Shown in pieces: positions 1 through 42,482 of a DNA stretch of 42,482 nt. This DNA comes from Myxococcales bacterium. Its GTDB lineage: Bacteria > Myxococcota_A > Polyangia > Polyangiales > Houyiibacteriaceae. The notes beneath the pieces were generated by a model, which saw only the letters and a program-made list of their open reading frames with translations, did no database searches and had not been told where the DNA came from. The DNA lies in assembly GCA_012744445.1 (NCBI GenBank), contig JAAYBZ010000180.1:1-42482 (forward strand), given 5' to 3'. Both the position numbers and the translations under genes were made by a program. The stretch's first letter is position 1, and every line of letters begins with the position of its first letter.

Positions 1-143
1 GAGCTCGGCCACTCACGGAGCGAGCCGTCGACGCGCACGGCCTTGGCGCCGACCTCGACGAAGGAGATCGGCTCGTCGGCCTCCGCGGCGAGCGGGAGGG
101 CGAGGAGGAGCGAGAAGGCGACGATGGACGAGGTACGGCGCAT
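1..143 (-). CDS. Secreted protein, N-terminal fragment
   Basis: Only the first 47 codons are inside the window; the gene runs off the left edge. Read on the minus strand, it starts with Met-Arg-Arg, a hydrophobic stretch (IVAFSLLLALPLAA) and a plausible signal peptidase I site after AEA, followed by DEPISFVEVGAKAVRVDG. This looks like a Sec signal peptide, so the product is probably exported. The mature part is too short to assign a family. The gene lies downstream of rlmN on the same strand but has its own promoter-like element, an extended -10 TGCTAGGGT 12 bases before the ATG. I do not recognise the gene. Confidence 0.6.
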   Translation of the reverse strand, partial: MRRTSSIVAFSLLLALPLAAEADEPISFVEVGAKAVRVDGSLREWPS

Positions 144-155
144 GACCGGGGCGGA

Positions 156-164
156 ACCCTAGCA
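156..164 (-). promoter_or_regulatory. Extended -10 element (TGCTAGGGT) for the secreted-protein gene
   Basis: TGC-TAGGGT reads toward the ATG at 143, leaving 12 bases to the start codon. The same nine bases recur at 21266-21274 before the radical SAM gene. I see no convincing -35 at the usual distance. Assignment rests on pattern only. Confidence 0.4.
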
Positions 165-195
165 AGGCCATCGACGCGTTCGCTAGCCGGTCGAT

Positions 196-1344
196 TCAAA
201 CGGCGAGGCCGAGCCCGCGCTTCTTCCGCGGCGCCGCGCCGTGGAGCGCGAGCTGGCCGCAGGCCGCGTCCACCTCGGCGCCGCGCTGCTTGCGGATGAA
301 GGCCGGGAGGCCGCGATCGAAGAGCCGCTTTTGGAAGGCGAGCACCGCTTCCGTGGCGGGCGCGCCGAGCGAGCTGCCCGAGATCGGGTTCATCGGGATG
401 AGGTTCACCTTGGCGGGCACGCGGGCGAGGAGCCTCGCGAGCGCGTCGGCCTCCGAGAGCGAGTCGTTCACGCCTTCGATGAGCGTGTACTCGATGGTGA
501 TGCGGCGCCGCTTGGGCATCGGATAGCGCGCCAGGCAGGCCATGAGCTCGCCCAGGCCGTGCTTGCGGTTGATCGGCATGATCTGCGAGCGGCGCTCGTC
601 GGAGACCGAGTGGAGCGAGACCGCGAGCGCGATCTGCCCGCCGAAGTCACGGCCGAGCCGATCGATCTGCGGCACGAGGCCGCTCGTGGAGAGGGTCACG
701 CGGCGCTTGGAGAGGCCGATGCCCTCGGGGTGCGTGAGGAGCACGAGCGCGCGCGCGACGTTCTCGTAATTGTGGAGCGGCTCGCCCATGCCCATGAGGA
801 CCACGTTGCGGATCCGCTCCTCGCCCTCGAGGAGCGTGCGACCCAGGAGGACCTGCGAGACGATCTCGGCGGCGCTGAGGTGGCGCTTGAGCCCCGCCAC
901 GCCCGAGGCGCAGAAGACGCAGCCCATCGCGCAGCCCACCTGGCTGGAGATGCACTGGGTGACGACGTCGCCGGGGAGGCGCTCGATCTCGTCCTCGTCG
1001 CTCGCGTCCGGATCCAGGCGCTCGAGCATCGGGATGAGGACGCTCTCCACTTCCTTGCCGTCGTCCATGCGCACGAGGAGCTTGCGCGTGCGATCGGACG
1101 CCCGGTGCATCTTGCCGAGCGAGAGCGGGAGGCCGAGCCCCTCTTCGGCGAGGCGGGCGCGGAGGGTCTTCGGCAGATTGGTCATCGCCTCGGGATCGAA
1201 GACGCCGCGGCGGTGTATCCAGTCGAAGACCTGCTTGCCCCGATAGGCGGGCTCACCCCACGAGACGAGCACTTCGGCCCACTCTTCGGGGAGCCGCTCG
1301 AGCGGGTGGGTGGCAGGAGCCAAGGTGGGGCGCGGAATCGCCAT
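196..1344 (-). CDS. rlmN: 23S rRNA (adenine-2503-C2) methyltransferase RlmN
   Basis: Radical SAM enzyme that methylates C2 of A2503 in 23S rRNA; the E. coli family member also modifies A37 of some tRNAs. The 382-residue product (from MAIPRPTL) carries the diagnostic CxxxCxxC cluster as CAMGCVFC (Cys 138, 142, 145), the SAM-binding GMGEPLHNY segment and the C-terminal VDAACGQL with the catalytic methyl-carrying Cys. An N-terminal helical segment with PAYRGKQVFDWI is typical of RlmN and absent from most other radical SAM enzymes. Length matches the family. A TTG 12 codons upstream is open but adds a basic, unconserved extension, so I chose the ATG. It is divergent from the lipoprotein/TonB operon. 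No obvious Shine-Dalgarno is seen. Confidence 0.95.
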   Translation of the reverse strand: MAIPRPTLAPATHPLERLPEEWAEVLVSWGEPAYRGKQVFDWIHRRGVFDPEAMTNLPKTLRARLAEEGLGLPLSLGKMHRASDRTRKLLVRMDDGKEVESVLIPMLERLDPDASDEDEIERLPGDVVTQCISSQVGCAMGCVFCASGVAGLKRHLSAAEIVSQVLLGRTLLEGEERIRNVVLMGMGEPLHNYENVARALVLLTHPEGIGLSKRRVTLSTSGLVPQIDRLGRDFGGQIALAVSLHSVSDERRSQIMPINRKHGLGELMACLARYPMPKRRRITIEYTLIEGVNDSLSEADALARLLARVPAKVNLIPMNPISGSSLGAPATEAVLAFQKRLFDRGLPAFIRKQRGAEVDAACGQLALHGAAPRKKRGLGLAV

Positions 1345-1392
1345 TCGCCGGATCGTTCGGCAGCGACGGCCGCTTGGCAAGCGAACGCGCGT

Positions 1393-1420
1393 TTGATCTC
1401 GGGGGGGCTTCCCTTATCAT
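1393..1420 (+). promoter_or_regulatory. Sigma-70-like promoter of the lipoprotein-TonB operon
   Basis: TTGATC (1393-1398), 16-base spacer, TATCAT (1415-1420). Transcription would begin near 1427, just before the ATG at 1434. The alternative ATG at 1419 lies inside the -10 hexamer, which argues against it as the translation start. Confidence 0.45.
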
Positions 1421-1433
1421 GCGCCTGACTCCG

Positions 1434-2207
1434 ATGCGGACCGCCCTCCCCCTCGCGTGTGCGCTCTTCCTCTGGTCGGCCTTCGCGGGATGCGAGGGCG
1501 CCGCCGAACCCTCGCGCGTCACGCTCCCCCTGCGCGCCGACGCCAGCGGGCTCTCGCCCGCGGAGAGCGATCTCGGCTACGCGGTGGAGATCACCGAGGC
1601 CAAGCTGTCCGTCGCCGACTTCACCTTCGCCACGCCCGGCGAGCTCCACACGCGGTGGCTCCGGCTCACGTCGGTCGCGCGCGCCCACCCGGGGCACTAC
1701 GAGGGCGGGAGCGTGATCGGCGAGCTCCGCGGCCGCTTCGTGGTGGACTTCATGGCCAGCGAGGGCACGCTCGGCACGGCCACGATGCTCGTCGGCACCT
1801 ACGCGAGCGCCAACTTCCGCTTCGAGACCGCCGAGGACGACGCGGCTCCGCCCCTCGCCGGTCATACGGCGCTCCTCCGCGGCCGCGCGAGCCGTGACGA
1901 CGCGAGCGTGACCTTCACCTTCGTCGTCGATGCCCCCGCCATGCGCGAGCTCGTCGGTGCGCCCTTCGAGGCCACGCTCACCGAGACCTCGGGCGGCGCC
2001 CTCGGGTTCCGCCTGCTCTCCTACGACCCGCGGAGCGACGCCACGCTCTTCGACGGAATCGACTTCTTCGCCCTCGACGCCGACGAGGCGGGCGAGATCA
2101 TCGTGGATCCCACGTCCGAGGGCGCAGCGTCCGAGGCCTATTTCGAGCTGCGTCGCCGCCTGCTCGCCCACGACTTCTACGACGTCCGTCACCTCCCCGA
2201 GGAGTGA
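1434..2207 (+). CDS. Predicted lipoprotein, first of a related pair beside a TonB receptor
   Basis: A 257-residue protein with a lipoprotein signal: MRTALPLACALFLWSAF followed by AGC, giving Cys20 as the likely lipidated residue. The mature part is acidic and beta-rich. Segments such as VGTYASANF, GRASRDDASVTF and LFDGIDFFALDADEAGEI have counterparts in the next gene (GTYDDARF, GRAQKDG, a DADxDDDxI loop), so the two appear to be divergent paralogues. The motif AHPGHYEGG could contribute metal ligands, but this is inference. The gene is first in a probable operon, 4 bases from the next gene and two genes before a TonB-dependent receptor, suggesting a surface role in binding or handing over the receptor's substrate. 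An in-frame ATG at 1419 would add five residues. Family not recognised by name. Confidence 0.75.
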   Translation: MRTALPLACALFLWSAFAGCEGAAEPSRVTLPLRADASGLSPAESDLGYAVEITEAKLSVADFTFATPGELHTRWLRLTSVARAHPGHYEGGSVIGELRGRFVVDFMASEGTLGTATMLVGTYASANFRFETAEDDAAPPLAGHTALLRGRASRDDASVTFTFVVDAPAMRELVGAPFEATLTETSGGALGFRLLSYDPRSDATLFDGIDFFALDADEAGEIIVDPTSEGAASEAYFELRRRLLAHDFYDVRHLPEE

Positions 2208-2211
2208 TCCC

Positions 2212-2934
2212 ATGAAGCTGTATTACTTCCTTTCCGCCCTCGTCCTCGCCCTCCTCGCCTCCGCCTGCGGAGACGACGGTGACGCCGAGGGCACCATCGT
2301 CGTCACGGCCTACGGCGAGGAATTCGTCGAGGAGGGGCTCACCACCGACGACGGCTGGGACGTCCAATTCGATCGCTTCGACGTGAGCTTCGGCGGGGTC
2401 TCCATCGCGGACGCGATCGTCACGGCCGCGACCACCGTCGACGTCGCCGTCCCGAGCGCCGGCCAGGGTCACGAGATCGGGCGCGTGACGGTCCCCACGG
2501 GCACCTACGACGACGCGCGCTTCACCATCACGCGTGTGGCCATCGAGGGCCGCGCCCAGAAGGACGGCGTCGAGAAGCGCTTCGCCCTCGCGTTCGATGA
2601 CGCCGTCTCGTACAGCCTCTGCGAGACCTCCACCCGCGTCCGCAAGGGCGCCGAGGCGCGCTTCGAGATCACGATCCACGCCGATCACCTCTTCTTCGAC
2701 AGCCGCGCGTCCGCCGAGCCGAACCTCCTCTTCCAGGCCCTCGCCGACGCGGACGCGGACGACGACGACGTGATCACCGAGGACGAGCTCGAGGCCGCAG
2801 GCCTCGGCGCCTACGATCCCGGGAGCGACGGCGCCGACATCGACAACCTCTGGGATTATCTCGAGCGGCTGATCACCGAGATCGGCCACGCCGACGGAGA
2901 AGCCCACTGCGTCGCGACGCGCATCGTCGATTGA
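2212..2934 (+). CDS. Predicted lipoprotein with an EF-hand-like loop
   Basis: A 240-residue protein with signal MKLYYFLSALVLALLASAC, lipobox LASAC and Cys19 as the acylation site. The C-terminal third contains DADDDDVITEDE, which fits the canonical 12-position EF-hand loop (acidic at 1, 3 and 5, Ile at 8, Glu at 12), so calcium or another divalent cation may bind there. The body (FDRFDVSFGGVSIADA, GHEIGRVTVPTGTYDDARF) resembles the preceding lipoprotein in layout. The start is 4 bases after the preceding stop, and the stop overlaps the TTG start of the TonB receptor, so all three are probably co-translated. This supports a joint envelope function. Substrate unknown; metal or metal-complex uptake is possible but not shown. 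Confidence 0.8.
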   Translation: MKLYYFLSALVLALLASACGDDGDAEGTIVVTAYGEEFVEEGLTTDDGWDVQFDRFDVSFGGVSIADAIVTAATTVDVAVPSAGQGHEIGRVTVPTGTYDDARFTITRVAIEGRAQKDGVEKRFALAFDDAVSYSLCETSTRVRKGAEARFEITIHADHLFFDSRASAEPNLLFQALADADADDDDVITEDELEAAGLGAYDPGSDGADIDNLWDYLERLITEIGHADGEAHCVATRIVD

Positions 2935-4982
2935 GCCCCTTCGCCCGAGCCCTCGTCGCCCTCGCGATCGCGATCGGCCCCGCGTCGAGCGTGCGCGCGC
3001 ACGATCCCGACGAAGACGAGGCCATCTTCCGCGCGGAGGCCACCGTCGAGCTCGAGGACGAAGAGCCGGCGTCCACCACGCGGCTGAGCTCGCGGGACGT
3101 CCTGTCCGTCCCGCGCCGGACGGCCGAGGACGCACTCCGGCTCGTCCCCGGCGTCACGCTCGTCCAGCACGGCAGCGAGGGCAAGGGTTACCAATTCTTC
3201 ATCCGCGGCTTCGACGCGGTCCACGGCGCCGATCTCGAGGTGACGGTCGAGGGCGTGCCCCTCAACGAGTGGTCGAACGTCCACGGCCACGGCTACCTCG
3301 ACCTCGGCTTCATCCCTCCCGAGCTCATCGACTCGGTCGAGGTCACCAAGGGCCCCTTCTCCCTCGACCAGGGCGCGTTCGCGCTCGCGGGCACGGCGCG
3401 TTACCGCCTCGGCGTCGCCGATGACGCGAGGGGCCTGCGCGCGGCCTATACCGTGGGCAGCACCAACCGGCATCGCGGCCTCGTCACCTTCACGCCGCGC
3501 GACGGAGACGGCCGCGACTTCGTCGCCGTCGAGGCGCTCCACGACGACGGCTTCGGATCGCGCCGGCGGATCGATCGCGGCGCGCTCCTCGGCCGCCTCC
3601 GCTTCTTCGACGACGCGCGGGGCACGCTCACCGGCACCCTCGCCCTCCACGCGGCCTCGTTCCAGCTCCCCGGCATGTTGCGGAACCAGGACGTCGACGA
3701 TGGCCGGATCGGCTTCTACGGCGCCTACGACCGCGGCATGCATGGCGCCTCCCGCCGCGCGCTCGTCTCCCTCGAATACGAGCGGAGGACCGATCGCGGC
3801 GAGACCACGGCGCGGATCTCGGGCGGGCTCCGCAGCCTCGAGCTCCTCGAGAACTACACGGGCTTCCTCCTCGACCCGGAGCACGGCGATCGTCGGGCGC
3901 AGGCGCACCGCGCCGCGTCGTTCGGCGCCTCGCTCGACCACGTCCAGCGCGTCCATGAGCGCGTCTCGCTCCTCTTCGGCCTCGGCGTGCGCGGCGACGT
4001 CTTCGCCCAGGATCAGACGCACGTCGACTTCGACACGGGCGAGGCCCTCTCCGTCCAGCGAGATCTCGCTGCGACGCAATCCGTCACGCACGCCATGCTC
4101 GGCCTCCGCGCGCGCGTCGGCGAGGTCTTCCGCCTCACGGCCGGCGCGCGCCTCGACCTCGTGCAGATCGCGGCGCGCGACCGGATCGATCCGGATCGCT
4201 CCGACCGCGGCCTCCTCGTCGTCGCTTCACCCCGCGTGGTCGCGAGCTTTCCCGTGAGCCACCACGTGGAGCCGACCTTCGCCTACGGGCGCGGCTTCCG
4301 GCCGCCCGAGGCGCGCGCGTTCACGAGCTTCATGCCCGATCGCATCGGCGTGGGCACCGACGTCTACGGCGGAGGCGAGGCCACGCACACCGCGAGCGAC
4401 GCCTTCGAGCTCGGCGCGCGCTTCTACGTGAGCCGCTTCCTCTACGGCGAGATCTCGGCCTTCGCGACCCTCGTCGCGCGGGAGTCGATCTACGACCACC
4501 TCTCGGGCACCAACCTCGCGCTCAACCGCACGCGGCGGCTCGGCGGCGAGCTCCGCCTCGCCTCGCGTCCGCTCGACTGGCTCGAGCTCGTCTTCGACGG
4601 AACCGGCGTGGACGCGCGCTTCCCCGGCTCGGGCGCGCCCGTGCCGCTCGCGCCGCGCTTCTTCGGGACCTTCCGCGCCATCGCCACGCACGGAAGCGGC
4701 GTCCGCGGCGGGCTCCGTTTGATGGGCCTCACGCCCCGGCCGCTGCCTCACGGCGCGATGGGCTCGTCGTACTTCACGCTCGATCTCACGGCGGGGTACA
4801 CGTTCAAATGGCTCCGCCTCGATCTCGACGTGGAGAACCTCACCAACCGCCGGAACCGCGAGGGCGAGTACCACTTCGCGAGCCATTGGGCGCGCGGCGC
4901 CACGCCGAGCGAGATCCCCGTGCTCCAGTCGATCGCGGGGCCGCCCTTCAACGCGCGGCTCACGATCTCCATCGTGTACTGA
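2931..4982 (+). CDS. TonB-dependent outer-membrane receptor
   Basis: A 683-residue outer-membrane protein. The start is TTG, in a TTGA overlap with the previous stop; it gives a good Sec signal (MSPFARALVALAIAIG, cleavage after VRA). A plug domain follows at about residues 45-165, with typical features: RTAEDALRLVPGVTL, FFIRGFDAVHG, and LIDSVEVTKGPFSLDQGAFALAGT. The rest is a beta-barrel rich in alternating hydrophobics that ends in an aromatic residue (TISIVY), as expected for Bam recognition. No TonB-box sequence is obvious. The loop WSNVHGHGYLD is His-rich. With the two upstream lipoproteins it forms a probable uptake operon; the cargo cannot be told from sequence. A terminator hairpin follows within 10 bases. 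Confidence 0.9.
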   Translation: MSPFARALVALAIAIGPASSVRAHDPDEDEAIFRAEATVELEDEEPASTTRLSSRDVLSVPRRTAEDALRLVPGVTLVQHGSEGKGYQFFIRGFDAVHGADLEVTVEGVPLNEWSNVHGHGYLDLGFIPPELIDSVEVTKGPFSLDQGAFALAGTARYRLGVADDARGLRAAYTVGSTNRHRGLVTFTPRDGDGRDFVAVEALHDDGFGSRRRIDRGALLGRLRFFDDARGTLTGTLALHAASFQLPGMLRNQDVDDGRIGFYGAYDRGMHGASRRALVSLEYERRTDRGETTARISGGLRSLELLENYTGFLLDPEHGDRRAQAHRAASFGASLDHVQRVHERVSLLFGLGVRGDVFAQDQTHVDFDTGEALSVQRDLAATQSVTHAMLGLRARVGEVFRLTAGARLDLVQIAARDRIDPDRSDRGLLVVASPRVVASFPVSHHVEPTFAYGRGFRPPEARAFTSFMPDRIGVGTDVYGGGEATHTASDAFELGARFYVSRFLYGEISAFATLVARESIYDHLSGTNLALNRTRRLGGELRLASRPLDWLELVFDGTGVDARFPGSGAPVPLAPRFFGTFRAIATHGSGVRGGLRLMGLTPRPLPHGAMGSSYFTLDLTAGYTFKWLRLDLDVENLTNRRNREGEYHFASHWARGATPSEIPVLQSIAGPPFNARLTISIVY

Positions 4983-4992
4983 GCGCGACACG

Positions 4993-5024
4993 CCGAGGGA
5001 CGCGGCCTGGGCCACGTCCCTCGG
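4993..5024. terminator. Bidirectional terminator hairpin between convergent genes
   Basis: A perfect 10-bp inverted repeat, CCGAGGGACG (4993-5002) and CGTCCCTCGG (5015-5024), sits in the 48-base gap between the TonB receptor and dapD, which converge. There is no T-run, as is common in very GC-rich genomes. Confidence 0.6.
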
Positions 5025-5030
5025 GCTCGA

Positions 5031-5864
<834 letters not shown>

Positions 5865-5872
5865 CGAACGCC

Positions 5873-6292
5873 TCAGGCGATCTCGAACTCGGGGAAGAAG
5901 TAGGCGACCTCGATCTTGGCGTTCTCGAGGCTGTCGGAGCCGTGCACCGCGTTCTCGCCGATGCTCGAGGCGTAGGCCTTGCGGATGGTGCCCTCGGCCG
6001 CGTTGGCCGGGTTGGTCGCGCCCATGAGCTCGCGATAGCGGGCGACGGCGTTCTCGCCCTCGAGGACGCTCACGACCACCGGGCCGCGCGTCATGAACTC
6101 GACGAGCTCACCGAAGAAGGGACGCTCCTTGTGGACGGCGTAGAAGCCCTCGGCGGCCTTCTGGCTGAGGTGGACCATCCGCATCGCGCGGATCTTGAGG
6201 CCCGCGCCCTCGATCATGGCGAGGATGTTGCCGATGTTGTTCTTCTCGACGGCGTCGGGCTTGATGATGCTGAGGGTGCGTTCGATGGCCAT
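5873..6292 (-). CDS. ndk: Nucleoside diphosphate kinase
   Basis: Transfers the gamma phosphate of ATP to NDPs through a phospho-histidine. The 139-residue product starts [18 protein letters not shown] and contains the active-site segment NAVHGSDS with His117. Length and motifs are standard. GGGAA upstream of the ATG is a good ribosome site. It is the first gene of a two-gene unit with dapD. A promoter (TTGCGA-16-TATCAA) and a 12-bp palindrome at the predicted transcription start lie upstream. Confidence 0.97.
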
Positions 6293-6334
6293 GATGATTC
6301 CCGTGTGGAGTGCGTTCGCCTCGACGAACTTCGG

Positions 6335-6346
6335 GCGAAATTTCGC
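6335..6346. promoter_or_regulatory. 12-bp palindrome at the ndk transcription start
   Basis: GCGAAATTTCGC is a perfect dyad in an otherwise GC-rich gap. It lies just downstream of the ndk -10 element (6351-6356 on the minus strand) and would cover the +1 position, a place where a repressor dimer could block transcription. No regulator is identified. Confidence 0.4.
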
Positions 6347-6350
6347 GGGC

Positions 6351-6378
6351 TTGATAGCGCAGATGGCGAGCTTCGCAA
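6351..6378 (-). promoter_or_regulatory. Sigma-70-like promoter for ndk-dapD
   Basis: On the minus strand: TTGCGA (6373-6378), 16-base spacer, TATCAA (6351-6356). It predicts a leader of about 50 bases before the ndk ATG. The 153-base divergent gap also serves the gene at 6446, which has only a weak CATGCT element 9 bases before its ATG. Confidence 0.45.
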
Positions 6379-6445
6379 CGCGCGGCGCCTACACGCCTCG
6401 CGCAGGCGAGCACACGCGCTCACTCTCTGGCATGCTTCGGGCGCC

Positions 6446-7237
6446 ATGACGGACTCGTTCGACATCGCCTCCGTGCTCGGAGTTCGCTTCGTCCCTCGCC
6501 TCATCCGCGAGGTGCTCGAGGCCGGCCGCGAAGCGCTCTCCATCGCCGAGCGCGGTCTCCACGCCGAGAAGAAGAGCGACGCGAGCCCGGTCACCGAGGC
6601 CGATCGCCGCGTCGAGTCGCGCATCCGCGCCTTCCTCTCCCGTGAGGTGCCCCACGCGAGCATCCTCGGCGAAGAAGAAGGTCAGAGCGGATCGGGCAAG
6701 AACCTCCTCTTCCACGTCGACCCCATCGATGGCACGCGCGCCTTCCTCCGCGGCATGCCCACCTGGTCGATCCTCATCGGGCTCGAGGATGCGGGCGTCC
6801 CCGTCTTCGGGCTCGCGTACATGCCCGCGGCCGACGACCTCTTCGTAGGATGGCTCGGCGGCGGCGCCTACTTGAACGGCCGCCCGCTCCAGGTCTCCAA
6901 GGTGCCCACGCTCGCCGAGGCCGCCATCTCCCACGGCGGGCTCCAACAGTTCGGGCGCGACGTCGACTTCGCCGTCCTCGAGCGGCTCTCCAAGGCCAGC
7001 TACACCGCGCGGGGCTACGCCGACTTCGACGGCTACCGCCAGCTCCTCCTCGGCCGCGTCGACGCGATGATCGACCCCGACGTGAAGAGCTACGACATCT
7101 GCGCGGCGGCCGTGCTCGTGCGCGAGGCCGGCGGTCGTTTCACCGACATGAAGGGGAACGACACGATCCACGGCGGCGCGGGGCTCGCGAGCAACGGCCT
7201 CATCCACGACGAGCTCCTCGAGGTCGTGGGCGCATGA
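6446..7237 (+). CDS. Inositol-monophosphatase-family phosphatase (HisN-like)
   Basis: A 263-residue member of the Mg-dependent inositol monophosphatase superfamily. Metal and phosphate ligands are visible: GEEEG (around residues 75-79), DPIDGTRAF (91-99), and the C-terminal VKSYDICAAAVLVREAGG corresponding to the usual WDxAAG segment. The 'DPIDGTRAF' form with Phe and the overall length resemble HisN-type histidinol-phosphate phosphatases more than SuhB or CysQ, but no histidine gene is near, so the substrate is left open. The gene is divergent from ndk and coupled to the next gene by an ATGA overlap. No strong ribosome site is visible. Confidence 0.85.
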   Translation: MTDSFDIASVLGVRFVPRLIREVLEAGREALSIAERGLHAEKKSDASPVTEADRRVESRIRAFLSREVPHASILGEEEGQSGSGKNLLFHVDPIDGTRAFLRGMPTWSILIGLEDAGVPVFGLAYMPAADDLFVGWLGGGAYLNGRPLQVSKVPTLAEAAISHGGLQQFGRDVDFAVLERLSKASYTARGYADFDGYRQLLLGRVDAMIDPDVKSYDICAAAVLVREAGGRFTDMKGNDTIHGGAGLASNGLIHDELLEVVGA

Positions 7238-8574
7238 AGAAGAGCGAACAGCGGCGACTCCGGGCCATCTGGCTCGCCGTCTTCGTGGTCTTCGTCGCCG
7301 CCGCGTCGCTCCTCCTCATCTGGCCGCGCCACATCGTGGCGCGCCATCACGCGCTCGAAGAGCGGCTCGAGACCGCCATCGCCCACCTCGCGCGGCGGAG
7401 CTGGGAGCGCCCGCCGCTCCGTGACGAGACTCGGCCCGGGAACGCCGTCGAAGCCTCGATGCACGCCTCCGTCGGCTTCGCCGACCTGCCCCTCGTCGGC
7501 ACCCCGGAGCTCGACGCTGCGCTCCGTACCGGCGTCGTCCCCGACGCGCTCGAGCCCATCCTCGCGGAGCAATCGGATCGGCTCCGCCGCTTCGAGGAGA
7601 GCACGCTGCGCACCTTCTCGAGGCGCGTCGGCTCCTTCGAGTCCGCGCCCGATCCCCACCTCCGCGACCGACGCGCCGGCGTCCAACTCCTCCTCGCGAG
7701 CGCGCTCGGTGAGCCGCCCGTCCGGTGTGGGGAGCGCGTGGCCGCGGCCGTCCGCATCGCCCAGGACGCGAGCGCCGGCGGCGGGCTCGAGGAGGCCGCG
7801 CACGCGGCGAGCGAGATCGATCTCGCCCTCGACGTCCTGCCCCGTTGCTTCGAGAACGCCACGGAGGAGGCGCTCGACGAGCTGGCCCCGAGCGTCTCCC
7901 CGCTCGCGGACACCTTCCGGCTGCTCGCCGAGCACCCGGTGCCCATCGGCTACGCCCTCGAGCACGCCGCGCTCATGCAGGCGCTCGCCGTCTCGCGCAA
8001 GACCGCGCCCGGCGAGTCCGCTTTCGACGTCTTCGACGTACGCACCACGCTCGAGCGACCGGCGCAGCTCAAGGCATTCGAGCAGATCCTCGACGTCGCG
8101 GAGTCGCTCTCGCAGCTCGAGCGCTACGACTATCCGGCGCTCCTCTCGGAGGCGATCTCCCGATTCGAGGAGCTCCCCATCGGCGTCGAGCCGGATCTCG
8201 GCCGCCGCATCGATGCCTTCGTGGTCCTGCGACGCCACGGCGAGAGCGTGGCCCGGCTCCGCGCCGCGGCCGTGGCCCTCCACGACCTCGCCGAGCCTGC
8301 CGAGGGAGGCCCGCCCGCGTGGTCGCGCGAGCCGAGCCTCGTCGATCCGTTCGACGGTGCGCCGCTCCGCCATCGTATCGATGGTGAGACGCTCGTCGTC
8401 TGGTCCGTGGGCCATGATGGAATCGACCACCACGGATCGCGGGAGCTCCGCGTGGGCGACGTCCCCGCCGACGTGGTCTTCGCCCTTCGTACGCGGCGTC
8501 GACCCGAAGATTTGCCGAGCGCACCGTCGGAGGATGGCGACCGCGAGCCCACGTCGACCGACGGCTCGGGTTGA
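7234..8574 (+). CDS. Membrane-anchored protein of unknown function
   Basis: A 446-residue protein not recognised by family. It has a basic N-terminus (MKKSEQRRLRAIW), then one transmembrane segment at about residues 11-30 (IWLAVFVVFVAAASLLLIW), then a largely helical domain of about 400 residues that should lie outside the cytoplasm. Near the C-terminus, VDPFDGAPLRHRIDGETLV and WSVGHDGIDHHG resemble the 'DPF-G-PL-Y ... YSVG-DG-DDGG' signature seen at the end of many pseudopilin-like or planctomycete/myxobacterial surface proteins. The start ATG overlaps the stop of the phosphatase gene (ATGA), so the two are probably translated together. The last 20 residues are charged and look disordered. 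Confidence 0.75.
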   Translation: MKKSEQRRLRAIWLAVFVVFVAAASLLLIWPRHIVARHHALEERLETAIAHLARRSWERPPLRDETRPGNAVEASMHASVGFADLPLVGTPELDAALRTGVVPDALEPILAEQSDRLRRFEESTLRTFSRRVGSFESAPDPHLRDRRAGVQLLLASALGEPPVRCGERVAAAVRIAQDASAGGGLEEAAHAASEIDLALDVLPRCFENATEEALDELAPSVSPLADTFRLLAEHPVPIGYALEHAALMQALAVSRKTAPGESAFDVFDVRTTLERPAQLKAFEQILDVAESLSQLERYDYPALLSEAISRFEELPIGVEPDLGRRIDAFVVLRRHGESVARLRAAAVALHDLAEPAEGGPPAWSREPSLVDPFDGAPLRHRIDGETLVVWSVGHDGIDHHGSRELRVGDVPADVVFALRTRRRPEDLPSAPSEDGDREPTSTDGSG

Positions 8575-8616
8575 CGCAAGATTGGTGAGGGGACAAAGAG
8601 GCCGCGACGTGGTCTC
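8571..8616 (+). promoter_or_regulatory. Possible promoter and operator dyad upstream of fadN
   Basis: The 123-base gap before fadN holds TTGACG at 8571-8576, a good -35, but only a weak -10 near 8594-8599. Next to it is an imperfect 19-bp dyad, GAGGCCGCGACGTGGTCTC (8598-8616), with 7 of 9 symmetric pairs matched. Its place at or just after the promoter would suit a fatty-acid-responsive repressor. Nothing else is recognised in the gap apart from the ribosome site AAGGGA near 8682. Confidence 0.3.
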
Positions 8617-8697
8617 GTGACGCGCTCCACCGCCGACCTCGGCGCACCTGGGAGCTCACGCGAGCCACGAACGCGACGACGAAAGGGAACGTCCAAG

Positions 8698-11070
<2,373 letters not shown>

Positions 11071-11106
11071 CCCCACCGGATCGACCCCCAACCAAGGAAA
11101 CAAGCC

Positions 11107-12270
<1,164 letters not shown>

Positions 12271-12293
12271 TCCCCACCTCCTGCGCCATCTCC

Positions 12294-12326
12294 CGAGAGG
12301 GCACGCCCACCCGGCGTGCCCTCTCG
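12294..12326 (+). terminator. Terminator hairpin after fadA
   Basis: A perfect 13-bp stem, CGAGAGGGCACGC (12294-12306) with GCGTGCCCTCTCG (12314-12326) and a 7-base loop, starts 24 bases after the fadA stop. No T-run follows. It is the strongest hairpin seen in the window. Confidence 0.75.
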
Positions 12327-12338
12327 CCGTTCCGTCCC

Positions 12339-13388
12339 ATGGTGAGTTCGCTTACGGGCTACCCCGTGACCCCCGACGCCGCGGATCCGGACGGGCAGAC
12401 GAACCCGCCCGACGGCTCCGAACCCGACGGCGAGGTGCCCACGACCTGCCCCGACGGGAGCCCGATCGGCACCGTGACGGCCTGCACGCTCGACGGCCTC
12501 GTCTATCCGTGCGGCAACGGCTGCGACGACGACGGCGACGGCCTCGTGGATCTCGACGACCCGCAGTGCGCCGGCGATCCCTGCCACGCGAGCGAGTCGG
12601 TGGCCGGCGGCGGCGGTGGCGGCGCGATCGTGCCGTGCGGTGACAAGGTCTATCAATGCGGCAACGGCCTCGACGACGACGGCGACGGCCTCGTCGACTC
12701 CGAGGATCCCGACTGCCTCGGCCCCTGCGACAACAACGAGTCCGGCTTCTACCCGAACATCCCGGGCGGCGGCAGCGGCGAGGGCAACTGCACCTTCGAC
12801 TGCTATTTCGACGACAACTCCGGCAGCGGCGGCGGCGACTGCCTCTGGAACATCGCCTGCGATCCGCTCGAGCCCGGCGTGCACTGGAACGTGGGCTGCG
12901 CCTACGACGAGAGCACCAAGACGCAGGGCTACAGCTGCTCCGATCTCCGCGACGATCAGTTCGCCAGCCGCTTCTTCTGCGCCGAAAACTGCGAGTGGCG
13001 CGTCCCGAACGGCTGCGACTGCTTCGGCTGCTGCCTCTTCCCCTCGTCGGACAACCCCAACCGCTACCTCTTCATCGGCTCCAAGGACGCGCTCGGCAAC
13101 AAGAACTGCACGCTCGCGGACGCCAAGAAGGACGAGCCCGAGTTCTGCTACGAGTGCACCCCCGTGCCCTCGTGCTTCAACGGGTGCGGGGAGTGCGAGC
13201 TCTGCCTCGGCAAGGACACCCTCCCCGAGCACTGCAACCCGACCGAGCCGCCCGAGGACGGCGGCGTGAACCCGCCCGAACGCTGCCCGGCCGGCCTCCA
13301 GGCCTGCGGCCTCCCCGAGGATCCGGCCTGTCCGGCGGGCCACTACTGCCTCACGGGCTGCTGCGTCTACTTCGGCGGCCCGGGCTGA
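12339..13388 (+). CDS. Cys-rich protein with DDDGDG calcium-type repeats, no export signal
   Basis: A 349-residue protein rich in Cys, Gly, Asp and Pro. Residues 55-77 and 104-126 are near-identical units (CGNGCDDDGDGLVD.. and CGNGLDDDGDGLVD..DPDC). They resemble thrombospondin-type-3/EF-like calcium loops common in extracellular myxobacterial proteins. Further Cys clusters (CDCFGCC, CGECELC, CCVYFG) suggest many disulfides, which implies a place outside the cytoplasm. Yet the N-terminus (MVSSLTGYPVTPDAADPDGQ) has no signal peptide; it looks like the linker that normally follows a lipobox. Earlier in-frame starts would lie within fadA or its terminator. A GTG at 12366 is an alternative start. 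The gene may be 5'-truncated; an 11-bp direct repeat brackets it. Confidence 0.65.
   Translation: MVSSLTGYPVTPDAADPDGQTNPPDGSEPDGEVPTTCPDGSPIGTVTACTLDGLVYPCGNGCDDDGDGLVDLDDPQCAGDPCHASESVAGGGGGGAIVPCGDKVYQCGNGLDDDGDGLVDSEDPDCLGPCDNNESGFYPNIPGGGSGEGNCTFDCYFDDNSGSGGGDCLWNIACDPLEPGVHWNVGCAYDESTKTQGYSCSDLRDDQFASRFFCAENCEWRVPNGCDCFGCCLFPSSDNPNRYLFIGSKDALGNKNCTLADAKKDEPEFCYECTPVPSCFNGCGECELCLGKDTLPEHCNPTEPPEDGGVNPPERCPAGLQACGLPEDPACPAGHYCLTGCCVYFGGPG
12350..12360. repeat. 11-bp direct repeat, left copy
   Basis: GCTTACGGGCT, identical to 13393-13403. The two copies enclose almost the entire Cys-rich gene. They could be a target duplication or a recombination scar; chance is not excluded. Confidence 0.5.
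12501..12569 (+). repeat. 69-bp coding repeat, unit 1
   Basis: Encodes VYPCGNGCDDDGDGLVD plus DDPQC. It is highly similar to unit 2 at 12648-12716 and is inside the Cys-rich gene. The spacing between units (78 bases) encodes a Gly-rich linker. Confidence 0.8.
12648..12716 (+). repeat. 69-bp coding repeat, unit 2
   Basis: Encodes VYQCGNGLDDDGDGLVD plus EDPDC, a near copy of unit 1 at 12501-12569. The Asp pattern suits calcium binding. Confidence 0.8.
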
Positions 13389-13392
13389 TCCA

Positions 13393-13403
13393 GCTTACGG
13401 GCT
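13393..13403. repeat. 11-bp direct repeat, right copy
   Basis: GCTTACGGGCT, identical to 12350-12360. This copy includes the TAA stop codon (on the minus strand) of the lipoprotein gene that begins at 13850. Confidence 0.5.
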
Positions 13404-13850
13404 GAGGACGGTCGGCGACGGCACGTCGCGCTCGCGGGAGAGCCCGAGCACGACGTGCCAGCCGTCGTTCTCTCGCACGAGCTCGAGCGTCGCGACCTCG
13501 CCGGGATCGTCCCCGCGCAACGTGACGCGCGCGCGATCACCGTCGATCACCACGTCCTCGTCGCGGATGCGCCCCGGCTTGAACGCGAAGCCGGCGGCCG
13601 TGGGGACGAACATGTCCGCCCCCGTGAACGGACGATGCGAGAGGCTCTCGGCCGTGCGCGCGCGCGCCTCGAGCACCTCGCGGCTCTGCGCGTCGAGGAG
13701 CGAGAAGGCCTGCGCGCGGTAGGCCGATTGGTGCAACCGCTCGAGCGCCTCGACGAGCGCTCGCGCCGCGCTCTCGGGCGATTCCCTGGGATCACGGGCC
13801 GTGCAGGCCGCGAGCACGAGGAAGAAGCTGAGGAGCCAGACGCGCCGCAT
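13395..13850 (-). CDS. Small predicted lipoprotein
   Basis: A 151-residue protein with signal MRRVWLLSFFLVLAAC (Cys16 acylated). The mature part starts with a helical segment (SAARALVEALERLHQSAY) followed by a beta-rich half (DEDVVIDGDRARVTLRGD, VATLELVRENDGWHVVLGL). This order suggests an NTF2-like/DUF4878-type fold, in which a small cone-shaped domain follows a lipid anchor. That is a structural guess, not a family match. It converges on the Cys-rich gene with only 6 bases between stops. TGCTAGAAG, an extended -10, ends 8 bases before the ATG, so the transcript may be leaderless. Confidence 0.75.
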   Translation of the reverse strand: MRRVWLLSFFLVLAACTARDPRESPESAARALVEALERLHQSAYRAQAFSLLDAQSREVLEARARTAESLSHRPFTGADMFVPTAAGFAFKPGRIRDEDVVIDGDRARVTLRGDDPGEVATLELVRENDGWHVVLGLSRERDVPSPTVLSP

Positions 13851-13858
13851 CGGTCAGG

Positions 13859-13867
13859 CTTCTAGCA
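13859..13867 (-). promoter_or_regulatory. Extended -10 (TGCTAGAAG) for the small lipoprotein
   Basis: Minus-strand TGC-TAGAAG with 8 bases to the ATG at 13850. It is divergent from the lpdA element 50 bases away; the two share TGCTAG and give the gap a partly symmetric look. Confidence 0.4.
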
Positions 13868-13915
13868 CGCCCGGCCCCACGTCGGGATCGACGCGCGAGC
13901 CATCGCGCCCCGTGC

Positions 13916-13924
13916 TGCTAGTAT
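13916..13924 (+). promoter_or_regulatory. Extended -10 (TGCTAGTAT) for lpdA-lipB
   Basis: TGC-TAGTAT lies 40 bases before the lpdA ATG. Unlike most promoters in the window it leaves room for a leader of about 33 bases, with AAGGGG as a ribosome site. Confidence 0.45.
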
Positions 13925-13964
13925 GGCGCTCGGTAGAGGCATCGACCCAAGGGGAACATCCGAA

Positions 13965-15377
13965 ATGAGCAACACGAGCTATGAAGCCATCGTCATCGGC
14001 GCCGGTCCCGGGGGTTACCCTTGCGGTATCCGGCTGGCGCAGCTCGGCGTGAAGACGCTCGTCGTCGAGAAGGAGTCGTTCGGCGGCGTCTGCTTGAACT
14101 GGGGGTGCATCCCCAGCAAGGCGCTCATCGCCGCCACCGGGCTCCTCGACAAGATCAAGCGCGCCGAGACGATGGGCATCGCCGTGAGCGATCTGACGCT
14201 CGACGTCGGCCGCATGCAGGACTGGAAGGACGGCATCGTCAAGAAGCTCACCTCCGGCGTGCGGAGCCTCCTCAAGGGCAACGGCGCCGACACCGTCCTC
14301 GGCGAGGCCAAGCTCGTGGGCAAGAACAAGGTCGAGGTCCGCGAGGCAAACGGTGAGGTGAAGGTCTACGAGGCCACCAAGGGCATCGTCATCGCCACCG
14401 GCGCGCGCGTCGTGCAGCTCCCGAACCTGCCCTACGACGGCGAGGTCGTCATCAGCGCCCGCGAGGCCGTCTCGCTCCGAGAGGCGCCCAAGCGCATGCT
14501 CGTCGTGGGCGGCGGCGTCATCGGCCTCGAGCTCGGCATGGTCTATATGAAGCTCGGCACCGAGGTGACGATCGTCGAGCTCACCCCGGATCTCCTCCCC
14601 GGCGTCGATCGCGATCTCGTCCGCGTCGTCGAGAAGCACCTCAAGAAGGGCGGCGCCCGCGTCCTCACCGAGACCAAGGCGTCCAACGTCGAGATCGGCG
14701 GCGGCGTGGCCAAGGTCACCCTCGAAGGCAAGGGCGGGAGCGAGACGCTCGAGTTCGACAAGGTCCTCGTCTCCGTAGGCTTCAAGCCCAACACCGACGG
14801 CCTCGGCCTCACCGAGGTCGGCGTGAAGCTCGACGAGCGCGGCCACGTGAAGGTGAACGAGCGCCTCGAGACCAGCGTGAAGGGCATCTACGCCATCGGC
14901 GACGTGAGCGGCGCGCCCTACCTCGCGCACAAGGCCACGCACGAAGGCGAGATCTGCGCCGAGGTCATCGCGGGCCACAACGCGGCCATCGACTATCGCG
15001 CGATGCCGGCGGCCATCTTCACCGAGCCCGAGATCGCCACGGTGGGCATGACCGAGACCCAGGCCGAGCGCGACGGCCGCAAGGTGAAGATCGGCAAGTT
15101 CCCCTTCGCCGCCTCGGGCCGCGCCCTCGCCGTCGACAGCACCGACGGCTTCGTGAAGACCATCGTCGACGCCGAGGATCACCAGGTGCTCGGCGTGGCC
15201 ATCGTGGGCCCCGAGGCGAGCGATCTCATCAGCGAGGCCTCGCTCGCCATCGAGATGGGCGCCTTCGCGGAAGACGTGACGCTCACGATCCACCCGCACC
15301 CGACGCTCGGCGAGACGGTGATGGAGTCGTTCAAGCACGCCATCGGCGAAGCCGTCCACGTGATGAACAAGAAGTGA
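13965..15377 (+). CDS. lpdA: Dihydrolipoyl dehydrogenase (E3)
   Basis: FAD enzyme that reoxidises the dihydrolipoyl groups of 2-oxoacid dehydrogenase or glycine-cleavage complexes with NAD. The 470-residue protein has the FAD site IGAGPGGYP (residues 11-19) and the redox disulfide GVCLNWGC (Cys43, Cys48). It also has the NAD site VVGGGVIGLELG, the second FAD segment YAIGDV and the C-terminal catalytic HPHPTLGE. SEVTI-type active-site spacing is normal. AAGGGG precedes the ATG. No E1 or E2 gene is adjacent; instead lipB follows with a 4-base GTGA overlap, linking E3 with lipoate attachment. Confidence 0.95.
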   Translation: MSNTSYEAIVIGAGPGGYPCGIRLAQLGVKTLVVEKESFGGVCLNWGCIPSKALIAATGLLDKIKRAETMGIAVSDLTLDVGRMQDWKDGIVKKLTSGVRSLLKGNGADTVLGEAKLVGKNKVEVREANGEVKVYEATKGIVIATGARVVQLPNLPYDGEVVISAREAVSLREAPKRMLVVGGGVIGLELGMVYMKLGTEVTIVELTPDLLPGVDRDLVRVVEKHLKKGGARVLTETKASNVEIGGGVAKVTLEGKGGSETLEFDKVLVSVGFKPNTDGLGLTEVGVKLDERGHVKVNERLETSVKGIYAIGDVSGAPYLAHKATHEGEICAEVIAGHNAAIDYRAMPAAIFTEPEIATVGMTETQAERDGRKVKIGKFPFAASGRALAVDSTDGFVKTIVDAEDHQVLGVAIVGPEASDLISEASLAIEMGAFAEDVTLTIHPHPTLGETVMESFKHAIGEAVHVMNKK

Positions 15378-16060
15378 GCCGCGCCGTCCCCTCGATCACC
15401 GCGCACCTCCTCGGTCGCGTCGGCTATCGCGAGGCGCACGCGCTCCAGGAGCGGCTGCTCGAGGCGAGGATCGCAGGCCAGATCGGCGACACGCTCCTCC
15501 TCCTCGAGCACCCGCCCGTGCTCACGCTCGGCCGGGCCGCCAAGCGCGAGCACGTGCTCTTCGCGCCGGATCACCTGCGCTCGCTCGGCGTCGACGTGGT
15601 CGAGACCGGCCGCGGCGGCGACGTGACCTATCACGGGCCGGGACAGCTCGTAGGCTATCCCATCGTCGATCTCAAGCCCGACCGGCAAGACGTGCGCAAA
15701 TACGTCTCGAGCCTCGAGGAGACGATGATCCGCCTCGCGGCCGACTACGGCATCACGGCCACGCGGGTCCAAGGGCTCAACGGCGCGTGGGTCGAGGACC
15801 GCAAGATCGGCGCCGTCGGCGTGCGCATCCGCAAATGGGTGACGATGCACGGCTTCGCCATCAATGGCACCACCGACCTCACCCACTTCGACTGGATCGT
15901 CCCCTGCGGCATCCGCGACCGCGCCGTGACGTCGATCGAGCGCGAGCGCGGCGTGCGCCCGACCTACGAGGAGCTCGCCGAGAAGGCCGCGCGCATCTTC
16001 GCCTCGCTCTACGAGGCCGAGCTCACGATCACGCGCGAAGCGCCGTCGATTCCTGCTTGA
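15374..16060 (+). CDS. lipB: Octanoyl-[ACP]:protein N-octanoyltransferase LipB
   Basis: Transfers octanoyl from ACP to lipoyl domains, the first step of endogenous lipoate synthesis. The product of 228 residues begins at a GTG overlapping the lpdA stop (GTGA). Signature segments are present: RGGDVTYHGPGQLVGYP, the catalytic Lys144 in EDRKIGAVGVRI, and the acyl-accepting Cys178 in WIVPCGI. LipA is not in the window. The final 32 bases overlap, on the opposite strand, the end of the DUF697 gene, an unusual long coding overlap; both C-termini look complete. Confidence 0.95.
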   Translation: MSRAVPSITAHLLGRVGYREAHALQERLLEARIAGQIGDTLLLLEHPPVLTLGRAAKREHVLFAPDHLRSLGVDVVETGRGGDVTYHGPGQLVGYPIVDLKPDRQDVRKYVSSLEETMIRLAADYGITATRVQGLNGAWVEDRKIGAVGVRIRKWVTMHGFAINGTTDLTHFDWIVPCGIRDRAVTSIERERGVRPTYEELAEKAARIFASLYEAELTITREAPSIPA

Positions 16061-17045
16061 GGAAATAGGCGATGGCGGCCTTGCCGAGCGCCTTGGTGCC
16101 GCTCGAGGCGATGCCCGCGGCCACGGCCGAGCCGGCGCCGGGGACGACCTTCACGGCCTGCCTCGCCACGAAGCGGAAGCCGAAGCCGGCCGCGCCGACC
16201 ACGCCGAGCGCCGCGAAGGCCTCCGCGACGGTCTTCCGATCGAGGGCGCGCCCGCTGAGATAGCCGATCGCGCCCACCATGAAGGTCTGGAGCGGGGTGA
16301 TCACGGCCGCGTCCGCGAGGGGGATGGGCGTGATGGCCACGGCCATCGTCACGGCCGAGACGGCGTCGACGAGGCGGTTGGCGACCTCTTCGCGCGCTCG
16401 GCGGCCGTGGGGGAGGATCCGGCAGAGCGTGAGGCGCACGCGGAGCGGTGACTCCTCGATGAGGGCGTCGGAGAGCGCCGAAAAACCGCTCGCGCCGCCC
16501 TCCCCCTCGCCGCCGATGAAGACGCGCAGCGCGCGGAAGCCGATCTCGTGCATGGCGTCACGGAGGCGTTTGCGGGCCTCGAGCGCGCCGCCCGCGCCGT
16601 CGTCGTCGACGAGCACGAGCGCCGGCGGCGCGGTCTCGCCGGAGTCGATCGCGTCGACGAGCCCCCGGAGGGTCTGCTCGGCCGGATCGACGTCGCCGGC
16701 CCGCACGTGCATCACCACCGCGTCCGCCTCGCAACGATCGAGGGCCACTCGGAACCGGCTCGGCGCCGCGCGATCGAAGTCGAGCTCGAGCACCTCGACG
16801 CGATCCTCGCCGATCGACTTGGGGTGCCAGGGGCTTCCGTCGGACGCGGCCTCGTCGACGACGCGCGCCGCGCCGAAGAGCCCGCGGAAGAGCCTCTCGC
16901 GATCTTCGTCGTTTGCCGCGACGAAGACGAGCCGCGGCGGCCGCCGGCGCGCCGCGATCTCGAGCAAGGTCTCCGCCTCGCCCTTGGCGTCGCCGAGGCG
17001 CGCGAGGTTCAGTCGACCGCCCGTGAGCTTCGAGACGATGTTCAT
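16029..17045 (-). CDS. DUF697 membrane-associated protein with a degenerate GTPase-like half
   Basis: A 338-residue protein. The C-terminal third (from about residue 225) is a clear DUF697 domain: VDAVSAVTMAVAITPIPLADAAVITPLQ, then YLSGRALDRKTVAEAF and VKVVPGAGSAVAAGIASSGTKALG, hydrophobic helices found next to small GTPases. In related proteins the N-terminal half is a G domain. Here the expected P-loop position reads LVFVAANDEDRERLFRGLFG, with no GxxxxGK[ST]. The NKxD position seems to be ALVLVDDDGAGG. So this may be a pseudo-GTPase, or an unrelated alpha/beta fold. A -10-like TAGTCT ends 6 bases before the ATG, and a 9-bp inverted repeat lies between this gene and its divergent neighbour. 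Confidence 0.8.
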   Translation of the reverse strand: MNIVSKLTGGRLNLARLGDAKGEAETLLEIAARRRPPRLVFVAANDEDRERLFRGLFGAARVVDEAASDGSPWHPKSIGEDRVEVLELDFDRAAPSRFRVALDRCEADAVVMHVRAGDVDPAEQTLRGLVDAIDSGETAPPALVLVDDDGAGGALEARKRLRDAMHEIGFRALRVFIGGEGEGGASGFSALSDALIEESPLRVRLTLCRILPHGRRAREEVANRLVDAVSAVTMAVAITPIPLADAAVITPLQTFMVGAIGYLSGRALDRKTVAEAFAALGVVGAAGFGFRFVARQAVKVVPGAGSAVAAGIASSGTKALGKAAIAYFLKQESTALRA

Positions 17046-17051
17046 CCCGAA

Positions 17052-17080
17052 AGACTAGAACAGCTGCCCCTCGAGTTCAC
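17052..17080 (-). promoter_or_regulatory. Leaderless-type promoter for the DUF697 gene
   Basis: Minus strand: GTGAAC (17075-17080), 17-base spacer, TAGTCT (17052-17057), then 6 bases to the ATG. Transcription would start at or next to the start codon. Confidence 0.4.
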
Positions 17081-17100
17081 CCACGCTCCCATCGAGGGGC
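17066..17100. repeat. 9-bp inverted repeat in a divergent promoter region
   Basis: GCCCCTCGA (17066-17074) and TCGAGGGGC (17092-17100) are perfect arms 17 bases apart, between the start codons at 17045 and 17121. The loop contains the DUF697 -35. This suggests an operator acting on both genes. Confidence 0.5.
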
Positions 17101-17102
17101 CG

Positions 17103-17111
17103 TGTTAGAAC
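17103..17111 (+). promoter_or_regulatory. Extended -10 (TGTTAGAAC) for the DUF1444-like gene
   Basis: TGT-TAGAAC ends 9 bases before the ATG at 17121. No clear -35 is seen. It fits the leaderless pattern of neighbouring genes. Confidence 0.35.
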
Positions 17112-17120
17112 GGCGCTCCC

Positions 17121-18251
17121 ATGGCGGTGCTCCCGCGCGAGCTCGAATGCGTCGATCCCGGCGGGCGATTCGTCGCCGCGGCGCGCGCCTTCCTCGCGCG
17201 GCGCGGCGCCACGCTCGCGCCGGGTGCACGCGGTGTGCGCACCCTCACCTCGCTGCTCGTCGAGCACGCATGCGAGGACGACGGAAGCGGCGACGACGCC
17301 TTCGTCGAGGGCGCCGGCGCCTGCCTCGGCCTCCTCCTCGCGCACGCCTTCCGCGGAGAGACGCGTGCGCGCGAGGGCCAGCACCGCGTGCTCGTGGGCG
17401 AGCTCGGCACGATCGATCCCTTCGAACTCGTCGCGAGGGCCCTCGAGGCGGACGATCCTCGCGAGGCCTTCGCCCGCGCGCTCGAGGCGGCCGAAGCCGA
17501 GGCCAGAGGCGAGGGCCCCATCGCCTCCGCGCTCCGCACGTTCGCCGCCGCGCTCGACGAGCTCGGCGTCCCTCACCGGATCGCGGACCGCTTCGAGCTC
17601 GCCGTCACCCTCGACGACGGGACCGAGATCGACCTCTCGCGCGTCGCCGAGGCGCGCGAAGCCGGCCCCGCCATCGCGCGCCACCTCGCCCGCATGCTCC
17701 TCCCGCAAGAGGACGCGCGCGCGAGCTTCGCCGAGACCAAGGAGCGGATCCTCCCGCGCGTCGTGGGCGACGCCTTCCTCACGCGGCTCGGGGCCTCCGC
17801 CGCTGCGCTCGCCACCACGCGCGTCGCCGAGGGCCTCCACCTCGGGCTCATCGCGCACTTCGGCGATCGCGCGCGCTTCCTCCGACGCGACGAGCTCGAC
17901 GTGGCCGGCGAGCGCTTCGAGGACGTGGCGGCGCTCGCCTTCTCGCGGCTCCTCCGTCGGAGCCAGGACCTCGCCTTTCGTCGAGAGGGTGAGACCTTCG
18001 TGCTCGCCTCGCGCGACGGGCTCGACGCCGCGCGCATCCTGCTCCCCGGCCTCGCCCGCACGCTCGCCGGGATGCTCGGCGCGGTGCCGTACGTGGCCGC
18101 GCCGCACCGCGATCTCCTCCTCGCGTCGGCCGATCCCGAAGCGCTCGCGAAGGAGGCCGAGGACGCATACCGCCGCGCGCCGCACGGCGTCTCGCCACGC
18201 GTCTATCGCTTCGACGGCGAGCGCCTGAGCCCGCGGCCCTTCAGCCCGTGA
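17121..18251 (+). CDS. Hypothetical cytosolic protein, DUF1444-like C-terminus
   Basis: A 376-residue soluble protein with no signal or membrane segment. The N-terminal half is helical and acidic. The C-terminal half (AVPYVAAPHRDLLLASAD ... GVSPRVYRFDGERLSP) resembles the end of DUF1444/UPF0354 proteins, where a 'VPxRDxLL' strand is followed by an 'ISxxLF-dG' tail. I rate that match as plausible rather than certain. The function of that family is unknown. The gene is divergent from the DUF697 gene across a 75-base region with an inverted repeat, and its stop overlaps the tail of the kinase gene by 11 bases. Confidence 0.65.
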   Translation: MAVLPRELECVDPGGRFVAAARAFLARRGATLAPGARGVRTLTSLLVEHACEDDGSGDDAFVEGAGACLGLLLAHAFRGETRAREGQHRVLVGELGTIDPFELVARALEADDPREAFARALEAAEAEARGEGPIASALRTFAAALDELGVPHRIADRFELAVTLDDGTEIDLSRVAEAREAGPAIARHLARMLLPQEDARASFAETKERILPRVVGDAFLTRLGASAAALATTRVAEGLHLGLIAHFGDRARFLRRDELDVAGERFEDVAALAFSRLLRRSQDLAFRREGETFVLASRDGLDAARILLPGLARTLAGMLGAVPYVAAPHRDLLLASADPEALAKEAEDAYRRAPHGVSPRVYRFDGERLSPRPFSP

Positions 18252-19332
18252 GCGAAGGGCGCGAGCGCTCGGCCTCGTCGAGGTCGGGGATGCTCGTGCG
18301 GCGCCCGTGCGGATCGAGCTCGCGCGACTCGCTGTCGCGGATCCGCCGCGCGCTTCCGTCGACGAATCCGCCCATACCCAGGAGGTGCAGCTCGACCACC
18401 TCGGCCACCTGCTGAGGCCCGACGGGCTCGGAGACCGCGTCGATGGCGCGCTGGATCTCGCGCGCGGCCGTGGATGCGTCGGGGATGCGCGCGTCGGGAT
18501 CGGGCTCGAGGAGCCCGTCGAGGAGGCGCTGGACGACCTCGGGCGCCTCCACCCCGACCTCGGCGAGGCGAGGCACCTCGCAGCGCATCACCTTGAACAA
18601 GGTCTCGCGATCGTCTTCGTGGTGGAAGAGCCGCCGGCCGACGAGCGTCTCCCAGAGCACGATGCCCATCGCGAAGACGTCGACGCGGTGATCGGAGGGC
18701 TTCTGTTTGACGACCTCGGGCGCGAGGTAGCCGAATTTGCCGCCGACCATGTGCGGCTCGCGCACGGTGCGGTTGGTGCGCGAGTCGGAGAGGCCGAAGT
18801 CGGCGAGCTTCACCTGGCCTTCGCGGCCGAGGAGGACGTTGTGCGGCGAGACGTCGCGGTGCACGATCCCGAGCGTCTCTCCCGTCTCGTCGACGAGGCC
18901 GTGCGCATAGGAGAGGCCCTTGGCGAGCTCGCGCATCACGTAGAGCGAGAGCCCGAGCGAGAGCACGGGGCTCCCAGCGCGCGTGCGATCGACGAGGCCC
19001 TTGAGCGAATCGCCCTCCACGAGCTCCATGACCATGGAGCGCGCGCCGTCGACGTGCGTTGCGTCGAGCATGCGGACCAGGTTGGGGTGGACGAGGTAAC
19101 GGCCGAGCCGCACCTCGTCCTCGAACATCGAGAGGAAGACGTCGGACTCGAGCCCGGGCCGGATGCGCTTGAGCGCGACGCGCTCGACCTCGCCGTCCTC
19201 GAAGATGGCGTCGGAGAGCCAGACCTCGGCCATGCCGCCGCGGCCGATGAGATCGAGCGGGCGATAGCCGACCGCGCGCGCGCCGCGATCGAAGCGCGAA
19301 CGAGTCGCTCGTCGTTCAGCCGCGCCGCTCAT
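18241..19332 (-). CDS. Cytosolic Ser/Thr protein kinase (Hanks type)
   Basis: A 363-residue kinase with all key motifs: the nucleotide loop GRGGMAEVW (30-38), VALKR with Lys55, catalytic HRDVSPHNVLL with Asp160, DFGLSD with Asp178, and YLAPEV. 'SPHN' in place of 'KPEN' is common in myxobacterial kinases. After the kinase fold (to about 275) comes a helical tail of roughly 90 residues with no transmembrane segment and no sensor domain, so it is soluble. An in-frame open stretch extends further upstream, but the ATG at 19332 gives the right kinase N-terminus. The start overlaps the upstream methyltransferase gene by 17 bases, implying coupled translation. Substrate unknown. Confidence 0.9.
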   Translation of the reverse strand: MSGAAERRATRSRFDRGARAVGYRPLDLIGRGGMAEVWLSDAIFEDGEVERVALKRIRPGLESDVFLSMFEDEVRLGRYLVHPNLVRMLDATHVDGARSMVMELVEGDSLKGLVDRTRAGSPVLSLGLSLYVMRELAKGLSYAHGLVDETGETLGIVHRDVSPHNVLLGREGQVKLADFGLSDSRTNRTVREPHMVGGKFGYLAPEVVKQKPSDHRVDVFAMGIVLWETLVGRRLFHHEDDRETLFKVMRCEVPRLAEVGVEAPEVVQRLLDGLLEPDPDARIPDASTAAREIQRAIDAVSEPVGPQQVAEVVELHLLGMGGFVDGSARRIRDSESRELDPHGRRTSIPDLDEAERSRPSLTG

Positions 19333-21214
19333 CCTCTCCGTCCTTGCCGCCACCCCACGCGCAGAGCTCCCCCCACTCGGCGCGGAAGGATGCATCACAC
19401 GCAGCGAGCACGCCATCGAGCCCCTCGGGCTTTTCGCGAATTTTGTGATGTCCGACACGCCACTCCGCGGAGGATGCACGCGGACCGAGCCAGGCCGCGC
19501 GCAACGCCTCCCCTAGTCGAACGGCCTCGACGAAGGATTCCTTCCCTCGCGGGAGCGGAATTCGCGGGTAGTCCGCCCGGAGGGCCTCTTGAAACCGTGT
19601 CCGATAGGTCGAAGAAGCGAGCGTGGCGAGGACGTACAGGGCGACCTCGTCGGCGCTCGGCAGCGCGCCCGTGCGCTCGGTGATGGCGGCGGAGACGCGC
19701 GGCGAGACGTTGGGGCTTCCGTCGGGCGTATGCGTGGGGAAGGCCCGCGTACGGCAGGACGAGCGATTGCTGAAGTAGCAGTTGTCCGGGATCTCGCGGC
19801 TGACGGCGAAGTGGTTCCACTCCGCCTCGCCGCGGTCCTTCCGCACCGAGAGCAGCGCGAAGGACGAGCGGCGCATCGCCTCCGCGAGGTCGGGGCGCGG
19901 CCTGTGGCAGATCTCGCGGAGGGCGCAGAAGACCCGATCGTCGAAGGGGCGGTAGGCGAGGCGCCGCACGAGGTCGGGATCGTCGAGGCGCAGGGCCGCC
20001 TCCACCGCGCGTCGCGCACGCTCGGGGTCGTAGTGCGCCCTCTCCGCGCGGGCCTTCTCGAGCGCGGGATCCGGCTCGCCGGCCACGAAACGCTGGAGCC
20101 GCTCGCGGAGCGTGGCCTCGTCGGGCGCCACCACCGCGTCGTCGCGGTTGGTCTGCACGCCCTCGCGGTGGAAGGGGAAGATCTCGTCGAGGGAGACCCA
20201 GCCGTCGGGGAAGTCGGCGGCGATGGCGCTGAGGTCGAAGGCGAGGAGCGGTGGCCGCGGCGCGATGCGCCGGGTGATCGGTGTCTTCGCGGCGAGCAGG
20301 TCGAGCTTCTCCTCGCGGCTCCCGAAGAGGCGCGCGTAGCGGAGCCGCCCGGACTCGACGAGCTCGCCGTGGCCTCGCCGCCGCACGGCGAAGGTACAGG
20401 CCACCGAGGGGCGCACGCCGAAGACGTTCTCGTCGCGGACCTCGCCCTTGGAGAGGAGCGCGCTCCCGCCGAGGTCGAAGACCTCCACGTCGGAGAACCA
20501 CCGGAGGAGGGCCGCGCGCACGCCGCGATGCACCGGCCCGTCGAGGTAGGAGCCGTTGGTGACGAGCCCCAGCACGGCCGCGCCCTTCGCGCGCCGGCAG
20601 ATCTCGGCCGACCACCGGAGGAAGCGGACGTAGTCGTCGGAGAGGACGCCCGCCTTCTTCTCACCGAGCGGCTCGCCGCCGGTCGTGCGCCGGAAGTCGT
20701 CGAGGAGCGTGGCCGCGAGCGGCACGTCGGCGTTGGCGCTCTTGCCGGCCCAGGGCGGGTTGCCGAGGACGACGATCGCCTCGGACTCCAGCGGGAGCGC
20801 GAGCGATTCGAGCGTATTCCTCGCCTCGACGTGGAGGCGCGTCCCGCGCGCCGAGGCCAGGCCGTCGAGCGCGATCCGGCAGCTCTCGACGGCTTCTTCG
20901 TCGACGTCGAAACCGACGAGGGCGGCCGGGGCGCCCTTGCGGCCCTCGACGACCGAGAGCGCCGCGGCGAGGAACGCGCCGGTGCCGCAGGCGGGATCGA
21001 CGATCGTGACGCGCGGATCCGCGAGACCGCGGGCGATGCCGAGCTCGGCGCGGAGCAGCTCGTCGGCGCGGCGCGCCACGAAGCGGGCGAGCCTCCCCGG
21101 CGTGTGCACGACGCCGCGCGCGCGCTTGGTCTCCGGCGTGAGCGAGAGCGCGCGATCGCGGACCTCGCTCGTCACCCGGACGGCCCGCTCGGCCTCTGTC
21201 TCCACGAACGTCAC
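19316..21214 (-). CDS. Solitary N6-adenine DNA methyltransferase, type ISP/IIG-like
   Basis: A 632-residue protein with a gamma-class adenine methylase core. It has a motif X-like GVVHTPGRLARFVARR (34-49), motif I DPACGTGAF (73-81) and motif IV NPPW (152-155). The C-terminal half has the hallmarks of the type ISP specificity region: AYRPFDDR (420-427), then ISP-like TYRTRFQEALRADYPRIPLP (536-555). Known ISP enzymes such as LlaGI have nuclease and helicase domains before the methylase; here nothing precedes it, so it should methylate but not cut. The start is GTG, 9 bases after an extended -10. The next gene on the strand is a Ser/Thr kinase overlapping by 17 bases. No restriction gene is adjacent. 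Confidence 0.88.
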   Translation of the reverse strand: MTFVETEAERAVRVTSEVRDRALSLTPETKRARGVVHTPGRLARFVARRADELLRAELGIARGLADPRVTIVDPACGTGAFLAAALSVVEGRKGAPAALVGFDVDEEAVESCRIALDGLASARGTRLHVEARNTLESLALPLESEAIVVLGNPPWAGKSANADVPLAATLLDDFRRTTGGEPLGEKKAGVLSDDYVRFLRWSAEICRRAKGAAVLGLVTNGSYLDGPVHRGVRAALLRWFSDVEVFDLGGSALLSKGEVRDENVFGVRPSVACTFAVRRRGHGELVESGRLRYARLFGSREEKLDLLAAKTPITRRIAPRPPLLAFDLSAIAADFPDGWVSLDEIFPFHREGVQTNRDDAVVAPDEATLRERLQRFVAGEPDPALEKARAERAHYDPERARRAVEAALRLDDPDLVRRLAYRPFDDRVFCALREICHRPRPDLAEAMRRSSFALLSVRKDRGEAEWNHFAVSREIPDNCYFSNRSSCRTRAFPTHTPDGSPNVSPRVSAAITERTGALPSADEVALYVLATLASSTYRTRFQEALRADYPRIPLPRGKESFVEAVRLGEALRAAWLGPRASSAEWRVGHHKIREKPEGLDGVLAACDASFRAEWGELCAWGGGKDGEDERRG

Positions 21215-21222
21215 TGGGCGGG

Positions 21223-21252
21223 GAGGCTACCAGCCTCGTCCGGAGCTGTCCC
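21223..21252 (-). promoter_or_regulatory. Promoter of the methyltransferase-kinase pair with a dyad over the -10
   Basis: Minus strand: GGGACA (21247-21252), 17-base spacer, extended -10 TGG-TAGCCT (21224-21232), then 9 bases to the GTG start. A perfect dyad GAGGCT-ACC-AGCCTC (21223-21237) covers the -10, so a bound regulator would block it. Confidence 0.5.
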
Positions 21253-21265
21253 GTCTCGCGGCGGG

Positions 21266-21274
21266 TGCTAGGGT
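21266..21274 (+). promoter_or_regulatory. Extended -10 (TGCTAGGGT) for the radical SAM gene
   Basis: TGC-TAGGGT with exactly 7 bases to the ATG at 21282. The same nonamer is found at 156-164. The -35 position holds only CTGTCC, which overlaps the divergent -35. Confidence 0.5.
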
Positions 21275-21281
21275 TTGCCGG

Positions 21282-24106
<2,825 letters not shown>

Positions 24107-24110
<4 letters not shown>

Positions 24111-24736
24111 GGCGACTCGACATCCTCCGCTCGTGGGTGCGCGAGGCGACGAGCAAGGTCTACGACCGCACGCTCGCCGCGCTCCCGCTCGACTCGCTGA
24201 GGGAGCTCGTCGACGACCTCAAGCACCGCCGCGTCCGCATCCCCGAGGCCGCCCTCACGCGCGCCATCGCCCACGCCGCGATGGTCGAGGAGGCACAGGT
24301 CCACGCGCGCGACGGCGCGCTCTACGTCGACGCGCGCTTCCGAGGAGACCGCCCGCCCTTCGAGGCCATCGTCCGGCCCGTGGCCGGCGCCTTCGCCCCG
24401 CGCGGCGCCAAGGAGCTCGTCTTCCACCTCGATCCGCCCGAGGCCGCGGCGCACCCCATGGCCGCCGAGGTCTTGAGCTGCCTCGCCGGCGTGATCGCGC
24501 ACCACCTCTGGGCGCCCGCGGGCCTGCGTGCCGAGGCCGATCCGGGTGGCGCCTTCGTCGAGCGCGATCATGGCGCGGCCTTCCGCGTCGATCTCCGCAC
24601 CGTGCCCTCGGTCCGCGCGCTGCTCGAGGGCCCCGCCGGGGCCGTGATCACCGAGGCGCTCGTCCCGCGCGAGCTCGTGGCCTCCGAAGGCGCGCTCAAG
24701 ATCGAGCTCGCGATGCCGGCGCTCTTCGGGCCCTGA
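24107..24736 (+). CDS. Hypothetical protein coupled to the radical SAM gene
   Basis: A 209-residue protein of unknown family, starting in an ATGA overlap with the radical SAM stop. The N-terminal half is helical (DILRSWVREATSKVYDRTLAAL); the middle has a beta-rich segment (ALYVDARFRGDRPPFEAIVRPV) like a small lipid- or sterol-binding fold. There is no signal peptide or transmembrane helix. Its tight coupling suggests it helps the radical SAM protein, for example as substrate carrier or membrane link, but there is no direct evidence. Confidence 0.7.
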
Positions 24737-24743
24737 GGCCCCG

Positions 24744-24772
24744 TTGAACCGGCCCAGGGGCTCACGTACGCT
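24744..24772 (+). promoter_or_regulatory. Leaderless-type promoter of lemA-M48
   Basis: TTGAAC (24744-24749), 17-base spacer, TACGCT (24767-24772), then 9 bases to the ATG at 24782. This is the most complete -35/-10 pair in the window with ideal spacing. Confidence 0.55.
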
Positions 24773-24781
24773 CCCGGCATC

Positions 24782-25372
24782 ATGACCGGACTCATCGTCG
24801 CCGCCGTCGTCGTCGCGATCCTCGTCTTCTGGGTGATCGGCATCTACAACGGCCTCGTCAACCTCCGAAACCGCTTCAAGAACGCCTTCGCGCAGATCGA
24901 CGTCCAGCTGAAGCGTCGGTACGACCTCATCCCCAACCTGGTCGAGACGGCGAAGGCCTACCTCGCGCACGAGCGCGAGACCCTCGAGGCCGTGGTCAAG
25001 GCCCGCAACATCGCGGTCGCCGCGGCGAGCACCGCGGCCGCCGATCCCGCCGATCCCAACGCGATGCGCAGCCTGGTCAGCGCCGAAGCCGGTCTCGGCG
25101 GCGCGCTCTCCCGGCTCCTCGCCGTCTCCGAGCGCTACCCGGATCTCAAGGCCAACCAGAACATGATGCAGCTCACGGAGGAGCTCACCTCCACCGAGAA
25201 CAAGATCGCCTTCGCGCGGCAGGCCTACAACGACGCGGTGATGGCCTACAACACCAAGCGCGAGGTCTTCCCCAACGTGATCTTCGCGGGCGCCTTCGGC
25301 TTCCAGCCCGCCGAGCTCTTCAAGATCGAAGACCCCACCGAGCGTAACGCGCCCAAAGTCAGCTTCGCCTGA
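24782..25372 (+). CDS. lemA: LemA family membrane protein
   Basis: A 196-residue protein with an N-terminal transmembrane helix (residues 4-22), then the LemA coiled-helical domain: YNGLVNLRNRFKNAFAQIDVQLKRRYDLIPNLVETAKAYLAHE, followed by ENKIAFARQAYNDAVMAYN and a conserved FP..IFAGAFGF segment. LemA proteins are helical bundles outside or along the inner membrane, often next to M48 proteases as here. The function is not settled; a link to envelope quality control is likely from context. The gene after it begins 5 bases downstream. Confidence 0.93.
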   Translation: MTGLIVAAVVVAILVFWVIGIYNGLVNLRNRFKNAFAQIDVQLKRRYDLIPNLVETAKAYLAHERETLEAVVKARNIAVAAASTAAADPADPNAMRSLVSAEAGLGGALSRLLAVSERYPDLKANQNMMQLTEELTSTENKIAFARQAYNDAVMAYNTKREVFPNVIFAGAFGFQPAELFKIEDPTERNAPKVSFA

Positions 25373-25377
25373 CGCGC

Positions 25378-27363
25378 ATGGACTTCTTCGCCGCGCAAGA
25401 CCAGGCCCGCGCGCGCACGCGCCGGCTCGTCTTCCTCTTCACGCTCGCCGTCCTCGCGATCATCGCCTCGACGAGCGCGGCCGTCTTCCTGATCCTCGAG
25501 TTCGATCGCTTCGCCGCCGAGGGGCCCACGGTGGACGCCGCGCTCTCGACCGTGGTCGCCGAGCACCTCGACGTCTTCGCGCTCATCGCGGTCGTCACGC
25601 TCGCCATGGTGAGCCTGGCGGCGCTCTACAAATGGCTCCAGGTGCGCGCCGGCGGCCACGCGGTGGCGGAGATGCTCGGCGGCGTCCGCGTCGATCCGAG
25701 CACCACCGATCCCTTCGAGCGGAGGCTCGTGAACGTGGTCGAGGAGATGGCCATCGCCTCGGGGATCCCCATCCCCGAGGTCTACGTCCTCCCCCACGAG
25801 CCGGCGATCAACGCCTTCGCGGCCGGCCTCACCACGAGCGACGCCGTGATCGCCGTCACGCGCGGCTGCCTCGAGAAGCTCAGCCGCGACGAGCTCCAGG
25901 GCGTGGTCGCCCACGAATTCGGCCACGTGCTCAACGGCGACATGCGCCTGAACGTGCAGCTCATCGCCCTGCTCCACGGGATCCTCTTCATCGCGATCCT
26001 CGGGCGCGTGGTCCTGCGCATGGTCGTCCACTCCGGGGGCCGCGCGCGGCGGAGCGACAAGAACGGCGGCGGGCTCGTCCTCCTCGTGGCCGCCGGCGTC
26101 CTGCTCGTAGTCATGGGCTACGCCGGCTATTTCTTCGGGCGGCTCATCCAGGCCGCGGTCTCGCGCCAGCGCGAATACCTCGCCGACGCCTCGGCCGTGC
26201 AGTTCACGCGCAACCCGGCCGGCATCGCCGGCGCGCTCAAGAAGATCGGCGGCTACTCCTTCGGCTCGAAGATGGTGAGCCCGCAGTCCTCCGAGGTGAG
26301 CCACGCGCTCTTCGCGCAGGGCTTCCGCTCGGGCCTCGTCGGGCTCCTCGCCACGCACCCGCCGCTCGAGGCGCGCATCCGCGCGATCGATCCCACCTGG
26401 GAGGGCGCCTACCTCGAAGCGCCCGAGCACGAGGTCGCCTTGCGTGAAGCGCGCGCCACCGAGGCCCGTCACGCGGGCGTGGTCTCGCAGCTCGCGGCGT
26501 CGGGCGCCGCGCCCTCCGCGGCATCGGTCGCCGCGGCGTCGAGCGGCGCCGCGGCCTTCTCGCCCGAGCGCGCCATGGCCGAGGTCGGGAACCTCACCGA
26601 GGATCACGTCCACCGCGCCCAGGAGCTCCGCGCCGCCATCCCCGAGGTCCTCCTCGAGGCCGCCCATGACGCGCACAAGGCGCCCGCGCTCGTCTACGGG
26701 CTCCTCCTCGCGCGCGACGACGCCCGCACGCGCGACGGTCAGCTCGCCCTCCTCGCGCGCGATCCCACCTTCACCGGCGCGGCCATCGTGCGCGCGCTCG
26801 TCCCCGCGCTCGCGCAGCTCCACGAAGGGCACCGCCTGCCGCTCGTCCAGATCGCCCTCCCCTCGCTCCACGCGCTGAAGGGCGGCGAGCTCGACGCCTT
26901 CTTCCGCCGCGTCCACGAGCTCGTCCACTTCGACGGCCACGTCGACGCCTTCGAGTTCGCCTTGCAGAAGCTCCTCGTGCACCACCTCCGCCTCGCGGCC
27001 GATCCCACGCGCGCGGCGGTGCGGCGCGCCACGCTCGCCGAGGTCACCGAGCGCATCGCGGCCCTCCTCTCCTTCCTCGCGCATCGCGTCGGCGGGCCAG
27101 AGGGCGCGGACCACGCCTTCGCGGCCGGCGCCTCGCGGCTCCCCACCATTGCCGATCGGCTCCGGCTCCTCCCACCCAAGGAAGGCTACGACGCCATCCA
27201 CGACGCCCTCGAGGTGCTCGAGCACGCGCCCCTCGAGGTGCGCCGGCTGGCGCTCGACGCGGCGGCCCACGTCGTGGGCGCGGGCCACGCCCAGAGCGTC
27301 GAGGAGATCGACCTCCTCCGCGTCGTCGCCTCGGTGCTCGACTGCCCAATGCCGCTCCTCTGA
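25378..27363 (+). CDS. M48 family membrane metalloprotease with TerB-like C-terminal extension
   Basis: A 661-residue HtpX-like protease. Helices at about 16-40 and 64-84 come first, then the zinc motif HEFGH (179-183), two more hydrophobic helices (about 190-212 and 231-256) and the third ligand Glu in SRQREYLADASAVQF (Glu266). HtpX cleaves misfolded membrane proteins. This protein is over twice the usual length. After an Ala-rich linker (about 360-400) there is a helical region of some 240 residues, including VHFDGHVDAFEFALQKLLVHH and a final EEIDLLRVVASVLDCPMP. That resembles TerB/DjlA-type helical domains. It is co-transcribed with lemA; its stop is 13 bases from the convergent glpD stop. 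Confidence 0.88.
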   Translation: MDFFAAQDQARARTRRLVFLFTLAVLAIIASTSAAVFLILEFDRFAAEGPTVDAALSTVVAEHLDVFALIAVVTLAMVSLAALYKWLQVRAGGHAVAEMLGGVRVDPSTTDPFERRLVNVVEEMAIASGIPIPEVYVLPHEPAINAFAAGLTTSDAVIAVTRGCLEKLSRDELQGVVAHEFGHVLNGDMRLNVQLIALLHGILFIAILGRVVLRMVVHSGGRARRSDKNGGGLVLLVAAGVLLVVMGYAGYFFGRLIQAAVSRQREYLADASAVQFTRNPAGIAGALKKIGGYSFGSKMVSPQSSEVSHALFAQGFRSGLVGLLATHPPLEARIRAIDPTWEGAYLEAPEHEVALREARATEARHAGVVSQLAASGAAPSAASVAAASSGAAAFSPERAMAEVGNLTEDHVHRAQELRAAIPEVLLEAAHDAHKAPALVYGLLLARDDARTRDGQLALLARDPTFTGAAIVRALVPALAQLHEGHRLPLVQIALPSLHALKGGELDAFFRRVHELVHFDGHVDAFEFALQKLLVHHLRLAADPTRAAVRRATLAEVTERIAALLSFLAHRVGGPEGADHAFAAGASRLPTIADRLRLLPPKEGYDAIHDALEVLEHAPLEVRRLALDAAAHVVGAGHAQSVEEIDLLRVVASVLDCPMPLL

Positions 27364-27376
27364 GGAGCGTGGCCGC

Positions 27377-29053
27377 TCAGATGCCGAGCCCCGCGCGGAA
27401 CCGCCGCGAGCGCTCGACCTCGGCGACGTACTCGGCGATGGAGCGCTCGCGCTCCTCGGGCGTCCAGCGGAGGAGCTCGGCCATGCGATCGGCCACGGCC
27501 GGCACCGCGGAGAGCCCCTGGTCGACGTCGCGGAAATAGAGCTGCGTGCGGCGGATCATCACGTCGCTCACCGAGGCGGCCAGCTCGCGGTGCACGGCCC
27601 AGTCGACCTGGGCGAGGATCTCGGGGCGCCCCTCGACGAGCGGCGTCGCGAGGCTGGGATCGGCGGCGCAGAGGCCGGCCACCTGGATGGCGACCATGCC
27701 GTAGACCGAGGTGAGGTGCGCGGCGATCTTCTCGTCGATCGCGGCGCCGCCCGTCTCCCGGACGCGCGCGACGACCTTGGTGGGATCGTCGTTCTCCGGC
27801 CAGCCGAGCGCGCCCGGCAGCGGCACGCGATCGCTGCGGCTCTCGGCGAGCTCGCGCGGCGCGGCGTCGGCGAGACGGAGGAGGCGCACGACGGTGTCGA
27901 CGACCTCGGCCGACATGCGGCGGAAGGTGGTGAGCTTGCCGCCGGCGATGGTGATGAGGCCGTCCTCGCCGACGAGGATCTGGTGCTCTCGGCTGACCTT
28001 GGACTCGGAGACGCCCTCCCGATCGCCCTCGGGCGCGATGAGCGGCCGGAGCCCGGCCCAGGTGGCGATGACGTCCGAGGCCGTGAGCGGGTGCTCGGGG
28101 AAGTACGCCGCCGCCGCCTCGAGGAGGTAGCGCACGTCGTCGGCCGTGGCGTAGAGGTCGTCGAGGTCGCCGTCGAAGTCCGTATCCGTCGTGCCGATGT
28201 AGCTGCGATCGCCCCAGGGGATCGCGAAGAGCACGCGGTCGTCCTTGGGGTGGAAGCACACGACGGCGTTGTGGATGGGGAGCTTGTCGTGCTCGACGAC
28301 GATGTGGACGCCCTTGGTCACGCGGAGGATCGGCGACGCGTCGCCCCGGCTGAGCCGGCGCGTGAGGTCGGTCCACGGGCCCGTGGCGTTGACCACCACC
28401 TTGGCGCGGACGGTCTTCTCCTGACCGTTGCGGCTCGAACGGATCTTGGCGCCGACGACGCGGCCGTTCTCCTCGATGAACGACTCGACCTTCGCGTGCG
28501 TGACCACGGTCGCGCCCGCGTGCGTCGCGTCGAGGGCCACCTCGAGCGTGAGGCGCGCGTCGTCGGTGGCGCAGTCGAAGTAGAGCGGCGCGCCGCGGAG
28601 CCCCTCTTGCTTCACGGCGGGCTCGAGCTCGGCCACCTCGCCCGGCGAGAGGCTCTTGTGGATCTTGGGCGAGCGGAAGAGCGAGAGGCCGTCGTAGAGC
28701 CACATGCCCGCGCGGATCACGCCGAGCTTCTTGCGGCTCCCCTTGTAGACGGGGAAGAGGAAGCCGAGCGGATGCACGAGGTGCGGCGCGAGATCGAGGA
28801 GCACGCGCCGCTCGCTCACGGCCTCGAAGACGAGGCTGAACTCGTAGCTCTCGAGGTAGCGGAGCCCACCGTGGATGAGCTTGCTCGAGCGGCTGCTGGT
28901 GCCGGACGCGAGGTCGTCCTTCTCCACGAGCGCGACCGAGAGCCCGCGCCGCGCGGCGTCTCGCGCGATCCCCGCGCCGTTGATGCCTCCCCCGACGATC
29001 AGCACATCGACCTCGCCCCCGAGGCGAGCCCACATTTCTTCACGAGACGGCAT
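27377..29053 (-). CDS. glpD: Aerobic glycerol-3-phosphate dehydrogenase
   Basis: FAD-dependent membrane-associated enzyme that oxidises glycerol-3-phosphate to dihydroxyacetone phosphate, passing electrons to quinone. The 558-residue product has the FAD site VDVLIVGGGINGAGIARDAA (from residue 15) and the family signatures SSRSSKLIHGGLRYLE, VVNATGPWTD and ITIAGGKLTTFR. The C-terminal DAO_C domain is present. AAGGAG six bases before the ATG is an ideal ribosome site. The gene follows cysC by 21 bases on the same strand, so they are probably co-transcribed. No glpF, glpK or glpR is seen here. Confidence 0.95.
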   Translation of the reverse strand: MPSREEMWARLGGEVDVLIVGGGINGAGIARDAARRGLSVALVEKDDLASGTSSRSSKLIHGGLRYLESYEFSLVFEAVSERRVLLDLAPHLVHPLGFLFPVYKGSRKKLGVIRAGMWLYDGLSLFRSPKIHKSLSPGEVAELEPAVKQEGLRGAPLYFDCATDDARLTLEVALDATHAGATVVTHAKVESFIEENGRVVGAKIRSSRNGQEKTVRAKVVVNATGPWTDLTRRLSRGDASPILRVTKGVHIVVEHDKLPIHNAVVCFHPKDDRVLFAIPWGDRSYIGTTDTDFDGDLDDLYATADDVRYLLEAAAAYFPEHPLTASDVIATWAGLRPLIAPEGDREGVSESKVSREHQILVGEDGLITIAGGKLTTFRRMSAEVVDTVVRLLRLADAAPRELAESRSDRVPLPGALGWPENDDPTKVVARVRETGGAAIDEKIAAHLTSVYGMVAIQVAGLCAADPSLATPLVEGRPEILAQVDWAVHRELAASVSDVMIRRTQLYFRDVDQGLSAVPAVADRMAELLRWTPEERERSIAEYVAEVERSRRFRAGLGI

Positions 29054-29074
29054 CGTCGACTCCTTGGAGCGGAA

Positions 29075-29698
29075 TTACGGACGCGGAGCGCGCGGAAGAT
29101 CCCCGCGCGACTCGAGGTATTCGAGGATGAGCTGGGCGCACGCCTCCACGTCGTGCTCGCTCGTGTCGACGCGGAGCTCGGGCGAGAGCGGCGGCTCGTA
29201 GGGCGCCTGCAGGCCCGTCATATTCTGGATCTCACCGGCGCGCGCCTTCTTGTAGAGGCCCTTGGGATCGCGCGCCTCGCAGACCTCGAGCGGCGTGTCG
29301 ACGAAGACCTCGACGAAGCGCCCCTCCGGGAGGATGGCCCGCGCCATGTCGCGGTCCTCGCGGTACGGCGAGACGAAGGCGGTGAGCACGATGGCGCCGG
29401 CGTCGACGAAGAGCTTGGCCACCTCGCCGATGCGGCGGATGTTCTCCTTGCGGTCTTCGGGCGAGAAGCCGAGGTCGCGGTTGAGGCCGTGGCGCACGTT
29501 GTCGCCGTCGAGCACGTAGGCGAAGACGCCGCGCTCGATGAGGCGCTTCTCCACGCGATGCGCCACGGTGCTCTTGCCGGAGCCGCTGAGCCCCGTCATC
29601 CAGATCACCACGCCTCGGTGGCCGTGGGCACGGGTGCGTTCCTCGCGGTCGACCTCGCCGACGTGCCAGGTGAGGTTCGTGGCCTTGGGGCTCGTCAT
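29075..29698 (-). CDS. cysC: Adenylylsulfate (APS) kinase
   Basis: Phosphorylates APS to PAPS. The 207-residue product contains the P-loop TGLSGSGKS (35-43), [20 protein letters not shown], the lid segment [13 protein letters not shown] and [26 protein letters not shown]. All family-defining residues are present, with the usual length. No cysD, cysN or reductase is nearby, and it shares a transcript with glpD, so the PAPS may serve sulfation rather than assimilation, though this is inference. A promoter-like TTGCCC-16-TATCCT ends 9 bases before the ATG. Confidence 0.95.
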
Positions 29699-29707
29699 CG
29701 GGCGCTC

Positions 29708-29735
29708 AGGATAGCGCCCGGGGCAGGCCGGGCAA
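29708..29735 (-). promoter_or_regulatory. Leaderless-type promoter of cysC-glpD
   Basis: Minus strand: TTGCCC (29730-29735), 16-base spacer, TATCCT (29708-29713), 9 bases to the ATG. A small hairpin, GCCCGG and CCGGGC with a 6-base loop (29716-29733), lies in the spacer and might end the upstream trmO transcript. Confidence 0.4.
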
Positions 29736-29760
29736 CGCAGCGCCCGGGATTCCTCCGCGC

Positions 29761-30546
29761 TCAACCCGCGGACTCGGCGTAGAGCGCCTCGAGCGCGCGG
29801 TGCGTCTCGAGCTCGGGGCGCTTGCGCAGCTCCTTTCCGCGATAGCCGGTGCGGAGGGCGCGGACCTCGACGTCTTCGCCGTCGATCGTGAAGTCCACGC
29901 GGAGGTCCCCGAGGCCGAGCCGGTATCCCTCGGGCGTCTTCTTGATGCGTCGATAGGCGTGGGGCGTAGGGCCGATGGAGAGGCGCTCCTCGATGGCGGC
30001 GCGCGTCTTCGCGGCGTCGTCGCCGAGGAGGGCGAGGCCGCGCTCGGCGAGCTCGGCGAAACGCACACGGTAGCGCGGCCCGGGATCCTCGGGGCGCGAC
30101 GCCTCGGCCTCGAGCCAGCCCTCCCCGGCGGCCGGGATGGCGTCCGCCCAGGCGATGTACGGCTTGATGTCGTAGATGGGCGAGCCGTCGAGGATGTCGA
30201 GCTCGGCCACGCGCACGCGGAGCCCCTCGACGCCGAGGACGCGCACCACGCTGAGGCCGAGCGGATTGGGTCGATACGGCGAGCGCGTGGCGAAGACGCC
30301 GCGCTTCACCCGGCTCCGGGGCGGCGTGACCTTGGGCCGCCAGGTCTGGTTCAGGTGGAAGCCGAAGATCACCCAGATGTGGGTGAAGGCGTCGAGGTCG
30401 GAGAGCGCGTCCTCGAAGCCGCGCCCCGGCTCGAGCACGAGCGCGCCCTCCACGCCCGTCGCCACCCGCCCCTGCCTCGGCGCGTCGGCGCGGACGCGGT
30501 GCGGGCTCTCGACGTAGCCGATGGGATGGAGGACGAGCGGATCCAC
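29761..30546 (-). CDS. trmO: tRNA (N6-threonylcarbamoyladenosine37-N6)-methyltransferase TrmO
   Basis: SAM-dependent enzyme of the TsaA/TrmO beta-barrel class that adds a methyl to t6A37 of tRNA. The 261-residue product starts with GTG and has [43 protein letters not shown] and [17 protein letters not shown], the core family motifs. The C-terminal half (from about 165: [21 protein letters not shown]) matches the substrate-recognition region of bacterial TrmO. It lies 27 bases after the hydrolase gene on the same strand. No ribosome site is obvious. Confidence 0.93.
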
Positions 30547-30573
30547 GCCCGAGTCGTAGCCGAAACCGCGCGC

Positions 30574-31632
30574 TCAATCGAAGAGCGAGCGCACGCGCTC
30601 CCGGAGCACGCGCTTCCCCAGCGGAAAGAGGTGCGTGCCGGGCAGCTCGAGCCACGAGCTCCGCGGGTAGCGCGTCCGGATGGGCTCGATCCCGCGCGGC
30701 GAGGCCATGCGATCGTGGCGCTGCACCACGACGTGGAGGCGCTCCTCGGGGATGACCATCGGATAGGTGAGCGGCTCGGCGAAGGCGAGATCCTCGTAGC
30801 GATGCGCGAGTCCTCGCGCCGCGAGCAGCTCGAAGAAGCGCGGGCCGAGGTGCCGCCAGAGCCCGAGCTCGAGCGCGATGGCGCGTACGTTGATCGCGGG
30901 GCAGTAGAGGAGCGCGCCGTCGATCGGGTGGGCGTTGGCGAGGTGGAGCGCGAGCTGCCCGCCGAGCGAATAGCCCACCACCGCCACCTGATCGTAGCCG
31001 CGCTCCTGGATGAGCGTGCGCACCAGCGCGCGGAGGCCCAGCGCCGAGGCGCGCACGTTCTCGATGAAGCGCGAGGTGCGCAGCGTGATGAAGCCCGAGC
31101 CCGGCCAGAGCTCGAAGCCGCCGCGCTCGTGATGGCAGGCGATGTTCGTCACCACATCCACCGGGAGCTCCGACGCGCCGAAGAGTCCGTCCATCAGCCG
31201 GGGAGAAGGGACGCCGTAACAATGGCAGACGACGAGGAGCCGCCGCGTGGGCCGCTGCGCCGGCCGGAAGTGCGCGACCACCCGATCCTTGCGAGGCTCG
31301 CCGATTCGCTCGTAGGGGTTCCGCGCCGAGAGCCAGCCCCCGCGGTGCACCCGGAAATCGAGGTGATCCGGGACGTCGGCGTAGAAGCCGCGCCGATCGA
31401 TGTCCTCGAGCACGCGCTCGCGGTGCGGATCCTCGAGGGCCTCGTCGAGGTGGGCGACGAAGCGCGCGAGCTCCGCGGCGGACCACACGACGCCAGCCGC
31501 CACCTCCACCGGCAAGAGCGCGCGCCCGATGGCCGCGTCGAAGCGAGACGAGAGCCTCGAGGGTGATCTGATCCCCTCGAGCGTCGAGGGAGTCGTGACC
31601 GAAACGGGAACGTCGCGCGGGATTTCGTCCAT
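30574..31632 (-). CDS. Alpha/beta hydrolase of unknown substrate
   Basis: A 352-residue serine hydrolase fold. The nucleophile elbow is [13 protein letters not shown] (Ser in GYSLGG) and the catalytic His is probably in [10 protein letters not shown] near the C-terminus. An upstream strand, [14 protein letters not shown], gives the oxyanion region. The N-terminal 110 residues are helical, with no signal peptide, and may form a cap. Carboxylesterase/lipase-like specificity is possible; no narrow family is recognised. A GTG 14 codons upstream (31674) is an alternative start. The gene diverges from the Dam-type methylase across an 84-base region with an operator-like dyad, so both could share a regulator. 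Confidence 0.8.
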
Positions 31633-31679
31633 GGCACCACACGCACGGGACGCCGTGCCGAGGTCCTGATGCACGAATT

Positions 31680-31709
31680 TTGAGTGCAGGAGACCATATC
31701 GTCTAGTGT
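31680..31709 (+). promoter_or_regulatory. Leaderless-type promoter of the Dam-type methylase
   Basis: TTGAGT (31680-31685), 18-base spacer, TAGTGT (31704-31709), then 7 bases to the ATG at 31717. The stretch is strikingly AT-rich for this window. Confidence 0.5.
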
Positions 31710-31721
31710 CCTACATATGGT
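31693..31721. promoter_or_regulatory. Operator-like dyad over the Dam-type methylase promoter
   Basis: ACCATAT (31693-31699) and ATATGGT (31715-31721) are perfect inverted arms 15 bases apart, 22 bp centre to centre, about two helical turns. The left arm is in the -10/-35 spacer; the right arm contains the start codon. A dimer bound here would shut the promoter. Confidence 0.55.
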
Positions 31722-32604
31722 TACAGCCGCCGCTCCGATCGCCTTCGAGAAGCCCACCCCCAAATCGCGTGTCCGCGAGGCCGCGCCCTTCGTGAAGTGG
31801 GTGGGCGGAAAAGGGAAGCTCGTCTCGCAGCTCCTCCCGCTCATGCCTGGGGGTGTCGAGAAGCGCCGGCACGTAGAGCCCTTCGTCGGCGGCGGCGCGC
31901 TCTTCTTCGCGATGCGCCCGCGGCGCGCGGTGCTCTCCGACGTGAACGAGCGCCTCGTGACCACCTACCTCGCCATCCGCGACGAGCTCCCCACCGTGAT
32001 CCGGCACCTCGAGGCGCTCGATCGCGCGCACTCCGACGCCACGTATTACGAGGTTCGCGACCGCTACAACACCGCGAGCCGCGTCTCCTCCGCCGAGCGC
32101 GCCGCGATGTTCGTCTACCTCAACAAGACGTGCTTCAACGGCCTGCACCGCGTGAACCGTCGCGGGCATTTCAACGTGCCTCTCGGGCGATACGAGAACC
32201 CGCGCATCGTCGATCACGAGGGTCTCGCCGCCGCGTCGCGGGCCCTCCGAGGCGCCGAGATCCGTCACGCGAGCTTCGAGGAGCTCCTCGCCTACGCCAA
32301 GCCCGGTGATTTCGTCTACTTCGATCCCCCCTACGCGCCCGTGAGCGCGACGGCGAATTTCACCAGCTACGCGGCGGGGGACTTCGGGGATGCCGATCAG
32401 GTGCGCCTGCGCGACGTCTACCGCGAGCTCGACCGACGCGGCTGCCGGTTGATGCTCTCCAACAGCGACGTCCCGCGCATCCGCGAGCTCTATCGGGATT
32501 ATCGGATCGAGATCGTCGCCGCGCCGCGCGCCATCAACTGCGACGCGCGGAAGCGCGGCCCGGTCACCGAGGTCGTCGTGCTGAATTACGACCCCGGCAG
32601 ATGA
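31717..32604 (+). CDS. Solitary Dam-type DNA adenine methylase
   Basis: A 295-residue alpha-class N6-adenine methyltransferase of the D12/Dam family. It has the SAM-binding FVKWVGGKGKLV (25-36), EPFVGGGALFF (54-64), the Dam signature NKTCFNGLHRVN..GHFNVPLGRY (136-159) and the catalytic DPPY (203-206). GATC is the usual family target, but specificity is not proven. I chose ATG 31717 over an open frame reaching upstream because the promoter overlaps that stretch. No cognate nuclease, MutH or SeqA is in the window, so it is an orphan. Codon use looks like that of its neighbours, so a recent transfer is not obvious. A hairpin spans its stop codon. Confidence 0.93.
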   Translation: MVTAAAPIAFEKPTPKSRVREAAPFVKWVGGKGKLVSQLLPLMPGGVEKRRHVEPFVGGGALFFAMRPRRAVLSDVNERLVTTYLAIRDELPTVIRHLEALDRAHSDATYYEVRDRYNTASRVSSAERAAMFVYLNKTCFNGLHRVNRRGHFNVPLGRYENPRIVDHEGLAAASRALRGAEIRHASFEELLAYAKPGDFVYFDPPYAPVSATANFTSYAAGDFGDADQVRLRDVYRELDRRGCRLMLSNSDVPRIRELYRDYRIEIVAAPRAINCDARKRGPVTEVVVLNYDPGR

Positions 32605-32612
32605 AATCTGCC
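32596..32612 (+). terminator. Hairpin spanning the methylase stop codon
   Basis: GGCAGAT (32596-32602), loop GAA, ATCTGCC (32606-32612): a perfect 7-bp stem that includes the TGA stop (32602-32604). No T-run follows. It probably terminates or stabilises the methylase mRNA. Confidence 0.5.
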
Positions 32613-32644
32613 CTACATCTCGTCACTCGAACGCGCGGACCACG

Positions 32645-32673
32645 TTGACCTCGGTCGAAGAGCCGCTTACCGT
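32645..32673 (+). promoter_or_regulatory. Sigma-70-like promoter of the hybrid kinase gene
   Basis: TTGACC (32645-32650), 17-base spacer, TACCGT (32668-32673), then 14 bases to the ATG with GGACGGA just before it. It implies a leader of about 7 bases. Confidence 0.45.
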
Positions 32674-32687
32674 GCGCTCTGGACGGA

Positions 32688-33995
32688 ATGTTCTCCCTAG
32701 AGTGGCAGACGCTGCGGTGGTTGATCGACGAGCTCGGGCTGGTGGCCTTCTCGTACGATCACGTGCACGTCTCGCCCTTCGGCCGCGCCGCCGAGCGCCT
32801 CTTGCCTCGGCCGCGCCCGCTCGAGACGGCCGGCGCCGCGCTCCACGTCGCCATCCAGCCCGAGGCGCTCCTCCGCGCGCACCGCGAGAGGCGCACGCAG
32901 GCCGTCGCCTTCGGTGAGGGGAAGGCCTACGTGGTCCCCGCCGGCGAGGCGAGCCTGCTCATCGTCCATCCCCACGAGGCGGAGTCGATGCAGCGCGCCA
33001 TGGCCGCGCACGACACCTCCCACGCCCTCGGCCTCGTGCTCGCCTGGAGCCGCCTCGCCGAGACGGGCGGATCCGGCGGCGTGAAGACGGCCATGGAGGG
33101 CATCCGCGGCGCCGTCGAGGCGGCCCGCATGGCCCTCGAGGGGATGCCGTCCTCGCGCGAGGTCACCTCCGTACGCGAGGTCGTCGACGAGGTCCTCCAG
33201 CTCCTCGAGCCCCTCGCCGCGCAGCGCACCCTCCGCGTCGACGTGAAGGTGCCCGAGGGCCTCGAGGTCCGCGCCCCCCGCGCCGTGGTCTACCGCGCGC
33301 TCTGGAACGTCGTGGAGAACGCCTACACCGCCCTCGGCGTGGGACAATCCGTCGAGGTCTCCGCGCGCCGCAAGGGCGAGCGCGTGGAGATCCGGGTGGC
33401 CGACGACGGGCCGGGCGTGCCCGAGAAGCTCGTCCCCACCCTCTTCACGAAGCGCCCGCGCGCCGGCCTCTCCCGGGGGATCGGCCTCTCCGGCGTGGCC
33501 GAGAGCCTCGCGGCCGTGGGCGGCGCGATCCGCCTCGACACCGCGCACCGCCCCGGCGCCTGCTTCGTCATCGAGCTACCGCACGAGGCCAAGGTGGAGC
33601 GCAACCGCTCCGGGGTGCGGAAGCTCGACTTCGCCCCGCGCGTGCTCGTCGTCGAGGACGACGCGGCCCTCCGAGACCTCCTCGTGGCCACCTTCGAGCT
33701 CGAGGGGATCGTCGTGGAGGCGCGCCGCGACTCGCTCCCCGACGAGATCCAGCGCTTCGACGCCGCGCTCGTCGACCTCCGCCTCGACGGCGAGGGCGAC
33801 GGCCTCTCGCTCGCCGAAGAGCTCCGGAACCGCGGCTTCGCCGGCCCCATCCACCTCATGTCGGGCGGGGAGCCGCCGCACGAGACCTGGAGCGAGGGGC
33901 TCCACTTCCACCGCAAGCCCTTCGATCCCACGGCCGTGGCCGCGGCCGTCGCGCACTCCATCCGCCCCGTCGTCGCGGCCTCGATGGGCGCCTGA
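32688..33995 (+). CDS. Soluble hybrid histidine kinase with C-terminal receiver
   Basis: A 435-residue cytosolic signalling protein. The N-terminal 100 residues are a small unrecognised sensor-like region. The phosphoacceptor helix is unusual, AAHDTSHALGLVLAW (His112 the likely site) rather than the common HE[LI]RxPL. The ATPase domain (about 160-300) has NVVENAYTAL, ADDGPGVP and GIGLSGV. A receiver follows (about 318-430) with EDD (323-325), phospho-acceptor Asp363 in VDLRLDG, a Ser in HLMSGG and Lys410 in HRKPF. No membrane segment. It lies 42 bases before the FHA/sigma-54 activator, possibly one signalling unit. Confidence 0.85.
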   Translation: MFSLEWQTLRWLIDELGLVAFSYDHVHVSPFGRAAERLLPRPRPLETAGAALHVAIQPEALLRAHRERRTQAVAFGEGKAYVVPAGEASLLIVHPHEAESMQRAMAAHDTSHALGLVLAWSRLAETGGSGGVKTAMEGIRGAVEAARMALEGMPSSREVTSVREVVDEVLQLLEPLAAQRTLRVDVKVPEGLEVRAPRAVVYRALWNVVENAYTALGVGQSVEVSARRKGERVEIRVADDGPGVPEKLVPTLFTKRPRAGLSRGIGLSGVAESLAAVGGAIRLDTAHRPGACFVIELPHEAKVERNRSGVRKLDFAPRVLVVEDDAALRDLLVATFELEGIVVEARRDSLPDEIQRFDAALVDLRLDGEGDGLSLAEELRNRGFAGPIHLMSGGEPPHETWSEGLHFHRKPFDPTAVAAAVAHSIRPVVAASMGA

Positions 33996-34037
33996 GCGCT
34001 TCAAGAACCGCGAAGGCCCGCCGTTCGATCGGAGGCC

Positions 34038-35426
34038 ATGTCCGCCACGGGCCAAGGATGGTTTCTGGACGGGGTGAAAGAGCCCACGATGCCCGGGATC
34101 GGCCGCGTGCGGGTCGCCGGTCTCGTCCGCGTCTTCGGGGCCTCTCCGCTGAGCTCGCCCGGTGTCCTCCCCATGGGACGGCAGGTGGTCACGATCGGGC
34201 GTGATCCCGAGTGTGAGCTGATGCTGAACGATACGGCGACGAGCCGTAGACACGCGCGCCTCGAGCGGAGGGGCGAGCACCACTACCTCGTCGACCTCCA
34301 CTCCACGAACGGCACCATGGTGAACGGGCGCCGCATCCGCGAGGCGCGCCTCGTCGAGAACGACGTGATCCGCATCGGCGACACCGTCTTCCGCTTCACC
34401 GACCGCGGGTGCGAGACGCATTCGCGGCGCACGCCCGAGGAGCGCGCGCTCACGCGAGGCCCCGGCGCCATCGTGGGAGGCGCGCGGATGGAGCTCCTCG
34501 CGGCGCGCATCGCCAAGGTGGCGCCCACGATGCTCTCCGTCGTCATCGAGGGCGAGAGCGGCACGGGCAAGGAGCTCGTCGCGCGTACGATCCACGAGAA
34601 GAGCGGCCGCGCGGGGCCCTTCGTGGCGATCAACTGCGCCGCGCTCGCGGCGACGCTCATCGAGAGCGAGCTCTTCGGCGTGAAGCGCGGCGCGTTCACC
34701 GGCGCCGATCGCGATCGCGAGGGGCTCGTGAAGGCCGCGAACGGCGGCACGCTCTTCCTCGACGAGATCGGCGACATGCCCATCGAGGCGCAGGCCAAGC
34801 TCCTCCGCGTCCTCCAGGAGCGCGAGGTGCTCCCGCTCGGCGGCACGCGCCCCGAGCGCGTCGACGTGCGCGTCGTCTGCGCGACGCACCGCGATCTCGA
34901 CGCGCTCGTGAAGTCCGGACGGTTCCGCGGCGACCTCCTCGCGCGCCTCAAGGAGGTGAACGTGCGCATCCCGGCGCTCCGGGAGCGCATCGAGGACATC
35001 CTCCCGCTCCTCGCCCACTTCCTCGATCAGGAGCGGGCGACGGCGAAGCCCACCTTCCCCTTCCTCCTCGCGCTCGCCCACTACCCTTGGCCGTACAACG
35101 TCCGCGAGTTCGAGAGCGCCATCAAGGTCGCGCTCGCGCTCGCCGACCACGACAAGCTCGAGCTCCAGCACCTCCCGCACCAGGTGCAGATCGTGCTCGA
35201 CGCGCACGGCCGCGAGGCCGACGATGGATCGGGCACGCACGTCGCCGTCCCCAAGATCGTCGCGCCCTCGCGCCGCGAAGCGCCCGATCGCGCCACGCTC
35301 GAGCACCTGCTCCGCGAGCACGGCGGGAACGTCTCCGCGGTGGCGCGCCTCTTCGGCAAGCAGCGGATGCAGATCCACCGCTGGATGAAGCGCTACGGCC
35401 TCGACCCCGAAGCCTATCGCGGCTAG
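34038..35426 (+). CDS. Sigma-54-dependent activator with FHA domain
   Basis: A 462-residue enhancer-binding protein. An N-terminal FHA domain (about 48-120: [30 protein letters not shown]) binds phosphothreonine, so activation likely depends on a Ser/Thr kinase instead of a phosphorylated receiver. The AAA+ domain follows: Walker A GESGTGKE (172-179), the sigma-54-contacting GAFTGA (218-223), Walker B LFLDEIGD and sensor residues near ALRER. The C-terminal helix-turn-helix of Fis type is [22 protein letters not shown]. This FHA-AAA-Fis layout is common in myxobacteria. The kinase at 18241 is a possible partner, though far away. Target genes unknown. Confidence 0.95.
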
Positions 35427-35440
35427 CTCGCGGCGCGGCG

Positions 35441-35449
35441 TGGTATGGT
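35441..35449 (+). promoter_or_regulatory. Extended -10 (TGGTATGGT) of the decarboxylase-family/HAD pair
   Basis: TGG-TATGGT with exactly 7 bases to the ATG at 35457. The earlier ATG at 35445 is part of this element, which supports the later start. No clear -35. Confidence 0.5.
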
Positions 35450-35456
35450 CCGCGCG

Positions 35457-36080
35457 ATGTCCGACTACCCCGCGCCGCCCTGGGAGACCCAGGGTTACGC
35501 CGTCTTCCGCGCCTATCGCGTGCCGACCTCGGCCGTGCGCCTGCCCGAAGGGCTCCGCCCCGTCTCGACGCGCGGCACGTCGATCGGCCTCCTCGGCTTC
35601 GTGCGCTACGTCGATCCCTCGCCGCTCGAGTACGGCGAGCTCATCTGGATGCCCACGCGCGTCACGGCGGCCGGCAAGTCGGGCTTCTACGTCGCGCGGA
35701 TGCACGTCGACTGCGAGCGGAGCCTCGCCGCGGGCCGCGAGGTCTGGGCGCTGCCGAAGACGCTCGCGCGCTTCCAAGAAGAAGGCGACCTCATCCGCGT
35801 CGAGACCGAGGCGGGCAGCCGCTTCACGCTCCGCGCGCGCGCCTACGGCCCCGCCCTCCCCGCGCGCTCGACGATGGTCACGCTCCAGACGCGGGAGGGC
35901 CGCGCGATGCGCTTCAAGGCGAGCACCAAGGCCCGCGTGCGCCTCTCGAGCCTCTCCGTCGAAGAGCACGTGATCCGCGAGCCCGATTGGGAGAGCTTCC
36001 TCGCGGCCAAGCCCCTCCCCGCGCCCGCGATCCGGCTCGAGCGCTTCGAGACCACGATGCAGCTCCCCGAGTGGCTATGA
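35457..36080 (+). CDS. Acetoacetate-decarboxylase-family protein
   Basis: A 207-residue protein of the acetoacetate decarboxylase superfamily. The segment REVWALPKTLARF places Lys101 where the Schiff-base Lys of the decarboxylase sits; an acidic patch is also present (PLEYGELIWMPTRV). The superfamily includes enzymes with other reactions, and several residues differ from the clostridial enzyme, so decarboxylation of acetoacetate is not certain. The stop overlaps the start of the HAD phosphatase gene (ATGA), suggesting joint translation. The start ATG follows a strong extended -10 by 7 bases. Confidence 0.8.
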   Translation: MSDYPAPPWETQGYAVFRAYRVPTSAVRLPEGLRPVSTRGTSIGLLGFVRYVDPSPLEYGELIWMPTRVTAAGKSGFYVARMHVDCERSLAAGREVWALPKTLARFQEEGDLIRVETEAGSRFTLRARAYGPALPARSTMVTLQTREGRAMRFKASTKARVRLSSLSVEEHVIREPDWESFLAAKPLPAPAIRLERFETTMQLPEWL

Positions 36081-36790
36081 TCCGCGCCGCCGCCTTCTTC
36101 GATCTCGACGGCACGCTCCTCGCCGTGAACAGCGGGCGCCTCTGGCTCTCGCACGAGCGCGCCCACCGCCGGCTCACCGCGCAGGACGCGGCGAAGGGCC
36201 TCGCCTATCTCGTCGCCTACAAGCTCGGCCTCGTGGACGTCCGCATGGCGCTCGGCCTCGCCGCGGCGGCGCTCCGCGGGCGCCCCGAGCGCGAATTCGA
36301 GGAGAGCGTCCACCGCTGGTACGAAGAGCATGTGCGACCGCTCCGCGCGCCGCTCGCCGAACGCGCGATCGAGCGCCACCGCGCGGCCGGGCATCGCCTC
36401 GTCCTGCTCACCACGTCCACCGTCTACCAAGCCGCGATCGCCGCGCGCGACTTCGGCCTCGACGATCACCTCGGCACGCGCTTCGCCGTCGCGGACGGAC
36501 GCTTCACGGGCGCGCTCGTGCACCCGGTGCCCTTTGGCCGCGGCAAGGTCGAGCTCGCCGAGGAATACGCCGCGCGCGAGGGGATCTCGCTCGAGCACAG
36601 CTACTTCTACTCCGACAGCATCACCGATCTGCCGATGCTCGAGCGCGTCGGTCATCCGCGCATCGTGAACCCGGATCCGCGCCTCGCCCTCGTGGCGAAG
36701 CTGCGATCGTTCCCCGTGCTCGACTGGGGACGCCCCGAAGTGCCCTACGATCGTACGCTCGTCCAAAAGGTCACCTCGCTCTTTCGCTGA
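36077..36790 (+). CDS. HAD-IB family phosphatase
   Basis: A 237-residue haloacid-dehalogenase hydrolase of subfamily IB (SerB/CicA-like). Motif I is FFDLDGTLL (Asp9, Asp11), motif II is LVLLTTST, a Lys occurs in PFGRGKVELAEEY, and motif III is YSDSITDLPML. The helical cap between motifs I and II fits the subfamily. Substrate unknown; relatives act on phosphoserine, phospholipid precursors or small phosphates. The start overlaps the previous stop (ATGA). Confidence 0.88.
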   Translation: MIRAAAFFDLDGTLLAVNSGRLWLSHERAHRRLTAQDAAKGLAYLVAYKLGLVDVRMALGLAAAALRGRPEREFEESVHRWYEEHVRPLRAPLAERAIERHRAAGHRLVLLTTSTVYQAAIAARDFGLDDHLGTRFAVADGRFTGALVHPVPFGRGKVELAEEYAAREGISLEHSYFYSDSITDLPMLERVGHPRIVNPDPRLALVAKLRSFPVLDWGRPEVPYDRTLVQKVTSLFR

Positions 36791-36804
36791 GTGAGGGAGT
36801 TGCG

Positions 36805-36833
36805 TACGATCTCGCCTTGGCCCGTGTGGGCCA
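36805..36833 (+). promoter_or_regulatory. Possible -10 and hairpin before the REC-like/TPR gene
   Basis: In the 92-base gap after the HAD gene, TACGAT (36805-36810) could be a -10. A 6-bp hairpin TGGCCC-GTGT-GGGCCA (36818-36833) follows, near the predicted transcript start. The hairpin could instead terminate the HAD transcript. Confidence 0.3.
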
Positions 36834-36882
36834 CCCCACCCGTCGACGTCGCGGCGCGCCTCACCCCTGCCGACCCTCCCAC

Positions 36883-39800
36883 ATGAACGCCAAGGCCGAA
36901 GCCGACCTCCCCACCTTGCTGATGCTCGGCAAGGGCGATCCCATGCACGCCGCGCTCCTCGACGCGGTCCACCGCTATTTCAGCGGCGTCACGGTGGGGC
37001 ACGTCGACGAGGCCTCGGCGCTCGCCGCGACGAGCGCGCCCGATCTCGTCTTCCTCCTCGGCGACGCCGCGAGCGAGGCCGGCAAGGTCGTGCACGCGCT
37101 CGCCGCTTCGCCGCTCACGGCCGGGCTCCCGGTGGTGGTGCTCTCGTCCACGGGCGACCTCGCCGACAAGCTCCTCGCCACGCACGAGAACGTCGAGATC
37201 CTCGAGCGCAACGCGAGCGTCGACTTCATGGCGCGCCGCCTCCGCGAGCTCGCCGAGGAGATGCCCTTCCGCACCGGCGACGTCGAGGGCGAGCTCGCCG
37301 ACGCCAGCGTGGACGAGCTGGTCTCGCTCCTCTCCAAGGAGCTCCGCGGCGGCATCCTCTCCGTCGCCGAGCTCGGCGACGACGAAGCACGGACCGCGCG
37401 CCTCGTGCTCCGCCGCGGACGCCCCATGGCCGAGGCCATCGCCGAGTTCGTGCAGAGCATCAAGCCGCTCATCGGCAGCAAGCGGCGCCTCCGCTACGAG
37501 TTCCACGCCGCGCCGGCGGGGCGCATGGAGCTCGCCGACGGCCGCAGCGCGCCGAGCGAGACCGACGTCTTCGAGGGCCGGAAGATCCTCCTCATCGAGC
37601 GCAACCCCGCGCACGCCGACGCCCTCGCCCAGGCCCTCCGTGAGAAGCAGGCCACCGTCGTCGTCACCGACGGCCACGGCACCGGCCTCGAGCGCGCGCG
37701 GGCCCTCGGTCCCGACGTGATCGTCATCGATCAAGAAGGCGTCCAGACCTGGGCCTTCGATCTCATGCGCACGCTGCGCGACGATCCGATCCTCCACTGG
37801 GCCACGGTCATCGTCGTCGACTCCGCCGCGCTCTTCGGCCCCGGCAACGTGCCGCGCCTCGACGTGCTCGCCGGCAAGGTGAAGGGGCTGCTCGCGCCCG
37901 ACGCGCGCGTCCACGAGGCGGCGAGCCGTCGCGAGAGCTTCGACATCCGCCTCGAGGCCATCGGCCCACAGCGCCTGCTCCGCATCCTGGCCGCCTTCGG
38001 CGGCGCCTACCACCTCTCCATCCGCGGCGAGCGCACCGCCGTCGAGCTCGACGTCGCCGAGGGGCTCGTGGCCGGCGTCGAGGCCGAGCTGCCGGATCAA
38101 CGCAAGGTGGGCGGGCTCGCGGCGCTCTCCGCGCTGCTCTCGATGCGCACGGGGCGCGTGCACGCCGATCCGCGCGAGGCCCCGGCCACGGCCAACCTCC
38201 TCCTCCCCGTCGACGACGCGATCCTCTCGGCGTGCGAGCAAGCCGCGCCGCAAATCTCGACCCGCCCCGTCGCTCCCTCTTCCGCGCCTCCGCGCGCGTC
38301 CATCCCGCCTGCCGATCAGACGGCGCTCGCGCTCGTCTCCGAGCTCCGCAGCCTCGTAGGGCAGCTCCGTTCCACCCTCGAACCCGGCGCCGCCGCCTCC
38401 ATGGAGAGTCCGATGTCCGAAGGCGATCCCAAGAATCCGTCCCCGAACGAGCCGCAAGAGGGCACCTCCGCGAACCCGCCCAAGCGCAAGGCGACCATCG
38501 TGGGCATGCCGCTCTCGGCCCTCACGCCGCCCAAGCCCGCCGCGCCGCCCAAGCCCGTGGCGCCGCCCAAGCCCGCCGCGCCGCCGAGGCCGGTCGCCGC
38601 GCCGCCCAAGCCCGTGGCGCCGCCCAAGCCTGCGGCGCCGCCCAAGCCCGCCGCGCCCGCACCAGCCGCCCGCAAGGCCACGATGCTCGGCGTGGGGGCC
38701 CCGCCCGCCGTGGTTCCGCCCGCGGCCGCTCCCGCCGCTCCCGCCGCTCCGGCGGCTCCGGCGCCGGAGGCCCCCGAGGCCACCGAGGTGCAGAGCCCGC
38801 AGGCGCCCGTCGCCCAGCCCACCACGGAGACGACGCAGCCCTTCGACCTCGAGGAGGTCTCGATCGTCGAAGAGCTCCCGGTGGACGACGCCAAGTCCGA
38901 GCCGGTGACCGCGCCGTACAGCCCCGCGCTCGCGTCCGAAGACGATTGGTCCGCGGCGGCGCCGCCCTCCGACTTCGACACCGACTTCGAGGTCGACGAT
39001 ACGCCGCTCCCCGAGATCCCGCCGGCCCCGGCCGCGGCGCCCTCGCCCGCCCCCACGCCCGTCGCGGCGGCACCCGCGCCTGCGCCTGCGCCCGCACGCC
39101 CGGCCCCCGCGCCCGCGCCCGCTCCGGCGATCGAAGACGAGCGCGCCGGCCTCGACCGCCGCACCAAGCTCCTCGCGACCGGGGCGAGCCTCCTCGTCCT
39201 GCTCCTCGTGATCGTGTTCGCGACGCGCGGCAAGGACGCCGAGCCCGCACCGGAACCCGAGGCCTCGCGCGCCGACGCCGTGGCCGCCGAGCCCGAGGCT
39301 GCGTCGGCCAAGCCCACGGCCGCCGAGCCCGAGGCCAAGCCCGCGGTCGAGGAGAAGGCCGCCGCGGCCCCCGCGGAGGAAAAGGCCGCGGAGCCCGCCG
39401 CCGAAGAGCCCGCCGCCGAAGAGCCCGCCGTCGCCGAGGAGAAGGCCGACGAGCCCGCGGCGCCCGCGGAGGAGAAGGCCGAGGAGCCCGAGCCCGCGCC
39501 GGCCGCGGCCGGGACCAGCGAGCTCGCGCCGCCCACCTCCGTCTCGCCCGCGCTCGCCGAGATGTCCGAGCGCAAGCGCAAGGCGGCCGCGAAGGACCTC
39601 GTGAACCGCGCCAACTACATGCGCAAGAACGGCGCGTACACCAAGTCGCTCGAGCGCTACGTCGAGGCGCTCGAGCACGACCCCGAGAACGCCGCGGCCG
39701 TCTCCGGCGGCATCCAGGCCTACCTCGAGCTCGGCAACGCCGAGGGCGCGCTCGCCTGGGCCCATCGCCTCGTCGAGCTCATCCCCAAATCGTCGGGCGC

Positions 39801-39957
39801 CTATTCGCTCCTCGGCAAGGCCAAGCTCCTCGCGGGCGATCTCGAGGGCGCGCGCGAGGCGGGCGAGAAGGCGCTCTCCATCGATCGCAAGAACAAGGGC
39901 GCGCAGGAGCTCCTCGCGGAGATCGAGAAGGCCGAGAAGAAGAAGGCCAAGCGCTGA
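36883..39957 (+). CDS. Large membrane protein: REC-like, DUF4388-like, TM, TPR
   Basis: A 1024-residue multidomain protein. Residues 1-120 look like a receiver fold (LPTLLMLGKGDPMH, PDLVFLLGD, LPVVVLSST) without a clear acidic pocket. Residues 130-205 resemble DUF4388 (SVDELVSLLSKELRGGILSV). A second receiver-like domain (230-340: KILLIERNPAHADAL, PDVIVIDQEG) and a second DUF4388-like domain (345-430) follow. Then come a long disordered linker with Pro/Lys repeats, a transmembrane helix (763-781), an Ala/Glu/Pro-rich stretch and a C-terminal TPR region (about 895-1015). So the sensory part is cytoplasmic and the TPRs periplasmic. The ATG has no ribosome site; a TTG at 36817 is an alternative start. 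Function unknown; DUF4388 proteins occur in motility and polarity pathways. Confidence 0.82.
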   Translation: MNAKAEADLPTLLMLGKGDPMHAALLDAVHRYFSGVTVGHVDEASALAATSAPDLVFLLGDAASEAGKVVHALAASPLTAGLPVVVLSSTGDLADKLLATHENVEILERNASVDFMARRLRELAEEMPFRTGDVEGELADASVDELVSLLSKELRGGILSVAELGDDEARTARLVLRRGRPMAEAIAEFVQSIKPLIGSKRRLRYEFHAAPAGRMELADGRSAPSETDVFEGRKILLIERNPAHADALAQALREKQATVVVTDGHGTGLERARALGPDVIVIDQEGVQTWAFDLMRTLRDDPILHWATVIVVDSAALFGPGNVPRLDVLAGKVKGLLAPDARVHEAASRRESFDIRLEAIGPQRLLRILAAFGGAYHLSIRGERTAVELDVAEGLVAGVEAELPDQRKVGGLAALSALLSMRTGRVHADPREAPATANLLLPVDDAILSACEQAAPQISTRPVAPSSAPPRASIPPADQTALALVSELRSLVGQLRSTLEPGAAASMESPMSEGDPKNPSPNEPQEGTSANPPKRKATIVGMPLSALTPPKPAAPPKPVAPPKPAAPPRPVAAPPKPVAPPKPAAPPKPAAPAPAARKATMLGVGAPPAVVPPAAAPAAPAAPAAPAPEAPEATEVQSPQAPVAQPTTETTQPFDLEEVSIVEELPVDDAKSEPVTAPYSPALASEDDWSAAAPPSDFDTDFEVDDTPLPEIPPAPAAAPSPAPTPVAAAPAPAPAPARPAPAPAPAPAIEDERAGLDRRTKLLATGASLLVLLLVIVFATRGKDAEPAPEPEASRADAVAAEPEAASAKPTAAEPEAKPAVEEKAAAAPAEEKAAEPAAEEPAAEEPAVAEEKADEPAAPAEEKAEEPEPAPAAAGTSELAPPTSVSPALAEMSERKRKAAAKDLVNRANYMRKNGAYTKSLERYVEALEHDPENAAAVSGGIQAYLELGNAEGALAWAHRLVELIPKSSGAYSLLGKAKLLAGDLEGAREAGEKALSIDRKNKGAQELLAEIEKAEKKKAKR
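38527..38655 (+). repeat. Coding repeat of PPKPxA units
   Basis: About seven 18-base units encode PPKPAA, PPKPVA and PPRPVA within the linker of the REC-like/TPR protein. Such stiff Pro/Lys repeats act as spacers or SH3-like ligand sites. The DNA is low-complexity and prone to length change. Confidence 0.8.
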
Positions 39958-39976
39958 GCCCCCGAGGCGCGGGGGC
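39958..39976 (+). terminator. Hairpin after the REC-like/TPR gene
   Basis: GCCCCCG (39958-39964), loop AGGCG, CGGGGGC (39970-39976), directly after the TGA stop. Perfect 7-bp stem, no T-run. It lies in the 45-base gap before the histidine kinase. Confidence 0.45.
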
Positions 39977-40002
39977 CCTCGCCCTCGCGCGTTCCCGCCG
40001 CC

Positions 40003-42060
40003 ATGGACGTACGCAGTCAGGCCTCGCTCCTCGCCGCCGTGCTCTGCCTCGCCATGGCGGCGAGCGTGTACTTCCGCCCCAAGCGACGGCGCGTCCACCG
40101 CGCGTTCTCGGCGTTCTCGAGCACGGTCGCCGTCTTCTACGGGACCACCTTCCTCGACCGCGCCTTCGGCGGCCCGATCTACTCCAAGGTCCACCTCGTG
40201 GCCGGCGTGGTGATGCCGCTCGTCGCCGTGCGCTTCTTCCGCGCCTTCGTCGACGACGACGATCCCCGGCTCATCCGCCTCCACCGCGCGGCGTGGGTCG
40301 TGGTCGGGCCGCTCCTCGTCTACGCGCTCACCCGCCCTGAGGACGAGCGCACCGTCGCCATCGTCGCGACGATCGTGGCCACCACCTTCTTCGCGGTCGC
40401 GGTCGTCCTGCTCTTCATCCGCTCGGCCCGCGCGCCTTCGCGTCTCGAGCGCGCCAAGCTCCGCTACCTCTGCAGCGTGGGCGGCGCCGCGGGCACGTTC
40501 ATGCTCTTCGAGTACGCGCCCCTCGTCGGCATCGACCTGCCCGAGCTCGGCACCATCCCCATCCTCCTCTTCCTCTACATGCTCTCGCAGTCGATCACGC
40601 GCGACCGCCTGATCGACCTCTACGAGCTCGCCGGCCGCGCGGGCGTGCTCACCGTCGTCGCGCTCTTCTTCGCGGGGCTCCTCTGGATCATGCGCGAGAT
40701 CGCGGGCGAGCCGCAGTTCATCCACATGATGGTCAGCGCGATGGCCGTCCTCCTCCTCTTCGACTCGGTCCAGGCGCGCGTGGCTTCGTTCATCGCGCGC
40801 GTCTTCTTCCGCGAGCGCACGGCCCTCGACGAGCACCTCGCCGCGCTCCGCCGCCGCATCGCGGGGACGCTCGCGGTCGAAGATCTGCCCGCCATCGTCA
40901 TGGACGGCCTCGAGGAGACGCGGCGCATCACCAACGCCGCGCTCTACCTCGCCTCGGGCGACGGCCACTCCTTCCGGCTCGCCGCGCACCTCGGCTCGCC
41001 GCCGCCGGCGCACATCGAGACCGCGCCCGCGCGCCCCTTCCTCACGCGCCTGCTCGAGTCCGACGCGCTCGTCCTCGAGAACCTGGAGCGCGACTTCGAG
41101 GACCTGCGGAGCGCGCGCCGCGATCGCGAGGCCGAGACCCTCTACGAGGTCATCCGCACGCTCGAAGCGCTCCACGGCGGCGTCGCCCTCGCCATCGCCA
41201 CGCGGGGCTCCCGCGAGCCCTACGGCTTCCTCGTGGTGAACGACGATCGCATCCGCGACGCCTTCTCGAGCGACGAGGTCCAATTCCTCGTGGGCCTCGC
41301 CACGCAGATCGCGCTCACGCTCGAGAGCGGCGCGCTCCACCGCCAGCTCATGGAGCGTGATCGCCTCGCCACCCTCGGCGAGATGGCGGCGGGCCTCGCG
41401 CACGAGATCCGCAACCCGCTCGGCGCCATCAAGGCGAGCGCGCAGCTGCTCACGGAGCCCGCCCAAGGCGACGAGGTCCCGCGGGAGTTCCTCGACATCA
41501 TCGTCGAAGAGACCGATCGCCTCGCGCGTGTCGTCGGGTCCTTCCTCGACTACGCCAAGCCCGGCGCCCCCGATCCCGAGCCCATCGATCTCGGCCACGC
41601 CGTCGAGCGCACGATGCGCATGCTCGAGGCCGAGCTCGCCGAACACGAGATCCGCTGGACGCTCGAGCTCGATCCCGATCGCAAGAAGGTCCGCGTCGAC
41701 GCCGAACACGTCCGGCAGATCCTCCTCAACCTCGTCCGCAACGCCATCGAGGCCGCGGGCAAGGGCGGGCGCATCCACGTCGAGGTCGAGCGCACGCAGC
41801 GCAAAGGCGTCGCCGACGCGCTCGAGGATTGGATGGAGCTCCGCGTCACCGACGACGGCCCCGGCATCGATCCGGAGATCCTCCCCAAGCTCTTCGTCCC
41901 CTTCGTCACCAACAAGCCCAACGGCTCGGGGCTCGGGCTCGCCATCTCGCAGCGCCTCGCCAACGCCGCCTCGGGCCGCATCGAGGCGCGGAGCGAGAAG
42001 GAGCGAGGCACGACCTTCGTCGTCTCCTTCCCCGCCGCCCCCGACGCCCCCGCGGTCTAG
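40003..42060 (+). CDS. Multi-TM histidine kinase with GAF domain (NtrB-like core)
   Basis: A 685-residue sensor kinase. The first 255 residues hold about eight hydrophobic helices (for example ASLLAAVLCLAMAAS, VLTVVALFFAGLLWIM), a 7TM-like sensory module. Residues about 280-445 fit a GAF domain. The transmitter follows: His467 in GLAHEIRNPLGAIK, the N box NLVRNAIEAAG, DDGPGIDP, and FVTNKPNGSGLGLAIS. There is no receiver. NtrB-type kinases usually pair with sigma-54 activators, but the nearest one here (34038) has an FHA domain instead of a receiver, so the partner is elsewhere. Stop codon overlaps the convergent next gene by 4 bases. Confidence 0.9.
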   Translation: MDVRSQASLLAAVLCLAMAASVYFRPKRRRVHRAFSAFSSTVAVFYGTTFLDRAFGGPIYSKVHLVAGVVMPLVAVRFFRAFVDDDDPRLIRLHRAAWVVVGPLLVYALTRPEDERTVAIVATIVATTFFAVAVVLLFIRSARAPSRLERAKLRYLCSVGGAAGTFMLFEYAPLVGIDLPELGTIPILLFLYMLSQSITRDRLIDLYELAGRAGVLTVVALFFAGLLWIMREIAGEPQFIHMMVSAMAVLLLFDSVQARVASFIARVFFRERTALDEHLAALRRRIAGTLAVEDLPAIVMDGLEETRRITNAALYLASGDGHSFRLAAHLGSPPPAHIETAPARPFLTRLLESDALVLENLERDFEDLRSARRDREAETLYEVIRTLEALHGGVALAIATRGSREPYGFLVVNDDRIRDAFSSDEVQFLVGLATQIALTLESGALHRQLMERDRLATLGEMAAGLAHEIRNPLGAIKASAQLLTEPAQGDEVPREFLDIIVEETDRLARVVGSFLDYAKPGAPDPEPIDLGHAVERTMRMLEAELAEHEIRWTLELDPDRKKVRVDAEHVRQILLNLVRNAIEAAGKGGRIHVEVERTQRKGVADALEDWMELRVTDDGPGIDPEILPKLFVPFVTNKPNGSGLGLAISQRLANAASGRIEARSEKERGTTFVVSFPAAPDAPAV

Positions 42061-42482
42061 GGATCGAGGCGCGCCGCCTTGGAGGCCGGCGAGGTGGCGA
42101 GGGGGTGGACCCGCAGGCGGTAGAGCCGCACGTCGCTCCGCTCTTGCGCATTGGGCGGGAGCGAATTCTCCTCGAAGAGGAGCGGGAAGGCGCGCTCGCG
42201 GCCGCCCTCGCCGAGCTCGCGGATCCGGCTCGGGAGGAGGTAACGCCACTTGCCCGCCTGTTCGTAGCCCACGCCGTGATCCTCGGTGAGCGAGCTCGCG
42301 AGGAAGACCGGGCGGCGATCGAGGAAGGTGCCGTCCTCGACGAGGAGCGAGACCTCCACGTCGAGGCGCGGGAGCACCTTGGAGAGCGCCCCGCCGAGCG
42401 CGTCGGCCCGCTCGCTCCAACGCTCGCGCGCCGCCTCGGCGGCCATCACGAGCGCGCTCGCGATCGAGCCCGCCCGCGCCGA
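42057..42482 (-). CDS. Hypothetical protein, C-terminal part (cut by window edge)
   Basis: The last 141 codons of a gene that is still open at the right edge of the window; the true start is probably outside. The visible part is a helix (AAEAARERWSERADALGGAL), then beta-rich segments (VEVSLLVEDGTFLDRRPVFLASS, WRYLLPSRIRELGEGG, DVRLYRLRVHPLA). No family recognised. A GTG and ATG at 42449 and 42446 are possible internal starts. Confidence 0.6.
   Translation of the reverse strand, partial: SARAGSIASALVMAAEAARERWSERADALGGALSKVLPRLDVEVSLLVEDGTFLDRRPVFLASSLTEDHGVGYEQAGKWRYLLPSRIRELGEGGRERAFPLLFEENSLPPNAQERSDVRLYRLRVHPLATSPASKAARLDP

Follow-up and report, generated by a model that had tools for sequence, protein, structure and literature searches.

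A putative solitary adenine methyltransferase of a single myxobacterial order and its ancestral, separable Ser/Thr kinase neighbour

Restriction-modification (R-M) systems change specificity quickly. The Type IIG/ISP enzymes DrdV, LlaGI and LlaBIII have the same methyltransferase and target-recognition half as the protein described here (N6_Mtase plus Type_ISP_C). Stand-alone adenine methylases with a target-recognition domain (TRD) that are conserved in a lineage and vertically inherited offer a second comparison, above all CamA of Clostridioides difficile, but also CcrM and Dam. CamA is specific to its species and strictly conserved there (PMC13395437). Like the present locus, Pgl/Type 2 BREX combines an adenine methylase (PglX) with a Ser/Thr kinase (PglW), and both activities are among the components of MADS (MAD2 and MAD6). 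PglW is a protein of 1400–1600 aa with a NERD nuclease, two tandem kinase modules and a sensor half (PMC12839542), and control of the methylase PglX by this kinase through phosphorylation is a proposal (PMC4365076).

Here we compare with these systems a gene pair from a Myxococcales draft genome; the window is the whole stretch of DNA analysed, 42,482 nucleotides long. The initial annotation had presented the pair as a possible defence or epigenetic unit. The epigenetic half of this proposal is better supported than the defence half, as the methylase is solitary, appears vertically inherited and has a conserved TRD. With a probability of about 0.62, we interpret it as a domesticated solitary m6A methyltransferase that sets a fixed-motif epigenetic or housekeeping mark and is co-expressed with a soluble kinase. 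The features discussed are as follows.

17121..18251, plus strand: DUF1444-like gene of unassigned function, convergent with the kinase gene (11-bp tail overlap) and outside the co-directional unit.
18241..19332, minus strand: cytosolic Hanks-type Ser/Thr kinase, 363 aa, with an ATG start inside the MTase gene (Pfam, alignment, model, hydropathy).
19316..19332, minus strand: 17-bp overlap of the MTase and kinase reading frames.
19316..21214, minus strand: solitary adenine-N6 DNA methyltransferase (MTase), 632 aa, with a GTG start (Pfam, invariant columns, AlphaFold model).
21282..24110, plus strand: B12/radical SAM and DUF2344 gene, divergent, 67 bp from the MTase start (Pfam, gene order).

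The open reading frame and Pfam agree with the earlier description of a 632-residue ISP-type protein that unites methylase and specificity parts: MTase matches N6_Mtase (E 1.2e-8) and Type_ISP_C (E 4.7e-39), and Pfam detected no nuclease or helicase domain in it. It has the organization of a gamma-type N6-adenine methyltransferase with an ISP C-terminal specificity domain, and motifs I (DPACGTGAF, residues 73–81) and IV (GNPPW, residues 151–155) are intact in the alignment of orthologues. The TRD, which corresponds to Type_ISP_C (residues ~344–577) and is of the Type-ISP/IIG kind, contains the stretches EGVQTNRD, CHRPR and RSSCRTRAFP that are invariant among the aligned orthologues. Homology begins ~25 aa from the N-terminus. 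Distant MTase relatives in the phylum are mostly 1000–1270 aa long and carry 280–350 residues before the MTase domain; in one sampled fused relative, the ISP coupler is present along with a partial helicase domain. No such fused nuclease (or, for ISP enzymes, helicase or coupler) was found in MTase, which thereby differs from Type IIG/ISP enzymes, as it does in its length (632 versus 1000–1600 aa) and in its conserved rather than diversified TRD. No nuclease was detected by Pfam or PADLOC in MTase or in the neighbours scanned, although a distant nuclease acting in trans is conceivable, and the window's genome has no Type_ISP_C gene other than MTase.

The AlphaFold model of MTase (mean pLDDT 87.2) ranked DrdV, LlaBIII and LlaGI as the best PDB folds, followed by the solitary enzymes M.BseCI and CamA, and the best PDB sequence matches were LlaGI, LlaBIII and DrdV. 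Besides DrdV and LlaGI, the fold thus matches CamA (TM 0.53–0.62), although the sequence identity of CamA to MTase is ~12–14% and, unlike CamA, MTase adjoins a kinase gene. BrxX folds ranked 49–50 (E ~1e-10, versus 2e-29 for DrdV).

Also confirmed is the 17-base overlap of MTase with a complete cytosolic Ser/Thr kinase gene on the same strand. The kinase matches Pkinase (E 7.9e-39), its in-frame ATG at 19332 is directly preceded by Shine-Dalgarno-like bases (GGAG/GAGG), and aligned orthologues back this N-terminus. All Hanks-type hallmarks are present, namely the glycine loop (GRGGMAEVW, consensus GxGGMAEVW), the VAIK lysine (K55), HRDVSPHN, DFG and APE, which are invariant or nearly so in 16 orthologues. 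Hydropathy revealed no transmembrane-like stretch (maximum KD19 1.09), and the C-terminal tail (residues 320–363) is flexible in the structure model. Kinase orthologues share RLSxxLRRAPTRYxP at the N-terminus and PLDPxxF at the C-terminus; both motifs are degenerate in the window's genus, whose kinase forms a long branch in the kinase tree. A scan of the locus found neither a sigma-70-like site nor a terminator and is uninformative at the 71% GC of this genome; a common promoter is plausible and co-transcription of MTase and kinase most likely.

The pair is flanked by core metabolism, including menaquinone genes, acyl-CoA dehydrogenase, lipB, lpd and the radical SAM gene, and orthologue neighbourhoods are likewise metabolic where annotated. 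The DUF1444 assignment rests on the orthologue in genome G188 (24.6 bits, cut-off 23.8), the window copy having no Pfam match; by gene order this gene is a frequent kinase neighbour in relatives. PADLOC found no nuclease or defence match among ten neighbouring proteins, the sole match being a second adenine DNA methylase of the MethyltransfD12/Dam type at 31717-32604 on the plus strand, 10 kb from the pair (Pfam E 1e-60). PADLOC classes it as an 'orphan methyltransferase' (1e-92), and a relative lies near the same genes in the congener G296. The window's assembly (G000) contains two rpoB fragments, on contigs C68 and C202 (L150, L152). The native copy is the one on C202 (87% to G296). The copy on C68 reaches just 72%, so that this contig of the draft genome probably represents contamination.

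Each protein was searched in 184 genomes of the window's order, and the surroundings of the matches were then compared. MTase orthologues (41–60% identity, one clear copy per genome) occur in 31 of the 184 genomes and six families (f1, f5, f7, f56, f57, f59). In 16 genomes from four of these families (f1, f5, f56, f59), the MTase gene lies directly upstream of the orthologous kinase gene; the two share a strand and are spaced by −17 to +80 bp. The initial annotation had allowed for chance adjacency and had held that the pair never being adjacent in relatives would count against a unit; given these 16 genomes, the pairing is not a matter of chance. A short overlap is found only in the window's genus, with −17 bp in the window and −4 bp in G296, and elsewhere the genes are +11 to +80 bp apart. 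The flanking genes in f5, f56 and f59 are unrelated ones, different from those in f1, so the pair has outlived its surroundings. A contig break coincides with the MTase–kinase junction in G420, and in G319 (f57) the two genes adjoin but are convergent.

The pairing is not obligatory either. Both genes are present but apart in six genomes, i.e., the Sandaracinus-type G178 (312 kb apart), G422 and G423 as well as G417, G418 and G298. Six f7 genomes encode MTase without an orthologous kinase; conversely, genus g2 and G081, which belong to the window's family, encode the kinase without MTase, which is therefore dispensable. Where the available g2 sequence extends far enough, the kinase gene directly adjoins the radical SAM gene, a housekeeping flank that marks the syntenic site, and MTase thus appears to have been deleted in place. 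The kinase gene is about as often near a convergent DUF1444-like gene, beyond which lie acyl-CoA dehydrogenase, enoyl-CoA hydratase and RidA-like genes, and its link to MTase is therefore non-exclusive. A conserved linkage of the kinase to other genes instead of MTase had been named as evidence against the unit. This was found in part: the kinase keeps the metabolic cluster even in Sandaracinus, where MTase has moved away from it, but the linkage to MTase is conserved as well.

Other solitary ISP-type methylases of Myxococcota, short (686 aa) or mid-length (750–840 aa), were found at L186:1349-3409 (plus strand) and L187–L191 and may possibly represent sister families of domesticated methylases. 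None of these six loci has an orthologous kinase gene alongside, and the pairing is therefore specific to the present clade. Among the papers searched on solitary methylases of myxobacteria, control of methylases by kinases, MADS and Sandaracinus, none dealt with the MTase–kinase pair.

The rpoB tree, for which frames were chosen by BLAST, served as species reference. In it, a long branch with full support sets the outgroup f7 apart from all other genomes, and the linked state occurs among the latter. The MTase tree matches the rpoB tree in that f7, f5 and the genomes with separated genes are each split from the remainder by one branch, but support is weak for many of its inner branches. Within Sandaracinaceae, the MTase and kinase trees show concordant sub-branches. 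Both trees are compatible with vertical inheritance, and the simplest account of the linkage would be one origin followed by separations and losses.

Genomes of 84,980 species were scanned for the TRD signatures EG[VL]Q[TS]NRD and RSSCR[TAS]R[AV]FP. All 27 confirmed loci are in myxobacterial records or in bins, some of them deltaproteobacterial, matching genomes that belong to the window's order, and the signature is thus confined to this group among the species scanned. At 45–60% catalytic identity, the ratio of TRD to catalytic identity has a median of 0.93 in solitary orthologues (308 pairs) and lies at 0.64–0.83 in nuclease- or helicase-fused relatives (16 pairs), which even at 76–85% catalytic identity have ratios of 0.62–0.76; the matched fused comparison comprises 16–20 pairs that are not independent, and solitary and fused proteins are unequal in age and in how they were sampled. 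By these ratios, the TRD of MTase is conserved, not turned over as in the fused relatives. Apart from the absences in g2 and G081 and several weak branches, the alignments and trees are consistent with vertical, lineage-wide conservation at a putatively constant specificity.

MTase is solitary, its TRD is conserved, the TRD signature is lineage-restricted and the tree follows the families, which together make up the profile of a domesticated methylase. Such an enzyme, lacking the N-terminal nuclease/helicase part, would derive from Type IIG/ISP stock and would methylate one fixed DNA motif chromosome-wide in vivo. The TRD would read the same motif in all members, and the resulting mark would be epigenetic or housekeeping like those of CamA, CcrM and Dam, with a presumed effect on transcription or replication. 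MTase and the soluble Ser/Thr kinase would be co-expressed as an ancestral two-gene unit, in which the kinase might conceivably phosphorylate MTase directly. Two points may weigh against a solitary mark, namely that MTase seems dispensable, being missing from g2 and G081, and that relics of R-M systems can persist too.

How the kinase relates to this methylase can be read in two ways. An ancestral rearrangement may have placed the kinase behind MTase, with the linkage kept by inertia or shared transcription and no functional coupling; we consider this possible, if rather unlikely. A single ancestral origin of linkage would be enough for it, the kinase is about equally linked to the DUF1444-like/acyl-CoA dehydrogenase cluster without a functional tie, and the genes separate without loss in six genomes. 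It is harder to reconcile with a spacing within 80 bp and with retention of the pair in f5, f56 and f59 despite replaced genes on both sides. Mirror-tree analysis gave a partial correlation between MTase and kinase rates of 0.59 given rpoB (20 genomes). On shared genomes, MTase–kinase correlations were 0.28–0.45, versus 0.16–0.56 for either protein with the neighbour genes F2 or F3. Specific coevolution of MTase and kinase was rejected, and the value of 0.59 was not counted as evidence, because the unrelated neighbours covary as much. The absence of a specific signal suits neutral adjacency and stands against the second reading.

According to that second reading, a cytosolic signal would make the kinase phosphorylate MTase or an MTase-binding protein, and methylation would be switched in this way, which would couple signalling to epigenetic state. 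The tight co-directional linkage across four families, the intact active sites of both enzymes, the continued neighbourhood of the convergent genes in G319 and the precedent of PglW, proposed to control PglX by phosphorylation (PMC4365076), are in its favour. Against it, the genes survive singly (MTase alone in f7, the kinase alone in g2 and G081) or apart (Sandaracinus, G417/G418), and this persistence of each gene without the other argues against an obligate two-component device. On balance we regard kinase gating as unlikely. Slightly more doubtful still is its fuller version, in which a Hanks kinase dedicated to the epigenetic, vertically inherited methylase of the same operon would switch it and so turn a cytosolic signal into heritable methylation, possibly for predation or development.

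Sharing the two activities of PglX and PglW or of MAD2 and MAD6, the pair could in principle be a reduced Pgl/BREX- or MADS-like phage defence made up of methylase and kinase only, as the initial annotation had suggested for Pgl/BREX. There are weak matches to the mad2, mad6, PglW and PD-T4-6 models, which lie far below the cut-offs (MTase, 14.5 of 720 bits for MAD2; kinase, 106.6 of 460 for MAD6 and 29.4 of 990 for PglW). The PD-T4-6, mad6 and PglW matches are generic, because three unrelated control kinases of the same order reach similar or higher scores, and membership in Pgl/BREX or MADS was rejected. MTase has no NCBIfam BREX PglX match at E<=0.01 and is not PglX by profile, and the kinase has 363 aa, unlike PglW. 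As noted earlier for PglY and PglZ, the window genes and the Pfam and PADLOC annotation of the neighbours revealed no PglZ, PglY/BrxC, BrxD, BrxHI or other defence gene and no further mad genes. With partner genes missing, cut-offs widely missed, PglX/BrxX folds matching much more weakly than DrdV or CamA, a core chromosomal housekeeping locus that is lineage-restricted and without sign of horizontal spread, a tree that follows the species and full-length PglW encoded at other loci of two genomes in the set (G188, G213), we dismiss a reduced defence system as very improbable. Working like the PglW–PglX regulation, as distinct from being a member of that system, is a possible analogy.

The pair is real and conserved, and our best reading is a probable CamA/CcrM-like solitary methylase that is confined to one order of myxobacteria and has a kinase neighbour of ancestral origin from which it can separate. 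If true, Sandaracinaceae-type myxobacteria would have a lineage-specific epigenetic methylase comparable to CcrM and CamA, and the kinase would be a candidate signalling input to it. Control of a chromosomal methylase by phosphorylation would be new as a regulatory link outside phage defence; in Pgl it is proposed, not proven. Should the kinase have no relation to the methylase, the locus would still clearly exemplify how an R-M enzyme with a now frozen TRD becomes a housekeeping mark.
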